Positions 1 through 64,000 of a DNA stretch of 64,000 nucleotides are shown here, piece after piece. The number at the start of each line of letters is the position of its first letter. Within the stretch, counting starts at the first letter, position 1. A program made the position numbers and the translations under genes. The notes under the pieces were generated by a model that saw only the letters and a list, made by a program, of their open reading frames with translations, searched no databases and was not told the origin of the DNA. Origin of the DNA: Gemmatimonadota bacterium (GTDB lineage: Bacteria > Gemmatimonadota > Gemmatimonadetes > Gemmatimonadales > GWC2-71-9); NCBI GenBank assembly GCA_040388535.1, contig JAZKBR010000001.1, positions 544,821 through 608,820 on the forward strand, read 5' to 3'.

Positions 1-419
1 GCGGTGCCATTGATGGCCAGTCGGGTGACCTTCATTCCCTCGGTGATTTCCGGAACAACTTCGCCGCGTGGCACATTGGGCGCATAGATGTTCTGGTCAA
101 GTCGGAGTTGCACGGAGCGGAGCGCGGAGTCGCTGTTGTTGGTGATCGTTGCCGTCTCGCGCCCGGTGATCGTCGAGGTCGCGGCGTCAAAGCGGGCGTT
201 GATGCGGTAGTCGAGGGCGAGCTGCCAGTACTTCGCGCCGGGACGTCCGGTCGAGTCGCGCGTTCCGGCGGCGTGGGCCCGGCGGATCGTGTTGGTGAGT
301 GGCAGGTCACGCCGGATCGCCCGGTCGGGCCGTGGGGCCGGCCGGCTCTGCGCCCCGAGCAGCTGCGAGAGGCCGAACAGGCAGGTGACCAGAAGCAGCG
401 TACCACGCGGGCGAATCAT
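1..419 (-). CDS. M1-family metallopeptidase, N-terminal part (cut by window edge)
   Basis: Reading from the ATG at 419 leftward gives a secreted protein that runs off the window. It begins with a signal peptide (hydrophobic run TLLLVTCLFGLSQLLGAQ, about residues 7-24). From about residue 60 comes the start of an aminopeptidase-N-type beta domain: W-x-L-x-Y-x-I-N-A-x-F-D, then an ITGRETATITN stretch and LRLDQNIYAPN. These are the usual opening strands of M1 peptidases, which remove N-terminal amino acids with a zinc site (HExxH) that would lie beyond the edge. An AGGAG ribosome site sits 8-9 bases before the ATG. It is the last gene of a minus-strand set with the two genes to its right. The family is inferred from the N-terminal domain only; the catalytic motif cannot be seen. 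Confidence 0.6.
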   Translation of the reverse strand, partial: MIRPRGTLLLVTCLFGLSQLLGAQSRPAPRPDRAIRRDLPLTNTIRRAHAAGTRDSTGRPGAKYWQLALDYRINARFDAATSTITGRETATITNNSDSALRSVQLRLDQNIYAPNVPRGEVVPEITEGMKVTRLAINGT

Positions 420-447
420 TGCGAATACTCCTGAGAGAAAGAGCGCT

Positions 448-633
448 TCACTGCACTTCACGCAGAATGGTGCGCATCCGGATCGCCAGGCGTTCCATTT
501 CCTGGAGACTCGTCTTCAGTTCCTCGGTCAGTCCGGCGCCATCGAGCAGCACGAGCTGGACTTCGGCAAGGAGGCCGGCAAGCGGATTGGCGAGGTCGTG
601 ACGCAGTTTGGCCAGGCGGTCGGGGTCGATCAT
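448..633 (-). CDS. orphan HisKA-like dimerisation/phosphoacceptor protein, 61 aa
   Basis: A complete 61-residue protein resembling only the dimerisation and histidine-phosphotransfer (DHp) segment of a sensor kinase. An H-box-like RHDLANPLAG lies at residues 11-20, followed by two amphipathic helices rich in Leu and Glu. No ATPase (HATPase_c) domain, input domain or membrane segment follows; the next gene starts 29 bases later. The start is well supported: GGAGACGAGG directly precedes the ATG, and the gene begins 13 bases after the M50 protease stop, so the three minus-strand genes look co-transcribed. It could be phosphorylated by another kinase, act as a dimerisation decoy, or be the remnant of a longer kinase. 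The fold is an inference from the H-box and helix pattern. Confidence 0.6.
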   Translation of the reverse strand: MIDPDRLAKLRHDLANPLAGLLAEVQLVLLDGAGLTEELKTSLQEMERLAIRMRTILREVQ

Positions 634-646
634 CCTCGTCTCCGGT

Positions 647-1780
647 TCAGGGCAGGAACGGGACAGGTACGAAGGTCAGCACGAAGACTACCACACAGGC
701 GAGTCCGAGCAGGTACCCGCCTCGCAGGACGTGACGTTCGGGGAGCACCACGTCGGGGTGCGTCCAGCGACCGCCACCGATTGCGAAGGTCAGGGCCACC
801 CACATGTACCATAGCGGCGCACGCTGGGCGAGATAGAGCAGGGCGAGCGCCGCGACCATCGCCACGCCCTTTTGCCGACGGCCGATGAGGCCGTACCAGA
901 CGTGCCCGCCATCGAGCTGCGAGAGCGGGAGCAGGTTGAGCCCGGTAATGAAGCAGCCGACCCACCCCGCAAATGCCTCGGGCGAGAGCAGCACCGGACC
1001 GCTCCCCGGAATCAGCCAGTCACGGATCCAGTGGGTCAGGAAGGAGTCGCCAAGGGTGATCGGCCTGCCCGCAAAGAGCACCAGCGATGGGGCACCCGGC
1101 ATCGGATAGGGCATCCGCTGCGACAGTTGGTACCCCCAGAGGAGGACTCCTACCGCCACGATGAATCCGGCCAACGGCCCCGCCGCTCCGACATCGAGAA
1201 GCTGGCGCCGATCATACACCGGCGAGCGGAGCCGGATGAAGGCGCCGAGGTTGCCGATGGGCGAGAGGTTGGGGGGCACCGGGATGAAGTAAGGTGGCGA
1301 AACGTCGATGGCATATCGACGAGCGGCCACATAGTGCCCCAGTTCGTGCACCAGCAGGATGGCGAGCAGCGGTGCGGCGAATTCCCAGCCGGGGAGCAGC
1401 ACGTGCCAGTCCCGGCTGGCGACCAGCTTGCCGAACTCGAGGAAGGAATCAAAGGTCCCCGCCAGGCCGTGGTGGACAGCGGGATGCCAGCGTCCCAGCA
1501 ATACGGCGCCAGCGCCGAGGGTACAGAGAATGGTGAGGAGAAGTAGTGCGCCGTGCCAGAGCCAGCGCTCGGGCCGGGCGGGGGCCGAACCCCGGATCAG
1601 GACGAGCGAGGTCCGGGCATTGTCAGACCAGTACCACGCGCCGGGAAAGCCGGCGAGAAAGGCGGCGAGTTCGGCCGAGGGTCCCAGGTGCTCGGGCGCG
1701 ATCACGCCATCGAGGACCTCGCGGTCACCCGCGAGCGCGTGGGCGCGCCAGACGCTGAAGAATTGGCGGGGATCTGTCAT
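647..1780 (-). CDS. site-2 protease-like M50 metallopeptidase, 377 aa
   Basis: A polytopic membrane zinc protease. The zinc motif HELGH lies at about residues 145-149 inside a membrane segment, and the third-ligand motif LDGGH at about 289-293, both typical of the M50/S2P family that cuts substrates within the membrane. Further hydrophobic segments lie near residues 75-97, 200-217, 270-285 and at the C-terminus. A soluble N-terminal region of about 70 residues precedes the membrane core; no PDZ domain is visible between the two motifs. The ATG at 1780 was chosen because an upstream in-frame ATG would add 22 residues unlike the family and lacks a better ribosome site. It leads the minus-strand set with the HisKA-like protein and M1 peptidase. 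The substrate is unknown. Confidence 0.85.
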   Translation of the reverse strand: MTDPRQFFSVWRAHALAGDREVLDGVIAPEHLGPSAELAAFLAGFPGAWYWSDNARTSLVLIRGSAPARPERWLWHGALLLLTILCTLGAGAVLLGRWHPAVHHGLAGTFDSFLEFGKLVASRDWHVLLPGWEFAAPLLAILLVHELGHYVAARRYAIDVSPPYFIPVPPNLSPIGNLGAFIRLRSPVYDRRQLLDVGAAGPLAGFIVAVGVLLWGYQLSQRMPYPMPGAPSLVLFAGRPITLGDSFLTHWIRDWLIPGSGPVLLSPEAFAGWVGCFITGLNLLPLSQLDGGHVWYGLIGRRQKGVAMVAALALLYLAQRAPLWYMWVALTFAIGGGRWTHPDVVLPERHVLRGGYLLGLACVVVFVLTFVPVPFLP

Positions 1781-1981
1781 TGGTGGCCTTGACGGGCGCC
1801 CGGGGGGCTCGTATCCTCTAGCCAAGCAGGCCCACCCGCACCGCAATCAAGCGTCATCTCCGCGCGATCCGCGCGCTCCTCATACGCCAGACAGCCCCAT
1901 CTCTCGATCTGAATTCGCTCCGTCATTCCCGCCATCCGAACGCTCCGCGTGCGGAGAGAATGACTCGACCCGGAGAGGTCC

Positions 1982-3229
1982 GTGGACATAGCCGAACTGA
2001 AGCAGAAGTCCGTTGCCGAGTTGCACGTCCTGGCCGCGGAACTCAACATCACCAACTATTCCGGCCTCCGCAAGCAGGACCTGATCTTCCGGATCGAGCA
2101 GTCGCTGCTCGACAAGGATACGGTCATCCGGGGCGAGGGTGTCCTGGAAATCCTGCCCGAGGGCTACGGCTTCCTCCGGTCGCAGGACTGGAACTACCTC
2201 TATGGCCCGGACGACATCTATGTCAGCCCGAGCCAGATCAAGCGCTTCGACCTGCGGACGGGCGACACCGTCACCGGCCAGGTTCGCCCGCCGAAGGAGG
2301 GGGAGCGCTACCTCGCTCTGCTGAAGGTCGAGAGCGTCAACTATGAAGAGCCGGATCGCACCAAGAGCCGGATCGCCTTCGACAACCTGAAGCCGCGTTA
2401 CCCCGATGAGCGGATCCGGCTCGAAGGGAAAGTCAGCGATCTCTCGATGCGCGTGGTCGACCTGATGTCGCCGATCGGCAAGGGACAGCGCGGGCTGATT
2501 GTCGCCCCGCCCAAGGCCGGCAAGACGATCCTGATGCAGAAGCTGGCGAACGCCATCGCCGAGAATCATCCTGAGTGCTACCTCATCGTGCTGCTGATCG
2601 ATGAGCGTCCGGAAGAAGTCACCGACATGCAGGAGAACGTCCAGGCCGAAGTGATCGCCTCGACCTTCGACGAGCCGGCCGACCGCCACGTCCAGGTGGC
2701 CGACATGGTAATCGAGAAGGCGAAGCGTCTGGTAGAGCACGGCCGCGACGTGATCATCCTGCTCGACTCGATCACCCGCCTCGCCCGGGCGCACAACGTG
2801 GTCGTGCCGCACTCCGGCAAGATCCTCTCGGGTGGTGTCGACGCGAACGCACTGCAGAAGCCGAAGCGCTTCTTCGGCGCCGCCCGCAACATCGAGGGCG
2901 GCGGCTCGCTCACGATCATCGCGACGGCACTGATCGACACTGGCTCGCGCATGGACGAGGTGATCTTCGAGGAGTTCAAGGGCACCGGCAATGCCGAACT
3001 CGTCCTCGATCGCCGTCTCGCCGACCGCCGCATCTACCCGGCGATCGACATCAACAAGTCGGGCACCCGCAAGGAAGAGCTGCTGCTCAGCAAGGACGAA
3101 CTCAACAAGGTCTACCTGCTGCGCAACTTCCTCGCCGACATGCCCGTCGTCGAAGCGATGGAATTCCTGCTCGGCCGGATGAAGCCGACCAAGTCGAACA
3201 AGGAATTCTTCGCCTCCATGGCGCAGTAA
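1982..3229 (+). CDS. rho: transcription termination factor Rho
   Basis: Hexameric RNA-dependent ATPase that ends transcription of untranslated RNA. All expected parts are present in 415 residues, the standard length: an N-terminal helical Rho_N domain (residues 1-40), the cold-shock-like RNA-binding domain with GYGFLR (61-66), and the RecA-like motor with Walker A APPKAGKT (about 175-182), the [12 protein letters not shown] motif and the Q/R-loop region. The start is GTG at 1982, preceded by GGAGAGG. The next plus-strand gene, ruvX, begins 97 bases downstream beyond a palindrome, so rho is probably transcribed alone. Confidence 0.97.
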
Positions 3230-3254
3230 GATCCGCTCGCCCGGAAACATGTAA

Positions 3255-3274
3255 GGGCGCCGCTAGCGGCGCCC
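3255..3274. terminator. palindrome downstream of rho, likely terminator or REP-like element
   Basis: GGGCGCCG, loop CTAG, CGGCGCCC makes a perfect 8-bp stem, extendable outward by GTA/TAC with one bulge. There is no clear T-run on either side, so it may be a dispersed palindromic (REP-like) sequence rather than an intrinsic terminator. Confidence 0.5.
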
Positions 3275-3325
3275 CTACACTCTCCGCCGGGTCGAAGCCT
3301 CCGCCCGCGACACGAGCAACTCACC

Positions 3326-3778
3326 ATGCCCACCCCATATATCCCCCACCACGGCCGGGTCCTCGCCCTCGATTGGGGCACTGCGCGCATTGGGCTCGCC
3401 ATCACCGACGAGACCCAGCTCATCGCTCGTCCGCTGACCACCCTCACCCGCCGCGCCGGCAAGCGTCCCCCCCTCGGCGATTTCCTGACGATCGTCGAGC
3501 GCGAGAAGCCGGTGGGCCTGGTGGTCGGTCTGCCGCTGGACGACGAAGGAGCTGAAGGGGAATCCGCGCAGGCGGCCCACGCGATGGGAGCACTCTTCGC
3601 CGAACGCGCCGGGCTGCCGATGGACCTCGTCGACGAATCGTTCTCGACCACCACCGCACTCGAAACCATCACCGCCCTCGGCAAGCGCCATCGCAACACC
3701 AGGGATGTCGTCGACGCAATTGCGGCGGCCGTGGTGCTGCAGCGCTGGCTCGAGATGCGCCGCGGCGGATCGAAGTGA
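3326..3778 (+). CDS. ruvX: RuvX/YqgF Holliday-junction resolvase-like nuclease
   Basis: A 150-residue RNase H-fold protein of the RuvX (YqgF) family, associated with pre-16S rRNA 5'-end maturation and Holliday-junction resolution. The opening VLALDWGTARIGLAITD (about 12-28) carries the first catalytic Asp. The middle GLVVGLPLDDEG (about 66-77) and the C-terminal D-E-S-F-S-T-T-x-A with D-x-I-A-A-A-V-V-L are family hallmarks that supply the other acidic residues. Its stop overlaps the GTG of mltG (GTGA), so the two are translationally coupled. A ruvX-mltG neighbourhood is common in bacteria. Confidence 0.93.
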   Translation: MPTPYIPHHGRVLALDWGTARIGLAITDETQLIARPLTTLTRRAGKRPPLGDFLTIVEREKPVGLVVGLPLDDEGAEGESAQAAHAMGALFAERAGLPMDLVDESFSTTTALETITALGKRHRNTRDVVDAIAAAVVLQRWLEMRRGGSK

Positions 3779-4749
3779 GGTTCCCGCAGGCCCTGCGGGT
3801 GGCAAGCCTTGCGGCGCTGGCCGGCTGCGGCGGCAGCAACGATGCCTCGGTGAGAGTCCTGATTCCGAGCGGCGCCTCGATGCGCGTGGCCGCCGAATCG
3901 CTCGCGGCGCACCAGGTCATCGGCAACGCGAGCTGGTTCCGGCTGCGTGCGCGGATCTCCGGCCTCGACCGCAAGCTCCGGCCCGGGCTCTACGAATTCC
4001 CGGCGCGCCCGAGCACCGAGGCCGTGCTCGACAAGCTCGCGGCCGGCGACGCCTTGCACGTGAAGCTCACCCTCCCGGAAGGCGCCACCCTCTTCGACCT
4101 CGCTCGTGCCGTCGAGAGCCGGGTCGGGATTCCCCGGGCGCAGTTCCTTGCTGCCGCGCGCGATTCGGCCCTGCGAGAGGAGTTCGGCATCACGGGTGAG
4201 AGCGTCGAGGGGTGGTTGCTGCCGGAGACCTTCGACTTCCCCGCGCTGGTCGGTTCGCGGGAAATTCTCGAGCGCTATCTCGGCGCCCGGAAGTCCGCGT
4301 GGCAGCCGGAGTGGGACACTCGCGCGACCGCGGCCGGACTCAGCCGGGCGGCGCTGCTCACCCTCGCGTCAATCGTGGAAGCCGAAGCAAAACTCCCGGC
4401 CGATCGCGCGCCGATCGCCGCCGTCTATCGCAATCGACTCCGCATCGGGATGCCGCTGCAGGCCGATCCAGGGATCCAGTATGCCTGGCTCCTCCGCGAT
4501 GGGACCAGGAAATCGCGGATGTACAACACCGACTACGCCTACGACTCGCCGTGGAATACCTACCTCCACCCCGGCCTCCCACCCGGCCCGATCGGCAATC
4601 CGTCCGATGCCGCGATCGAGGCGGTGCTCGCACCTGCTCCGCTGCCGTGGCTCTATTTCGTGGCCGGCGCCGACGGCGCCAGTCGCTTCTCGCGCAGCTA
4701 CCAGGAACACCTGAAGACGATTCGAAAGTTGCGCAGCGAGCAGCAGTAA
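3775..4749 (+). CDS. mltG: endolytic murein transglycosylase MltG
   Basis: Cuts nascent peptidoglycan glycan strands and so limits their length at the inner-membrane face. The YceG-like domain fills most of its 324 residues. The catalytic Glu lies in ASIVEAEAKL near residue 202, followed by VYRNRL, the QADPGIQYAW segment, and a YNTDYAYDSPWNTY to HPGLPPGPI stretch typical of the active-site cleft. Unusually, the N-terminus is not a long membrane anchor but a short hydrophobic run ending in LAALAGC (Cys18), which looks like a lipobox. The GTG start overlaps the ruvX stop. The gene ends just before an inverted 7-bp repeat array shared with convergent thiE. Confidence 0.92.
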   Translation: MRFPQALRVASLAALAGCGGSNDASVRVLIPSGASMRVAAESLAAHQVIGNASWFRLRARISGLDRKLRPGLYEFPARPSTEAVLDKLAAGDALHVKLTLPEGATLFDLARAVESRVGIPRAQFLAAARDSALREEFGITGESVEGWLLPETFDFPALVGSREILERYLGARKSAWQPEWDTRATAAGLSRAALLTLASIVEAEAKLPADRAPIAAVYRNRLRIGMPLQADPGIQYAWLLRDGTRKSRMYNTDYAYDSPWNTYLHPGLPPGPIGNPSDAAIEAVLAPAPLPWLYFVAGADGASRFSRSYQEHLKTIRKLRSEQQ

Positions 4750-4755
4750 AAGACA

Positions 4756-4815
4756 GGAGAAGGGAGAAGGGAGAAGGGCATTCACTCTTCTCCCTTCTCC
4801 CTTCTCCCTTCTCCC
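4756..4815. repeat. inverted arrays of 7-bp GAGAAGG repeats between mltG and thiE
   Basis: Left arm 4756-4778 holds about three GAGAAGG units. A 7-base loop (4779-4785) separates it from the right arm 4786-4815, about four units in opposite orientation (TTCTCCC). Transcripts from either side would fold into a long purine/pyrimidine hairpin, so it may end both convergent genes. The thiE frame runs into the right arm. Confidence 0.85.
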
Positions 4816-5420
4816 AGGTACCCCCTCGCCGCCGCAGCAATGTCCTCCGCCATCAGTATCCCGCTCACCACCGCGACGCCCGCAAAGCCCGCCTCACTCG
4901 CAATCGCGACATCCTCCGGACGGACACCACCGATGACGACGCACGGCCGGGCACCGCTCAAGACCGCGAGCGAGCGGGCCCCATCCCAGCCGAGCGCCGC
5001 CCCGGCGTCGTGTTTGGTGGAGCTGCCGTGGAGCGGTCCTACTCCCCAGTAGTCAGCAGCTTCCCCTCGCGCGACTTCGTCGACCGACCCGACCGAGGCG
5101 CCGATCACGAATCCCGGTGGCACCAGACGGCGGGCGAGGGCCGGTGCGAGATCATCCGCGCCGAGGTGCACGCCAGCCGCGCCGACCGCGAGCGCAACAT
5201 CGAGTCGATCATTCAGGAAGATCGGCACCGGGAGCGCCGCCAGCATCCGCCGCGCCAGGCCGGCGAGGGTGCGATCGTCGACCGCCTTGAGCCGGAGCTG
5301 GACCGCCGTCACGCCGCCCGCCACGGCGGCCTCGCAGAGCGGCATTGGATCGCGACCGGCGAGGACGGCATCGTCGGTCACCAGCAGGAGTCGGAGGACG
5401 TCGGCTAGATTCTCGCGCAT
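4782..5420 (-). CDS. thiE: thiamine-phosphate synthase (ThiE-like)
   Basis: Joins hydroxymethylpyrimidine diphosphate and hydroxyethylthiazole phosphate into thiamine phosphate. The TIM-barrel sequence follows the family: LLLVTDD at the start, AVQLRLK, FLNDRLDVALAVGAAGVHLGA (start of the diphosphate-binding part), GASVGSVDE, DYWGVGPLHGSSTK and VVIGGVRPEDV with VVSGI. Length is about 212 residues, as expected. The ATG at 5420 is chosen because the family motif starts right after it. The last ten residues (G-E-G-R-R-E-K-G-E-E) are encoded by the 7-bp repeat array, and the stop lies in its loop, so the natural C-terminus was probably altered by the repeat. TenI-type regulators are similar, and no other thi gene is nearby. 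Confidence 0.8.
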   Translation of the reverse strand: MRENLADVLRLLLVTDDAVLAGRDPMPLCEAAVAGGVTAVQLRLKAVDDRTLAGLARRMLAALPVPIFLNDRLDVALAVGAAGVHLGADDLAPALARRLVPPGFVIGASVGSVDEVARGEAADYWGVGPLHGSSTKHDAGAALGWDGARSLAVLSGARPCVVIGGVRPEDVAIASEAGFAGVAVVSGILMAEDIAAAARGYLGEGRREKGEE

Positions 5421-5465
5421 GATGCCAGAAATCACACCCCCTCGCGCTCGCCGCGCCAGCACCGC

Positions 5466-6617
<1,152 letters not shown>

Positions 6618-6647
6618 CGCGCCGCGTTCAGCTTACGACTTTGGGGT

Positions 6648-7508
6648 ATGCTCTCCCCGCAACAACTCCTCGCCGTCGCATCTCGCCGGCGTCCCCTCCG
6701 GTCATTGCGGGAGCAATACGAGCTCTACATTCTCGACCGGATCGAGCACTACAAGAACTCGATTTCCCGCGACGAGATGATGCGACTGGCCGACGAGGCG
6801 ATGAGCGACCTCGGCGACGACAGCGAACAGCAGTTCCTCCTCACCGAAGTGCTGGTGGCCACCTCCGTCGACGAGCTGATCAAGCGTCGGCTCGGCACGC
6901 CGCGTTTCGAGAGCTGGCGGAAGTCCTATCCCAAGCGGCGGGCCGCGCAGCGCGACCCGGCGAAGTGGGGTCTCGATTCGACCCACCTCGTCGCCGGCCT
7001 CGCCCCCCGGGTCGAACCGGGTGACGCCGTTCTGGTGGTCGGTGCCGGTGCCGAGTCGTGCGCCTACCTGCTCGCCGCCCACGATGCGACGGTCACCTTC
7101 CTCGACCGTGATGTCTTTGTGGTGGACCGCGCCGAGAACCGGATCGCCGTCGAATCGCTGTCATCGACCTTCGAGGGGATGTGCGTGCAGTTCGGCGACT
7201 GGGTCCCCGAGCTGCCGGCGGAGTTTGTGATGGTGGTGATCGACGCCGGGACGATTGCCGCGCTTTCTCCCACAGAACGACTCGTCCTCCTGGCCGAACT
7301 GCAGCTGCTCACCCTCCCGGGCGGACTGCACGCCCTGGTCCCCGATTCGCTTGGCACCGGACCGGAAGGATTCGCAGGGCACTACGCCACCTGGCAGCGG
7401 GAATCGCTGCCTTCGCCGGGGAAGCGGATGCGCGGGACGCCCGCTCGCGGAGCGCTCTTCGTGAAGCCGGCGATGGCGGATGCCGAACGGCGGAACGCAC
7501 GCGCCTGA
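6648..7508 (+). CDS. Rossmann-fold, methyltransferase-like protein of unknown function
   Basis: A 286-residue soluble protein. Residues about 1-100 are helical and charged (SLREQYELYILDRIEHYKN, then DELIKRRLG). From about residue 120 comes a SAM-methyltransferase-like nucleotide-binding segment: AVLVVGAGAESCAYLLA, followed by VTFLDRD with the usual acidic end of strand 2, and later EFVMVVIDAGTIAAL and a PGGLHALVPDSLG strand. The typical catalytic motif of a named methyltransferase family is not evident, so the activity is uncertain. It follows the rRNA methyltransferase after 30 bases and is probably co-transcribed. A strong hairpin follows at 7540. Confidence 0.6.
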   Translation: MLSPQQLLAVASRRRPLRSLREQYELYILDRIEHYKNSISRDEMMRLADEAMSDLGDDSEQQFLLTEVLVATSVDELIKRRLGTPRFESWRKSYPKRRAAQRDPAKWGLDSTHLVAGLAPRVEPGDAVLVVGAGAESCAYLLAAHDATVTFLDRDVFVVDRAENRIAVESLSSTFEGMCVQFGDWVPELPAEFVMVVIDAGTIAALSPTERLVLLAELQLLTLPGGLHALVPDSLGTGPEGFAGHYATWQRESLPSPGKRMRGTPARGALFVKPAMADAERRNARA

Positions 7509-7539
7509 TCGGGAGTTGGGGCCTGGGGGGAAAAGCATA

Positions 7540-7560
7540 GGGCCGGCAACGTGCCGGCCC
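7540..7560. terminator. bidirectional terminator hairpin
   Basis: GGGCCGGCA, loop ACG, TGCCGGCCC is a perfect 9-bp stem followed by TTCCTACTT on the plus strand, between two convergent genes (6648-7508 and 7603-7830). Confidence 0.75.
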
Positions 7561-7602
7561 TTCCTACTTGGAGCCCGCGGTGTGAACCGCGAAGCGGACT
7601 GC

Positions 7603-7830
7603 TTACATGGCCGCCGGCTTCGCAGCCTTCTTCGCAGCCTTCTTGCGCTTGGCAGCCTTCTTAGGACGCTTGGCCGCCTTCTTGGCGCCCTTCTTCGCGG
7701 CCTTCTTGCCACGCTTCGCGGCCTTCTTCGGACGCTTGGCCGCCTTCTTGGCGCCCTTCTTCGCGGCCTTCTTCGCCGGGCGCTTCGCGCGCTTCGCGGT
7801 CTTCTTCTTCGCAGCCTTCTTGGTAGCCAT
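7603..7830 (-). CDS. histone H1-like lysine/alanine-rich DNA-binding protein, 75 aa
   Basis: A very basic protein made almost only of Lys, Ala, Arg, Gly and Pro (opening MATKKAAKKKTAKRAKRPAK). It resembles the C-terminal tail of eukaryotic histone H1 and bacterial H1-like nucleoid proteins, which coat and condense DNA or bind RNA. A block of about 21-23 residues centred on KKAAKKGAKKAAKRPKKAAK occurs twice in tandem, also visible in the DNA. The ATG at 7830 follows GGGAGG. No folded domain is present. It stands alone, convergent with the gene to its left and with a long non-coding upstream region to its right. Confidence 0.85.
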   Translation of the reverse strand: MATKKAAKKKTAKRAKRPAKKAAKKGAKKAAKRPKKAAKRGKKAAKKGAKKAAKRPKKAAKRKKAAKKAAKPAAM

Positions 7831-8418
7831 GGAGCCTCCCTGAGGAGTTGGTGGTTCGCGAGCAATCGTCGTACGCGCGTCACTCGCGGCGACGCCCCGC
7901 ACCTGTGGGCGGAGTAGCGTCGGCATATACAAGATCAAAATTTTCTCACCGCGCGCAATACCCCAGCGACGCGGAACCGCTGGCGGGGCACCACCTTCCG
8001 GCGCTCGTCCACAGCTCGCCGCGGGCGCCGGCCGACGTCGGAACCACCGACGTTTGCATCCGTGCACGCGCGTGCATCGCGCAACACGTCACCACGCGCG
8101 GCGACATCGCGCGCGAGCATATCACGCGCAATGTCAATGGCGGAGCGGCTTGCGGCGTGCTCATCGCGCGAGAGTACCACAGCGCAAGGGCAGATGCGAT
8201 GACACCACGCGCGGCACCGCGCCGCACGCGAGGATGCACGCGCACCGTCCCGACGAGCCCCGATTTTCCCGGATTTCGACCCGGAAACCGAATTGCACGC
8301 CAACACCGCCAAATGGTCACGAAACACTTTTTTTCCACTCTGGCGGTCCGGTGGGGGTCCTTGGGCTGGGTCGCACAGGCGTCCATATTCCGGCCGTTCT
8401 CCACCCATCAGGAACCCG
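7831..8418. other. 588-base divergent intergenic region, CGCG-dense
   Basis: No believable gene. It separates the divergent histone-like gene and tdh. Near 7930-7950 is a short A/T-rich stretch (AAGATCAAAATTTTC) that could hold the minus-strand promoter. From about 8050 to 8250 the sequence is packed with ACGCGCG/TCGCGCG-type motifs (more than ten). An A/T island with a T-run at 8325-8335 lies about 90 bases before tdh. Confidence 0.6.
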
Positions 8419-9462
8419 ATGCGCGCACTTGTGAAGCCAGCACCCGGCACTGGAATGGAACTCGTCGAGCGACCGATTCCCGCACTCGGTTCGCGTGACG
8501 TACTGATCAAAGTTCACTTCGCGGGGGTGTGCGGCACCGACCTCCACATCTGGGAATGGGATGCGTGGGCCGCCGGTCGTCTCAAACCGCCGGTGGTGAT
8601 CGGGCACGAGTTCGCCGGGGAGATTGTCGAGCTCGGTCCCGAGGTGTTGCGCGAAGGCATCTTCGCCATCGGCGACCTGGTGACGGCCGAGGGCCACATC
8701 ATCTGCGGCGACTGCGTCCCGTGCCGGACCGGCAACGGACATCTCTGCGTCCGCACCCAGATCATCGGCGTCGATCGCGATGGCGCCTTCGCCGATTACA
8801 TCGCGATGCCGGCCTCGAACGTGATGAAACTCGGCGGCATCAGCACCGAGGTCGGCGCTATCATGGACCCGATCGGGAATGCCGTCCACACCGCGCTGGA
8901 AGGGGGCGAGGTCCCCGGCAGCACCGCGCTGGTACTGGGCTGCGGCCCGATCGGCTGTTTCGCGGTCGGCATCCTCCGCGCCGCCGGAGCCTCCCTGGTG
9001 CTCGCCTCCGATTTCAATCCGACGCGACGCGGACTCGCCACCACCATGGGCGCGCACCACGCCTTCGATCCCGCCGCCGACGACGTCGTAGCCCGGGTAC
9101 GGGAACTCACCGGTGGTCTCGGCGTCGACCTCGTCTGCGAGATGAGTGGCCACCCCTCGGGACATGCGCAGGCGTTCGCCGCCGCGCGTCCGGGGGGTCG
9201 CGTGAACCTCCTCGGCACCCCGAGCCGAACGACCGAAGTGGACTTCGCGCGCGACGTCATCTTCAAGGGACTCACCCTGTACGGCGTCACCGGCCGCAAG
9301 ATGTATTCGACCTGGATCCACATGACCCGGTTGCTCCGCACCGGGCAGTTCGATCCCGCCCCCGTCGTCACCCATCGCTTCCCGCTCGAACGGATTGCCG
9401 ACGCGATCGGCGTCATCAAGAACGGTTCGGCCGGGAAGGTGATCCTGGAGATCGCACCGTGA
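8419..9462 (+). CDS. tdh: L-threonine 3-dehydrogenase
   Basis: Zinc-dependent, NAD-linked oxidation of L-threonine to 2-amino-3-ketobutyrate, the first step of threonine conversion to glycine. The medium-chain dehydrogenase layout is complete in 347 residues: catalytic-zinc site with GVCGTDLHIWEWD (Cys near 39), GHEFAGEIVELG, the structural-zinc lobe CGDCVPCRTGNGHLC, and the NAD-binding GCGPIGCFAVG (about 172-182). The IWEWD signature is characteristic of Tdh. The ATG at 8419 matches the family N-terminus; extension upstream has no support. The following kbl starts inside its stop codon (GTGA), so the two form one pathway operon. Confidence 0.95.
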   Translation: MRALVKPAPGTGMELVERPIPALGSRDVLIKVHFAGVCGTDLHIWEWDAWAAGRLKPPVVIGHEFAGEIVELGPEVLREGIFAIGDLVTAEGHIICGDCVPCRTGNGHLCVRTQIIGVDRDGAFADYIAMPASNVMKLGGISTEVGAIMDPIGNAVHTALEGGEVPGSTALVLGCGPIGCFAVGILRAAGASLVLASDFNPTRRGLATTMGAHHAFDPAADDVVARVRELTGGLGVDLVCEMSGHPSGHAQAFAAARPGGRVNLLGTPSRTTEVDFARDVIFKGLTLYGVTGRKMYSTWIHMTRLLRTGQFDPAPVVTHRFPLERIADAIGVIKNGSAGKVILEIAP

Positions 9463-10670
9463 GCACCAGCGGCAATTCGCCACTCGAGACCCGCCTCCGC
9501 ACCGAGCTCGAACAGTTCCGTCGCGACGGTGTGTACAAGCGACTGAACCATCTCGAGTCGCCGATGGCGGCGCGGGTGAAGATGGAGGGACGTGGTGAAG
9601 TCATCATTCTCTCGTCCAACAACTATCTCGGTCTGAGCGATCATCCGGAGGTCTGCGCGGCAGGAAAAGCGGGGATCGATCAGTTCGGCGCCGGCACCGC
9701 GTCGGTCCGCTTCATCTGCGGCACCTTCACGATCCATCGCGAGCTGGAGGCTACCTGCGCCCAGCTGGTCGGGACCGAGGCGGCCCTCTCGTTCGTGAGT
9801 TGCTGGAACGCCAACGAGGCCCTCCCGGCCACCGTCCTCACCGCCGACGACCTGATCCTTTCCGACCAGCTCAATCACGCCTCGATCATCGACGGGCTCC
9901 GGCTGGCCAAGTCGATTACCAAGTGCGAGACCGGCGTCTTCCCTCACGGCGACTATGCCGAGCTCGACCGGAAGCTGGCTGCGGCCACCGACCGGAAGGT
10001 CAAGATGGTCGTCAGCGATGGCATCTTCTCGATGGAAGGGAGCATCGTGAACCTCCCCGCCCTGCTGGAGGTCTGCCGCAAGCACGACGCCGTCCTCTGG
10101 CTCGATGACTCCCACGCCACCGGGGTGCTGGGGGCCACGGGCCGCGGGACCGCCGAACATTTCGGACTCCTGGGCCAGGTGGACATCATTACGTCGACTC
10201 TCGGCAAGGCCCTCGGTGGGGCGGCCGGTGGCTTCGTGGCGGGCTCCGGGGCGCTCTGCGACTACCTCACGCAACGCGCCCGACCCCAGCTCTTTACCAA
10301 TGCGCTCCCGGCCACGGTCGCCGCGTCGGCGCAGGCCGCCATCCACGTGCTCCTGGCGGAACCCGAGCGGGTTACGCGGCTGCGGGACAACGCCCGATAC
10401 TTTCGGGAGCGCCTCGTGGAGCTCGGCTTTCAGCCACTCCCCGGGGAGACGCCGATCGTTCCGGTCATTCTCGGCGAGACTGCCGCCGCGATCCGGATGA
10501 GCGAGCGGCTGCTTGATGCTGGTGTCTTCGTGACCGGATTCGGCTTTCCGGTGGTACCACAGGGTCAGGCCCGGGTCCGCTGCCAGGTATCGGCGGCCCA
10601 CACCCGAGCCGATCTCGATCAGGCCCTCGTGGCCTTCGAGACCGCTGGACGAGAGCTTGGCCTGATCTGA
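9459..10670 (+). CDS. kbl: glycine C-acetyltransferase (2-amino-3-ketobutyrate CoA ligase)
   Basis: Pyridoxal-phosphate enzyme of the alpha-oxoamine synthase family. It cleaves 2-amino-3-ketobutyrate with CoA into glycine and acetyl-CoA, completing the pathway begun by Tdh. At 403 residues it has the usual length. Visible motifs are SSNNYLGLSDHPEV, GTASVRFICGT, DQLNHASIIDG (cofactor stacking His), VLWLDDSHATGVLGATGRGT, and TLGKALGG with the PLP-binding Lys. The GTG at 9459 overlaps the tdh stop. The same frame stays open far upstream across tdh, but that part is a G+C-driven shadow. Confidence 0.95.
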   Translation: MSTSGNSPLETRLRTELEQFRRDGVYKRLNHLESPMAARVKMEGRGEVIILSSNNYLGLSDHPEVCAAGKAGIDQFGAGTASVRFICGTFTIHRELEATCAQLVGTEAALSFVSCWNANEALPATVLTADDLILSDQLNHASIIDGLRLAKSITKCETGVFPHGDYAELDRKLAAATDRKVKMVVSDGIFSMEGSIVNLPALLEVCRKHDAVLWLDDSHATGVLGATGRGTAEHFGLLGQVDIITSTLGKALGGAAGGFVAGSGALCDYLTQRARPQLFTNALPATVAASAQAAIHVLLAEPERVTRLRDNARYFRERLVELGFQPLPGETPIVPVILGETAAAIRMSERLLDAGVFVTGFGFPVVPQGQARVRCQVSAAHTRADLDQALVAFETAGRELGLI

Positions 10671-10677
10671 ATGCCCC

Positions 10678-10691
10678 GGCCTGTGTTTTGC
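10678..10691 (+). promoter_or_regulatory. possible sigma-54 promoter before the OMP gene
   Basis: GGCCTGTGTTTTGC followed by T has GG and GC ten bases apart and a full TTGC at -12, but a poor -24 half. Predicted start near 10703, 26 bases before the ATG. Confidence 0.35.
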
Positions 10692-10728
10692 TGATTATTT
10701 CCCCGACGCCCTTTCAGGAGACCCTCCG

Positions 10729-11367
10729 ATGACGTTCTTCCGGCGAGCCGCCACTGCCTGCGCGCTCGGGCTGCTTGTGGGCCTGCCCAATGCGGCACAC
10801 GCCCAGCGCGCCGACTCGTATACGTGGAAGTTCGGCCTCGATGCCGGCTCGATGATCTTCACGACCCGCAGCCAGGATTCGAAGGTCATTCCAAGCGCCG
10901 GTGCGCATGTGATGATCATGGCGCGCCGCACCGGCCTGATGGTCGGGGTCACCGAGGGGTTCGGCTCCGATGAGCGCACCAGCGGCGGACTGATCCTCTT
11001 CAACGATCTGCGTCGCTATCAGGCCGTGCTGGTCGCCTTCCCCTTCAAGCTCGCCCTCGAGCCGTACTTCGGTGTCGGTGGTGGCGTGCTGCAGGTGGTC
11101 GGGCCGCGGGTCGATCCGGTGGTTCAGGATCCCAGCGATCGGCAGGCCCTGCTCACGCTGGCACAGGATGCCTCGAGCAGCGGTTTCATCACCGCGCTTG
11201 CCGGTGTGCAGGGACGCTGGAAGCGGCTGGCGGTCTTCGGTCAGTACCAGCTGCACAGCTCCCCGAGCGATGACAAACTGCTCAAGGGCGCGATGCACTC
11301 GGTGCATGTCGGTCTGCGCTTCGGGCTTGGCAGCGCGAAAGACGGGGTTCGCGCCGGCGGTTACTGA
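10729..11367 (+). CDS. outer-membrane beta-barrel protein, 212 aa
   Basis: A secreted small barrel. The signal peptide ends in AAHAQ (about residues 1-26). Alternating hydrophobic strands follow, separated by turns: YTWKFGLDAGSMIF, AHVMIMARRTGLMVGVTEGF, YQAVLVAFPFKLALEPYFGVGGGVL, FITALAGVQGRWKRLAVFGQYQL, and HSVHVGLRFGLGS near the end. This resembles OmpA/OmpW-like 8-stranded barrels; the C-terminus is not a classical aromatic-ended strand. No specific ligand or function can be assigned. An AGGAG site precedes the ATG, and the gene converges with the MBOAT gene. Confidence 0.65.
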   Translation: MTFFRRAATACALGLLVGLPNAAHAQRADSYTWKFGLDAGSMIFTTRSQDSKVIPSAGAHVMIMARRTGLMVGVTEGFGSDERTSGGLILFNDLRRYQAVLVAFPFKLALEPYFGVGGGVLQVVGPRVDPVVQDPSDRQALLTLAQDASSSGFITALAGVQGRWKRLAVFGQYQLHSSPSDDKLLKGAMHSVHVGLRFGLGSAKDGVRAGGY

Positions 11368-11374
11368 GTAGGCG

Positions 11375-12766
11375 TCAGAACTGGAAGTAGAGGAACGGAC
11401 TCGTCCGATCGCCCGCGATCAGGGCGAGTGCAGCACCGAAGGCCGTCGCAACTGCGGCGGCCTTCCACCATTTCGGGGTGTAGTCCAGATCGTAGATGTT
11501 CGGTCCGAACATCCCCCATGCACCCGCCACGCCGAGTGCGCCGAGCGCGAGCCCGGCCTGCGGCACCCCGCTTCCTGTGAATCCGCTGAACATCCGCCCG
11601 AGCACCCCGATCGCCATCGTGAGATTGTCGGCGCGGAAGAAGACCCACCCGATCATCGCCAGGAATAGCATCCCGAACTGGCGCACGCGCGCAGGGAGAG
11701 CATCCCAGCCACTTCCGGCGGCACGATGCGCGCCCAGGAGGACACCGTGGTAGAAGCCCCAGATCAGGAAGGTCCAGCCGGCGCCGTGCCAGAGCCCGCC
11801 GATCAGCATCGTGAGCATCAGGTTGCGATAGACCTGCCAGGTGGTGCCGCGATTGCCACCAAAGGGGATATACAGGTAATCGCGCATGCAGGTCGACAGC
11901 GAGATGTGCCAGCGGCGCCAGAACTCGGCGGGGTCGAGCGACTTGTAGGGCGAATTGAAGTTGCGAGGGATCCGGATCCCGAAGAGGTACCCGAGGCCGA
12001 CCGCCATGCTGCTGTAGCCGGCGAAGTCGAAGTAGAGCTGGAACGAGTAGCCGAGCATCGCGATCCAGAGCGCCAGCGATGAGGCCGTATGCCACTGGGC
12101 CAGCACCGGGTTCACGAACGCCGCGAGGGTATCGGCCACGATGACCTTCTCGACCATCCCGACGGTGAAGATGGTGATCCCCTGCCGAAGCCAGCGGGTG
12201 CGGCTCGCGCTGCCGATCGACTCGAAGTCCTCCTGCACCTGCTTGAACCGGACGATCGGGCCGGCCACCAGCTGCGAGAAGAGCGAGACGTAGCTCGAGA
12301 ATTCCCAGAAATTGCGGGTCGGGACGATCTGGCGCCGGTACGAGTCGACGATATAGCTGATGGTGTGGAAGGTGTAGAAGGAAATGCCGATTGGCAGGAT
12401 CACATCGAGGTGGGGGACCGTGACATCAAGCCCCGCCGCGTGCATCGCATCGCGGAACGCCCCGAGCCCGAAGTTTGCATATTTGAAGAAGCCGAGCAGG
12501 GTCAGGTCGACGGTCACCGGAATGATCACGCAGAGCTTCCGCTTGCGTTCGTCGTCGTTCCACCTGAGCATTCCGAGTCCGGCCGAATAGCTCACGATGG
12601 TCGAGAAGAGCATCAGGAAACAGAAACGCCAGTCCCAGTAGCCATAGAAGACGTATCCGGTGATCGAGAGCCAGATGTACCGGGAGCGGGCACTCTCCAG
12701 CAGCCAGAACACCGCATAGGTGACTGGCAGGAAAGCGAAGAGGAAGATGAAGCTATTGAACAGCAT
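11375..12766 (-). CDS. MBOAT-family O-acyltransferase (AlgI-like)
   Basis: A 463-residue polytopic enzyme that moves acyl groups across the inner membrane to modify exported polysaccharide, as AlgI does in alginate acetylation. Features are the opening MLFNSFIFLFAFLP, IPVTVDLTLLGFFKYANF, LPIGISFYTFHTISYIVD, FSQLVAGPIVR, DPAEFWRRWHISLS with MRDYLYIPFGGNRG, and the catalytic-His segment GGLWHGAGWTF. The ATG at 12766 is chosen because the family N-terminus starts there. The SGNH-hydrolase gene diverges 45 bases away, the usual partner type (AlgJ/AlgX, DltD-like). The polysaccharide substrate is not identified; it may be the product of the large locus to the right. Confidence 0.92.
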   Translation of the reverse strand: MLFNSFIFLFAFLPVTYAVFWLLESARSRYIWLSITGYVFYGYWDWRFCFLMLFSTIVSYSAGLGMLRWNDDERKRKLCVIIPVTVDLTLLGFFKYANFGLGAFRDAMHAAGLDVTVPHLDVILPIGISFYTFHTISYIVDSYRRQIVPTRNFWEFSSYVSLFSQLVAGPIVRFKQVQEDFESIGSASRTRWLRQGITIFTVGMVEKVIVADTLAAFVNPVLAQWHTASSLALWIAMLGYSFQLYFDFAGYSSMAVGLGYLFGIRIPRNFNSPYKSLDPAEFWRRWHISLSTCMRDYLYIPFGGNRGTTWQVYRNLMLTMLIGGLWHGAGWTFLIWGFYHGVLLGAHRAAGSGWDALPARVRQFGMLFLAMIGWVFFRADNLTMAIGVLGRMFSGFTGSGVPQAGLALGALGVAGAWGMFGPNIYDLDYTPKWWKAAAVATAFGAALALIAGDRTSPFLYFQF

Positions 12767-12810
12767 CGCGGCTCCGGAGACTCTCTGACGCGGCAGAGCG
12801 AGTGGCTTCG

Positions 12811-13920
12811 ATGAGCGATTCCCCGAGCGAGAATCGGGCCAGTAACGGCGCGAACTGGCTGCGTCGCGGCGTCTTTGGCGTGGTGCTTCTGCTGCTGTTG
12901 CTGGTCGCCGCCGAAGCGATGGTCCGCCTCGAGGACTGGATCCGCTATCGCACTCCGCTGGGCAAATCACTCAAGGATCAGTCGGAGCTCACCGAACTCG
13001 ACGCCACCGGCCGGCATCCGGTGCCCGGGAGTCGCTTCGGCAAGTGGCACATCAACGCCCTTGGCACCCGCGGTCCCGAAGCCGACTCTGCCAGGGCAGG
13101 GAGTCGCGTCCTGGTGCTTGGCGCCTCCGAGACCTTCGGCCTCTACGAGAGCGCTGACCACGAGTATCCGCGCCAGCTTGCCGACTCGCTCACCCGTGCG
13201 AGCTGCGCGGCCGACGTCCTCAACGCCGGATTCATCGGGATGTCGCTCCCGACCGTAGAGCAGGACCTCCGCCTCCGTCTGCGCGCCCTCGCACCGCGTG
13301 TGGTGGTGTACTACCCTACCCCGCCGCAGTACGCCGAAGGGATTCCTGTGGCGGCAACCCCGGATTCAAGTGGCCGGAGCATCCGCCCCGAACCGGCCTG
13401 GCACTTCCGCTTCGGGACTCGGGCCTACAACCAGCTCAAGTCGATGTTCCCGGTCCTCTCCGACTGGTTGCGCCAGCGCGATATCGCCGCCGCCCGGAAA
13501 GGGACCGCGAGCGACTGGGTCTTCCAGACCGTACCGGATTCGCAGCGCGCTGCCTTCGAGCACGACCTGCGTCGCCTCGTCGGCACCATCCACAGCATCA
13601 GAGCCACTCCGATCCTAGTCACCCACGCGAACGGGTTTGTGGCAACGCCACCGCTCGACAACAAGATATTGCGAGCGTGGGAACGTCAGTACCCTCGCGC
13701 TACCGGTGCGGCGCTGGTGCAGTTCGATTCCGTTACCGCTGGAATCATCCGGCAGGTCGCCGCCGACTCTGGCGTGGCGCTCGTCGATGCATGGCAGGGG
13801 TTCCACCAGGTGAGTGGTCGCGAGTCGTTCGCCGACTTCTCCCACTTCACCGATCGTGGCGCGGGCACGATGGCGGGGCTGCTGCGCCCCGCGGTCTCCG
13901 GAGCACTCGGATGTAAATAG
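12811..13920 (+). CDS. membrane-anchored SGNH/GDSL-like hydrolase, partner of MBOAT
   Basis: A 369-residue protein with one N-terminal membrane segment (GVFGVVLLLLLLVAAEAMV) and a periplasmic SGNH-type domain. Block I reads VLVLGASETFGLYES, with the nucleophile Ser in GAS-E. Later come NAGFIGMSLPTVEQD (block II-like Gly) and, near the C-terminus, DFSHFTDRGAGTMA, matching block V with Asp and His. Such proteins hydrolyse or transfer O-acyl groups. Divergent placement against the MBOAT acyltransferase suggests they act together on a polysaccharide. ATG 12811 was preferred; a GTG at 12802 would add three residues. No strong ribosome site distinguishes them. Confidence 0.75.
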   Translation: MSDSPSENRASNGANWLRRGVFGVVLLLLLLVAAEAMVRLEDWIRYRTPLGKSLKDQSELTELDATGRHPVPGSRFGKWHINALGTRGPEADSARAGSRVLVLGASETFGLYESADHEYPRQLADSLTRASCAADVLNAGFIGMSLPTVEQDLRLRLRALAPRVVVYYPTPPQYAEGIPVAATPDSSGRSIRPEPAWHFRFGTRAYNQLKSMFPVLSDWLRQRDIAAARKGTASDWVFQTVPDSQRAAFEHDLRRLVGTIHSIRATPILVTHANGFVATPPLDNKILRAWERQYPRATGAALVQFDSVTAGIIRQVAADSGVALVDAWQGFHQVSGRESFADFSHFTDRGAGTMAGLLRPAVSGALGCK

Positions 13921-13944
13921 ACGGGCCACTGGCATACCAATGCA

Positions 13945-13981
13945 ACGACGCTCGCCTCCGGATTCCGGTGGCGAGCGTCGT
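13945..13981. terminator. bidirectional terminator hairpin
   Basis: A 12-bp perfect stem (ACGACGCTCGCC with GGCGAGCGTCGT) around a 13-base loop that itself contains CCGG twice. It lies between two convergent genes. Confidence 0.75.
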
Positions 13982-14001
13982 GATTTCAGACCCTTCGCGG
14001 T

Positions 14002-15720
14002 TCAGCTCGCGCGCGGCTTGGCTCCCTTGGCAGGCGCCGCCTTCTTCTTCGGGCCCGGTGCCGCTGCCTTCACCGCAACCTTGATGGCCTTCGGCTTGGC
14101 AGGCGCTGCCGCCTTGGCCTGCTTCTGGGCGGCCTTTTCCTTGGCCGGTGCAGCTGCCTTTGCCTGCTTGGCCCCACGCGCTGGCTTCGCGACAGGAACC
14201 GCAGCAGCGACTTCCGCAACGGCGGGGGCCGGTGTCGCCACCGGGGCTACTGCGGCGGCCGGCGGCGCGACCGGCGTGCCATTGAGGTTGATCACCCCGA
14301 CCATCTGCAACTCGCCCGGACGGGCAGGCGAGCGCGCCCCGCCGCGGAAGCGCACGGCCGGCGCCGCGGGCGCCACACTCTCGACGCCATCGGCTCCCGG
14401 TGCCGAGGTCTCGACCGCCGGACGACGATGCATCGCCAGGTCCGACTTGTGCGGCGACACCTCGTAGCGATCGTTGCCCAGCGCGCGCACGTCGGCGACT
14501 TCAGCGTCATTCGCCTGACGCAGCAACTTGTCGAAGCGCGCCGTGTCGAGCAGGATGTCTTCCTTGCCGTGCAACGCGGCCATCCGCGCGCGCAGCGTCT
14601 CGCCCGAGACCGGCACCGGCAACTCGCCCAGCGCGCGGCTCATCAGGTGGAACGCCTCGGCGAGCGTGAGGCCCATCGCACTCGGCAGTGGCGCTGGCAT
14701 CCCATCGGATGCCGCGGCCACGGCCGCGGCTGGCGCGACACTTCCCTCTTCACCTGGCTTGCCGCGGCCACGACCGCGACCACGACGACGCCTGCCACCG
14801 CGCTCGCCATCGGGACGCACTTCGCCCTGCGCTGCAGGCGCCGAGGCGGCCGGTGTCGCGGCAGTGGCCGCCGGCTTCGCATCGCGCGGGTTCGGGCGAC
14901 CACTGCTGCGCGACGCAGGAGCAACCGGTGCCGCACCACCCTTGGCGGGCAGCGAGACTTCGAGCTGACCATTCTCCTGCTTGGTGATGGTGATGAGCCC
15001 GCGATTCGCCGCTTCCGTGACAAACTTGCTGAAGCGATTCATCCCGACGTTCTTCTCGTCGAAATTCTCGTCGATCTGCTGCATCACCTGCTTGAGGCGA
15101 TCGGCGCGCATCACGTCGCCGTTGCGCTGCATCCGCTGCACCGCTTCCACCACCAGCTCCCACGGATCGCGCTGCGCGCTCGGCGCATCGCTTTCCTTGG
15201 TGAGGCCGGCAAGGTCCGAGTACGAGTAGTACTCGTCACAGTTCTGGATCAGGATGTCGCTGGCGGACTCGCGAATGCCGACGCCGATGACGTACTTGCC
15301 ATACTCCTTCAGCTTCAGCACCAGCGACGAGAAATCGCTGTCACCCGAGAGCAGGATGAAGGTGCCGATCTCTGGGCGCGTGAAGACGAGTTCGACGGCA
15401 TCGACCGCAAGCCGGATGTCGGTCGCGTTCTTCTTGTTGGTGCCGAAGGCGGGCGCGAAGATCAGGTCGATCGACGATTCCGACAGCGGCACGATGTACT
15501 GCGGGTAGCGGCGCCAGTCGGCGTAGGCGCGCTGGACCGAGACCTTGCCCTTGAAGATTTCGCTGTTGAGAAGGGAGCGAAGTTCCTTGGTGAGGTCGGA
15601 GCGGACGCCGAGGGTGACGTTGTCGAAATCGATGAGGAGCGCCGCGTTGGGCGCGTGGTGGGCGGCTGCCGATGGTGCAGGCGCAGGCCGGCCAACCCGA
15701 TGGGCTGGATACTGGTTCAC
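14002..15720 (-). CDS. NYN-domain nuclease-like protein with LOTUS/OST-HTH domain(s) and Lys/Ala-rich tail
   Basis: Domain order in 572 residues: a NYN (PIN-like) domain at about 25-165 with acidic clusters LLIDFDNV, NATDIRLAVDAVE and LLSGDSDFSSLV, which would bind metal for RNA cleavage; a LOTUS/OST-HTH RNA-binding domain at about 185-260 (DPWELVVEAVQ to FVTEAANRGLITI); and a low-complexity basic Arg/Gly part (RRRRGRGRGRGK). A probable second LOTUS-like domain follows (LTLAEAFHLMSRAL to VRALGNDRYEVSP), then a long Ala/Lys/Pro tail. The GTG at 15720 is preceded by AGGA. NYN-LOTUS proteins of the LabA/Limkain-b1 type act on RNA; the target here is unknown. Confidence 0.85.
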   Translation of the reverse strand: MNQYPAHRVGRPAPAPSAAAHHAPNAALLIDFDNVTLGVRSDLTKELRSLLNSEIFKGKVSVQRAYADWRRYPQYIVPLSESSIDLIFAPAFGTNKKNATDIRLAVDAVELVFTRPEIGTFILLSGDSDFSSLVLKLKEYGKYVIGVGIRESASDILIQNCDEYYSYSDLAGLTKESDAPSAQRDPWELVVEAVQRMQRNGDVMRADRLKQVMQQIDENFDEKNVGMNRFSKFVTEAANRGLITITKQENGQLEVSLPAKGGAAPVAPASRSSGRPNPRDAKPAATAATPAASAPAAQGEVRPDGERGGRRRRGRGRGRGKPGEEGSVAPAAAVAAASDGMPAPLPSAMGLTLAEAFHLMSRALGELPVPVSGETLRARMAALHGKEDILLDTARFDKLLRQANDAEVADVRALGNDRYEVSPHKSDLAMHRRPAVETSAPGADGVESVAPAAPAVRFRGGARSPARPGELQMVGVINLNGTPVAPPAAAVAPVATPAPAVAEVAAAVPVAKPARGAKQAKAAAPAKEKAAQKQAKAAAPAKPKAIKVAVKAAAPGPKKKAAPAKGAKPRAS

Positions 15721-15906
15721 GACGATCCTGTAGTCTGGCCGTCCCCGGTCTCGGCCTCCCAGCGCGCGGGCCTCGAAAGGCGGGCGTCGCGGGGAAGCGG
15801 ATGATCGAGACGGCGTTCAGTCCGGCCGGGCCCCGTTGGCCCCGCATCTCGGACAGTCGGGAAAGCTAAGGAGGGGGGGAGGCAGGAGGAAGAGCGATCG
15901 CCTCCG

Positions 15907-17469
15907 CTACGCCTGATGCATCGCCACGACCCGGGAGAGTTCCTGCCGCTTCACCTTGCCCGACGCCGTCATCGGGAGGGAATCGAAGAAACGCACCAGG
16001 TCGGGGACTTTGGTGGCCGCCAGGAGGTCCTGACAGAAGCGGCGGAGCTCAGGGCCGGTCACCACAGCTCCTTCGATCAGCACCACACAGGCGCAAACCA
16101 GCTCGCCCAGTACATCGTGGGGGACCCCGACCACGCAGGCCTCCTCGACCCCGGGATGGGTCCGCAGGACATCTTCGATTTCCCGCGGTGTCACCGTCTG
16201 GCCCGCCCGCACGATCACTTCCTTCCGTCGCGCGACGATCGAGACGTTGCCCTGCTCGTCGACGTGGGCGAGGTCACCAGTGAGCAGGAATCCCTCGGGC
16301 GTGAATGCGCGTGCAGTCTCCTGCGGCATCCGGTGGTAGCCCTGCATCAGGGTTGCGCTCTTCACGGCGAGTTCGCCCACGGCGTCGGCGCCGTGCAGGG
16401 TGCCGCTGCGGACGTCGACCACGCGCACGTCGAGTCCGTCCAGCGGCTTCCCCACGGTGCTGCGGCGTACTTCGGGCGTGTCGGACTTCCGGGTAATGCA
16501 AACCGTCGGGCCGGCCTCGGTGAGTCCGTAGGCCACCTCGACATTGCACCACTTGCGAATGCGATCGACCAGCGCCGGCGCGACCACACTCCCCGCCACG
16601 ACACCACCGCGAAGTGAAGCGAGATCGGTCCGCGCGAAGGCCGGGTCGCGCATCAGCAATTCGAAGATCGTCGGCACGGCGGGCAAGTGGGTGACGCCCT
16701 CAGCGGCGATGAGTTGCAACGCGCTGTCGGCCTCGAATTTCGGTAGCAGGACGATGGTGGCGCCGGCCGTGATCGCCGAGAGCAGCACGCTGAGTCCGAA
16801 GACGTGGAAGAGGGGCAGCACGGAAAGCACGATTTCGTCGGAACCAAGTTCGAGGGCCGAAACCGTGGCGACGGCACAGCCCATCATCGCGCGATGGCTC
16901 AGCAGGACGCCCTTCGGCTTCCCCATCGTGCCCGAGGTGTAGAGCAGCGTGAGTGGTGCGTCGGCGTCGCTGGCAGCGTCGCGCGGCGGCTGCCGTCGAC
17001 CGCGACTCACCATTTCATCGAACGGCACCGCGCGATCGTCGAACCAGCGCGCACCCGGCCCGGCATAGACAATCACGCGCAGCGAGGGGAGGTCGGGGAG
17101 GAGTTCGTCGAAGAGTTCGAGATAGTCGAGCGGCATTCCCGCTTCGGGGATGACCGCCGCCGCGACCTCGGCGTGCCGCAACTGATATTTCAGTTCGTGG
17201 TAGCCGAGCCCCGGATCGAGTGGCACCACCACGAGGCCGGCGTCGGCGGCGGCGAGCAGGGTGACGACCCATTCGAGCGAGTTGGGGAGGTCGATGGCAA
17301 TCCGGTCACCGGGTTCGAGCCCTTCGGCGCGCAATCCGCGGGAGAGGGCCTGAGCGCGTTCGGCGAGTTCGGTCCACGAGATGCGCCGGTCACCATCGAT
17401 GACTGCGAGACGATCACTGTGCTGGGCGACCTGCGTGGCAAGGCGTGCAGCAAGATGCGTATTCGGCAA
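15907..17469 (-). CDS. class I adenylate-forming acyl-CoA ligase
   Basis: A 520-residue ANL-superfamily enzyme that activates a carboxylic acid with ATP and usually joins it to CoA. The P-loop-like motif LLYTSGTMGKPKG lies at about residues 180-192. Others are VEVAYGLTEAGPTVCIT, LLTGDLAHVDEQGNV, the hinge VARRKEVIVRAGQ, and the C-terminal catalytic Lys in PMTASGKVKRQEL. The pattern fits medium or long-chain fatty-acyl-CoA ligases. The start is TTG at 17469, preceded by GGAGTGAGG, with no in-frame ATG close by. It lies downstream of the kinase/activator pair on the same strand, but with a 75-base gap. The substrate cannot be told from sequence. Confidence 0.85.
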   Translation of the reverse strand: MPNTHLAARLATQVAQHSDRLAVIDGDRRISWTELAERAQALSRGLRAEGLEPGDRIAIDLPNSLEWVVTLLAAADAGLVVVPLDPGLGYHELKYQLRHAEVAAAVIPEAGMPLDYLELFDELLPDLPSLRVIVYAGPGARWFDDRAVPFDEMVSRGRRQPPRDAASDADAPLTLLYTSGTMGKPKGVLLSHRAMMGCAVATVSALELGSDEIVLSVLPLFHVFGLSVLLSAITAGATIVLLPKFEADSALQLIAAEGVTHLPAVPTIFELLMRDPAFARTDLASLRGGVVAGSVVAPALVDRIRKWCNVEVAYGLTEAGPTVCITRKSDTPEVRRSTVGKPLDGLDVRVVDVRSGTLHGADAVGELAVKSATLMQGYHRMPQETARAFTPEGFLLTGDLAHVDEQGNVSIVARRKEVIVRAGQTVTPREIEDVLRTHPGVEEACVVGVPHDVLGELVCACVVLIEGAVVTGPELRRFCQDLLAATKVPDLVRFFDSLPMTASGKVKRQELSRVVAMHQA

Positions 17470-17544
17470 TCGGCCTCACTCCGGTTCACATCGGTGAGGC
17501 GAAAGGTAGGAGCGCCGCGCCGGAATCGGCAGGGCTTGACGCGG

Positions 17545-18600
17545 TCAGCCGATCAGGTCGTGCGGTCCGGCCACTGGCAGCGGGAGATTGAACGTGAAGG
17601 TGGTCCCCTCGCCCTGCATCGTGCTGACACCGAGATCGGAGCCCATCATCTCGACCAGTTTGCGGCAGATGGACAGCCCCAGTCCGGAGCCCGAGAACGC
17701 GTAGTCACCTGGCTGCTGGCGGCGGCGGAACGGTTCGAAGAGCGAATCCATCGCGGCCTCCGGAATGCCGCGGCCGGTGTCACGCACCGAGCAGACCAGC
17801 ATCCCGCTCGGACCGTCAGAGAGCTTCACCTCGACGAACCCCTCGGCGGTGAACTTGAGCGCGTTGGTGGTGAGATTGAGCAGGACACGGTTGAGCGCAC
17901 CAGGATGACCAATGCGTCGATCCCTCTCCGGCCCTTCGAAGCGCAGCTCGAGGCCCTTCTCTTCCGCGATCGGCAGCACGATGTCGCGAACCGATTCCAG
18001 CACGTCGGAGACTGCGAAAGGCTGCGCGTCGCGACTCACCAGACGGTCGCCGCCGCGCACGAGTTCGATGACATCACTCGCCACGGAGTTGAGACCGAAC
18101 GCGGCCGAGTAGACCAGCCCGAGCTGGCGCTCCTGCAGCGGGGAGAGCGGGCCGGAGCTGCCCCGCAGCATGGTTTCGGCGAGGAAGAGAATCGAGGTCA
18201 GTGGCGAGCGCAGATCGTGGGCGACTTCAACGATCAGGTCGAGCCCGCTCGGGCCGGTCATCCGGTCCTGGAAGTGTTCCGACCAGCGCGGCTCGAGCGC
18301 AATGGCGACGAGCTCGATGTGCTTGAGCAGTGGCCGCAACCCGCCCGGCTCGACGTCGGCGTCGTGCTCGAGGAGATAGCGACGCAACAGCGTGACGACA
18401 CGTCGGGCGAGTGGCGACACCGGCTCGTCACTCTCGAGGGAGCGGCCACTGGCCGAATCCTCGATGCGCGCGACGATGATGGCGATGGCGCCGGCGACTT
18501 CGCCCTGCGACACCGCATCAACCGCGAAGCGGCGCCATTCCTCGACAAGCCCATCCGCCGCCTCATCGAGACGGCGGCGGGAGACAGGATCGAGCGACAC
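17545..18600 (-). CDS. cytoplasmic sensor histidine kinase, partner of the sigma-54 activator
   Basis: A 351-residue kinase without membrane segments. An N-terminal helical region of about 115 residues has no recognised input domain (RsbRD-like helices are possible). The phosphoacceptor H-box VAHDLRSPLTS places the His at residue 128. The ATPase domain shows the N-box NLTTNALKFT, G1 DTGRGIP, and G2 GSGLGLSICRKLVE. It starts with GTG at 18600, one base after the activator stop, so the pair is an operon. Being soluble, it probably reads an internal signal or a partner protein. In PEP-CTERM systems the kinase PrsK accompanies regulator PrsR; this one has no GAF domain, so the match is by context only. 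Confidence 0.88.
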   Translation of the reverse strand: MSLDPVSRRRLDEAADGLVEEWRRFAVDAVSQGEVAGAIAIIVARIEDSASGRSLESDEPVSPLARRVVTLLRRYLLEHDADVEPGGLRPLLKHIELVAIALEPRWSEHFQDRMTGPSGLDLIVEVAHDLRSPLTSILFLAETMLRGSSGPLSPLQERQLGLVYSAAFGLNSVASDVIELVRGGDRLVSRDAQPFAVSDVLESVRDIVLPIAEEKGLELRFEGPERDRRIGHPGALNRVLLNLTTNALKFTAEGFVEVKLSDGPSGMLVCSVRDTGRGIPEAAMDSLFEPFRRRQQPGDYAFSGSGLGLSICRKLVEMMGSDLGVSTMQGEGTTFTFNLPLPVAGPHDLIG

Positions 18601-18601
18601 G

Positions 18602-20107
18602 CTACTCTCCGCGCTCGTCGCGCTGCAGCCCGTGCTTCTCCATCAGGCGATACAGCGTGGTGCGGTCGATGTTGGCCTGACGTGCGGCCTTCGACATGTT
18701 GCCCACCGCGCGAGCGATGAGGCGCGTGAGATAGTCGCGCTCGAACTGTGCGATGACCCGGTCCTTCACATCGTGGAAGGGACCGTCGAGCTGCGCCGTC
18801 GGCATGCCCACCGGCGTCGACTCGGCGTCATCATAGATCGGAATGTCACCCGGCTCGATCGGCTGATCGGGTTCCACCAGCACGGCGACATGTTCGATCA
18901 CATTCTGGAGTTCGCGCACGTTACCGCGCCACGGGCGCGAGCGCAGATACTCGATACTCGCCTCGGTGAGCTTGGGCGCCCGGTCGGGCATCTGCCGATG
19001 CCGATGCCAGAACACGCCGAGGAAATGGTTTGCGAGAATCGCGATGTCTTCAGGCCGCGAACGGAGCGGCGGCAACACGATCGGCACGACCCGCAAGCGA
19101 TAGAAGAGGTCGCCCCGCAGGATGCCGCGTTCGACGGCTTCCTGCGGATCACGATTGGTAGCGGAGATGAAGCGCACGTCGACCGGATCGCCGGCGGTTT
19201 CGGCACCAACCCGGCGCACCACACCATCCTGCACCACGCGCAACAGCTTCGCCTGGAGCGGAAGGGACATTTCGGTGAGCTCGTCGAGGAAGAGTGTGCT
19301 CCCGTTGGCGGTTTCGAGCAGGCCCGGCTTGTCGCGATCTGCCCCGGTGAAGGCGCCCTTCTTGTGGCCGAACACTTCCGATTCGAGCAGCGGCTCGGGG
19401 AGGGCGGCGCAGTTGATCGGCACCATCGCCTTCTTGGAACGGCGCGAGTGCTGATGGATGAACTGCGCAATGACTTCCTTGCCGGTGCCGCTCTCCCCGC
19501 TGATGAAGACCGATGCGTCAGTAGGTGCGACCTTTCGGGCCAGCTCGACGGCCTTCCGGAACGAGGGCGAAATGCCGATGAGGGCCAGGTTGTCGGAATG
19601 CGAGTGCTGCCGCATCACCTGCATCCGGAGGTCGGCGGCTTCGCGACCCTTGAGGATGGCGTGCGACGCCCGGCCGATCAGAACCTGCAAGTGCGTGGCG
19701 GAGAACGGCTTGGGGAGATAATCCCAGGCGCCCATCCGCAGTGCTTCAATGCTCGAGGTAACGCTCGGATTGCCCGTCATCACGACGACGAGGCAATCGC
19801 GGTTGGATTCCAGCGCGGCGTTGAGGATTTCCAGCCCGGGGACCTGCGACATGAAGAGGTCGACCAGAATGAGGTCGAACTGACGCCGGCGGACCAGGTC
19901 GAGGGCTTCCTCGCCGCGTCCCGCCAGAGTCACGCTATAGCCCTCACCACGGAGGACCGAGGCGCAGCTCTCCCGGAGCGTGCGCTCGTCATCAACAATG
20001 AGGATCCGGATTGACGCCTTGATATCGGCGGGAAGCGCGAGAACATCGCGTCCGGCTGGCGTATCCGATGAGCCGGTTCCTGATCCGACTCCGGTTACCG
20101 CGGTCAT
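18602..20107 (-). CDS. NtrC-family sigma-54-dependent response regulator (PrsR-like by context)
   Basis: A 501-residue activator. The receiver domain lies at about 34-150 with phosphoacceptor Asp83 in LILVDLFM and Lys in YLPKPF. The AAA+ domain has Walker A GESGTGKE (204-211), the intact sigma-54 contact loop GAFTGA (251-256), and Walker B STLFLDELTEM. A Fis-type helix-turn-helix closes the protein (MSKAARQANIDRTTLYRLMEKHGL). It must hydrolyse ATP to open sigma-54 promoters. ATG 20107 has AGGAG upstream. It diverges from the polysaccharide locus, the arrangement expected for the EPS/PEP-CTERM regulator (PrsR type). A weak sigma-54-like site at 20159-20172 on its own strand suggests possible autoregulation. 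Confidence 0.93.
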   Translation of the reverse strand: MTAVTGVGSGTGSSDTPAGRDVLALPADIKASIRILIVDDERTLRESCASVLRGEGYSVTLAGRGEEALDLVRRRQFDLILVDLFMSQVPGLEILNAALESNRDCLVVVMTGNPSVTSSIEALRMGAWDYLPKPFSATHLQVLIGRASHAILKGREAADLRMQVMRQHSHSDNLALIGISPSFRKAVELARKVAPTDASVFISGESGTGKEVIAQFIHQHSRRSKKAMVPINCAALPEPLLESEVFGHKKGAFTGADRDKPGLLETANGSTLFLDELTEMSLPLQAKLLRVVQDGVVRRVGAETAGDPVDVRFISATNRDPQEAVERGILRGDLFYRLRVVPIVLPPLRSRPEDIAILANHFLGVFWHRHRQMPDRAPKLTEASIEYLRSRPWRGNVRELQNVIEHVAVLVEPDQPIEPGDIPIYDDAESTPVGMPTAQLDGPFHDVKDRVIAQFERDYLTRLIARAVGNMSKAARQANIDRTTLYRLMEKHGLQRDERGE

Positions 20108-20321
20108 GGGCAAGACTCCTGAAATCGCGAGCGTGGGATCCGCTCTGCACTCCTCAAGGCGAAAAGCGTGCCGCAACTGTGGTGCTGGTACATCGAAGAA
20201 ACGTCCATATTTGGCCGAATCGTTGCCGGAACGCGGCAATTGTCTCAGGAAAACCGCACCAGACTGTGGTAGCTATACTACATATATATCCCTGAACTGT
20301 CGCTCTGGGGCCTCGCAGTGC

Positions 20322-20335
20322 GGTATGGGGGTTGC
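20322..20335 (+). promoter_or_regulatory. possible sigma-54 promoter of the polysaccharide kinase gene
   Basis: GGTATGGGGGTTGC followed by A has GG and GC ten bases apart and a perfect TTGCA at -12; the -24 half is weak (CGGTAT for TGGCAC). Predicted start near 20347, 49 bases before the ATG. It lies between the divergent sigma-54 activator and wzc-like genes. Confidence 0.45.
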
Positions 20336-20395
20336 ATAGGACGGATGCGTCAGGACGTTGCGGCCGCGGGCCGCTCACTTATACGTGCAGGCCTT

Positions 20396-22828
20396 ATGAC
20401 CTCGAACCTCGCGCCGCTTTCCGGCAACCTGCCGGCGAATCCCTCCGGTTTCGGGGGGAACGGATCCTCCCCGATGACCGGGGCCAGCGGCGGCCCCCGC
20501 ACCTCGCCCATCGTCCGATATCTCTCGGCTGTCCGGCGCTTCAAGTGGCTCGTCCTCCTGCTGTCGCTGGTCGGTTTTGGCGGCGGCCTGCTCGTTTCGC
20601 GGCTCCGGCCGGAGAGCTTCACGGTCCAGGCCGACATCCTGATCGCCGATGAGCCTGGCAATGCCGGCGCGATCCAGGCCGGCCCGGCATATCAGTCGGA
20701 GCAGTGGAAGGAACTCTTCGGGAACTACTTCATCGTCGAACCCGTGGCGATCTCCCGTCGGCACTACATCATCGGCCCGAAGCGGGTCGGCGCACCGCCG
20801 CTTCCCAACGGACCGAGCGGTCCCGACGCCGCCCTGTTCAATGGCTTCAACATCGATGCCGATCGGCTCACGACCGGCCTCTATGATTTCAAGGTCAGCG
20901 AGGACGGCACCCGCTGGGAGCTCGTGAACACCGCGAGCAGCCGCAAGATCGCTGGCGTCGCTGGCGACAGCGTCGGCACGACCTTCGGCTTCAAGTGGAT
21001 CCCGCGACTCGAGCGCCGCTGGTTCGGCCGGACCTTCACCTTTGAAATCGTGACCCCGCGCGAAGCCGCCGACGACATCAAGGACCGGCTCAACATTGCG
21101 ATGGCGTTCCGCGCCGCGCGCTTCATGCACATCACGCTGCGGGGTCAGGACGGTCCCGAGACCGCCGCGACGCTCAACGACCTGATGGCGGTCTTCGTGC
21201 AGAAGGCCGGCGAGATGAAGAAGAGCGGCCTCACCACCCAGGCGGCGATTCTCGACACCCAGCTCACCGGGGCGCAGGCGCGCCTCGAGGGTGCCCGCGG
21301 CAATCTCGAGAAGTTCAAGGTCAAGACCATCACGCTGCCGAAGGAAGACCTGCCGGTGGCTCCGGGGCTGGCCCAGACCACGCCCGGCGCGACCCAGGCC
21401 TATATCGAGAAGCGCTCCAAGGTCGAGCTGCTCCGCCGTGATCGCCGTGACCTCGCCGATGCACTTGCGCGCGCTGAAGCCGGCGACCTCGCCGTCGACC
21501 TCTTCACCGCGATCCCCACAGTGAATGCCTCGCCGGCACTGAGCGGCGTGATCAAGGAACTCGAGGCGAATGAAGCGCAGCTGCGGAACTACCGCCTCAC
21601 CATGACCGACAGCGCGGTACCGATCAAGCAGACGCTGCCCAAGATCGCCGAGATCCGCAACAAGCTCCTGCCGGCATACACGCGCGCAGTGCTACGGAAC
21701 CTCGACGACAACATCGCCCGTCTCGATACCGAAATCGGCAATTCAGGTCGTGAGCTGCAGGGGATTCCGCAGCGCACTATCGCCGAGAGCCGCTACCAGC
21801 TCGAGATCGATGTCGCCGCCAACATCTACAAGGTGCTGACCGATCGCTACGAGGCCGCACGCCTCGTCGAAGCGTCGGCGCAGCCCGACGTCTCGATCCT
21901 GACCCGCGCGGTCGCCGGCTCGAAGCCGACCAATAACCGCAAGGTCGTGATCGTCGGCATGGGCATCCTGATGGGGCTCGGCGCCGGCCTCGGTCTCGCC
22001 CTGCTCTTTGACGTGACCGACAAGCGGGTGCGCTACGCCGACCAGATCACCGGCGGCCTCGGCCTCACCATTCTCGGCGTCATCCCCGAGATCAAGCGCG
22101 CCAAGGGCGAAACGCCGTCGCCGGAAGAGGCGGCCCAGGTCATCGAAGCGTTCCGTACCGTGCGACTCAACCTGGCCCACACCGTGGGCGATGGCTCGCT
22201 GGTGATCACCATCTCCTCGCCGTCACCGGGTGACGGCAAGTCGCTGGTGTCGTCGAACCTCGCGCTCTCGTTCGCCGAGGCCGGGTACAACACCCTCCTC
22301 ATCGACGGCGACACCCGTCGTGGAGAGCTGCACCGTACCTTCGGTGTGGAGCGTCGACCCGGCCTGCTCGATTACCTCACCGGCGAAATCAAGTTTGCCC
22401 AGCTGGTGCACAAGACGCAGCATCCGCAGCTGCAGCTGATCACCGCCGGTTCGCGCAAGCGCAACGCCCCGGAACTGCTCGGCGGCGCCGCGATGCGCGA
22501 GCTGATCAAGTCGATGCGCGAGAAGTATGAAGTGGTCATCGTCGACTCGCCGCCGCTCGGCGCCGGCATCGACCCGTTCGTCCTCAGCACGCTCACGGGC
22601 AACCTGATGCTGGTGCTCCGTGCCGGTGCCACCGAGCGCGACCTGGCCGAGGCGAAACTGCAGATCGTCGATCAGCTGCCGATCCGCCTTATCGGCGCGG
22701 TGCTCAACGACGTTCGCGCCACGATGGACGGGTACAAGTACTACTCGTACAGCTATGGCTACGGCGCAGTGGACGAAGGCGAAGATCAGGGCAAGCCGCA
22801 GCTGCTTGCCGGTGAGAAAGAGGAGTAA
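20396..22828 (+). CDS. Wzc-type polysaccharide co-polymerase with tyrosine autokinase domain
   Basis: An 810-residue fused protein controlling polymer length and export. The N-terminal Wzz-like part has a first membrane segment (KWLVLLLSLVGFGGGLLV, about 60-77), a long periplasmic coiled region, and a second segment (VVIVGMGILMGLGAGLGLALLF, about 517-538). The cytoplasmic BY-kinase follows: Walker A PSPGDGKSLVSSNLAL, Walker A' LLIDGDTRRG, and VVIVDSPPLG. The C-terminal Tyr cluster YKYYSYSYGYG is the autophosphorylation tail, whose cycling gates polymerisation. ATG 20396 is preferred over an upstream in-frame start lacking a ribosome site. No matching tyrosine phosphatase gene is visible in the window. 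Confidence 0.92.
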   Translation: MTSNLAPLSGNLPANPSGFGGNGSSPMTGASGGPRTSPIVRYLSAVRRFKWLVLLLSLVGFGGGLLVSRLRPESFTVQADILIADEPGNAGAIQAGPAYQSEQWKELFGNYFIVEPVAISRRHYIIGPKRVGAPPLPNGPSGPDAALFNGFNIDADRLTTGLYDFKVSEDGTRWELVNTASSRKIAGVAGDSVGTTFGFKWIPRLERRWFGRTFTFEIVTPREAADDIKDRLNIAMAFRAARFMHITLRGQDGPETAATLNDLMAVFVQKAGEMKKSGLTTQAAILDTQLTGAQARLEGARGNLEKFKVKTITLPKEDLPVAPGLAQTTPGATQAYIEKRSKVELLRRDRRDLADALARAEAGDLAVDLFTAIPTVNASPALSGVIKELEANEAQLRNYRLTMTDSAVPIKQTLPKIAEIRNKLLPAYTRAVLRNLDDNIARLDTEIGNSGRELQGIPQRTIAESRYQLEIDVAANIYKVLTDRYEAARLVEASAQPDVSILTRAVAGSKPTNNRKVVIVGMGILMGLGAGLGLALLFDVTDKRVRYADQITGGLGLTILGVIPEIKRAKGETPSPEEAAQVIEAFRTVRLNLAHTVGDGSLVITISSPSPGDGKSLVSSNLALSFAEAGYNTLLIDGDTRRGELHRTFGVERRPGLLDYLTGEIKFAQLVHKTQHPQLQLITAGSRKRNAPELLGGAAMRELIKSMREKYEVVIVDSPPLGAGIDPFVLSTLTGNLMLVLRAGATERDLAEAKLQIVDQLPIRLIGAVLNDVRATMDGYKYYSYSYGYGAVDEGEDQGKPQLLAGEKEE

Positions 22829-22836
22829 CAAGTAGC

Positions 22837-22951
22837 GAGAAGGGAGAAGGGAGAAGGGAGAAGGGAGAACAACCGAAGGGCCGACATCTCATCGAGGTGT
22901 CGGCCCTAAAGTTGTCCCTTCTCCCTTCTCCCTTCTCCCTTCTCCCTTCTC
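22837..22951. repeat. inverted 7-bp repeat arrays enclosing a terminator hairpin
   Basis: Left arm 22837-22869 (GAGAAGG units) and right arm 22916-22951 (about five TTCTCCC units) face each other. Between them is a 14-bp hairpin stem plus short loop (22877-22907, AGGGCCGACA paired with TGTCGGCCCT), continued inward by one G-U pair and three more pairs. It separates two convergent genes and could end both. Confidence 0.85.
22877..22907. terminator. strong hairpin between convergent genes
   Basis: Near-perfect 14-bp stem with a 3-base loop, followed on the plus strand by TAAAGTTGT, and nested inside the inverted 7-bp repeat arms. A second hairpin (AGCGGCC, loop ATTA, GGCCGCT) at 22952-22969 overlaps the stop of the minus-strand gene. 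Confidence 0.7.
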
Positions 22952-22959
22952 AGCGGCCA

Positions 22960-23814
22960 TTAGGCCGCTAATGCATGCACCAGCCGGTCGAGCAGCGCGT
23001 CGCCGTCACCGGTCGGCGTCGCGCCGGAAATGTCTTCGGTGAGGATCGTGGCGCGCACGGCATCGCGATCGGCCTGGTAGGCGGCTGCAAGCACTCCGCG
23101 GAAACGTTCGGCGAGATGTTCGGCGCCCTGTGCATCGGTGCCTGGCGCGACCACTGCGAACTCACCGTTGCCAAGCCGGCCGAAGGCGTCGGCAGCGCGA
23201 CCCTTCTCGCGTAGCATATCGCCAGCCTGCTGCGAATGGGCACCATCGACGGCGCCCTCGAGCGACCAGGCCACGCAGGCCACGGTGCGGCCGTTGCGCC
23301 GGGCCTCGCCCAGCAGCTCCGTCGCGCGACGCGCCAGCCCGGCGCGGCTGTAGAGTCCTGATGCCGGATCAATCATCGAGTTGTGACGCAACCGTCGTAC
23401 TTCGCGGTAGGACGCCGAGTAGACTCGGAGCTTGTGGAGGAGTGCTTCGGCGTCGAGGGGCTGGCCGTAGAACTCCCAGGCGCCGGCCTCGTATGCGCTC
23501 AGGCGCTGCTGGCGACCCGACGGGCCGGCGGTCGTGATCAGGATCGGCAGCGCCGTGCCGAATCGGGCGTCGGCGCGGAGCTGACGGCAGACCTCGACCC
23601 CGGAAAAGTCGGGAAGCTGCTGGTCGAGGATCACGACATCGGGATCGGAAACGTTGGCCAGGGCGAGTGTCTCCCGCGCCGTGAACGATCGCGAAACCCG
23701 GAAGCCATTGGCCACCAGGATGCTCTCGATCGCACGAGCAGTCCACTCCTGGTCGTTGGCGATCAGGACCATGGGTGCTTCGGCGGCGGCAGTCAGGGGA
23801 GCTTCAAGTGACAC
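22960..23814 (-). CDS. response-regulator receiver with degenerate GGDEF domain
   Basis: A 284-residue two-domain protein. The receiver (about 14-130) has phosphoacceptor Asp64 in VVILDQQLPDFSG. A GGDEF-like domain follows (about 145-275) with opening DPASGLYSRAGLARR, but the signature reads RLGNGEF instead of RLGGDEF, so the metal-binding Asp is missing and diguanylate cyclase activity is unlikely. It may bind GTP or cyclic di-GMP as an effector instead. GTG 23814 was chosen because GAGGG sits upstream; an ATG at 23775 would trim 13 residues. It is convergent with the wzc-like gene. A sigma-54-like site lies upstream at 23974-23987. Confidence 0.75.
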   Translation of the reverse strand: MSLEAPLTAAAEAPMVLIANDQEWTARAIESILVANGFRVSRSFTARETLALANVSDPDVVILDQQLPDFSGVEVCRQLRADARFGTALPILITTAGPSGRQQRLSAYEAGAWEFYGQPLDAEALLHKLRVYSASYREVRRLRHNSMIDPASGLYSRAGLARRATELLGEARRNGRTVACVAWSLEGAVDGAHSQQAGDMLREKGRAADAFGRLGNGEFAVVAPGTDAQGAEHLAERFRGVLAAAYQADRDAVRATILTEDISGATPTGDGDALLDRLVHALAA

Positions 23815-24294
23815 GGGACCCTCGCAAGGAATCGTCAGGTAGCTGGCATCGCAGCAACTGTTGCAATTAAGCAACAACTCTGTGACCGTCCGCCACGCTC
23901 ATCGCCGCGGGGGTCCCGGCGCATCACGCAGGTACTGGTACAGCTAAATTGTTATACATCATTGAGTTACCGAGCACCTGGTGCGCCATGACCCAGCCTC
24001 GGCAGAGCCCTACCTCCGAGGGATAGTGCAAGGTCTCTGCCGGGGCGTCGCGGTCAGCGACGGTCCACCGGCGCCGCCGGGAAGCTGGACCACTCCCGTA
24101 GCGGTGATGCACCGCCCTGAGGCGTCCTTGCTACATATGCCGCCGATTCGACGCCACACTCGTGGCCGGGATCTTGCCTAACTGTAGGCGAGAATACCGT
24201 TTAGGCTGGCCCTGACTGGCACAGGCGCCTGAGCACGGGATGTGCTCTTCAGACGGCATCGGGGCGTCGCCCCACAAATTACCGGAGAGGGCGT
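23815..24294. other. 480-base divergent regulatory region with stable RNA hairpins
   Basis: No gene recognised. Several adjacent stems are visible: a long stem CTCGGCAGAG (23999-24008) with CTCTGCCGGGG; GTCGC-GGTCA-GCGAC; GGTCCA with TGGACC enclosing CCGGC-GCC-GCCGG; GCGGTG-AT-GCACCGC; and GAGCAC-GGGAT-GTGCTC near 24230-24246, just before the export gene. It matches no RNA family that I recognise. An A/T-rich island (23943-23968) could hold promoters on either strand. Confidence 0.45.
23974..23987 (-). promoter_or_regulatory. probable sigma-54 promoter before the receiver/GGDEF-like gene
   Basis: On the minus strand TGGCGCACCAGGTGCT: GG and GC are ten bases apart, the -24 half matches five of six bases of TGGCAC, and the -12 half is GTGCT. 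Predicted start near 23962, about 150 bases before the GTG. Confidence 0.5.
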
Positions 24295-25101
24295 GTGAGG
24301 ATTCGAGCGATCGCAGTCACGATGGGAACTCTGCTGATGGCAGCGGGCACTGGCGCCCGGACGCTTGCTGCGCAGACGACCGATGCCGCGGGGACGGTCG
24401 TAAACGCCCAACGGTCGATGGTGACCCGGGCCGAACTCACTTCCGCGCTCGAAGTCATCGACCGGCAGCTCGGCTCGAGCGGCTACAGCGCCGCCCTGCG
24501 CGATGCCAAGCGGGCCGAGGCCGATGCAATCCGCTCACGCCTGGCCGAGGGCGACCTCCACGTAGGCGATCTGGTCAACATCGATCTGGTCGGCGACGTG
24601 GCAGGCCTCAAGGGGACCTACGCCGTCACTCCGATCCGGACGATCTCCCTTCCTGGTGGTGCAGAAATCCCGGTCCGGGGCGTCCTTCGCTCCGAGATGC
24701 AGGCGCACATTACCGAGCAGCTCAAGAAGTACGTCCGTGAACCGGTAGTGAAGGTCACGACCTCGATCCGGATCTCGATGTTCGGCGCGATTGGCAAGCC
24801 CGGGCTCTATTCCGCCCCGGCCGATCTCCTGCTCGGCGACGCCCTGATGACGCCCGGCGGCGGACCTGCCAACAACGCCCGGTTCGAAAAGTCGCAGATC
24901 AAGCGCGGCGACAAGGTGGTGGTGGATGGCCCGGAGTTCCAGGCCGCCATTCGTCAGGGCAAGACGCTGGACCAGTTGAACCTGCAAGCGGGAGACGAGA
25001 TCATCGTCGCCGCCAAGCCCACAGGCGGCACAGTGCTCCGGATTCTGGGTGCCGTCGGCTCGATGGGCTCACTTATCTACCTTGGCACACAGATCTTCTG
25101 A
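24295..25101 (+). CDS. Wza-like polysaccharide export protein
   Basis: A 268-residue outer-membrane export (poly_export/SLBB) protein that forms the exit channel for exopolysaccharide. The signal peptide ends at LAAQ (about 1-25). The export domain carries LHVGDLVNIDLVGDV, TYAVTPIRTISLPGGAEIPVRGVLRSEMQAHI and VKVTTSIRISMFGAIGKPGLYSAPADLLLGDALM. A second ligand-binding-like part ends with LNLQAGDEIIVAAK. A C-terminal hydrophobic stretch (TVLRILGAVGSMGSLIYLG) resembles the membrane helix of Wza-type proteins. GTG 24295 follows GGAGAGG. The protein has no lipobox Cys, unlike E. coli Wza. It opens the plus-strand polysaccharide operon. Confidence 0.88.
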   Translation: MRIRAIAVTMGTLLMAAGTGARTLAAQTTDAAGTVVNAQRSMVTRAELTSALEVIDRQLGSSGYSAALRDAKRAEADAIRSRLAEGDLHVGDLVNIDLVGDVAGLKGTYAVTPIRTISLPGGAEIPVRGVLRSEMQAHITEQLKKYVREPVVKVTTSIRISMFGAIGKPGLYSAPADLLLGDALMTPGGGPANNARFEKSQIKRGDKVVVDGPEFQAAIRQGKTLDQLNLQAGDEIIVAAKPTGGTVLRILGAVGSMGSLIYLGTQIF

Positions 25102-25109
25102 CCCCTGAC

Positions 25110-25862
25110 ATGCCGATACCCGCAACTTCGCCGATGGCCCACGTGAAGGAGACGCCAACCAGCCGGACGCGGTCCACCGAGAGTCGGAGCGATGAACTCG
25201 CCTCCGAACGACCGCTCTCGCGCGATGAACGCCTCATCCGGGCGCTCAACGTGGTGGTCGCGACCGTTGGCCTGATCATCACGCTGCCGATCTGGCTGCT
25301 GATTGCCATTGCCGTGAAGCTCACCTCGCGTGGGCCGATCTTCTACACCCAGACCCGGGTGGGGCTCGATCAGCGCCAGCGGATGCCGGCGCGTGACGAT
25401 TCGCGTCGTCGCTCCGACATCGGCGGCAAGCCGTTCACGATCGTGAAGTTCCGCACCATGACTGTCGACGCCGAGCGTCACGGGCAGGCAGTCTGGGCGC
25501 AGGCAAACGATCAGCGCGTCACCGCCATCGGCGGCTTCCTTCGCAGTTGTCGTCTCGACGAACTGCCGCAGTTGCTGAACGTGATTCGTGGCGACATGAA
25601 CCTGGTCGGCCCGCGCCCCGAGCGGCCGCAGCTGTTCACGGAATTGCGCGAGCAGATTCCCGACTACCAGCATCGCCAGCGCGTGCCGCCCGGCATCACC
25701 GGCCACGCGCAGGTGCACCTCCAGTACGATTCGTCGGTCGAGGATGTCCGCCGCAAGGTGCAGCACGACCTCGACTACATCGCCCGGCGCAGCGTATGGG
25801 AAGACCTCAAGATCATGCTCAAGACGATCCCGGTGATGCTCTTCCGGAAGGGTGGATGGTAG
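25110..25862 (+). CDS. undecaprenyl-phosphate sugar phosphotransferase (priming enzyme)
   Basis: A bacterial sugar transferase of the WcaJ/PglC type that attaches the first sugar-phosphate to undecaprenyl phosphate and so starts repeat-unit assembly. After a charged N-terminus there is one membrane (re-entrant) segment, [22 protein letters not shown] (about 49-70). The family motifs are [53 protein letters not shown] (with the catalytic D-E pair) and [14 protein letters not shown]. At 250 residues it is the short form without the extra N-terminal helices. Its stop overlaps the exosortase start by 7 bases. Confidence 0.93.
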
Positions 25863-26770
25863 CGCCGGTCGCCAACGCGCCCGCGACCCTCTCCTTTCCT
25901 GATTTCGCGAAGCGCGCGGGACCCTTTGCCCGGATCGCCGGCCCGGTGTTGCTCACCGCGCTCGCGTTCGTCGTGCTCTTCCAGGATCCGGCCCGCTCGC
26001 TCGCGCGCGACTGGTGGAACGACCCCGATGCAGGCCACGGCCTGCTGCTTTTCCCGGTCTCGCTCTGGCTCGCATGGCGCGCCGGGATCGTGGCCGACGC
26101 CAGGCCAGCGCCGGGGTGGGGCACCGCCCTCATCATCGCCTCTATTCTGCTCCGCGCACTCGGCGGGCTTGCCGCCGAATTCTTCACGCAGCGCTTCTCG
26201 ATCTGGCTCACCGTCGTCGGCGTCGTGGTCTTCTGCTTCGGCTGGCGGCAGGCGCGCGTCTGGTGGCTGCCGATCACGCTGATGCTGCTCTCGATCCCGC
26301 TGCCCGCACTCGTGACCAACAAGCTCGCCATTCCGCTCCAGTTCAAGGCATCGCAGCTCGGCACCGAGCTGATCAACTGGCGCAAGATCCCGGTGATGAC
26401 GCGTGGCAACGTGATCCAGATCCCCGAGGGTCGGCTCTTTGTCGCCGAGGCGTGCAGCGGGCTTCGCTCGCTTACGGCACTGATTGCCCTGGGCGTGATG
26501 ATCGGCGGGATGTATCTCGCCACCCTGCCCGCACGACTGCTATTGGTGCTGCTCGCGGTTCCGGTCGCGATCGCGCTCAACGGCGTGCGCATCTTCCTCA
26601 CCGCCTTCCTGATGCATTTCGTCGACCCCGCCCTCGGGCGCGGCTTCATGCACGAGAGCGAAGGGTGGGCGATGTTCATGATCGCCTTCGTGTTGCTGGG
26701 AATGATTGCGTTCTGTGTGCGACTGGTGGAGCGACGGATCAGCTCTCGCAAGGTGGGCTTCGATGCGTAA
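25856..26770 (+). CDS. exosortase (transpeptidase for PEP-CTERM proteins)
   Basis: A 304-residue polytopic membrane cysteine protease/transpeptidase that recognises and removes the PEP-CTERM tail. The active-site pattern is complete: Cys200 in VAEACSGLRSL, Arg245 in IALNGVRIF and His266 in GFMHESEGW. At least six hydrophobic helices are visible. It lies between the priming glycosyltransferase and an EpsI-like protein, the standard EPS-exosortase arrangement. Likely clients in this window are the two PEP-CTERM proteins at 47920 and 57666. The subtype cannot be fixed without a family search. Confidence 0.93.
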   Translation: MVAPVANAPATLSFPDFAKRAGPFARIAGPVLLTALAFVVLFQDPARSLARDWWNDPDAGHGLLLFPVSLWLAWRAGIVADARPAPGWGTALIIASILLRALGGLAAEFFTQRFSIWLTVVGVVVFCFGWRQARVWWLPITLMLLSIPLPALVTNKLAIPLQFKASQLGTELINWRKIPVMTRGNVIQIPEGRLFVAEACSGLRSLTALIALGVMIGGMYLATLPARLLLVLLAVPVAIALNGVRIFLTAFLMHFVDPALGRGFMHESEGWAMFMIAFVLLGMIAFCVRLVERRISSRKVGFDA

Positions 26771-27410
26771 CTGGCAGCGGTGGATTCCCGGCGGGCTGCT
26801 CGCAGGCGGTTTCCTGCTCAACAGCACCCTGATCTCGCGTCGCTCGGGTCCCGTGGAACTGGTCGGTCCGATCGAGGCCGTGGCGCCGCAGGCGCTCGGC
26901 GTGAAGGGAACCGATCTGAGCATCAGCGACGACGAGCGTCGCGTGGCGGGGATGACGTCGTTCATGCTGCGGCAGTACCAGCCCGCCGACCGACTCCCCT
27001 TCTCGATCTACGTTGGCTACTACGACGAACAGCGACAGGGGAAGAGCATCCACTCCCCGCGCAACTGCCTGCCGGGCGCGGGATGGGAGCCGGTCGATTC
27101 CCGGCCGATGACGCTCAATACCGCGGTCGGTCCGGTGGTCGTGAATCGCTATCGCCTGGTGCGCAGCGACTCGACGGCGATGGTGTACTACTGGTACCAG
27201 GGTCGTGGGCGCGTGGCGCACGACGAGTTCCGGGTGAAGTACGAGTTGCTCCGCGACGCGGCGCTCCACGGCCGCACCGAAGAAGCGCTGGTCCGGATCG
27301 TGGTGCGCGTCGGCAAGGGCGAGGACCAGATCGAAGCCGCCGACCAGATTGCCCGCGACGTCGGCACTCAGCTCGTTGGGCAGGTCGACAAAGTTCTTCC
27401 CCGCCTCTAG
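26763..27410 (+). CDS. EpsI-family exosortase-associated protein
   Basis: A 215-residue protein with one N-terminal membrane segment (WIPGGLLAGGFLLNSTLI) and an extracytoplasmic domain typical of EpsI proteins that follow or fuse with exosortases. Characteristic are the YVGYYDEQRQGKSIHSPRNCLPGAGW block (about 81-106, with conserved Ser-Pro-x-x-C-x-P-G) and VVNRYRLVRSDSTAMVYYWYQGRGR. The exact role is unknown; in other systems it is required for polymer or protein processing. ATG 26763 overlaps the exosortase stop by 8 bases. Sorting of PEP-CTERM proteins is inferred from the neighbourhood. Confidence 0.88.
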   Translation: MRNWQRWIPGGLLAGGFLLNSTLISRRSGPVELVGPIEAVAPQALGVKGTDLSISDDERRVAGMTSFMLRQYQPADRLPFSIYVGYYDEQRQGKSIHSPRNCLPGAGWEPVDSRPMTLNTAVGPVVVNRYRLVRSDSTAMVYYWYQGRGRVAHDEFRVKYELLRDAALHGRTEEALVRIVVRVGKGEDQIEAADQIARDVGTQLVGQVDKVLPRL

Positions 27411-27425
27411 CCCGGGCCGGCACAC

Positions 27426-28082
27426 GTGAGTGCGTTGCGCCAGCTGCTCCGCCGCGGCCTCGAGGCAACGCTGCCCGCGTCCCGGTTCCTGGTTCGCGGC
27501 CCGGCTTCCGGCGCGGCCGTCGCGCTGACATTCGATGATGGCCCGCATCCTGACATCACGCCGCGGCTGCTCGATGCCCTTGCCCGCCATAGCATGCACG
27601 CGACGTTCTTCGTCGTCGGCCGCGAGGCCGAGCGCTACCCTGCCCTCGTGCAGCGCATCGTCGCCGAAGGCCATGCCATCGGCCATCACTCGTGGAGTCA
27701 TTCGGAACCCTCGGCCACCAGCACCACCACGCTGATGGCGGAGGTGACCCGTTGCCGCGCGCTGCTGCGCGATCTCACCGGCGCGCCGGTCGACCGGTTC
27801 CGCCCGCCGAAGGGACAGCTCACCGTGGCCAAGCTCGCCGCGCTGCTGCGCCTGGGTCAGCGGGTGATACTCTGGTCGGAAGACCCCAAGGACTACACCC
27901 TGGGCGATGGCACGCGGCTCACCCACTGGGCCGCGACGAACGCGCTCCCGGGAGGAACAATCGCGCTGCTCCACGACACCCATCGCTGGTGCCTCGATGC
28001 GATCGCCCCACTCGCACAGCGTGCCGGTGACAGCGGAATCCAGTTCGTCAGCATCGACCGCTGGCTGCCGGTGAGCACGTGA
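27426..28082 (+). CDS. polysaccharide deacetylase (NodB homology)
   Basis: Carbohydrate esterase 4 family, removing N- or O-acetyl groups from polysaccharide. In 218 residues it shows motif 1 LTFDDGPHPD (about 36-45, catalytic base and metal Asp), motif 2 HHSWSHSEP with two metal His residues, motif 3 RFRPPKGQ, and motif 5 IALLHDTH. There is no clear signal peptide, so it may act on cytoplasmic lipid-linked units or be exported otherwise. GTG 27426 lies 15 bases after the EpsI-like gene; the stop overlaps the next gene (GTGA). Confidence 0.9.
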   Translation: MSALRQLLRRGLEATLPASRFLVRGPASGAAVALTFDDGPHPDITPRLLDALARHSMHATFFVVGREAERYPALVQRIVAEGHAIGHHSWSHSEPSATSTTTLMAEVTRCRALLRDLTGAPVDRFRPPKGQLTVAKLAALLRLGQRVILWSEDPKDYTLGDGTRLTHWAATNALPGGTIALLHDTHRWCLDAIAPLAQRAGDSGIQFVSIDRWLPVST

Positions 28083-29419
28083 ATCGCCGGCGGCGCCTGC
28101 TGCTGGTGAGCTACCACTTCCCGCCGGTTGGTGGCGCGGGAGTGCAGCGTCCGGTGAAGTTCGCGCGCTACCTGCCCGAGTTCGGCTGGGATGTGTCGGT
28201 GCTGCAGGCCGCAAATCCCTCGGTGCCCTTGCTCGACCCTACCCTCCTCGACGAACTCTCCGCCGACACCGTGATCGAGAAGGCACGCACCTTCGAGCCA
28301 TCATACGCGGCCAAGCAAGCGGTCAACATGCGCGAAGGCGCCAACACTGCAGCGACGCCGCGGCCCTCACGGCTACGCCGTCTGCTGAAGTCTGCGGCCA
28401 CCGTCACATTGCAGCCCGACGCCCAGATTCTCTGGCTCCCCGATGCGGTACGCCACGGGCGGCAGCTGCTGCGCCGGCTGCCGCACGATGCCATTCTCGC
28501 GACCGCGCCGACGTATACCAATCTCCTGGTCGGCGCACTGCTCGCGAAGCACAGCGGCCTGCCGCTGATTTGCGATTATCGCGATGAATGGGACATCAGC
28601 AGCACCTACTGGGAGAACGCGCCCAAGGCGCGTCTCGCGCACGCGGTACAGGGGCGGATGCAACGCTTCGTGTTGCGGCGAAGCGCGGCGATTGTGGCCA
28701 CCACCAAGGCAAGCACCGCACGCGTTGCGATGCGAGCCGGCGAGGCGGGTGTCACCCTGGTCGCGCGTTGCATCTACAACGGCTGGGACGCTGGCGATCT
28801 CGCCGAGGCCGCGCATGTGGCACCGGCGCTGCCGCGCATGCCGGGAACCTTTCGCCTCGTCTACGCCGGCACGCTCTGGAATCTCACGTCGATCGCCCCG
28901 GTGGCCGCTGCGGTCGAATTACTGGCGCGCGAATCGCCCGCGCTGGTGTCGCGTCTCGAGCTGGTCGCAGTGGGGCGGAAGACTCCCGATCAGCTGGCGC
29001 AATTGCAGCGCGTCGCCGCGGCCGGCGCCACCGTGGAGAATCTCGACTACGCCCCGCATCCGGTGGCACTCGCCACGATGACGTCGGCCGATGCCGTGCT
29101 CCTGCTCCTCTCCGATGTGCCGGGAGCGGAGCGCGTCGCTCCGGCCAAGGTCTTCGAGTACCTTGCAGTGCGCCGTCCGATTCTGGCGGTGCTCCCCGAA
29201 GGCGAAATTGCCGAGCTGGTGCGCGAGAGTGATGCCGACAGCCACCGGTTGCCAAGCGACGTGACCGGTATCGCGAGCTGGCTGCGGCACCGACTCGCAG
29301 GCAAAGTCAATGCGGCGCCAGCAGGAAACGATGCACAGATCGCGCGCTTCGAGCGCCGCGCTCTCAGTGGTGAGCTGGCCGGGCTGCTCGACGAACTCAT
29401 GGCAGAGAGGGCGACGTGA
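28079..29419 (+). CDS. glycosyltransferase, GT4-like
   Basis: A 446-residue GT-B fold transferase. The N-terminal part opens with LLLVSYHFPPVGGAGVQRPVKFARYLPEFGWDVSVL, a typical GT4 acceptor-side start. The C-terminal nucleotide-sugar domain has FRLVYAGTLWNLTSI, VAPAKVFEYLAVRRPILAVLPEGE (E-x7-E-like donor motif) and an end helix. The sugar and linkage are not predictable. The gene is coupled to both neighbours by 4-base overlaps (GTGA with the deacetylase, and with the acetyltransferase at 29416). It probably adds one sugar of the repeat unit. Confidence 0.85.
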   Translation: MNRRRRLLLVSYHFPPVGGAGVQRPVKFARYLPEFGWDVSVLQAANPSVPLLDPTLLDELSADTVIEKARTFEPSYAAKQAVNMREGANTAATPRPSRLRRLLKSAATVTLQPDAQILWLPDAVRHGRQLLRRLPHDAILATAPTYTNLLVGALLAKHSGLPLICDYRDEWDISSTYWENAPKARLAHAVQGRMQRFVLRRSAAIVATTKASTARVAMRAGEAGVTLVARCIYNGWDAGDLAEAAHVAPALPRMPGTFRLVYAGTLWNLTSIAPVAAAVELLARESPALVSRLELVAVGRKTPDQLAQLQRVAAAGATVENLDYAPHPVALATMTSADAVLLLLSDVPGAERVAPAKVFEYLAVRRPILAVLPEGEIAELVRESDADSHRLPSDVTGIASWLRHRLAGKVNAAPAGNDAQIARFERRALSGELAGLLDELMAERAT

Positions 29420-29955
29420 TCTTTCTCGAAGACCTCCGCTGCAAGGCCGAGTGGTGTTACGGCGATGTCCGGCCGAAGACGCTGCTCAAGGCCCTCCTGA
29501 CCGATGGCACCTTCGCGATGGCCTGCTATCGCGCGATGGCCTGGTGTCATCGGAATCACCTTGCCCCGCTCGCGATGATCTGCAACAAGGTCAATGCCGT
29601 TTTCGGACAGTGCATCATCGGTCGCGGCGCCGAGTTCGGTCCCGGCTTTGTGCTGGTGCACTCGCAGGGCGTGGTGATCAACGGTACGGTGCGAGGTGGG
29701 GCGCGGGTCTACGTCGAGCACCAGGTCACCATCGGCGCCGAGAAGCTGCAGTCCCCGGTGCTCGGTGACCGGGTCTTCATCGGTGCCGGCGCCAAGATCA
29801 TCGGCGCCATCACCATCGGCAGCGACGTGCGGATCGGCGCCAATGCCGTGGTGGTGAAGGATGTCCCGAGCCGGGTAACGGTGGGTGGCGTGCCGGCGCG
29901 GATCCTCCGGACGCACGACGGGGAGGCCCCGGATGAGGCCTCCCCGTTGAACTGA
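29416..29955 (+). CDS. serine-acetyltransferase-like hexapeptide acyltransferase
   Basis: A 179-residue left-handed beta-helix acyltransferase. A short helical N-terminal part is followed by hexapeptide repeats (GQCIIGRGAEFGPGFVLVH, VINGTVRGGARVYVEHQVTIG, DRVFIGAGAKIIGAITIGSDVRIGANAVVVKDVP). The His in VLVHSQG and the EHQVTIGAE turn mark the CoA active site. In polysaccharide loci such enzymes acetylate sugar precursors or polymer; serine acetylation is less likely in this context. The last codons form an 10-bp hairpin stem that can also terminate transcription. Confidence 0.85.
   Translation: MIFLEDLRCKAEWCYGDVRPKTLLKALLTDGTFAMACYRAMAWCHRNHLAPLAMICNKVNAVFGQCIIGRGAEFGPGFVLVHSQGVVINGTVRGGARVYVEHQVTIGAEKLQSPVLGDRVFIGAGAKIIGAITIGSDVRIGANAVVVKDVPSRVTVGGVPARILRTHDGEAPDEASPLN
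29919..29946 (+). terminator. terminator hairpin encoded inside the acetyltransferase 3' end
   Basis: CGGGGAGGCC and GGCCTCCCCG pair as a perfect 10-bp stem with an 8-base loop, followed by TTGAACTGATCTTTCC. The stem overlaps the final codons, ending the first part of the locus before a minus-strand gene. Confidence 0.65.
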
Positions 29956-29978
29956 TCTTTCCTTCCGCTCGGGAAGAG

Positions 29979-30497
29979 CTATCCCTGACCGACGATCAGG
30001 CCATCGCCCTTCTGCTTCCTGCCACTGCCCTCTTCCTTCACGCTCGCCTTCAACGCCAGCCACCCGGCCCACGCCAGCAGCAGGGCGAGCAGGAAACCCA
30101 TGGCGCCGGTCTTCATCGAGGCCATGTCGAATCCCTTGATCATCTCCTGGTTGACCTGCCGCCGCACCTGGAGGAAGTCGAGTGCGAAGAAGGGGACCAG
30201 GAACGCGAAGAGGACCGCCATGACGAGGGCGAAGAGGGCTGCAATCCGTACCCCGATTCGGTAGCCGCCGAAAAGCGCGATCGCGGCAATCACGGCGAGC
30301 AGCATCGCGACCTGTGGCCCGGCGGCGAGGAGCAAGCCGTAGATCTGGAAACGCGGCTGGACCTCCCCGAGTTGCAGCGGCATCCGGGGCAGGATGACGT
30401 CCGCGAAGGGCGAGAGCGCGGCCACGACGAGGATGGTAACCAGGGCCGGGATGAGCGCCTGTGCCCGGGCGGAGAGGGTAGTGCCCGTCGAAAGCAT
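29979..30497 (-). CDS. four-helix membrane protein of unknown function
   Basis: A 172-residue protein with four predicted membrane helices: ALIPALVTILVVAALSPFADVIL (about 14-36), IYGLLLAAGPQVAMLLAVIAAIALFGG (about 52-78), IAALFALVMAVLFAFLVPFFAL (about 84-106) and GAMGFLLALLLAWAGWLAL (about 130-148). The C-terminus is charged and cytoplasmic. No family was recognised and no catalytic motif stands out. It is transcribed against the surrounding polysaccharide genes and splits the locus into two blocks, so it may be an insertion unrelated to them. ATG 30497 has only a modest ribosome site. Confidence 0.65.
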   Translation of the reverse strand: MLSTGTTLSARAQALIPALVTILVVAALSPFADVILPRMPLQLGEVQPRFQIYGLLLAAGPQVAMLLAVIAAIALFGGYRIGVRIAALFALVMAVLFAFLVPFFALDFLQVRRQVNQEMIKGFDMASMKTGAMGFLLALLLAWAGWLALKASVKEEGSGRKQKGDGLIVGQG

Positions 30498-30592
30498 GCG
30501 GTGACCTCAAGGAAGAGGAAAAAGGGGTGGCAACGAGGTACCGGAGCAAGTCACGGGCCGAGTGCCCCGGTTCTTGCTAGAGAGTAAGGTAT

Positions 30593-31741
30593 ATGCGAGT
30601 CCTGCACGTCACGCTATCGGCCGCCACTGGGGGGCGCCGCGACGCTATCCTCACGCTGACCGACCACCTCCGTCGGCTCGGGGTGGAATGTGGCCTGCTC
30701 GCGTTGCGAAATCCCCCAGCGGAACTCGCCCATCTGGCCCAGCAAGTCGACTACTACGAAGGACTTGAGATCGCAGGTCGCCCGACGCTACGGGAACTTG
30801 CCGATGTCCGGCGAGTCTGTCGCACGAGGCAGGTCGACCTGATCCACGCGCACGACGCCGGAAGTCAGTATGTTGCGTCGGCGCTACGGGTGGCAAACCC
30901 GTCGCTCCGCGCCGTGATGACCTTCCACCGCACCCTCGGCCTCGAGTCGGCCGGAGTGAGGGATCGGCTGCGCAACCGACTGACCCTCCCGCTCATCCAC
31001 CGGGTGGTCACTGCGACCGAGGAACGGCGCCGGTTTTTCCTGACCGAGTCGCCGATGGCGGCTGACCGGGTGGAAGTCGTGCCGCTTGGGGTCGACCTGA
31101 AGACGTTCCATCCGGAACCGTCGGTCCGCGACGCCCTCCGCGCGGAGCTCGGTCTCGCCCCAGACACCATCCTCGCGCTGGCGATCGGCCATTCCGGCCC
31201 GGAGAAGGGGATCGACCAGGTGGTCGACGCCTTTGGCCTGGCGGCCGCGCGAATGAGCGATCACCCTTGGCACCTCGCCCTCCTTGGTGGCGGCTCACCC
31301 GCGCGCCTCGAGGCGCTGCATCAGTCGGCCCGCCAGCAGCTGGGTGACCGGGTCACCATCGGCGGATTCCGATCCGACATCCCGCGGTGGTTGCAGGGCG
31401 CCGACCTGCTGGTCCATGCGCCACGCCTCGAGGCCTTCGGGCTGGTGGTGGTCCAGGCGATGGCCACCGCGTTGCCGGTGATCTGCACCGCCGTCGGAGG
31501 GTTGCCGGAAATCATCGTCGACGAGGTCACCGGGCGGCTGGTGCCTTCCGGCGGCCTGTCTGCACTCGCCGACGCCATCGTCGCGCTGACCGGTGACGCC
31601 GGGGCGCGTCACCGAATGGGCGATGCCGCGCTCCTCCGTGCGCAGAGTCATTTCGGCGCACCCCTTTGCGCCGAACGCCATCTCGCGCTGTATCAGAATC
31701 TGTTTTCTCGCCGCGCCACCAGGACTGGAGCTGCCGTATGA
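30593..31741 (+). CDS. glycosyltransferase, GT4
   Basis: A 382-residue GT-B glycosyltransferase that opens the second polysaccharide operon. The N-terminus MRVLHVTLSAATGGRRDAIL and HAHDAGSQYVASA are family-typical. The donor-binding half has VEVVPLGVDLKTFHP, LALAIGHSGPEKGIDQVVDAF and the E-x7-E region PRLEAFGLVVVQAMATALPVICT with GGLPEII. The likely donor is a UDP- or GDP-sugar. The ATG lies about 95 bases after the start of the divergent membrane protein gene, and its stop overlaps the next start (ATGA). Confidence 0.9.
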   Translation: MRVLHVTLSAATGGRRDAILTLTDHLRRLGVECGLLALRNPPAELAHLAQQVDYYEGLEIAGRPTLRELADVRRVCRTRQVDLIHAHDAGSQYVASALRVANPSLRAVMTFHRTLGLESAGVRDRLRNRLTLPLIHRVVTATEERRRFFLTESPMAADRVEVVPLGVDLKTFHPEPSVRDALRAELGLAPDTILALAIGHSGPEKGIDQVVDAFGLAAARMSDHPWHLALLGGGSPARLEALHQSARQQLGDRVTIGGFRSDIPRWLQGADLLVHAPRLEAFGLVVVQAMATALPVICTAVGGLPEIIVDEVTGRLVPSGGLSALADAIVALTGDAGARHRMGDAALLRAQSHFGAPLCAERHLALYQNLFSRRATRTGAAV

Positions 31742-32742
31742 CCGAACAGGTGACCATCGTTGTCGTCCCGCGCGACCGTTTCAGCAGCGTCGAGGAGTGC
31801 ACTCGCTCCATCATCGAGCATACGCCCGCGGGTTTTCGCCTCGCCTTCCTCGACTTCGGTTACTCGGTAAGCACGTTGCGGAATCTCCGGGCGCTCTGTG
31901 CCGCGGTCCCGTTCGAAATCGTCCCCTGCGGTCGGACCATCCCGATGATGGCCTTCCGCGATTATGTCGCGCGGATCTCGACCAAGTACACGTGCTGGGT
32001 CGACAATGACACCTTCGTGACCCCGGGCTGGATGACGCGGTTGCTGCAGTCGGCGGAGCAGGAGGGAATGCGCGTTATCCTCCCGCTCACCTTCGAGCGC
32101 GAAGGTCTCGACGTCGACGATCGCCACCTGACGATGCGGGTGCACGTGTCGCACTCGGAGCTGCGCAAGGTGACAGTGGAGGGGAAGGATCTGGTATTCG
32201 ACTACAAGCCGTTCCGTCGGGCCGCCCGTGAGGATGTGCCGGCCGGCCCGTGGACTATCGACTTCTTCGAACTGCATACCTTCTTCGCTGAAACTGCCGT
32301 GCTGCAGCAGCTCGACTTCCCGGCCATGGTCGTCCGCGAGCATATCGATCTCGGCATCCAGCTGCATCGCCTCGGCATTCCGATCTGGTGCGAGCCGCGC
32401 GCCGAAGTGGTGTTCGACAATATCCACCTCCGGCCCACGCTGCAGGACCTGCGCTTCTTCTTCTTCCGCTGGTCCGACGAACTGGTCGAATCGAGTCATC
32501 GCGAATTCGAGAAGCGCTGGGGCTGGAACTTCTATAACGAGCAGTTCCTGAAGAACTGGGCCTTCCGGCGCCGGATCTTCTCGGTTGCCCGCTTCTGTTT
32601 CGTCCCCAACCGGATCGCCGACCTGCTCTCGCGCGCGGCCGTGAAGTATCTGCGTCCCAGGATTCCAGCCGCACTCCGAGGCGATCCGACTGACCGCTCG
32701 GTGCGCGCGCTCGGTGACGCACCACTCGGTGCCAGCGCTTGA
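31738..32742 (+). CDS. glycosyltransferase, GT2-like
   Basis: A 334-residue transferase with a GT-A-like core. The opening QVTIVVVPRDRFSSVEECTRSI replaces the usual VSVVIPTYN. The metal-binding D-x-D is CWVDNDTFV (near residue 84), followed by PGWMTRLL. A second half is rich in Phe, Tyr and Trp (RFFFFRWSDEL, WGWNFYNEQFL), unlike small GT2 enzymes. ATG 31738 overlaps the previous stop by four bases. Donor and acceptor cannot be predicted. It overlaps the following methyltransferase by 29 bases if that gene starts at its first GTG. Confidence 0.75.
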   Translation: MTEQVTIVVVPRDRFSSVEECTRSIIEHTPAGFRLAFLDFGYSVSTLRNLRALCAAVPFEIVPCGRTIPMMAFRDYVARISTKYTCWVDNDTFVTPGWMTRLLQSAEQEGMRVILPLTFEREGLDVDDRHLTMRVHVSHSELRKVTVEGKDLVFDYKPFRRAAREDVPAGPWTIDFFELHTFFAETAVLQQLDFPAMVVREHIDLGIQLHRLGIPIWCEPRAEVVFDNIHLRPTLQDLRFFFFRWSDELVESSHREFEKRWGWNFYNEQFLKNWAFRRRIFSVARFCFVPNRIADLLSRAAVKYLRPRIPAALRGDPTDRSVRALGDAPLGASA

Positions 32743-33469
32743 TGAGCACCTCGCGCGCGTGACCACGGCGTCGACTCCGCTGCCACCGCCGCACTTCCGG
32801 CGTGGGGCCCGCCCTGATGCGCATCAGGCCCGGCGCGCCGCGACCGTTGTCCAGCTCGCCGCGGGGCTTTCGGGGCGGGCGCTCGACTATGGCGCGGGCT
32901 GGGGCGATCTCACGGCCCGACTGGCACCGCAGTTCAGCGAGATCGAGGGGGTGGATGTCGGCACCGAGCGGGTCGAGTTTGCCGCTGCGGAATACGCTCC
33001 GATCCGGTTTGCGCAGTGCCCAACGGACGGCCTCGACTACGCCGACGCCAGTTTTGACGCGGTCTTCTCGACCGTGGTGCTGCATTTCGTCCCTTCCCCC
33101 GAACACTATCTGGCCGAATGCCATCGGGTGCTGCGGCCCGGGGGAGAACTGGTCGTTACGATCCAGAATCCCGACTCGATGTGGATGACGCTGAGTCGAC
33201 TGCGCAAACCGAATCGCGGCGCGCCCGGCTGGAGCAGCGGCAGCAGCAACCAGATCAAGGTCTGGGACGGCACACTCGCCACCTTCCGCGACTGGCTCAC
33301 GGCGCAGGGATTCGCCATCGAATCTCACGCCGGCTTCTACGACCCGCCGCTCGACCGGATCCGCACTCCCGCCGATGTGGTACTTGCCGCGCTCAACACG
33401 ACCGGACACGTGCTCTCGCTTCCGGGCCGCTGGTCGTACGTGGGCTTCCGCTGCCGGAGGGTCTCGTGA
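32714..33469 (+). CDS. class I SAM-dependent methyltransferase (Methyltransf_11-like)
   Basis: A roughly 250-residue methyltransferase with SAM motif I ALDYGAGWGDLTARL (about 56-70), motif II IEGVDVGTE, acidic loop FDAVFSTVVLHFV, and post-motif CHRVLRPGGELVVTIQNPDS. In a polysaccharide operon it likely methylates a sugar or a glycosyl terminus. The start is uncertain: GTG 32714 overlaps the previous gene by 29 bases, and GTGs at 32729 or 32759 are alternatives. The stop overlaps the next GTG (GTGA). Confidence 0.85.
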   Translation: MTHHSVPALDEHLARVTTASTPLPPPHFRRGARPDAHQARRAATVVQLAAGLSGRALDYGAGWGDLTARLAPQFSEIEGVDVGTERVEFAAAEYAPIRFAQCPTDGLDYADASFDAVFSTVVLHFVPSPEHYLAECHRVLRPGGELVVTIQNPDSMWMTLSRLRKPNRGAPGWSSGSSNQIKVWDGTLATFRDWLTAQGFAIESHAGFYDPPLDRIRTPADVVLAALNTTGHVLSLPGRWSYVGFRCRRVS

Positions 33470-34587
33470 AGCCCGCCGGCCCGCCGTGGGGTGTGGTGCA
33501 CTGCGTCTTCTCCGTCGCCATCGGTGGCCAGGAGATGGTGGTGCTTTCGCTCGCTGCGAACGCCAACCGTGATCGCTTCGCGCCGCGCGTGCTCTGCCTG
33601 CATCGGGGCGGCGAACTCGCACCGCGCTTCGAGGCGCTCGGCATTCCGGTCGATGTGCTCGATCATCCGGTCGGCGGTGGTTCGCTCGGCACGCTGCGCG
33701 CGATGCACCGGTATCTGCGGCAGCACCGCCCAGCGATCCTGCATACCCACAACCCCACACCGCACCAGTTCGGCGCGCTCACCGGAGTTGCCGCTGGTGT
33801 CCCAGTGCTGGTCCATACCAAGCACGGTCGCAATCAGCTGCTCACCATCAAGGGCCAGTGGTACGAACGGATCGCCGGCCGACTCACCGATGCGCTGGTG
33901 CCGGTCTCTGAAGACGCCGCAGAAGTGGCCCGCACGGTCGATAGTGTGCCAGTCAACCGGATCCAGGTGATCCGGAACGGCATTGACCTCGGCGCGGTGC
34001 CGCCGATGCGGCCGCCGGGGGCCGCGTTCCGCGCGGTGCACGTGGCACGACTCAACGAAGTGAAGGATCAGCCGACGCTGCTGCGCGCGGCACGCCTCGT
34101 CGCGGACGCCGAGCCGCGGTTCCATCTCGATATCGTGGGTGATGGCGACGAGCGGATCGGCCTCGAACGACTGGCACACGACCTTCACCTCGACGACGTG
34201 GTGACCTTCCACGGTTTCCACGACGATGTACGGCCGATGCTCGATCACGCCGGCCTCTTCGTCCTCTCGTCGTTGAGTGAAGGGATTGCGCTGACCCTGC
34301 TCGAAGCGATGGCGGCCGGGCTCCCTGTGGTTGCCACCGACGTCGGCGGAAATCGCGAGGTGGTGATCCCGGGCGAGACCGGGCTGCTGGTGCCCTCGCG
34401 CACCCCCGAGGCCCTGGCCCAGGGAATGCTGGCCATCATCGCCGATCCGGCGCGTGCCTACGCGTTCGGGGTGGCGGGTCGCGCGCGAGTCGCGCGCGAT
34501 TTCTCGCTCGACAACACCGTCAGGCAATATGAGGAGCTCTACCTGCGCCTGCTTCGCAAGCGCCTCGGCGCGGCGGCAGTCACGTGA
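33466..34587 (+). CDS. glycosyltransferase, GT4
   Basis: A 373-residue GT-B enzyme. The N-terminal half has WGVVHCVFSVAIGGQEMVVLSLA and ILHTHNPTPHQFGALTG. The donor half has VPVNRIQVIRNGIDL, FRAVHVARLNEVKDQPTLLRAA, and E-x7-E in LSEGIALTLLEAMAAGLPVVATDVGGNREVV. These are the hallmarks of GT4 retaining transferases. The GTG at 33466 is fixed by the 4-base overlap with the methyltransferase; the frame is open far upstream but only as a shadow. The stop overlaps the next gene. Confidence 0.9.
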   Translation: MKPAGPPWGVVHCVFSVAIGGQEMVVLSLAANANRDRFAPRVLCLHRGGELAPRFEALGIPVDVLDHPVGGGSLGTLRAMHRYLRQHRPAILHTHNPTPHQFGALTGVAAGVPVLVHTKHGRNQLLTIKGQWYERIAGRLTDALVPVSEDAAEVARTVDSVPVNRIQVIRNGIDLGAVPPMRPPGAAFRAVHVARLNEVKDQPTLLRAARLVADAEPRFHLDIVGDGDERIGLERLAHDLHLDDVVTFHGFHDDVRPMLDHAGLFVLSSLSEGIALTLLEAMAAGLPVVATDVGGNREVVIPGETGLLVPSRTPEALAQGMLAIIADPARAYAFGVAGRARVARDFSLDNTVRQYEELYLRLLRKRLGAAAVT

Positions 34588-35966
34588 GTGATCGCCTCGA
34601 CGTGCGCGTGCGGCGCGGGCTGATCCGTGTCTATGAGGGCGGCTGGCATCGTCGGCCGGTGTTCCCCTACTGGGGTGCGCTGGAGGCATCGCAATGGTGG
34701 ACTCCGGCACAACTCGCCGCGCTCCAGCTCGAGCGACTGCAGGCGCTGTTGCGCACGACGCAGGCAACCTCACCGTGGTACGCCGAACAGTGGCGCGCGA
34801 TAGGCCTCGATGCCGCCGACGCGACGTCGCTCGATGCGTTCCGGCGGTGGCCGGTGATCGACCGCGATACGATTCGCGCCAATCGAGTCGCGATGCGCTC
34901 GACGACGCCCGGCACCCGGTTGATCGCGAAGGCGACGGGTGGGTCGAGTGGCGTGCCGCTGCAGTTCGACCTCGACTTCGACAGCAACGATCGCCGGATG
35001 GCCGCGTGGCACCGGGGCTACGGTTGGGCCGGAGCGGCTCCGGGCACGCGCCAGTGGTACCTCTGGGGCGTGCCGCCCAGCTCTGCAGCAGAGTGGAAGA
35101 AGAAGAAGGTGCGGCTCTACGACCGGCTCTATCGTCGGCATACCGAGAGCTGCTTCGACCTCAGTGAGGCAAACCTTCCCCGCTTCGTCGCTTCGCTCGA
35201 GTCGACCCGGCCCGACGCCATCGTGGCCTACACCAACGCGCTCTACACCTTCGCCCGGATGCTCGAGGCGAGCGGCATCACGCCGTATCGGCCGCACTCG
35301 ATCGTCGTGGGTGCCGAGAAGCTGCACGACTATCAGCGAACGACCATCGAACGGGTCTTCGGCGCGCCGGTCTTCGAGACCTATGGCTCGCGTGAGTTCA
35401 TGCTGATCGGAGCGGAGTGCGATTTTCACCAGGGCCTCCACCTGACAATGGAACACCTGCTGGTCGAGATCCTCGACGACGACGGCCACCCCGTGCACGA
35501 AGGTGAGGTCGGCAACGTGACCATCACCGACCTGACCAACCACGGCATGCCCTTCATCCGGTATGCCAACGGGGACCGGGCGATCGCCGGCGGGAACGCA
35601 TGCGGCTGTGGTCGCGGCCTCCCCCTGCTGCGGGAAGTCACTGGCCGACGGCTCGACGTGCTGACAACACCCGATGGTCGGTCACTCCCGGGCGAATTCT
35701 TCCCGCACATCCTGAAGGAGCTTGCCTCGGTGCGTCAGTTTCAGGTGATCCAGGATGATCCCGCGGCCGTCACGGTCAGGCTGGTGGCTCCCGAATGGCG
35801 CGACAGCGACGAGGCGTGGCTCCGGCGGGAGGTGGCGGCAACGGCTGGTATCGCGCTGCGTCTCGACCTCGAGCGGGTGACCGACATTCCGCTCACCGCG
35901 GCGGGTAAATTGCAGGTAGTCGTCAATCGACTGGCGACCGCATCAACGGCGAAGGAGCAGGTATGA
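34584..35966 (+). CDS. CapK/PaaK-like adenylate-forming ligase
   Basis: A 460-residue member of the phenylacetate-CoA ligase-like (PaaK/CapK) branch of adenylating enzymes. The ATP motif is KATGGSSGVPLQF (about 112-124). VFETYGSREFMLIGAEC corresponds to the substrate/adenine region, ITDLTNHGMPFIRYANGDRAI precedes the hinge, and CGCGRGLPLLREVTGRRLD is the small Cys-rich turn seen in CapK proteins. CapK-like genes are common in capsule and exopolysaccharide loci but their product is unproven; activation of an acid for polymer decoration is likely. Coupled by 4-base overlaps on both sides. Confidence 0.85.
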   Translation: MSDRLDVRVRRGLIRVYEGGWHRRPVFPYWGALEASQWWTPAQLAALQLERLQALLRTTQATSPWYAEQWRAIGLDAADATSLDAFRRWPVIDRDTIRANRVAMRSTTPGTRLIAKATGGSSGVPLQFDLDFDSNDRRMAAWHRGYGWAGAAPGTRQWYLWGVPPSSAAEWKKKKVRLYDRLYRRHTESCFDLSEANLPRFVASLESTRPDAIVAYTNALYTFARMLEASGITPYRPHSIVVGAEKLHDYQRTTIERVFGAPVFETYGSREFMLIGAECDFHQGLHLTMEHLLVEILDDDGHPVHEGEVGNVTITDLTNHGMPFIRYANGDRAIAGGNACGCGRGLPLLREVTGRRLDVLTTPDGRSLPGEFFPHILKELASVRQFQVIQDDPAAVTVRLVAPEWRDSDEAWLRREVAATAGIALRLDLERVTDIPLTAAGKLQVVVNRLATASTAKEQV

Positions 35967-37441
35967 CCACCCTCGGGGCGAATGAACCCACAGCGACCGA
36001 TGTCGTCAGCGCGGTCAAGGCCGCGACGGCGAACGTCGGGCAGCGCACCAAGAGCGGTGGCTTCTCGCTCAGCAAGGCGGGTACCGGCGAGTTCGTGATG
36101 GCCGCCCTCTTCGGCCTCTATCTCGGCTATGCGGTCGTGCGCCTCCCGGAAGTGTTCGTGCAGCTGGCGATCCCGAAACTGCCAATGACGCTGCTGCTGA
36201 TCTTCCTCACCTCGCTGCTCCTGCTGGTGCCCTCGAATGGCTGGGAACTGCTCTGGGCGCAATGCCGCCCGATGCGTCTTGGGGCGATCCTCCTCGGCAT
36301 TGCGATCGGGACGGCACCGATCGGGATCTGGCCGAGCGAGTCGTACGACTTCATCAAGAGCCGGTACATCATCTCGGTCTCGATCTTTCTCTGCTGCATC
36401 GTCTTCCTGCGCGATCGCCGGACGTTCCGGCTCGCGGCGGCGATCTATGTGCTCTGCGTCGGTGCCGTGTCCTACAACGTGATCAAGACCTACGACCCCA
36501 ACGGGCCCGTGCTCAACGAAGACGGCGATGTGATCGATCCCGCCGTCTTGGCCAGCCGTCCCGAACTGCGGCGCCTTCAGGTCGTCGGGGTCTCGCTCGA
36601 CTCCAATGACTTCGGCGCCATTCTCGCCACGACCTTCCCGCTCGCGCTCTGGCTCTCGGTCGGGAATTTCCGTCGTCGGGTGTTCTGGACCGGCGTCGCC
36701 GGGCTCTTCGTCATGGCGGTTGTCCCGACGCAGTCGCGCGGCAGCATGCTCGGCTTCATGGCCGCGGCCACCGTACTCATTGGCGCCGGCGCGCGAGGAT
36801 GGCGACGATGGCTCACGATCCTGTTAGTCGGGGCGGGTGTCGGCGCGTTCATACTCATGGCCACCGGTATGGGGAGTGCCGACCGCTTCAGCGATTTCGG
36901 CGCTGGCGACTACAACGTCAGCGGCAATGAAGGGCGACTCTATTTCTGGAAGCAGGGCTTCGTCTGGATGCTCAAGCGTCCGTGGGGCTACGGCATCGCC
37001 AACTTCCCGACTTACTTCGGCGAATTGAACGGCCCCGAGCGCGCGGCCCACTCCACCTGGGTGCAGTACGGCATGGAGCTGGGTGTCGCCGGCATCGTGA
37101 CCTTCGTGCTCCTCTGCAAGAGTGTCGTCGGTGGACTCCGCAAGCTGCGCAAGGCCGCGGTCCAGCAGCGCGACACCGTTCCTGAGGCGAAGGACGAAGA
37201 GGTGCTCGCGGGACATATGCTGGCGGTGATGACCGGGGTGCTGGTGACCGGCTCGTTCCTCGCCAACGCCTACTACGCCCTTACCTACATGGCGCTGGGC
37301 ATGGGCGCGGCCGTCCTCATTGGTACGCCGCTCAAGATGAATGTTTCCGAACCGAAAACCGAGGCACCTGTTCCAGCCGGACGGGGCGTGCTCCCGCGCC
37401 GGCGGTTGCGAGCATTCCCGCAGGCAAAGCCGGGCAGCTGA
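35963..37441 (+). CDS. O-antigen ligase/polymerase-like membrane protein (Wzy/WaaL)
   Basis: A 492-residue polytopic protein with about ten to twelve membrane helices. The large periplasmic loop contains the Wzy_C-type region: PTQSRGSMLGF, NEGRLYFWKQGFVWMLKRPWGYGIANFP, and AAHSTWVQYGMELGVAGIV, including the His of the H-S-x-(Y/W) motif. Such proteins polymerise lipid-linked repeat units or ligate glycans to a lipid. In an EPS locus with Wzc and a priming transferase, polymerase is the more likely role. Notably, no Wzx flippase is evident in the window. ATG 35963 overlaps the CapK-like stop. Confidence 0.85.
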   Translation: MTTLGANEPTATDVVSAVKAATANVGQRTKSGGFSLSKAGTGEFVMAALFGLYLGYAVVRLPEVFVQLAIPKLPMTLLLIFLTSLLLLVPSNGWELLWAQCRPMRLGAILLGIAIGTAPIGIWPSESYDFIKSRYIISVSIFLCCIVFLRDRRTFRLAAAIYVLCVGAVSYNVIKTYDPNGPVLNEDGDVIDPAVLASRPELRRLQVVGVSLDSNDFGAILATTFPLALWLSVGNFRRRVFWTGVAGLFVMAVVPTQSRGSMLGFMAAATVLIGAGARGWRRWLTILLVGAGVGAFILMATGMGSADRFSDFGAGDYNVSGNEGRLYFWKQGFVWMLKRPWGYGIANFPTYFGELNGPERAAHSTWVQYGMELGVAGIVTFVLLCKSVVGGLRKLRKAAVQQRDTVPEAKDEEVLAGHMLAVMTGVLVTGSFLANAYYALTYMALGMGAAVLIGTPLKMNVSEPKTEAPVPAGRGVLPRRRLRAFPQAKPGS

Positions 37442-37445
37442 GGCG

Positions 37446-38591
37446 ATGCGCGTCTTGCTGGTCACCGGCGTGATGCCCACGCCGTTCCGGCCAACCAAGG
37501 GGACCTTCAACGCCGCTCTCGTGGCCGGGCTGCGCGACGCGGGCGACGATGTCCGCGTGGTGGCGCCGGTCCCCTGGACCGATCGCCTCCGGGTCACGCC
37601 AGGCATGAAGCCTGATCCGACGGCGCGCTACCCGCTCTGGTTCTATCCCCCGCGACTCGCCCACGCCGGCCACCATCGCTGGATGCAGCTCACAGTGCTG
37701 CCTGCGGTGCGGCGGCTGACCCGGTCGTGGCGTCCGGATATTGTGCTGGGCTACTGGGCGCATCCCGATGGCACGGTCGCCATGGCCGCAGCTCGGGAGT
37801 TGGGCGTGCCGGGGGTGTTGCTCGTCGGTGGATCGGACATTCAGCTGCTCACGGCCGAGCCGGCGCGGCGCGCGATCATCCTTGAAACACTGCTCGCCGC
37901 CGACCGCGTGCTCGCCGTCGGAGCGCCGTTGCGGGAACGAGTCATCGCGCTCGGCGTGCCGGCGGACCGCGTCGGCGTCTTCCAGCGCGGAGTCGATGCG
38001 GCACAGTTTCATCCCGAGCACCCCGCTGCAGCTCGCGAGCGGCTCGGTCTCCCGGTCGATCGACCCATCGCCCTCTGGGTGGGCCGGATGGTTCCGGTCA
38101 AGGGACTCGAAGTCCTGCTCGATGCCTGGCCCAATGTGCGTGGGGGCAGCGCGCGACCGCTCCTGCTCCTGATTGGTGATGGCGAAGAGCGCGAAGCACT
38201 CCACCGCCGGGCCGCGTCCATGGAGGCCGAGGTCCGCTTCATCGGCAGCGTGGCACACGAGGCGCTCGCCGACTGGTACCGGGCCGCCGATGTCGTCGTA
38301 CTTCCCTCGCGATCGGAAGGGATTCCCAATGTGCTGCTCGAAGGACTCGCCTGCGGCACGCCGTTCGTGGCGAGCGATGTGGGCGGCGTGAGTGAATTGC
38401 TGGAACCGCACAGTCGCGCGATTCCGCCAGGCAAAGCGGTGGCGCTCGCCGATGCCCTCTCGGCGGCGCTCGACGCGCCGGCAATGACCCGCCGCGCCGC
38501 GACCCAGGTGCTCGATCGGCGCGAGGCGATCGCTGCCTTCCGCAACGCTTTGCAGAATGTCCTGATCGAGTCGATCGAGCCGGCATCGTGA
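37446..38591 (+). CDS. glycosyltransferase, GT4
   Basis: A 381-residue GT-B enzyme. The N-terminus MRVLLVTGVMPTPFRPTKGTF and PDIVLGYWAHPDGT are typical. The donor half has VGVFQRGVDAAQFHP, ALWVGRMVPVKGLEVLLDA and the E-x7-E motif SRSEGIPNVLLEGLACGTPFVAS with VGGVSEL. ATG 37446 is preferred; a longer in-frame start at 37341 lies inside the polymerase gene. It sits 4 bases after the polymerase stop and overlaps the next gene by 4 bases. The sugar specificity is unknown. Confidence 0.9.
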   Translation: MRVLLVTGVMPTPFRPTKGTFNAALVAGLRDAGDDVRVVAPVPWTDRLRVTPGMKPDPTARYPLWFYPPRLAHAGHHRWMQLTVLPAVRRLTRSWRPDIVLGYWAHPDGTVAMAAARELGVPGVLLVGGSDIQLLTAEPARRAIILETLLAADRVLAVGAPLRERVIALGVPADRVGVFQRGVDAAQFHPEHPAAARERLGLPVDRPIALWVGRMVPVKGLEVLLDAWPNVRGGSARPLLLLIGDGEEREALHRRAASMEAEVRFIGSVAHEALADWYRAADVVVLPSRSEGIPNVLLEGLACGTPFVASDVGGVSELLEPHSRAIPPGKAVALADALSAALDAPAMTRRAATQVLDRREAIAAFRNALQNVLIESIEPAS

Positions 38592-39646
38592 AGCTTCCCC
38601 GCAATGCCCAGCTCTGGCTGCCAGGCCTCCTGGCGGCGCGCCGACGTCAGCGACAGCATCGCTTCGACCCGGCGCGCCCGGTCACGGTCCATCTGATGTT
38701 CGCCGACCACTACGAACCGTACTGGGGGAGGCCCACCGACACGGTCGCGCGCAGCCGGGTTGATCTCTGGCAGCGCAAATGGCCCGTGATCGCCGAACGC
38801 CATCGCGATCACTCGGGCAAGCCGCCGCGATGGACGTTCTTCTATCCGCAGGAAGAGTATCGCGCCGAGCTGCTCGCGCCGCTGGCCGAGATGACCGCAG
38901 CCGGGATCGCCGACGTGGAAGTGCATATCCATCACGACGGCGAGGGAGAGCGCGACTTTCTCGACCGGATGGGCGGCTTTGTCGAGACGCTCGCGAGTCG
39001 GCACAACCTGCTGCACCTCATCGATGGCCGCCCGGGCTTCGGCTTCATTCACGGCAACTGGGCCCTCGACAATGCCCGCCCGGATGGCCGCTGGTGCGGA
39101 CTCAATCACGAGCTGACACTGCTGCGCGATCTCGGCTGCTACGCTGACTTCACCTTGCCGGCAGCTCCCGACCCCTGCCAGACCCGGATTGTCAACGCGA
39201 TCTACTGGGCCGTCGATGACCCGGCACGCCCGCGTTCGCATGACACTGGGGCGCTGGTGGAGCGCGGCGTCGCCAAACCGGCTGACGCCCTGCTCTGCGT
39301 CCAGGGTCCACTCACAGTGCGCCCCCACCCGCGCTACCGGCTGCTGCCGTCGCTCGAAGTCGGCGAGCTGGCGGGATATGCGGCTCCCTCGCCGGGGCGC
39401 GCCGAAGCGTGGCTCGACGCCGCACCGCGCATCGGGAACGACGTGTTCGTGAAGCTCTTCACCCACGGCGCCCCGGAGAAGAATGCCGGGCCACTCCTCG
39501 ACGGTTTCATTGACCGGGTGCTGCGCGATGTGCGCGGCGCCTGCGATGCGCGCGGCTGGCAACTGTCGTTCGCGACGGCCTGGGAGTGCTACCGCGCGGT
39601 GCTCACCGCCGCGGCGCTGCCACTCCCGCCAGAGGTCGGCTCGTGA
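38588..39646 (+). CDS. conserved-looking protein of polysaccharide locus, deacetylase-like motifs
   Basis: A 352-residue soluble protein that I cannot assign firmly. Features suggest a metal-dependent carbohydrate-active enzyme: VHLMFADHYEPYWGRP near residue 35 in place of a TFDDG-like motif, VEVHIHHDGEGE (H-I-H-H) near 114, and GFIHGNWALDN near 146. This order resembles polysaccharide deacetylase/glycoside hydrolase-type TIM-like barrels. No signal peptide is seen. It overlaps the previous stop by 4 bases and the next gene likewise, so it belongs to the same operon. Activity on a sugar intermediate is an inference. Confidence 0.5.
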   Translation: MKLPRNAQLWLPGLLAARRRQRQHRFDPARPVTVHLMFADHYEPYWGRPTDTVARSRVDLWQRKWPVIAERHRDHSGKPPRWTFFYPQEEYRAELLAPLAEMTAAGIADVEVHIHHDGEGERDFLDRMGGFVETLASRHNLLHLIDGRPGFGFIHGNWALDNARPDGRWCGLNHELTLLRDLGCYADFTLPAAPDPCQTRIVNAIYWAVDDPARPRSHDTGALVERGVAKPADALLCVQGPLTVRPHPRYRLLPSLEVGELAGYAAPSPGRAEAWLDAAPRIGNDVFVKLFTHGAPEKNAGPLLDGFIDRVLRDVRGACDARGWQLSFATAWECYRAVLTAAALPLPPEVGS

Positions 39647-40785
39647 GCCGCGACCAGCTGGTCGTCGGCGACGTGACACTCGTCGCTTCCGCAGATCGCG
39701 TCACGCTCTCCGGCGACGTTGGAGTCGGCAGACTCTTCTGGTCGATGCCACCTCGGCCATCGGTCGAACTCCGCGGCGAGCCCTTCGTCGCCGCACTGCT
39801 CCTGAGTGCGATGCGGAGCGGCCGCGATCTGGTGCTGCCGCCCAATGCACCGGTCGACGCCAGCTTTCTGGCCGCGACGACCGAACTTCAGGTGATCTTC
39901 GCCCGCTGGTACACCGCACTCTCGCGGGTCGACATCGTTGCCCCGGAAATCGCCTCACGCGGAAGCGCGAGCGGCCGAATGGTCGGCTACTCCGGCGGCG
40001 TCGACAGCAGCTACAGCGTGCTCCGCGCGGCCGACGGCGCGGATGGTACGGTGCTCTTCGACGGCATCGAATACGGCGAGCCGAACCCGGCGCTGATGTC
40101 GGCGGTGGGCGCCACGCTCACGCAGGCGATGGCCGCACGACACCTGCCCCTCACGACGGTGCAGACCAACGTCAAGTCGGTTGGCCGCGCCACCGGCGGG
40201 TACTGGTCGGAATTCATCGGTGGTGCGCTCGCCTCCATTCCGCACGCGCTCGGTCTGGCCGACTACACCGTGGCCGGGAGCAATTCGTGGGAGAATCTGC
40301 GCCCCTATGGAACGCATCCCTACACCGACCCACTCTGGAGCTCGAGCACGCTCCGCATTCATCATCACGGCACGGAGGCTCTCCGGATCGAGAAGCTCGC
40401 CGCGCTCGCCCAGGCGCCGGACCTGCTGGCCGTGTTGCGCGTCTGCTTTCAGGGTGAGGACTACAACTGCGGTGTCTGCCACAAGTGCCTCCAGACATCC
40501 GCAGCACTGCGAGCACTCGGGCTCGAATCGCCCGCCATGCCGCCACTGCGTGACCCGACGCTCCTTCGTCGCCTTGTCGTGGAGCACGATGGCGACCTGG
40601 TCGACTGGGTCGAGATCCTTACCCCTGGGCTCGAGACACGTGATCCGGCACTGGCGCACGAGCTCGGCCGGCTGATGCATCGCTACCGGCTGCGGAAGGT
40701 CGTCAAGGAGCTCGACGAGGTGCTCCTGAACGGTGGTGGCCGAAAGATGTTGCGTCGGCTTGGTATGATCGGGGCTGCGCCCTGA
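39643..40785 (+). CDS. PP-loop (adenine nucleotide alpha-hydrolase) enzyme with zinc-binding Cys cluster
   Basis: A 380-residue protein. The N-terminal 100 residues have no family that I recognise. The ATP-pyrophosphatase motif MVGYSGGVDSSYSVL (about 107-121) marks a PP-loop enzyme that adenylates a substrate, as in asparagine synthetase B, QueC or ThiI. DYNCGVCHKCLQT near 285 is a C-x2-C-x2-C turn that probably binds zinc, as in QueC-like enzymes. Its place before two CelD/FemAB-like acyltransferases suggests it makes or amidates a building block for polymer decoration. GTG 39643 overlaps the previous stop. Confidence 0.7.
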   Translation: MSRDQLVVGDVTLVASADRVTLSGDVGVGRLFWSMPPRPSVELRGEPFVAALLLSAMRSGRDLVLPPNAPVDASFLAATTELQVIFARWYTALSRVDIVAPEIASRGSASGRMVGYSGGVDSSYSVLRAADGADGTVLFDGIEYGEPNPALMSAVGATLTQAMAARHLPLTTVQTNVKSVGRATGGYWSEFIGGALASIPHALGLADYTVAGSNSWENLRPYGTHPYTDPLWSSSTLRIHHHGTEALRIEKLAALAQAPDLLAVLRVCFQGEDYNCGVCHKCLQTSAALRALGLESPAMPPLRDPTLLRRLVVEHDGDLVDWVEILTPGLETRDPALAHELGRLMHRYRLRKVVKELDEVLLNGGGRKMLRRLGMIGAAP

Positions 40786-41804
40786 TGACGCTCGCCATCG
40801 AGGTGATCACCGAGCCCTCGCGCGTCACCGCGTTGCTCCCCGAGTGGGACGCACTGGCACTGAGTGACCCGCGCAGCTCACCGTACGACTGCGGATCGCT
40901 GGTCACCGGGCTCGGCGGAATTGTGGAACCGATTCAGGCAGCCTATCTGGTCACGGCGCGAAGCACCGATGGCGCACTGGCGGGCGTCCTGCCCTTGCGT
41001 CGCATTCCGCTCAAGACCCGCCTCGGTGGCCATCAGCTTATCGGATACACGCGCTGGCACACCTCGTACTTCGATGCCGCCGTGAACCCGGCCATTCCGG
41101 GAGTGGCCGACACCCTGGTCGCCGGGCTCGCCGAACGACATGACTGGGAACACGGCGACCTGCAATTCATTCGGCCCGATGGAAACCTCTTCCCCGCGAC
41201 CGACGAGACATCGCGCACCGCGGTCGCCGCATCGCAATTGATCCGCAACGCGCATGTCGCCGGGTCGGCGAACGTGAGCGTGATGGCGCACAAGACCGCG
41301 CGCAGGCTGTCGAAGGCCGGGAGCGTCGAATTCACTGGTGCGGTGAGCCTCGGCGACCTCGAGCCGGCCGTACGGTGGTTCGCCGCGCGCCACACCGAAC
41401 GCTGGCGCGATCACGGTGACTCGGCAGAGTTCGCCGAGCCGGAGGCGGTGCAGCGGCTCATCGAGGTAATGGCCCGCGCAGCCCGTGCCGGGTATGGTCG
41501 CGTCGGTACCTTGCGCGTCTCCGGTGAACTGGTCGCGGTGCACCTGGCATTTCGCTGGCGAGATACGCAATACAGCTGGCGAATGGCGCACGACGCTGCC
41601 TGGCAGCAGCTCTCGCCGGGGCGCCTGCTCCTCGCACTGATGATCGAAGATGCATTTGCCGGTGGTTGCGCCAGCTATGATCTTGGGCGGGGAACGGAAG
41701 ACTACAAGCATCTCTGGGAGACCACGATGCGACCACTCTACCGAATCACTTTTCCCGGACAAAGCTGGCGCGCCAGAATCGCGGGCTTCCGGCGACGCGG
41801 CTAG
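40785..41804 (+). CDS. CelD/BcsL-type GNAT (FemAB-like) acyltransferase
   Basis: A 339-residue protein of the FemAB/CelD acyltransferase superfamily: an N-terminal half with LLPEWDALALSDPRSSPY and LPLRRIPLKTRLGG, a central linker SVMAHKTARRLSKAG (a family-typical basic helix), and a C-terminal GNAT half with GRVGTLRVSGELVAVHLAFRWRDTQYSWRMAHD and YDLGRGTEDYKHLWE (C-terminal acyl-donor and acceptor site). Such proteins transfer acyl or aminoacyl groups in cellulose or EPS synthesis and peptidoglycan crossbridges. Its ATG overlaps the previous stop by one base. Confidence 0.8.
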   Translation: MTLAIEVITEPSRVTALLPEWDALALSDPRSSPYDCGSLVTGLGGIVEPIQAAYLVTARSTDGALAGVLPLRRIPLKTRLGGHQLIGYTRWHTSYFDAAVNPAIPGVADTLVAGLAERHDWEHGDLQFIRPDGNLFPATDETSRTAVAASQLIRNAHVAGSANVSVMAHKTARRLSKAGSVEFTGAVSLGDLEPAVRWFAARHTERWRDHGDSAEFAEPEAVQRLIEVMARAARAGYGRVGTLRVSGELVAVHLAFRWRDTQYSWRMAHDAAWQQLSPGRLLLALMIEDAFAGGCASYDLGRGTEDYKHLWETTMRPLYRITFPGQSWRARIAGFRRRG

Positions 41805-41808
41805 CCGA

Positions 41809-42870
41809 ATGCAGGTGCGTGTGGTCCGGACCTCGCGCGCGCTCGCCGGACTGCTCCCGGCGTGGTCAGAGCTGTTCGCGCGTGATCCACGCGGCAACGC
41901 CCGCAACGCACCGACGCTGGTGGTCGCGTTCCACCAGATGTTCCAGCCAGCGGTCTCGCCATTGGTGTTCGTAGTGAGCGATCGCCATGAGCGCATCTGC
42001 GGTGTCCTCCCGCTGGGAATTGCACGCCAACGGGTCGGTCCCCTGATCCTGCGGCGGCTGGTTCCCCTGATCCACTGGCACGCGTACTACTGCGACGCCG
42101 TCGTCATCCCGGAAGCGGGAGAGGCGGTCGGCACAGCCCTCCGCACCGCAATCCGGCAATCAGGGTGGGACCAGCTGGCGCTCCCGCACTTGCGCGCGGA
42201 TTCCTGGCTGCTGGACCCGATGGTCGCACCGTTCCGCGAAATCGACTCGCTTCGCGCCACGGCCGGCCTCCCGTCGCCCCGGATCGCGCTGCCCCGCGAC
42301 CCCGTGCTCCCTGGCCGCAGTGCCGTCAACATGGCGGAACGGGAAGCGAAGTTGCGGGCGTCGGGGTCGATCGAATTGGGATGGCAACTGGTGGGCCCGG
42401 GCTTTCGCGAGGCCGTGGCCGAATTCATTCGGATGCACACAGATCTCAAGACCGTGCAACAGCAAACTGCGAGCTTCCGTCACGGCACCGCGGCCCGCGA
42501 TTTTCCCGCGTGGTTGTTCACTGAAGCCGAGGCGGGACGGGCGCGACTCTTTACCATCCGGCGCAACGGGGTGCTGATTGCGGCCAGCGTGGTGCTTGTC
42601 AGTCACGGCGTAGGGCACTCGTATCGGGTCGCCTGGGCTCCGGAGCTGGCGCAATTCGGCCTGGGCATCCTGCAGACCACGCGACTGATCGAAGCGTGCA
42701 GCGCGCAGGGCGATCTGTTGTTCGACATGGGACCGGGGGCCGAGCCCTACAAATTGAAGTGGCGTCCGGAAGTCACCCCGCTGACGGATCTCGCGGCGAC
42801 GCGGCCCACCTGGCGGGTGCGGGGTGCGAACCACTGGTTGCGACTGCGGGGCCGCCCGCCACTTTCGTGA
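41809..42870 (+). CDS. second CelD/BcsL-type GNAT (FemAB-like) acyltransferase
   Basis: A 353-residue paralogue of the preceding gene. It shares the same plan: LLPAWSELFARDPRGN, VLPLGIARQRVGPLILRR, the linker VNMAEREAKLRASGSIELG, FTIRRNGVLIAASVVLVSHGVGHSYRVAW, and a closing LLFDMGPGAEPYKLKWRPE in place of YDLGRGTEDYKHLWE. Sequence divergence suggests a different substrate rather than a recent copy. ATG 41809 lies 4 bases after the previous stop. It ends the plus-strand polysaccharide block; the large protease gene converges 39 bases later. Donor and acceptor are unknown. Confidence 0.78.
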   Translation: MQVRVVRTSRALAGLLPAWSELFARDPRGNARNAPTLVVAFHQMFQPAVSPLVFVVSDRHERICGVLPLGIARQRVGPLILRRLVPLIHWHAYYCDAVVIPEAGEAVGTALRTAIRQSGWDQLALPHLRADSWLLDPMVAPFREIDSLRATAGLPSPRIALPRDPVLPGRSAVNMAEREAKLRASGSIELGWQLVGPGFREAVAEFIRMHTDLKTVQQQTASFRHGTAARDFPAWLFTEAEAGRARLFTIRRNGVLIAASVVLVSHGVGHSYRVAWAPELAQFGLGILQTTRLIEACSAQGDLLFDMGPGAEPYKLKWRPEVTPLTDLAATRPTWRVRGANHWLRLRGRPPLS

Positions 42871-42909
42871 AGGACGACCCCGCGTCTCTATCGTCGTGAC
42901 CGCAGCGAG

Positions 42910-47274
<4,365 letters not shown>

Positions 47275-47340
47275 ACAGTGCTCTCCAATGCCATTGATCC
47301 GCCACTCCGGCGGCCTCACCCCGTGCGGGTGAGAAATTCC

Positions 47341-47445
47341 CTGGCGCTGGCGACTCGGCTGGCGTGGCATCGGGTGATCCCGAGGCGGTAGCTCCGTGGT
47401 TCTGCGTCCCACCCTTTCGGGTGGTTTGCTCTGGGCAGCGGCCAC
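47341..47445 (-). ncRNA. GEMM-I (cyclic di-GMP-I) riboswitch-like aptamer before the protease gene
   Basis: On the minus strand the core GAGCAAACC, a perfect ACCC-GAAA-GGGU hairpin, then GGGACGCAGAACC and ACGGAGCUACC match the family consensus (GCAAACC, GAAA tetraloop, GGGACGCAAAGCC). A second stem UCGGG-AUCA-CCCGA and a 3' part GCCGAGUCGCCAGCG complete the fold; CGCUG with CAGCG closes P1. The base matching ligand-contact G20 of the Vc2 aptamer is G. A hairpin CUCACCC-GCAC-GGGGUGAG (47315-47335) before the ribosome site may be the expression platform. One deviation is GCAGA where the family has GCAAA. Confidence 0.78.
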
Positions 47446-47466
47446 AACGTGGCGTCAACATATTGA

Positions 47467-47480
47467 GCAAAAGCTTTGCC
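47467..47480 (-). promoter_or_regulatory. sigma-54 promoter of the protease/riboswitch unit
   Basis: On the minus strand TTGGCAAAGCTTTTGCT: GG and GC ten bases apart, TTGGCA at -24 and a perfect TTGCT at -12. The predicted start, near 47455, lies about ten bases before the riboswitch aptamer, as expected for a functional leader. Confidence 0.72.
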
Positions 47481-47837
47481 AACTCTTACTCCCTGTAAAT
47501 CATCGGCTTAAGGCTGTTTTTCTGTATGATTTCTGGTGTAGCTGTATGATTATCTTACAATCTCCTACGAGAGCTTCCGCAATTGCTCCCCTCGGCCGCA
47601 TCCGGGGAGGGCGCTGTGCCGCGTGGCAGGACGCCAACGCCGCTCGGCTGGAGATAGTGTGGCGCGATTGCAACAAAGAGGGCGTGCGTGGGTGCAACGA
47701 GACCACAACCTGGCGATGCCGTCCTCGGGGATCGTGCTGACATCCCGGCCACGACCAACTCGCTAAAACATTCAAATACAACGAGTTACCAGCGGCGTCT
47801 CGGTCGCGGTTCGATCCTTGGCATGAACGGATTTCGT

Positions 47838-47851
47838 GGCACAGCAGGTGC
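47838..47851 (+). promoter_or_regulatory. sigma-54 promoter of the first PEP-CTERM gene
   Basis: TGGCACAGCAGGTGCG: a perfect -24 half TGGCAC, GG and GC ten bases apart, and GTGC at -12. Predicted start near 47863, about 57 bases before the ATG. Confidence 0.68.
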
Positions 47852-47919
47852 GTTAGGGGAGACCGTCAAGACGATCAGACGAAAAACCCGAAACCGAATT
47901 TGACGGAGAGTTACCCCCC

Positions 47920-48675
47920 ATGAAGCAGATCTTCCGTAATGCAGTCGGAGTGGCAGTCGCGGCGATGGCCGTGGTGGCGCCGCTCTCCGCCTCAACCGGC
48001 GACGGTCATTTCCAGCTGCTCAGCAAGGCGGCCCCGAGCGACTGGTTCAACCGGACCGGTGAATTCACGGCCTCGTACAATCCGATCACCCTGCCGACCA
48101 ACACCGCCTTCTCGGTGTTCTGCGTCGACCGGACCGGCTCGATTACGCCGGGCGACAACTACGATGTCTGGGTGAGCGAGATCGCGGCTGGCCCGCTCTC
48201 GAACACCGAGCTCGGCGGCGCCGGTAACCCGGATGCTTACGAGATCTATCGTCGTCAGGCCTTCCTGGTGCAGACCTACTTCGCGATGGGTGGCAACACC
48301 GGCCTCACCGGCAGCGAGAATGACTGGCAGTTCGCGATCTGGGGCCTGAAGGAAGCGGGCGGTCTCGGCGCGACCGCAGCGAGCTTCTTCGCCGCGTTCG
48401 ATGCCCAGGGCACTCTGGCGTGGAACATCATCGTGGCGACCGGCGCCCTCGGCGCAGCCGGCGCGGCGTTCGATGCAACCGACTGGCGCGTGATCACTGA
48501 CGCCAGCAACGACTGCCTCAACAAGGATGGTGGCCCGGCCAAGTGCCAGGAACTGATCTTCAAGAACGGCTCGCCGCCGGAAGAGATCGTGCCGGAGCCG
48601 GCGACGATGTCGCTGCTGGCGATGGGCCTGGCGGGTATGGCCGGTGCAGGCGTCCGCCGCCGGAAGCAGAAGTAG
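47920..48675 (+). CDS. PEP-CTERM surface protein, 251 aa
   Basis: A secreted protein with a signal peptide (VGVAVAAMAVVAPLSAST, about 9-26) and a C-terminal PEP-CTERM sorting tail starting near residue 224: VPEPATMSLLAMGLAGMA, then a short hydrophobic end and RRRKQK. The exosortase is expected to cut near V-P-E-P and release or anchor the protein. The middle domain is Gly/Ala-rich with NDWQFAIWGLKEAGG and two possible Cys pairs; no known function. GGAGAG precedes the ATG by 9 bases. A sigma-54 promoter and a strong terminator flank it, so it is a single-gene unit. Its tail is identical over 18 residues to that of the protein at 57666. Confidence 0.93.
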   Translation: MKQIFRNAVGVAVAAMAVVAPLSASTGDGHFQLLSKAAPSDWFNRTGEFTASYNPITLPTNTAFSVFCVDRTGSITPGDNYDVWVSEIAAGPLSNTELGGAGNPDAYEIYRRQAFLVQTYFAMGGNTGLTGSENDWQFAIWGLKEAGGLGATAASFFAAFDAQGTLAWNIIVATGALGAAGAAFDATDWRVITDASNDCLNKDGGPAKCQELIFKNGSPPEEIVPEPATMSLLAMGLAGMAGAGVRRRKQK

Positions 48676-48704
48676 TCCTCGCTTCAAGCTCCGACTAAAT
48701 TCCC

Positions 48705-48735
48705 AAGCGGGCCCCGAGATCGTCGGGGCCCGCTT
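48705..48735 (+). terminator. intrinsic terminator of the first PEP-CTERM gene
   Basis: A 13-bp perfect stem (AAGCGGGCCCCGA with TCGGGGCCCGCTT), 5-base loop, followed by CGGTTTTCC. Confidence 0.88.
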
Positions 48736-48775
48736 CGGTTTTCCGGCACCTCCCCAGCCATCGAGCGCCCGCCGC

Positions 48776-49765
48776 GTGACTCCCCCCGCCCCGACCATCA
48801 CCGTCGTGATCCCGATGCGCAACGAGGCATCCCATATCACGGCCTGCCTCGAGTCGGTGCTGGCCTCCGCGCTGCCGGATGGCATGACGTTCGAGTTGCT
48901 GGTCCTTGACGGTGAGAGCACCGACGACTCGGCCGCACTCGTGACCGCACTCGCGGCGCGGGACCCGCGGGTGCGGCTCCTCCCCAATCCCGATCGACTC
49001 CAGGCCGCCGCGTTCAACCGCGGACTCGCGGAGGCGCGCGGCGAGTACCTTGTGCGACTCGACGCCCATTCGCTCTATGGCAACGACTACCTCGCCGAAG
49101 CCGTGCGCCTGCTCGAGAGTACCGGGGCAGCCAATGTTGGTGGATTGCAGCGCGCCACCGGCGAGGGCGTGCTGGGCCGCGCCATTGCGGCCGCAGTCTC
49201 GTCCCGTTTCGCTGCCGGCGACGCACAGTACCGTCACGCCACCGAGCCGAAATGGACCGACACGGTCTATCTCGGCGCCTGGCGCACGGCGACGGTGCGC
49301 GAACTGGGCGGCATGCATGCCGACTGGGCGGTCAACGAAGATTACGAGATGAACGTCCGCCTGCGGGCGCGCGGTGGCCGAGTGTATCTGTCGCCGACGC
49401 TGCAGTCGACCTACTTCGTCCGCGATTCACTCCCCAAGCTCGTGCGGCAGTACACCCGCTACGGCTTCTGGAAAGTGCGGACCCTCCTCCTTCACCCGGG
49501 CTCGTTGCGGTGGCGGCAGGCGATCGCGCCGCTCTTCGTGCTCTCGCTCCTCGCTACACCGTTGTTGCTGCATTATCTCGGCTGGTTCGGCGCTCTCCAT
49601 CTCGCGCTCTATCTCGCGGCGAACCTCACGGCGTCGCTCCTCGTGGCACGCCAGTATGGCTGGGCCCTCCTTCCCTGCTTTCCACTGATCTTCCTCCTGA
49701 TTCATTGCAGTTGGGGCAGCGGGTTCCTTGCGGGCGCCCTCTACTGGCCCTGGCAGAAGCGGTAA
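48776..49765 (+). CDS. glycosyltransferase, GT2, membrane-associated
   Basis: A 329-residue family 2 transferase. The opening TITVVIPMRNEASHI, LLVLDGESTDDSAAL and VRLLPNPDRLQAAAFNRGLAEARGEYLVRLDAHSLY (D-x-H/D-x-D-like metal site) are classical. NEDYEMNVRLRARG supplies the acceptor/catalytic ED-Y motif. The C-terminal 90 residues contain two or three membrane helices, so the enzyme sits at the inner membrane, as in succinoglycan or ExoA-type transferases. GTG 48776 is chosen because the core begins eight residues later. The next gene starts two bases after its stop. Confidence 0.88.
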   Translation: MTPPAPTITVVIPMRNEASHITACLESVLASALPDGMTFELLVLDGESTDDSAALVTALAARDPRVRLLPNPDRLQAAAFNRGLAEARGEYLVRLDAHSLYGNDYLAEAVRLLESTGAANVGGLQRATGEGVLGRAIAAAVSSRFAAGDAQYRHATEPKWTDTVYLGAWRTATVRELGGMHADWAVNEDYEMNVRLRARGGRVYLSPTLQSTYFVRDSLPKLVRQYTRYGFWKVRTLLLHPGSLRWRQAIAPLFVLSLLATPLLLHYLGWFGALHLALYLAANLTASLLVARQYGWALLPCFPLIFLLIHCSWGSGFLAGALYWPWQKR

Positions 49766-49766
49766 C

Positions 49767-50777
49767 GTGACTCTCACACCGTGGTTCCGCCGACTCGGGC
49801 TGCTCTCGCTCGCCGCTGTTGCACTCAGCTATCTGCTCACCTGTCAGCTCGGTGACCGCATCTGGTGGGCTCTCCCCTTTCTCTTCGGCCCGCGCTGGCT
49901 GCTGGCGATGCCGCTCGTCGGTGTGGTGCCCTGGCTGCTGGTTCGACCTCGAGAGGCGTGGCTGCCGGTGTGCGTGGGTGCGGCGCTCACCTGTTTCGGC
50001 TTGCTCGACGTGCGAATCGGAACGGGTCGGCTCACGGCAGGCGCCGGTGTACCGGTGCGGGTGGTGGAGTTGAACGCCGGTGCCGGCAGTGGTGGCAACA
50101 CTCCAGCGGCGAATGTCGTCGCCGAACTACAGCGGCTTTCCCCCGACGTCGCGGTCTTCGCTGAATGCGGCAATGGTCCGGTGCGTGCCGCGCTGAGTGC
50201 GCTGCCGGGATACCATTTCAAGGTGAGCGAGACGTCACTTTGCCTGTTGTCGCGCGGCGAGATTCTGGAGTGGAGCGAGCGTGACCCGATGGATATCTGG
50301 AAGGAGGGCGGCTCGGGGGCGATCGTGCGCGCGAAGGTGCAGACCGCTGCTGGCCCACTTCGCGTAGGACTGGTTCACCTCGAGACCCCGCGGGACGCGC
50401 TCGATAACTACGCCGATCTCTCTACTATCCCGACTCTTGGTGATGTCACCCGCGCCAACATCCGGCAGCGCGAGGAAGAGTCGACCAAGGCGAGGGAGTG
50501 GATCCTGCCGACGAGTGACCAGCCGACAATCGTGGTGGGTGACTTCAACCTGCCGATCGAAAGCGCGATCTTTCGTCGTCACTGGAGCGACTTGCGCGAC
50601 GCGTTCAGTCGGGGCGGCCTCGGGAGTGGACACACGAAGCGGACGCGCTGGTGGGGCGTCCGCATCGACCACATTCTCACGACTTCGGAAATCGGCACCA
50701 GCCGGAGTTTTACCGGCCGGGACGTCGGATCAGATCACCTGCCACTCGTGGCGGACCTGATCATCCCTGCCCACTAG
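49767..50777 (+). CDS. membrane-anchored endonuclease/exonuclease/phosphatase family protein
   Basis: A 336-residue protein with two or three N-terminal membrane helices (about 9-25, 30-55 and 65-80) and a C-terminal EEP domain. Motifs are VVELNAG at the start of the domain, VAVFAEC with the metal Glu, TIVVGDFNLPIES, VRIDHILTT and GSDHLPLVADL with the catalytic Asp-His pair. The family includes nucleases, phospholipases and sphingomyelinases; the membrane anchor suggests a lipid or periplasmic substrate. It is coupled to the GT2 gene. Its stop TAG overlaps the stop of the convergent lipoprotein gene by two bases (CTAG). Confidence 0.82.
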   Translation: MTLTPWFRRLGLLSLAAVALSYLLTCQLGDRIWWALPFLFGPRWLLAMPLVGVVPWLLVRPREAWLPVCVGAALTCFGLLDVRIGTGRLTAGAGVPVRVVELNAGAGSGGNTPAANVVAELQRLSPDVAVFAECGNGPVRAALSALPGYHFKVSETSLCLLSRGEILEWSERDPMDIWKEGGSGAIVRAKVQTAAGPLRVGLVHLETPRDALDNYADLSTIPTLGDVTRANIRQREEESTKAREWILPTSDQPTIVVGDFNLPIESAIFRRHWSDLRDAFSRGGLGSGHTKRTRWWGVRIDHILTTSEIGTSRSFTGRDVGSDHLPLVADLIIPAH

Positions 50778-51214
50778 CGAATCACGACCGCGCGATAACC
50801 GGTGAGATCCTGCAGCGCGTAGCTCCCGCGCGCGGCAGCGGCGGAGACGGAGGCGCGGAGTTCGCTGGTCCGTGAGATGTCACGCAGGTGCACCTGGGCA
50901 ACGGTACCATTGGCGATGGCGCCGGTCACGACCATATCGGCGCTCGAGTTGCCGACGACAGTGAAGCCGTCATAACCAACGATGCGCGCCGAATCGACAC
51001 CGGGACCACTCACCGAGAGCTGTAGCGCGCCGTCATCGGCGCGGGGGGTCGCGATCTGGATGGTCAGCCAGCCAGCAGTCGGGGCCACCGGGGTGACCGG
51101 GGTGCTGCCGGTCGGGCTCTGTCCGCCGCACGCGGCGAGAACCAGGGCAGCAACGGCCAGGATGGATCGGTGGTTCGACGCGATCCGGCGGGACAGCTTG
51201 AAGGTGTAGGTCAT
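50774..51214 (-). CDS. small lipoprotein, 146 aa, under a GEMM-like riboswitch
   Basis: The signal peptide ends in the lipobox VLAACGG (Cys near residue 30), so the protein should be lipid-anchored. The rest reads as one Ig-like beta domain: WLTIQIATPRADDGALQLSVSGPGVDSARI, then FTVVGNSSADMVVTGAIANGTVAQVHLRDISR, ending in LQDLTGYRAVVIR. This resembles cohesin-like/Gemmatimonad secreted domains without a named function. A GEMM-I-like element lies immediately upstream (51249-51350), so expression may respond to a cyclic dinucleotide. Its terminal TAG overlaps that of the convergent nuclease-like gene. Confidence 0.72.
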   Translation of the reverse strand: MTYTFKLSRRIASNHRSILAVAALVLAACGGQSPTGSTPVTPVAPTAGWLTIQIATPRADDGALQLSVSGPGVDSARIVGYDGFTVVGNSSADMVVTGAIANGTVAQVHLRDISRTSELRASVSAAAARGSYALQDLTGYRAVVIR

Positions 51215-51248
51215 TCGGCTACCAGCTCTTCGAGAGTGTGGACGTCAT

Positions 51249-51350
51249 CTCGCTGGCGGCTGGGCGGGCATGCCGTCGGGATCCTCTCCGTCGGGGTAGC
51301 TCCCTGGCTCTGCGACCCCCGGTTTCCCTGGGTGTGCTCTGGGCAGCGTG
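51249..51350 (-). ncRNA. second GEMM-I-like riboswitch, before the lipoprotein gene
   Basis: The minus strand shares the plan of the copy at 47341: CUGCCCAGAGCACACC, a CCCAGG-GAAA-CCGGGG hairpin (one mismatch), GGGUCGCAGAGCC, then GGAGCUACC and a 3' CGCCAGCG that closes P1. It differs from the family at GCACACC and GCAGA. The distance to the ATG is about 35 bases. A weak sigma-54-like site (51395-51408, minus: CGGTCCATGAATTGCC) could start it. Confidence 0.62.
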
Positions 51351-51583
51351 CTTCGGTTTTTCGGCGGTCACGAGTGCCGCTGTTCATTTCTATGGCAATT
51401 CATGGACCGTTCTGGGCCCCCTCGGGCCTCGTGATCTAAGTATCGGACGGACAATAACTTGGCTGTAGGGTGTGGTTTAATTGACTGACTTGAAAGGTGA
51501 CGAACCGTTCACTAATTTGACGATATGCCAGCGGCTCGGTCCGGCGCTATGGCGAAGCAAGGGACTGGAGTGAAGCCGAACCG

Positions 51584-52236
51584 ATGACCGCCAGACGTGT
51601 TGCCACCGTGATCCCCGCCTACAACGCGGCCGCTTCAATCGAGGCCGCCATCGCCTCGGCCCGTGGCCAGACCCGCCCTCCAGATGAGATCATCGTGGTC
51701 GATGATGGCAGTTCCGATGCGACCGCCACCCTGGCCGAGGCGGCCGGCGGCCGTGTCATCCGGCAGGCCAATGCCGGCCCCGGCGCAGCACGGAATCGCG
51801 GCATCGCGGCCACCGATGCCGAGTGGATCGCACTGCTCGACGCGGATGACGTCTGGCGTCCGGAGCGGATCGCCAACGAACTGGTGCGAACCGATGAGCC
51901 GAAGGTGGCCGTCATCTTCTCGGGAGAGCATTTCATCGAAAAGCAGCCGCCGATGCCGCCGCCTACCATCGACTTCGATGGCCTGTGGGAGCAGAATCGG
52001 ATTCCGACGAGTTCGGTGCTGATGCGACGCGCCGCCTGGGAGGCGGTCGGTGGTTTTGACGAGAGCCGTGAACTGATCGGCGTCGAGGACTACAATCTCT
52101 GGCTTCGGATCAGGAGTTCACTACGTATCTCCACTACGGCATGGAACTCTTCTACTACGGTGAGCGATTCGCCGCGCGGCAATTCCTCGCGGAAGCCGCC
52201 CGTCCCGCTCGAGCCACGATGTTGAGGGTGGTGTGA
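51584..52236 (+). pseudogene. glycosyltransferase GT2, broken by internal deletion and frameshift
   Basis: An intact GT2 core runs to about residue 174: VATVIPAYNAAASIEAA, EIIVVDDGSSDAT, NAGPGAARNRGIA, WIALLDADDVWRP and GVEDYNLWLRI. After about position 52110 the frame turns to nonsense (SSLRISTTAWNSS) and stops at 52225. In another frame the sequence 52118-52236 reads FTTYLHYGMELFYYGER, FAARQFLAEAAR, and stops at 52236, a normal tail for these enzymes. That stop overlaps the VanZ gene GTG (GTGA), the coupling used elsewhere here. A deletion out of frame, removing the middle of the protein, explains both parts. The truncated 213-residue product probably has no activity. Confidence 0.78.
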
Positions 52237-53456
52237 CGCTCCGGCGCGTCCTGGTACTGGCGTGGCTGGCCGTGATCGCGGCCGTTACACTCACCGCTGC
52301 GCCGGACCAGGTCGATCGTATCCTCGAGACGCCGTGGTACTGTCTCGCGTGTGGCGACGCTGGCGCGACCGATGTCCTGCTGAATGTGCTGCTCTTCCTG
52401 CCGCTTGGAGTCGCCGCACGGCTGGCGGGATGGCGCTTCAACAAGACACTGCTGCTCCTGCTCCTCCTCACTATCGCGATCGAAGCCACCCAGGCCACCT
52501 GGCTCGCCGGTCGAGATGCATCGCTCAGTGACATCCTCGCGAACGGTGCTGGCGGAGTTGGCGGGTGGCTGCTGCTCCCGCAGCTGGTGGCCGCACTCAA
52601 CCCCACACCACGCCTGGCACTGCGCGCCGCACTTGGGTTTCTCGTCGCAGGGGCCGGCGTCTGGGCCGCGACCGGTGTCGGACTCACCATCGCGCTGAGT
52701 CCCGCCGGGCCGTGGGTCGGACAGCCCCTTCGGCTCTGGCCCGGACATGACCGTTTTCCCGGTACGATGCAGCAGGCGAGCATGAGCGGGATTCCAGTCA
52801 GCAACGACCCGCTCCCCGGCGTGCCGGCGCAGCTCGACTCCCTCGATCTCACGCTCGACCTGACCCGCACCGGTGCCGCGATATCATCGCGGCCGATCTC
52901 GCTCCTGAGAATCGTGGATGCGCGGCAACAGCTGCAGCTCTCCGCCGGCATCAGGGGTCGCAGTCTCCTGCTTGAACATCGGGTCGCGGCAAGCAGCCTG
53001 TTACTGCGGACACCGGCCTGGCGATTCGAGGACGCCGCCATCACACCACTCACCGTGCCATGGCGATTCCACTGGTTCCGGCGCGCTGGCGCCGTGATAC
53101 TCGAGAGTGGCCCCGTCGCCGGCCCCGCGCGGGAATACGTCGTGCCGCTCTCGATTGCACTCGGCTGGGCATTCGTGCATCCTTTCGCACCGCCCGTCGG
53201 CGACAGCGCCCCCTGGTGGAGCGTGCTCTGGATCGCCTGCTGGCTCGGTCCGCTCGGTTGGTTCGCCGGGGTAATGGGACTCCGCATCGCCCTGCGATTC
53301 GGCATCGCGGCCATTGGAGCAATGGCACTGGCCTCCGCCGCAACGCAGCTACCGATCCACTCCGATGAACTGCTCGTTGCCACAATGCTCTTCACGACCT
53401 TCGCCCTCTTCGGCGCCACCCAGCGGAGACGCTCGGCCCCGACAGAAATTCAATGA
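52233..53456 (+). CDS. VanZ-family membrane protein with periplasmic extension
   Basis: A 407-residue protein. Residues about 1-130 form a VanZ-like unit: CGDAGATDVLLNVLLFLPLGVAARL (D-x-x-x-N-x-x-x-F-x-P-x-G signature), TIAIEATQ (E-x-x-Q) and DILANGAGGVGG (D-x-x-x-N-x-x-G), the conserved polar membrane residues of the family. A long extracytoplasmic region (about 165-295) is beta-rich and resembles a concanavalin-like fold, followed by three more helices. VanZ proteins link to lipid- and wall-active antibiotic tolerance; the role here is open. GTG 52233 overlaps the ancestral stop of the broken glycosyltransferase. A terminator hairpin follows. Confidence 0.82.
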   Translation: MTLRRVLVLAWLAVIAAVTLTAAPDQVDRILETPWYCLACGDAGATDVLLNVLLFLPLGVAARLAGWRFNKTLLLLLLLTIAIEATQATWLAGRDASLSDILANGAGGVGGWLLLPQLVAALNPTPRLALRAALGFLVAGAGVWAATGVGLTIALSPAGPWVGQPLRLWPGHDRFPGTMQQASMSGIPVSNDPLPGVPAQLDSLDLTLDLTRTGAAISSRPISLLRIVDARQQLQLSAGIRGRSLLLEHRVAASSLLLRTPAWRFEDAAITPLTVPWRFHWFRRAGAVILESGPVAGPAREYVVPLSIALGWAFVHPFAPPVGDSAPWWSVLWIACWLGPLGWFAGVMGLRIALRFGIAAIGAMALASAATQLPIHSDELLVATMLFTTFALFGATQRRRSAPTEIQ

Positions 53457-53460
53457 CAGC

Positions 53461-53490
53461 GAGGGGCCCCGGCAAACACCGGAGCCCCTC
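53461..53490. terminator. terminator hairpin after the VanZ gene
   Basis: GAGGGGCCCCGG and CCGGAGCCCCTC pair over 12 bases (one mismatch) around CAAACA, between convergent genes. Confidence 0.75.
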
Positions 53491-53514
53491 TCTAGTCTCT
53501 AGTCTCTAGTCTCT
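53489..53514. repeat. 7-bp tandem repeat TCTCTAG between convergent genes
   Basis: More than three units of TCTCTAG/CTCTAGT follow the terminator, another 7-bp microsatellite. It differs in sequence from GAGAAGG but has the same unit length; a partial copy (CTCTAGTCTCT) is also seen at 58721. Confidence 0.75.
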
Positions 53515-53515
53515 G

Positions 53516-54511
53516 TCAGTTCGAAAGCGTAATATCTCCGCCACCGCGCGGCTTGAGGACCCAGGTCCCGTCGCCGCGAGGGACCAGCACTCCCTTCACG
53601 CTGATCGTGAGCCCTGGCACGAAGATGTTCGATGGCGCATTGATCAATGCGTCGAGAATTACGTCGGCGCGGACGGCCGGATTGGCGGCTTCCGCAATCC
53701 GCACCAGGAAGTCCGGCAGCGACGGCAGCGTGTCGTTGATCTTGGCGCTGGTGACCGACACCAGTGCAGCGTCGAGGGTGCCGCCCTTGGCGTTATTCGC
53801 CTCGGCGACAGTCACGGGCACCGAAACCGGCGCGGGACCTTCGCCGAGTGAGGCGAAGAGGCCGTCGATCAGCACTGGCTGACCCTGCCGCGTTCCGGTC
53901 GTGCCGAAGACACTCACCGAATCGCCGAGGTTGTTGCCGGACCGACCAGGCCGGTGACGTGAACCAGTGATCCGGATGGTCCCGGTCGCGTCCTTGATGA
54001 AGGAAGACGAATCACGGAAGAATTGCATCGCCGAGAGGACCCGACCGCGAATGAAGACACGACGACCGACGGGGAGTGCGCGTGCCTGTGCGATGGTGAC
54101 TTCCGCGAACGCAAGCCGCACGGCACGAGAGCCCAGGACAGAATCGGGCTGGCCGACCAGACGAATCACCCCGCTGTCGCCAACTACCGTGGCAATCGAA
54201 TCACCGAGCGCCTTGCGATCCACGGCGACACGGTAGCTGCCGAGCGGCACGGTGTCGAACGTGGCGAGCCCCTGGACACTGCTGGTCGCGATCCGAATCG
54301 TGTCGGTGCCACCGGCCGCGAGGAGCGCGACGCGGGCGCCCGCGAAGACAGTATCCGCCGTCGTGTAGCTCTGCGAACCGTCGCGATCGAGATAGACGAA
54401 GACGCCAACGGCCCCGTTCGGGAGCGATGGCAACAGCAGCTTTTCCCCGGCATTGGAGCAGGCGCCCGCAAGCGCGAGTGCGAAGACGGCAAGTGCGCGT
54501 GAGTTCCGCAT
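53516..54511 (-). CDS. lipoprotein with OB-fold-like domain, partner of TonB receptor
   Basis: A 331-residue secreted lipoprotein: signal peptide with lipobox LALAGAC (Cys near 17). The first domain, VGVFVYLDRDGSQSYTTADTVFAGARVALL (about 36-65), looks like an SdrD/B-type fold with a calcium-like loop. Next comes an OB-fold-like region, VFIRGRVLSAMQFFRDSSSFIKDATGTIRITG (about 151-182), as in DNA/RNA-binding or exonuclease-associated YdeI-like secreted proteins. The rest has no recognised family. It starts two bases after the TonB-receptor stop and must be co-transcribed with it, probably as its surface partner. ATG 54511 is chosen for the signal peptide. Confidence 0.7.
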   Translation of the reverse strand: MRNSRALAVFALALAGACSNAGEKLLLPSLPNGAVGVFVYLDRDGSQSYTTADTVFAGARVALLAAGGTDTIRIATSSVQGLATFDTVPLGSYRVAVDRKALGDSIATVVGDSGVIRLVGQPDSVLGSRAVRLAFAEVTIAQARALPVGRRVFIRGRVLSAMQFFRDSSSFIKDATGTIRITGSRHRPGRSGNNLGDSVSVFGTTGTRQGQPVLIDGLFASLGEGPAPVSVPVTVAEANNAKGGTLDAALVSVTSAKINDTLPSLPDFLVRIAEAANPAVRADVILDALINAPSNIFVPGLTISVKGVLVPRGDGTWVLKPRGGGDITLSN

Positions 54512-54513
54512 GG

Positions 54514-57510
54514 TCAGTTCTCCACCCGGATCCCTACTCGCAGCAGGCGGCCTTCGCCGCGTCGCACGAGCAGTTTTCCGAAATTCGTATTCGCGAGGAG
54601 CGGCAACACGGTATGTCCCGTGCCATCGGTCGAGATCGTTCCGGTGGGATTCACCAGCACTGCGGCGTGATCGACGAGTCCGGTTTCGGTCGCGATCACG
54701 TTGAAGCCATCGAGCGTCAGCGCAACCCGACGGGCACCTCCCACCGGGAGCCCCACCTCGGCACGCAGATCGAGGCCGTGCACTCCCTTTTCCCGGCAGC
54801 TGTTGCGCTTCGCAAAGCCGGCGCCACTCAAGCAACTCTCGCGACCCGCGAGTTCACTCATACCGGCGATGCTGCTGCCGAGGAATGCCGGATCGTTGCC
54901 GGTGGCGCCATCGCCATTGGCATCGACACCACGCTGGAATCCCGGCGTGAACGGCAGCCCCGAACGGAAGCGATAACGCGCCGAGAGCGCGATCGGATTG
55001 GTTCCAGTGCTCCGGTATTCGGCGGTGGCCACCAGTCGGTGCGGGATATCAAGGTCCGATCGCCCGGCATCCCAGTTGGCCGCACCGCGGCCATCCGCAA
55101 ACGGCGACAGGCGATCGGCAGGATCGGCGCTGAGCTGGCCGACGACGTTGTCCTGGGTCTTCGAGTAAGTGTACGAGGCCATCAGCTGAAGCCCGCGCGA
55201 CACGCGATGCTCGAACCCCAGTGTCGCGGCGTAGTAGTCGCTGTAGCCCGTCGAGGAAATGCCGTAGGCGAAATCGATTTCCCGGAAGCGGTGATTCGAC
55301 CCGACGGTCGGCGTGAGCAGCGCGCCATACTGCTCGAGAGTTCCCCAGATCGAGCGGCCATCACTGTTGGTCGAGAGGGGCGCCACCGAGCGATTGATAT
55401 CTTCGCGACGGAGGAGGTAATCGGTGTGACCGTAGCCGCCCGTGATCGAAAACGACGTTCCGCCACCCAGGTCGTGTGTGAGCCCGAGTTCGCCCTTGAA
55501 GGTGCGGGGCGCGCGCACATCGGGGCCGTAGAAGGCGATCGATGGGCCGACGAACGGCGCCGCACTTGGCTCGCCGGTCTTCGGCCAGGCCAGTGCGCCG
55601 GTCGCCCGGCGCACACTCACGTCGCCATCGAACTGGACGACTTCGGCAAAGGTGGTGATATCGTGCTGCCCCGGCAGCAAACCAGCCTCACCGCGCAGAC
55701 TGGTCCGGTTCGCGGCGTCGAGCGCCAGCGTGAAGCCACCGCGCGGCCCAACCACTTTTTGCCGGACAGGAACGAGTTGATTGTTGAGCCCCGAAGCGTC
55801 GCCCCAGATCTTGCTCTCGCCGATCAGGTCGGTTGGCAGCGCTGACTTCTGGAATCGGAATCCCGCCGAGAGCTGGAGCCGCGATGAAGCGCGCCAGTTG
55901 TCTTCCACGAAGAGCGAGAGCGTTGTCACCGAAATCTGCGGCGCGGCAGTCGCCCGCAACGCCTGATAGTAGGAACCGCGGCCGGCAGCAAAGTCGGCCG
56001 CGCTGCCGAAATCGTAGCGACCGCCACTGCCGGGCATCCAGTCGTAGGTCGATTTCCGCGATTGTGCGTTACCACCGACCTTGAAGGTGTGCTTGCCGCT
56101 GAGGAAGGTGATCGCTTCGTTCAACTCGAAGGCACTCTCCTTGAAATTGCCGGGCAACGTGCTGGCGCCACCGAAGGCGAATCCGGAATTGACGATGCCG
56201 GTGAATGGCAGGGAGGCGCCGGTCCAGTCGCGCTTACTGCTGCGCACTCCGACGCGCGACTCACTGACCCAGTCGTCGCCAGTGAGTGTCAGCGCGGCCG
56301 AGCTGGAAAAATCGCTGGCCGCGAGCTTCGAGCCCGCACCATTCACGGCTTCGGTGCCGGCCTGGAGATTCTCCTCAGTCCACGACGCGCCACCGCCTCG
56401 CACGGAGATGTCGGCACTCTTGCCGACACGGAAATCGACTCGGCCGAGCGCACTGCCACCCTTCCAGCTGCGCACGGTCGGTGAGAGCCAGGCGGAGACA
56501 TCGCGCCCGCCGACGGTCTGCGCGACCGTAAGTAGCGAGGCGATTGGATCGCCAGTGCCGGCAACCAGTGGATCGGCGCTGGGCTGTTCCAGCTGGCGGT
56601 AGTCGGCGCGCAGGAACCAGGTTGCCGTATCACCCTTGAGTGCGCCGCTCATCGCGAGCCCCGCCTCCAGCGATGTGGCAGACGAATCGGCAGGGTTGTC
56701 GGCCGAAGCTCCGCCGAGTTTGGCCCCGCTGAAGGCGGCGTAGGGATGGAAACGGAAGCGACCGTCACCGCGAGCGGAAGTTGCGCTCAACAGCGCACCA
56801 CCGGCGGGCCGGAATTCCACGTCCTGCGGGAAGAACGAGACCAGCGCCTGGGCAATGCCATCGCGTGACCAGAGCGGAGCCGAAGCGGCGTCACCGGGAA
56901 GGCCGGGATGCCTCAGCAGCGTCTCCTCGACACCGTCGACCATCAATCGCGAGAACCTAGGGCCCAGGCCACCGGCGCTTGCCACGAAGCCATCGCGGCC
57001 ATCGCGCGGCGGATCCACGGTAGAGAACGAGCGGCTGGCATCGGTCAGATCACGACGGCGATCGAACGCGCGGAGCGCGTCGGCGTCGAGGGCATTGCCG
57101 CTGGTCGTGGCGGTGATGGTTGCATTGGCCGGTTGCTCTGTAACGCTGTTGATCGGCGGCGGACGACGGACCAGGGTGAAGCGCACTGAGGTCAGGGCGC
57201 CGGTCACGACCGCGGCATCGATCGCCCGGATGGGCTGAAATCCCAGTTGTTCGGCGAGGATGTTGTAGTGACCGACCGGAATCGAGCGCAGGTTGACCTG
57301 CCCCGCACGATCCGTCTCGAGGATGCGGAACGCGGTGCCACGATGCTCAATGGTGACCGAAACACCCCTGAGCGGGGTACCGCGATCATCCGTGACCGTG
57401 GCGACAAGGCCGCCTGCCGTAAGGCTCTGGGCGGCTAGCGAGGGCGCGGCGAGGCCCGAGAATACGGCAAAAAGGGCGACGTGGCGCAACTGGGGACCGA
57501 AGATCGGCAT
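54514..57510 (-). CDS. TonB-dependent receptor-like outer-membrane protein (Oar-like)
   Basis: A 998-residue outer-membrane protein: signal peptide ending SLAAQ (about 1-27), a carboxypeptidase regulatory-like Ig domain (about 30-115: VTDDRGTPLRGVSVTIEHRGTAFRILETD), a plug region with RFSRLMVDGVEETLLRHPGLP, and a large beta-barrel with many strand/turn repeats. The barrel contains PFADGRGAANWDAGRSDLDIPHRLVATAEYR and RYRFRSGLPFTPGFQ, hallmarks of the Oar/TonB-dependent group. No clear TonB box is visible after the Ig domain. Oar-like proteins take up or secrete polymers and proteins. A sigma-54 promoter precedes it (57577-57590). Confidence 0.87.
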   Translation of the reverse strand: MPIFGPQLRHVALFAVFSGLAAPSLAAQSLTAGGLVATVTDDRGTPLRGVSVTIEHRGTAFRILETDRAGQVNLRSIPVGHYNILAEQLGFQPIRAIDAAVVTGALTSVRFTLVRRPPPINSVTEQPANATITATTSGNALDADALRAFDRRRDLTDASRSFSTVDPPRDGRDGFVASAGGLGPRFSRLMVDGVEETLLRHPGLPGDAASAPLWSRDGIAQALVSFFPQDVEFRPAGGALLSATSARGDGRFRFHPYAAFSGAKLGGASADNPADSSATSLEAGLAMSGALKGDTATWFLRADYRQLEQPSADPLVAGTGDPIASLLTVAQTVGGRDVSAWLSPTVRSWKGGSALGRVDFRVGKSADISVRGGGASWTEENLQAGTEAVNGAGSKLAASDFSSSAALTLTGDDWVSESRVGVRSSKRDWTGASLPFTGIVNSGFAFGGASTLPGNFKESAFELNEAITFLSGKHTFKVGGNAQSRKSTYDWMPGSGGRYDFGSAADFAAGRGSYYQALRATAAPQISVTTLSLFVEDNWRASSRLQLSAGFRFQKSALPTDLIGESKIWGDASGLNNQLVPVRQKVVGPRGGFTLALDAANRTSLRGEAGLLPGQHDITTFAEVVQFDGDVSVRRATGALAWPKTGEPSAAPFVGPSIAFYGPDVRAPRTFKGELGLTHDLGGGTSFSITGGYGHTDYLLRREDINRSVAPLSTNSDGRSIWGTLEQYGALLTPTVGSNHRFREIDFAYGISSTGYSDYYAATLGFEHRVSRGLQLMASYTYSKTQDNVVGQLSADPADRLSPFADGRGAANWDAGRSDLDIPHRLVATAEYRSTGTNPIALSARYRFRSGLPFTPGFQRGVDANGDGATGNDPAFLGSSIAGMSELAGRESCLSGAGFAKRNSCREKGVHGLDLRAEVGLPVGGARRVALTLDGFNVIATETGLVDHAAVLVNPTGTISTDGTGHTVLPLLANTNFGKLLVRRGEGRLLRVGIRVEN

Positions 57511-57576
57511 AGCCTTCCCGGTTCGGGGGAGATGCGGGTCGGGTAAGTAACCCGCCGGGGAATGGCTGCTGAATGT

Positions 57577-57590
57577 GCAGGAGGAGTGCC
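57577..57590 (-). promoter_or_regulatory. sigma-54 promoter of the TonB receptor-lipoprotein operon
   Basis: On the minus strand TGGCACTCCTCCTGCA: perfect TGGCAC, GG and GC ten bases apart, and CTGCA at -12. Predicted start near 57565, about 55 bases before the ATG. Among the best matches in the window. Confidence 0.72.
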
Positions 57591-57604
57591 AGAGGGGAAA
57601 AGCA

Positions 57605-57638
57605 GAGCCGCCCTCCCCCGTTTAGGGGAGGGCGGCTC
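57605..57638 (-). terminator. terminator of the second PEP-CTERM gene
   Basis: A 14-bp perfect stem (GAGCCGCCCTCCCC with GGGGAGGGCGGCTC), 6-base loop, followed on the minus strand by TGCTTTTCCCC. It lies just upstream of the sigma-54 promoter of the next gene. Confidence 0.85.
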
Positions 57639-57665
57639 GACCTTCAGGCTGAGTTGCGGCCGAGG

Positions 57666-58448
57666 TTACTTGTTGCGGCGGCGACGGCGGTTGGCCGCCA
57701 TGCCCGCGAGGCCCATCGCCAGCAGCGACATCGTGGCCGGCTCAGGGACGACGTCATCTTCGCCCTCATTGCCGCCGGTGCTGTCGTCGGTTCCGCAATA
57801 CTTCGCGGTGCCGACTGCCGCATTGGAGACGCACTCGAGCGAGATCGAATTTGCGCCGACGCGCTGCGCCTTCCAGCCCCATTCGAGCGCCGTCAGGGCC
57901 GCCGCGTCGAGCGCGGTGCCACCGGTGTGGTTCAGGGTGATGACCATCCAGTCTTCATTGCCGCTGAACGTCGGGCCAGGCGAGCCGTCGCAGGTCTTGT
58001 AGTTGGTGCCGCTGCCGCCGGACGGGCCGGCGCAGGTCACCAGGCCACCGTTACCACCGGCATCCGCGCCACCGTTGAAGGTCACGCCGACGCCCGGGAT
58101 CGACGTCACGAAAGACCAGTCAGCGGTGACATCGCCGCTTGCCACCCCGGCGACGCCGACGTAGTTCTGCCAGATCGCTGAGCCGAGCGTCCAGCTGCCG
58201 GCGTACCCGCCAAGCCCGAACACGCCGAAGCCCTGCAGCGAGGAAGCGATGATCTTGCTGCCGGCTGTCGAGCCGTTGAACAGGTAGACCTGCAGGTTGC
58301 CGCCGCTGAGCGCGAACTTGGCGGTGACGCAGGTCAGCGTTCCGGCCCCCGTCGAGCCGGCGCAGCGGGTCTCGGTTACGTCGGCACGAGCGGCCACCGG
58401 CGCCATCAGCGCGGCGACGCCCAGTGCCATACCAGCGAACTTCTTCAT
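57666..58448 (-). CDS. PEP-CTERM surface protein, 260 aa
   Basis: A secreted Gly/Ser/Thr-rich protein. The signal peptide is MKKFAGMALGVAALMAPVAA with cleavage near ARAD. The middle contains WTLGSAIWQNYVGVAGVASG, two or three paired Cys, and NEDWMVITLNHTGG. The C-terminal tail starts near residue 234: VPEPATMSLLAMGLAGMA, then RRRRRNK. It is identical over 18 residues with the tail of the 47920 protein, so both are clients of one sortase type. ATG 58448 follows GAGG. A perfect TGGCAC lies at 58562-58567 on its strand, but the -12 half is poor (TAACA), so a sigma-54 promoter here is doubtful. Confidence 0.92.
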   Translation of the reverse strand: MKKFAGMALGVAALMAPVAARADVTETRCAGSTGAGTLTCVTAKFALSGGNLQVYLFNGSTAGSKIIASSLQGFGVFGLGGYAGSWTLGSAIWQNYVGVAGVASGDVTADWSFVTSIPGVGVTFNGGADAGGNGGLVTCAGPSGGSGTNYKTCDGSPGPTFSGNEDWMVITLNHTGGTALDAAALTALEWGWKAQRVGANSISLECVSNAAVGTAKYCGTDDSTGGNEGEDDVVPEPATMSLLAMGLAGMAANRRRRRNK

Positions 58449-58811
58449 ATGCTGCCTCTTCCTTCGGAATGTGAACTGCGCCAAGAAGCTGATGTCGTCG
58501 GGCTGCAACATGGAACTGGTGGAACCACCCTGTTGCGCCCGAACAACAAACTGTTACGGGGGTGCCACAGCACAAACATCGTAAGTCGTTGATTTACCGT
58601 AGCCTAGGCCACCACGAATGCTCCTCCTTGCATCTTTCGGACCAAGAAAAAGGGGGAAGGGGGAAGGGGGAAGGGGAAGGGGAAGGAGAAGGGAGAAGCG
58701 GGAAGGGTGATGGGAGTCGCCTCTAGTCTCTCATCTCCCTTCTCCCTTCTCCCTTCTCCCTTCTCCCTTCTCGCCTCTCCTCTTCTGGGGGGAGGTACAT
58801 TTCGACACACC
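58449..58811. other. 363-base divergent intergenic region with inverted microsatellite
   Basis: It holds the upstream region of the second PEP-CTERM gene (about 58450-58620) with a half sigma-54 site, and the inverted repeat array 58645-58779. No other gene is seen. Confidence 0.6.
58645..58779. repeat. third inverted array of GAGAAGG-type 7-bp repeats
   Basis: The left arm (58645-58704) is degenerate, running AAGGGGG/AAGGGG units into GAGAAGG. The right arm (58729-58779) has about six TTCTCCC units. Unlike the other two arrays it lies between divergent genes, upstream of a histidine kinase, so it is not just a terminator. Confidence 0.8.
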
Positions 58812-59993
58812 GTGACCCGGCTCTCCTTCCGCACCCGTCTCTTCCTCGCGCTCTTCGCCGTGAGTGCCATCCCTGTCGCGCTGATCAGCGGCGCGGGGCT
58901 GGTATACATCCGGACGCAGAAGCTGGTCAACGGAACTGGAAACATCCCCGATATCGTCCGGACCTGGACCACCGCCCGCAAGGAGCTGGCCCGGGTCCCC
59001 CTCTCGGACGGGGCTGCGCTCGCCGTGGCTCGACACGACTCCACGCTGACCTACGTGGTGATCGCGAGCCAACAGAAGCAGCTGCTCGCGAAGAACTTTA
59101 CGGAACAGGGCCCCTTTGTCTTTGTGGCGGCGGCGCTGGTACTGCTTTTCGGCGTCGGCGTCGTCGGAGTCACTCTCTCACGACAATTCTCTGCGCCACT
59201 CGACGAGGTGGTAGACTGGACCGACCGGATCGGGCGACACGCCGAATTGCCGGACAAGGCCGAACAAAGGGCTATCCCGGAATTTTCGGCGCTCCAGGCG
59301 GCGCTCCGTGACCTTCAGCGTGGCCTCGAACAGGCTCGCCTCGTCGAACTCGAATCGGAGCGATTGCGTGCTTTCGGTGAGGTCGCGCGGCGGGTCGCCC
59401 ACGAGATGAAGAATCCGCTCACCCCGATCCGGCTCGCCGTACTCCAACTCTCACGCACGGCGACGCCTGAAGCCCGCGAGGTGCTCGACATCATCGCCGT
59501 CGAGTCATCGCGGCTCGAGGCGATGGCGCGCGAATTCGCCGAGCTTGGTCGCCTTCCCGAAGGGATCGCGGCACCGGTGGACCTGCAGGAATTGCTGGTC
59601 GACCTGCTGCGAAGCGCGGTCCCGGAATCGATGACGCACGAGCTGGTGGCAAACGGCGCGCTTCCGTCGATCGAAGGGCACTACGATCCGCTGCGACGCG
59701 CCTTCAGCAACCTGCTCCGCAATGCGGTCGAGGCGTGCGAAGGGAAAGGCAACATTGCCGTGACCCTGCGGCACGTCGACAGCCAGGTCGAAGTGCAGAT
59801 CAGTGACAACGGGCCGGGCATCGCGATCGCGAAGCGGGAACAGATCTTCCAGCCGTACTACACCGACAAGGGCGACGGTACCGGCCTTGGACTCGCCATC
59901 GTCCGTCAGACCATTGAACAGCACCACGGCAGTATTGCCGTCACGGACACACCCGGTGGCGGTGCCACTTTCCTCGTCCGGTTTCCCGTATGA
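58812..59993 (+). CDS. membrane sensor histidine kinase (NtrY-like)
   Basis: A 393-residue kinase: membrane segment 1 LFLALFAVSAIPVALISGAGLVYI (about 10-33), a periplasmic loop of about 65 residues, membrane segment 2 FVFVAAALVLLFGVGVVGVTL (about 102-122), a HAMP-like linker, H-box VARRVAHEMKNPLTPIRLAV with His197, and an ATPase domain with NLLRNAVEAC, ISDNGPGI and GTGLGLAIVRQTIEQHHGSI. The arrangement is NtrY/NtrB-like. GTG 58812 is chosen; starts further upstream would translate repeat-derived Ser/Pro/Phe/Leu sequence. The stop overlaps the regulator ATG by 4 bases. Confidence 0.88.
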   Translation: MTRLSFRTRLFLALFAVSAIPVALISGAGLVYIRTQKLVNGTGNIPDIVRTWTTARKELARVPLSDGAALAVARHDSTLTYVVIASQQKQLLAKNFTEQGPFVFVAAALVLLFGVGVVGVTLSRQFSAPLDEVVDWTDRIGRHAELPDKAEQRAIPEFSALQAALRDLQRGLEQARLVELESERLRAFGEVARRVAHEMKNPLTPIRLAVLQLSRTATPEAREVLDIIAVESSRLEAMAREFAELGRLPEGIAAPVDLQELLVDLLRSAVPESMTHELVANGALPSIEGHYDPLRRAFSNLLRNAVEACEGKGNIAVTLRHVDSQVEVQISDNGPGIAIAKREQIFQPYYTDKGDGTGLGLAIVRQTIEQHHGSIAVTDTPGGGATFLVRFPV

Positions 59994-61366
59994 CCACGCG
60001 CATCCTGATCATCGATGACGAGACCAACATCCGCCGCATGGTGGGTGCCCTGCTCAAATCGGAAGGGTTCGAGGTCGCCGAAGCGCCCAACGGGAATGCC
60101 GGGTTGCTGGCGCTTCCCGAAGTGGAGCCCGACATCATCCTGCTCGACCTGATGATGCCGCCCGGCCCCGACGGTCTCGCGACCCTCGAAAAGATTCGCG
60201 CCGGCGACACCGAGATCCCGGTGATCATGATGAGTGGCAAGGCGCAACTCGCCGATGCCGTGCGTGCCGTGCAGATGGGCGCATTCCAGTTCCTCGAGAA
60301 ACCGCTCGCTCCGGAATCGCTTCTGGTCGCACTCCGTTCGGCCGAGACGCTGGTGCGGACCCAGGCCGAGAATCGTTCGTTGCGTGCTGCCCTCGGTCCG
60401 CAGCCGGATCTCGTGGGCACCTCAGCGGAAATCGAGCTGGTGCGTCGGCTGATCGCGCAGGTCGGCCCGACTGATGCGCGCGTGCTGGTGCTGGGTGAAT
60501 CCGGCACCGGCAAGGAGCTGGTCGCCAATGCCATCCATCGCCGCTCGGCGCGAGCCCGGTTGCCGTTCGTCTCGGTGAATTGCGCCGCGATTCCCCGCGA
60601 CCTGGTCGAGAGCGAGATGTTCGGCCACGAACGTGGTGCCTTCACTGGCGCGACCGCGCGCCGCATCGGGCGCTTCGAACTCGCCGACACCGGCACGCTC
60701 TTCCTGGACGAAGTCGGCGACCTGCAACTCGATGCCCAGGCCAAGCTCCTGCGCGTGCTCGAGAGTGGCGAGATTCAGCGGATCGGCGCCGAGCGAAGTC
60801 AGCGCGTCGACGTGCGTGTCGTCTCGGCAACGAATCGCCGACTCGAGGAGGCCGTGGCGCAGGGTTCCTTCCGCGAGGATCTGTATTTCCGGCTCAACGT
60901 CTTTCCGATCGAGCTGCCGCCATTGCGTCAGCGCCTCGGCGACTTGCCCGAGCTGGTGATGCACCTGGCCGCCCGGCTGCGACCGCGACACCCGCCGCAG
61001 TTCACCCCCGATGCCCTCGAAGCGCTCGCACGCCACAGCTGGCCGGGGAACATCCGCGAACTCGCCAACATCGTGGAGCGTCTCGCCATCGTTGCGGGTG
61101 ACGAGGTCACGGCCGAACTCGTCCCGCACGTCCTGCGCAACACGGCTGCTGCGACGCCGTCGTCGAGCGGCGATCCCTCGCCGGGCTTCGTCGACGACGG
61201 GCGCGGCCTGACCGATCGACTCGATGATCACGAACGCGGGCTGATCTCCGGAGCGCTGAGTCAGGCCAGCGGCAACATTGCCGAGGCAGCACGCATGCTG
61301 AAAACTGATCGTGGCAACCTGTATCGCCGGATGCGCCGACTCGGCATCCGCGGAGGGGTCGAATGA
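59990..61366 (+). CDS. NtrX/NtrC-type sigma-54-dependent response regulator
   Basis: A 458-residue activator and cognate of the preceding kinase. The receiver carries Asp53 in DIILLDLMMPPG and Lys in FLEKPL. The AAA+ domain has Walker A GESGTGKE (169-176), GAFTGA (216-221), and FLDEVGDLQL with RIGAERSQRVDVRV. A Fis-like C-terminal helix-turn-helix (NIAEAARMLKTDRGNLYRRMRRLGI) binds DNA. Because GAFTGA is intact it can activate sigma-54 polymerase; NtrX proteins of this layout often control envelope genes. The next gene, an outer-membrane protein, overlaps its stop by 4 bases and may be its target. Confidence 0.92.
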   Translation: MTTRILIIDDETNIRRMVGALLKSEGFEVAEAPNGNAGLLALPEVEPDIILLDLMMPPGPDGLATLEKIRAGDTEIPVIMMSGKAQLADAVRAVQMGAFQFLEKPLAPESLLVALRSAETLVRTQAENRSLRAALGPQPDLVGTSAEIELVRRLIAQVGPTDARVLVLGESGTGKELVANAIHRRSARARLPFVSVNCAAIPRDLVESEMFGHERGAFTGATARRIGRFELADTGTLFLDEVGDLQLDAQAKLLRVLESGEIQRIGAERSQRVDVRVVSATNRRLEEAVAQGSFREDLYFRLNVFPIELPPLRQRLGDLPELVMHLAARLRPRHPPQFTPDALEALARHSWPGNIRELANIVERLAIVAGDEVTAELVPHVLRNTAAATPSSSGDPSPGFVDDGRGLTDRLDDHERGLISGALSQASGNIAEAARMLKTDRGNLYRRMRRLGIRGGVE

Positions 61367-63099
61367 ACCGCTTCCCGCAACTCGCTTCGCGCGCCGTCAG
61401 GCTCGCCGCCGCGGGCCTGCTCCTGACAGCGTGGCCACCACTCGCCGCGCAGGACCCGGCCCAGGTGCTCAACCTCGGGGCCCCCGCCGGCGACACGCTG
61501 CGCGGGGCGGCGCCAGACTCGGTGCTGACGCGGATCATCAACCGCTTCAATGACCCAGCCACGACCCGGCTGGAGGGGAAGCTCGATCTCGCGCCCGGCG
61601 CAAGCATGGCGGGCACGCTCGCACTCTACGGCAACCTCGCCCGGATTCAGGGCACCGTGCACGGCAGCGTGATCATCCTCAACGGCGACCTGCGAATCAG
61701 CGCGACCGGGCGGGTCGAAGGGGATATCATCGTAGTCGGCGGTCGTCTCACCGTGGCGGTGGGCGGAGTGATTACCGGCGACACGACGGTCTTCGAGCGC
61801 GCTGCGCCGGTGAGCCGGGCACCCGACGGGACCGTCATCCGGCGGAAACCCGGTCGATCACTGACCGACCTCACCACGGCGTCAGCGAGCTTCGCACTCG
61901 GTCCGGTTGCCGCGACGCTGCATCTGGGTGCCAGCGCGTACAATCGCACTGAGGGATTGCCGATCCAGTTTGGACCGAGCTTCCTCTGGCGCCCCGGTCA
62001 GAAGAACACCCTGCAACTCGACCTCAACGGAATCTTCCGCACGGCGAGCTCGGCCGATGCGAATCGACCCGACCTGGGCTGGACCGGAGCGCTCGTCCTC
62101 CGCAACGCCGGCAAGCAACCGCTCACCTTCCGCGCTGATGCTGGTTCAGTGATCGCGCCGATGACCGCACGCGCCTATTCACCCCTCGAATCCGGACTGT
62201 CGGCCTTCCTGCTTCGTCGCGACTACCGCGACTGGTTCGCCACGCGCGGCTGGGGACTCAGCGGCGAGTGGTCGCCGACCACGGCGCTCAGCGTCTCCGC
62301 GGGAATGCACCAGTCACGCGAGCGCTCGGTCAGGGCGACCGATGCTTTCTCGGTGTTCCGCAGCGGTGAACCGTGGCGCGCCAATCCGCTCATCGACGAA
62401 GGTCGCTTCCAGACCGCGAGCATCGGTCTGGGTTACGACACCCGCGACGACAAGCTCCATCCCACGTCCGGGTGGTGGCTGCGTGGCGAGCTTCGCCGGG
62501 TCACCAGCGGCGAACTCACGCCGGCCTCATTGCCGACTGAAGTTCGCGGGACGATGCCGGTTAGCGGCTACCAGTCTGATCAGCTCGATTTCGATGCGCG
62601 CTATTACCTGCGACTGAATCCGAAGAACGGCGTGCATATTCGCGCCGCAGGCGGTGGCTGGATTGGCGGGGATCCGTTGCTGGTCCAGCAGCGCCGCGCG
62701 ATGGGCGGCGGCGACCCCATGGCAGGCTACGCATTCCGTTTCCTCAATTGTGACCGACGCCTTCGACCCGATGCGGCGGAGCCAGCGCTCTGTGATCGCG
62801 ACCTGCTGCTGCAGGGTGAGTTCCGTCGAACGCTTGAGCTCAATTTCAACACCCGCGTTGGCGGCTATGCCTTCGGCATCCAGCGTGCCGATCTCGTGCT
62901 GTTCGGCGATCTCGGTTCGGCGTGGCTTGCCGGAGCGGGGCGTGGTCAGGTGCCCAGCAACCGGATCCAGTCAATCGGTGAGTGGCGCAGCGACGTCGGC
63001 GCCGGATTTGACGCCGGGCATTTCGGCATCTACATCGCGAAGGCTATCGCCGACCCCGAACCTCTCCGAGTCCTGTTCCGCCTTCAGCGACGCTTCTGA
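61363..63099 (+). CDS. outer-membrane barrel (Omp85/surface-antigen-like) with bactofilin-like N-terminus
   Basis: A 578-residue secreted protein. Signal peptide to LAAQ (about 1-30). Residues about 65-140 form a parallel beta-helix-like block in which GxI/V-x-G repeats (GSVIILNGDLRISATGRVEG, IIVVGGRLTVAVGGVITG) resemble bactofilin/polymer-forming domains. The remainder is a barrel with the closing signature of Omp85/D15 surface antigens: SIGLGYDTRDDKLHPTSG, AAGGGWIGGDPL, GEFRRTLELNF, LVLFGDLGSAW and VGAGFDAGHFGIYIAKAI ending in LQRRF. No POTRA domain is seen. It is translationally coupled to the NtrX-like regulator. Function is unknown; patatin-type autotransporter barrels are a cousin group. 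Confidence 0.72.
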   Translation: MNRFPQLASRAVRLAAAGLLLTAWPPLAAQDPAQVLNLGAPAGDTLRGAAPDSVLTRIINRFNDPATTRLEGKLDLAPGASMAGTLALYGNLARIQGTVHGSVIILNGDLRISATGRVEGDIIVVGGRLTVAVGGVITGDTTVFERAAPVSRAPDGTVIRRKPGRSLTDLTTASASFALGPVAATLHLGASAYNRTEGLPIQFGPSFLWRPGQKNTLQLDLNGIFRTASSADANRPDLGWTGALVLRNAGKQPLTFRADAGSVIAPMTARAYSPLESGLSAFLLRRDYRDWFATRGWGLSGEWSPTTALSVSAGMHQSRERSVRATDAFSVFRSGEPWRANPLIDEGRFQTASIGLGYDTRDDKLHPTSGWWLRGELRRVTSGELTPASLPTEVRGTMPVSGYQSDQLDFDARYYLRLNPKNGVHIRAAGGGWIGGDPLLVQQRRAMGGGDPMAGYAFRFLNCDRRLRPDAAEPALCDRDLLLQGEFRRTLELNFNTRVGGYAFGIQRADLVLFGDLGSAWLAGAGRGQVPSNRIQSIGEWRSDVGAGFDAGHFGIYIAKAIADPEPLRVLFRLQRRF

Positions 63100-63107
63100 G
63101 CCTGCGC

Positions 63108-63725
63108 GTGCGCCGGTTCCTCCTCGCGGCCTGCTTGCTCGCTGGCGCCACTTCGGTGGTGTCCGCTCAGGCGCAGCCGGTGGTGGATGCCCGTCTGGGC
63201 CCAGACCGGAGCAACGGTCCGAATCCGGAATGGCGGGTCGCGAATCTCTTCGAAGAAGGGCGCTGGAAGGATGCTCTCGAGAGCGCGTACTCGATTCGGC
63301 TGGAGTGGCAGGTCAAGGCCTGGCGAAAGCGGACGATCGCCGATGCCAAGGGACCATCGCTCGCCTATTCGGTGATCATCCGGAAGCAGCCACTGCTCGA
63401 GGAATACCAGATGATCACCCAATCAGCCGGTCGACGCCCCGTCGAAAAGAGCTTCTCGACACTCGATTCGCTGAAGGTCGCTGTCAACGCCTTCGTGACC
63501 GTTCCGTTCCAGCTGAGCGAAGGCGGCAGCTGGTACTACGCGGTGCGCCTCGACATCAGCACGCTCGACGATGAAGAGCTCGCCAAGTTGCAGCGCTTCA
63601 TGAACGATCCCTCCACCGGTGATCCGATCGGTGGCGGCGCAGTCACCCGTGGCGTGATGCGCCTCTTCCTGCCGACCCAGACGCTGAACGAAAGCACGCC
63701 GACGTTCACGGTTCGACCGCGCTAG
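63108..63725 (+). CDS. secreted DUF4390-like protein, 205 aa
   Basis: Signal peptide MRRFLLAACLLAGATSVVSAQAQ (about 1-22), then a soluble domain: VANLFEEGRWKDALESAYSIRLEWQVKAWRKRTIAD, SVIIRKQPLLEEYQMITQSAGRRP, SFSTLDSLKVAVNAFVTVPFQL, YYAVRLDISTLDDEELAKLQRFM. The order (RLEW strand, LLEEY, then LDISTLDDEEL) fits DUF4390 proteins that accompany NtrY/NtrX pairs, though this is from memory of the pattern. GTG 63108 lies 8 bases after the barrel stop, so it shares its operon. The role is unknown. Confidence 0.6.
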   Translation: MRRFLLAACLLAGATSVVSAQAQPVVDARLGPDRSNGPNPEWRVANLFEEGRWKDALESAYSIRLEWQVKAWRKRTIADAKGPSLAYSVIIRKQPLLEEYQMITQSAGRRPVEKSFSTLDSLKVAVNAFVTVPFQLSEGGSWYYAVRLDISTLDDEELAKLQRFMNDPSTGDPIGGGAVTRGVMRLFLPTQTLNESTPTFTVRPR

Positions 63726-63749
63726 ACGTTCGCCCGGGAGGCTTCGCCC

Positions 63750-64000
63750 ATGAGTTCCGCGCTGCGCTTCCTGCAACGCACCATTGCGATTGCCACCGCG
63801 GAGGATATTCCGGTGTGGCAGCAGTGGCACGACCTCTGGCGGTTCCATCGCCTCCTGGGAATGTCGCCCGGTGAGTTCGACCGCTACGACCTGTGGGATC
63901 GACGACGCCCACTCACGGAGCGGGTCGCCTATCTCTCTCACGCCGAACACCGCATCATCGAGAAGGCGGTCAATCCGGCCGATGCGGTCCGTGCACTCAA
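63750..64000 (+). CDS. truncated gene, possibly sugar-transfer-associated ATP-grasp enzyme
   Basis: Starts at ATG 63750 after GGGAGG and runs off the window after 83 codons. The visible part reads ALRFLQRTIAIATAED, then LGMSPGEFDRYDLWDRRRPLTERVAYLSHAEHRIIEKAVNP. An N-terminal (G-M-S-P-x-E-F-x-x-Y-x-L) and (R-V-A-Y-L-S-x-x-E) pattern of this kind occurs in ATP-grasp enzymes of polysaccharide loci, but the catalytic part is missing. It lies 24 bases after the DUF4390-like gene and is probably co-transcribed. Confidence 0.4.
   Translation, partial: MSSALRFLQRTIAIATAEDIPVWQQWHDLWRFHRLLGMSPGEFDRYDLWDRRRPLTERVAYLSHAEHRIIEKAVNPADAVRAL

Follow-up and report, generated by a model that had tools for sequence, protein, structure and literature searches.

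The closest described counterparts of the locus analysed here are the GEMM-Ib riboswitches of Geobacter (pgcA and others), which carry A at position 20 of the aptamer (A20). According to the accessible part of PMC6456294, the exchange A20G converted such a cGAMP riboswitch into a c-di-GMP one, and cGAMP is made by Hypr GGDEF enzymes, in which a Ser replaces an Asp. An A20 aptamer of Desulfobacca showed better cGAMP binding by in-line probing (available part of PMC9481103), and position 20 has been described as a factor in selectivity that stops short of a strict filter (available part of PMC9262584). A second precedent concerns the promoter: sigma-54 promoters precede PEP-CTERM genes in Proteobacteria, together with the PrsK/PrsR pair (Haft 2006, PMC1569441, in its accessible part).

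Here, I describe a locus of a soil bacterium of the Gemmatimonadota at which an A20 riboswitch and a putative sigma-54 promoter meet in front of a gene for a secreted protease (Table 1). The window, that is the whole 64-kb stretch of DNA that was analysed, is rich in polysaccharide genes and belongs to a genome (G000) of 3.72 Mb that is 98% complete.

Table 1. Features of the subtilase and lipoprotein loci, in window coordinates
Feature	Position	Strand	Basis or remark
Secreted subtilase (S8) gene, eight BACON-like repeats, C-terminal DRDGNRNGGYDLGDLLAWV motif, 1454 aa	42910..47274	-	Pfam, translation
Aptamer-to-start-codon stretch (expression platform), 72 nt, no T tract	47274..47345	-	
GEMM-I (c-di-GMP-I) riboswitch aptamer, A20 variant	47346..47440	-	RF01051, 49 bits
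Aptamer position 48 = G, companion of A20	47402	-	A20/G48 pairing counts
Aptamer position 20 = A, cGAMP-selecting base	47430	-	RF01051 model position 11
-24/-12 (sigma-54) promoter element TGGCAAAGCTTTTGC	47467..47481	-	top score of the window, 22 of 24
Candidate activator site: pair of 10-nt direct repeats CTGTATGATT with 20-bp spacing	47522..47551	.	short two-copy repeats are often chance
Weak sigma-54-like site TGGCACAGCAGGTGC before the PEP-CTERM gene	47837	+	score 21; 5.3 such expected by chance in the window
Divergent PEP-CTERM protein gene	47920..48675	+	PF07589, 26.4 bits, cut-off 20.7
Lipoprotein-like gene behind the second riboswitch, 146 aa	50774..51214	-	no Pfam family
Second A20 GEMM-I riboswitch of the window	51252..51348	-	pattern match in genome scan
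Probable -24/-12 element GGTCCATGAATTGC serving the second riboswitch; start at ~51383	51395..51408	-	
Genes of a possible activator pair: a histidine kinase and an NtrC-type sigma-54 activator	58707..61366	+	

The first-pass annotation had placed a GEMM-I riboswitch in the minus-strand leader of the protease gene, and the covariance-model search that it proposed (Rfam RF01051) bears this out. The match at 47346-47440(-) scores 49 bits against a gathering score of 35 (E 1.5e-6), spans model positions 1-87 of 87, takes in GAGCAAACC, the GAAA-capped P2, GGGACGCA and P3, and is the sole match above any Rfam gathering score in the window. The aptamer before the subtilase gene is thus confirmed as real and as a member of RF01051; a lineage model, R1, gives it 75.2 bits, this copy having been included in the training set. 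The base at 47430(-), which I take to be position 20 in Vc2 numbering, is the A of GEMM-Ib cGAMP riboswitches, and that at 47402(-), presumably position 48 in the same scheme, is a G.

Downstream, the same annotation had announced a secreted protease with eight modules, and the protein agrees with that description. Peptidase_S8 is found in its 1454 residues at E 2.4e-49 (168.6 bits, gathering cut-off 21.8) with the catalytic D, H and S motifs present, BACON_2 reaches 46.9 bits over the whole protein against a cut-off of 25, in four stretches, and eight BACON-like repeats can be counted, seven by regular expression and the eighth (KSWTTF) by eye. At its C-terminus, residues 1390-1420 and the ortholog of genome G078 (in locus L155) share a conserved motif, GNxNGxYDLGDxLAWV, which looks dockerin-like by eye; Pfam returns no match there at E up to 10. 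No viral relatives of the subtilase were confirmed.

Upstream of the aptamer lies TTGGCAAAGCTTTTGC, of the pattern TTGGCA-N6-TTGC, in which GG (47480-47479) at -24 and GC (47468-47467) at -12 stand at the right spacing, and whose end is 26 nt from the aptamer. On a hand-weighted consensus with a maximum of 24 it scores 22, the best among all window positions on both strands. A first-order Markov model puts the expected number of scores of at least 22 at 1.2 per 64 kb, so that a score this high on the correct strand and no more than 55 nt upstream has calculated odds near 5e-4; window-wide there is no overall enrichment, scores of at least 20 numbering 23 versus about 19 expected. The orthologous subtilase genes of two relatives, G080 and G078, each have an A20 aptamer and a -24/-12 element as well (TTGGCAGGATACTTGC and ATGGCACGTCAATTGA, respectively), the latter with TTGA at -12. 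Score, position and recurrence in relatives support the element as a real one, from which transcription would start at about 47455. The earlier prediction of a sigma-54 start upstream of the aptamer stands in this respect; the distance to the first aptamer base is 15 nt rather than the ten or so then given.

Sigma-54 promoters are absolutely activator-dependent, so that transcription of the subtilase gene from this element would need an NtrC-type activator. The genome has one rpoN, a gene found in 20 of 21 genomes (this one included), and nine full-length NtrC-type activator matches, two of them inside the window; a sigma-54 promoter would thus find both its sigma factor and an activator. The candidate activator of Table 1 corresponds to the genome match G000:C1:604822-606171. 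PrsR (TIGR02915) was rejected as the activator, the best protein of the genome reaching 393.1 of the 502.6 bits demanded and the window activator 364.8.

The subtilase promoter is not an isolated instance. GEMM-I is present in 80 of the 102 family genomes, and a family census comprises 161 distinct riboswitches from 139 loci; the loci taken were those first in the match list, so that weak matches are under-represented, and one row (L044, 26.2 bits) is doubtful. For 44 of the 161, a promoter score of at least 21 occurs 10-65 nt upstream; shuffled versions of these stretches would lead one to expect 0.64, and random windows drawn from the same loci 0.16. These 44 are spread over 17 genera and divide into 16 of 94 A20 and 28 of 67 G20 riboswitches; once upstream regions more than 60% alike are thinned out, 32 of 124 still have a strong promoter element. 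That the riboswitch is real and the -24/-12 element of the subtilase a chance match, the gene being served by an ordinary promoter, therefore appears most improbable, even if the start is known from prediction, about one such score is expected per 64 kb and 78 of the 94 family A20 leaders score below 21: strand and place are right (with the odds given above), the element is kept in the orthologs, it is strongly enriched before GEMM-I, and a simple scan of the minus strand from 47100 to 47700 finds no sigma-70-like site. On the strength of this simple scan, a sigma-70 promoter on the minus strand was rejected.

Beyond the family, an exact scan of named genomes, run without a scrambled control, returns at least 119 pairs of GEMM-I and sigma-54 element in many phyla. 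Among the matches listed, many belong to Deltaproteobacteria and Desulfobacterota, Nitrospirota, Rokubacteria and Gemmatimonadota, others such as Myxococcota, Acidobacteria and Brocadia being single records among the 80 listed pairs. Bases that the search pattern leaves free also agree with the promoter consensus in this set of at least 119, namely T before GG in 80/119 and T after TTGC in 78/119 (background 0.21); the base after GGCAY does not (A or G in 46/119). GEMM-I behind a predicted sigma-54 promoter is an arrangement not peculiar to the subtilase gene, for it recurs in the family and, in the above scan, in many phyla; owing to this recurrence it can be put to the test as a design of general use. 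The other above-cut-off riboswitch of the same genome, L001 (G000:C2:1265093-1265167), is a G20 one with a strong -24/-12 element, GGCACAGCGATTGC, 32 nt upstream. In the open-access literature searched, no paper was found joining GEMM-I with sigma-54 promoters or placing either of them in Gemmatimonadota, and the accessible parts of PMC12316311 and PMC2700814 mention neither the link nor either element in this phylum; the parts are known (the RF01051 aptamer, A20 and Hypr, sigma-54 promoters), while their combination was found described nowhere in that literature.

The window contains a further riboswitch, before a lipoprotein-like gene. R1 recognises it at 64.8 bits (E 1.2e-12), this copy being outside the training set, and RF01051 gives it 29.3 bits, below the gathering score of 35 (E 0.018 in 11.5 kb); hence it is a relative of RF01051, yet no member by the Rfam cut-off. 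A GG-N10-GC element upstream is kept in five of the six genus leaders and lost in that of G081, and the lipoprotein orthologs of five relatives are located behind the same kind of riboswitch. For the lipoprotein, a cohesin-like fold finds no Pfam match at E up to 10; sequence matches in the PDB bearing on a dockerin/cohesin idea are weak and unspecific, and a structure model (pLDDT 51.5) is too poor for use. Many otherwise different A20-controlled proteins have in common, directly behind the riboswitch and ahead of the lipoprotein signal, an N-terminal segment resembling MTFKHKLxxRLALLK (L081, L104, L105, L156:4672-5121 and the window gene at 50774-51214).

As regards the ligand, the first-pass annotation had thought of c-di-GMP and matrix signalling. 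This is no longer the first guess, because aptamers which, like this one, have A20 are selective for cGAMP in Geobacter and Desulfobacca, according to the accessible parts of PMC6456294 and PMC9481103; 3',3'-cGAMP is likelier than c-di-GMP as the ligand of the aptamer at 47346-47440. Positions 20 and 48 go together: among parsed family riboswitches A20 is found with G48 in 80/93 and G20 with A48 in 65/66 (the unparsed rows L044 and L150 being left out), and in the cross-phylum set with G48 in 13/15 and with A48 in 86/86 (101 of at least 119 loci).

Within the family, the distribution of cGAMP-making enzymes points the same way. In a sample of 395 genomes, a GGDEF motif with the Hypr Ser is found in 46 (all 24 loci inspected are true GGDEF domains, those displayed reading GGDEF and not GGEEF) and the A20 class in 56, the two occurring together in 27 (Fisher test, p 1.4e-14, kinship ignored). 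Within the family, A20 is present in 23 of 27 Hypr genomes versus 10 of 54 without the motif; outside the family the association is weak (4/19 versus 19/295, p 0.04, kinship again ignored). From the A20 class and the Hypr enzyme that accompanies it, signalling by cGAMP is predicted for Gemmatimonadota, of which no report was found in the open-access literature searched.

The genus of the window departs from this trend, with A20 in six of ten genomes and the Hypr motif in none of the ten, and supplies six of the ten family exceptions (A20 without Hypr motif). Of the 11 GGDEF matches in the window's genome, nine carry Asp at the Hypr position, one Asn and one His; none carries Ser. No full-length relative of a Hypr enzyme is found in the genus, the longest match covering residues 156-453 of 459. 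A CD-NTase as the cGAMP source of this genome was rejected (no SMODS match at E up to 1), as were TCN-type Ser codons, whose five pattern matches in 102 genomes all lie outside a GGDEF context. Thus no cGAMP synthase, be it a Hypr GGDEF with Ser or a CD-NTase, is recognised in this 98% complete genome.

Because the genus has no known cGAMP maker, it is possible, if clearly the less probable case, that the architecture is the same and that the A20 aptamer of the genus answers c-di-GMP, or both dinucleotides. The nine canonical Asp among the 11 GGDEF matches of the genome, with no recognised cGAMP synthase, favour this, as do the view of position 20 as a selectivity factor (in the part of PMC9262584 cited above) and the lack of a Hypr motif in 29 of the 56 genomes with A20 in the phylum sample. 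Conversely, A20 and G48 are kept in all nine subtilase and lipoprotein riboswitches of the genus, and the same genome keeps a G20 riboswitch (L001), as if two signals were read. A genus with A20 and no known cGAMP maker allows one to ask directly if the ligand can be predicted from A20 alone or if a further cyclase exists. At G000:C2:1175039-1175068 (L070), as in most family genomes, a GGDEF domain is joined to ferredoxin-like/iron-sulphur segments and has Asn at the Hypr position; as a marker of A20 genomes the Asn-type GGDEF was rejected, its ND..GH..GN proteins being found in most family members, with A20 or not.

The direction of control may be approached from the family leaders. A strand complementary to the 3' end of the aptamer (at least 7 nt) follows in 68 of 94 A20 leaders versus 15 in shuffled tails, and in 47 of those 68 a T-rich run comes after it (3 in shuffled tails), while for G20 leaders the counts are 7/66 and 2/66 against 9 and 0 in the control. 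In family A20 leaders ligand binding would therefore prevent a terminator, i.e., they would act as ON switches. In the minimum-energy fold of the subtilase leader, the platform strand UGGCGGAUC is able to pair with the 3' strand of the aptamer. On the minus strand this leader lacks both a T run and any terminator-like site. Its fold barely exceeds that of shuffled sequences in stability (z -1.17), and the two orthologs (G080 and G078) do not keep the downstream pairing; hence a non-terminator ON step, perhaps a translational one, may be inferred for it. An expression platform conserved in the genus was sought and not seen.

A leader without terminator, a platform without conservation and an expected ligand without a known maker are also what one would see if the riboswitch were decaying, the aptamer in the genus no longer controlling expression and persisting as a leader stem-loop. 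This is very unlikely, for in the nine genus copies the aptamer core and the outer P1 strands (CGCTG ... CAGC) are kept, while the P3 tips and flanks have diverged.

The preferred explanation, which I hold to be moderately probable, is that of a two-key ON control of the subtilase, with sigma-54-made mRNA and an A20 aptamer sensing 3',3'-cGAMP. RNA polymerase with sigma-54 would make the subtilase mRNA, whose first folded element would be the A20-type GEMM-I aptamer, most likely sensing 3',3'-cGAMP; with the ligand bound, the aptamer's 3' strand would be held in place and could not pair with the downstream leader, thereby permitting expression. Both keys, the activator signal and the nucleotide signal, would be required. 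The neighbouring lipoprotein gene would be driven by the same pair of elements, and related family leaders by their like for other surface proteins. The aptamer, its A20, the promoter element, their recurrence and the gene can be read in the DNA, whereas start site, ligand and ON direction are deduced. Joint control by promoter and riboswitch, as the first-pass annotation had it, remains the best reading in view of the aptamer, the -24/-12 element, rpoN, the nine activators and the BACON subtilase; what changes is c-di-GMP as the signal. Against the preferred explanation stand the small number of A20 riboswitches at a promoter score of at least 21 (only 16/94), the missing Hypr motif in the genus (0/10), with neither a Hypr-type Ser nor an SMODS cyclase in the genome and no full-length Hypr relative, the lack of a terminator, the low stability of the subtilase leader's fold and its unconserved pairing, the TTGA of G078 and, in the cross-phylum set, the base after GGCAY.

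As to purpose, seven of ten hand-picked A20-controlled proteins have Big_2 Ig-like domains, and so the A20 regulon looks like one of surface lipoproteins; surface and matrix remodelling would be its biological role.

Owing to the activator dependence of sigma-54, a second-messenger riboswitch placed at such a start gives a tight two-input switch. In a bolder version, which is unlikely as a whole, GEMM-I at sigma-54 starts would be a widespread, unremarked two-key device, in which the activator decides whether a transcript starts and the cyclic dinucleotide whether it is completed or translated; in Gemmatimonadota it would be wired to a cGAMP pathway serving surface proteins, and the genus, lacking Ser-type Hypr enzymes, would obtain its cGAMP from an unrecognised cyclase. 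A candidate for the latter would be the iron-sulphur GGDEF protein at G000:C2:1175039, whose Hypr position is Asn; proteins of this type are found in family members lacking A20 riboswitches too.

Other riboswitch arrangements are seen among the relatives. In nine leaders (L003, L005, L006, L007, L011, L024, L046, L048 and L060) an A20 aptamer and, 69-97 nt further on, a G20 aptamer precede a single gene, the order G20-then-A20 not being seen among family leaders; provided that A20 responds to cGAMP and G20 to c-di-GMP, such leaders would be two-signal gates. L080, L081 and L095 have two or three tandem A20 aptamers before one Ig-like lipoprotein gene. Furthermore, behind 23 G20 GEMM-I riboswitches with a -24/-12 score of at least 19 come a hairpin that hardly varies, CATCGGGTTCTAGGGCGCACGRTG, and a strong terminator (L017:1501-1720, L031, L051, L089, L097, L117 and 17 more; a 24th, L113, is more distant). 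Closed reading frames within these units, counted only where they end inside the stretch, measure between 0 and 88 aa, and none was seen to be shared by all; the hairpin has two-sided changes in 5 of 27 pairs and no Rfam match in the one locus searched deeply. The units are candidates for a small RNA under sigma-54 and c-di-GMP control. At L152:483-572 a selenocysteine tRNA adjoins a G20 riboswitch before a pilin-like gene.

Set against known systems, the subtilase-leader aptamer matches RF01051 (c-di-GMP-I/GEMM-I) in full and over the gathering score, and differs in having A20 and G48 and in sitting directly behind a predicted sigma-54 promoter. The c-di-GMP-I-GGC family (RF03167), of the same clan, matches it weakly (44.3 bits, under the gathering score of 59) and is passed by some G20 riboswitches of relatives. 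With the Geobacter GEMM-Ib riboswitches, as far as the accessible part of PMC6456294 goes, it shares A20 and a place upstream of secreted or surface proteins, and those are ON switches with a terminator, as in half of the family A20 leaders; the differences are that the host is a member of Gemmatimonadota, that secreted Ig-like, BACON and subtilase proteins take the place of cytochromes, that the genus is without Hypr GGDEF and that the subtilase leader is without terminator. No mention of sigma-54 with GEMM-Ib was found in that part of the paper. The PrsK/PrsR regulon, in the accessible part of PMC1569441, resembles this locus in its sigma-54 elements before exported-protein genes and in its exopolysaccharide locus, and a PEP-CTERM gene adjoins here too, whereas that part has no riboswitch and no regulator of the present genome reaches the PrsR cut-off. 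The A20-then-G20 pairing of the relatives is absent from Table 2 of PMC9481103, in the part available, and may be counted there among the c-di-GMP-I doublets. Like the tandem riboswitch logic gates of the same source, the subtilase transcript would be subject to two controls acting one after the other; unlike them, it would owe them to a promoter and a riboswitch.
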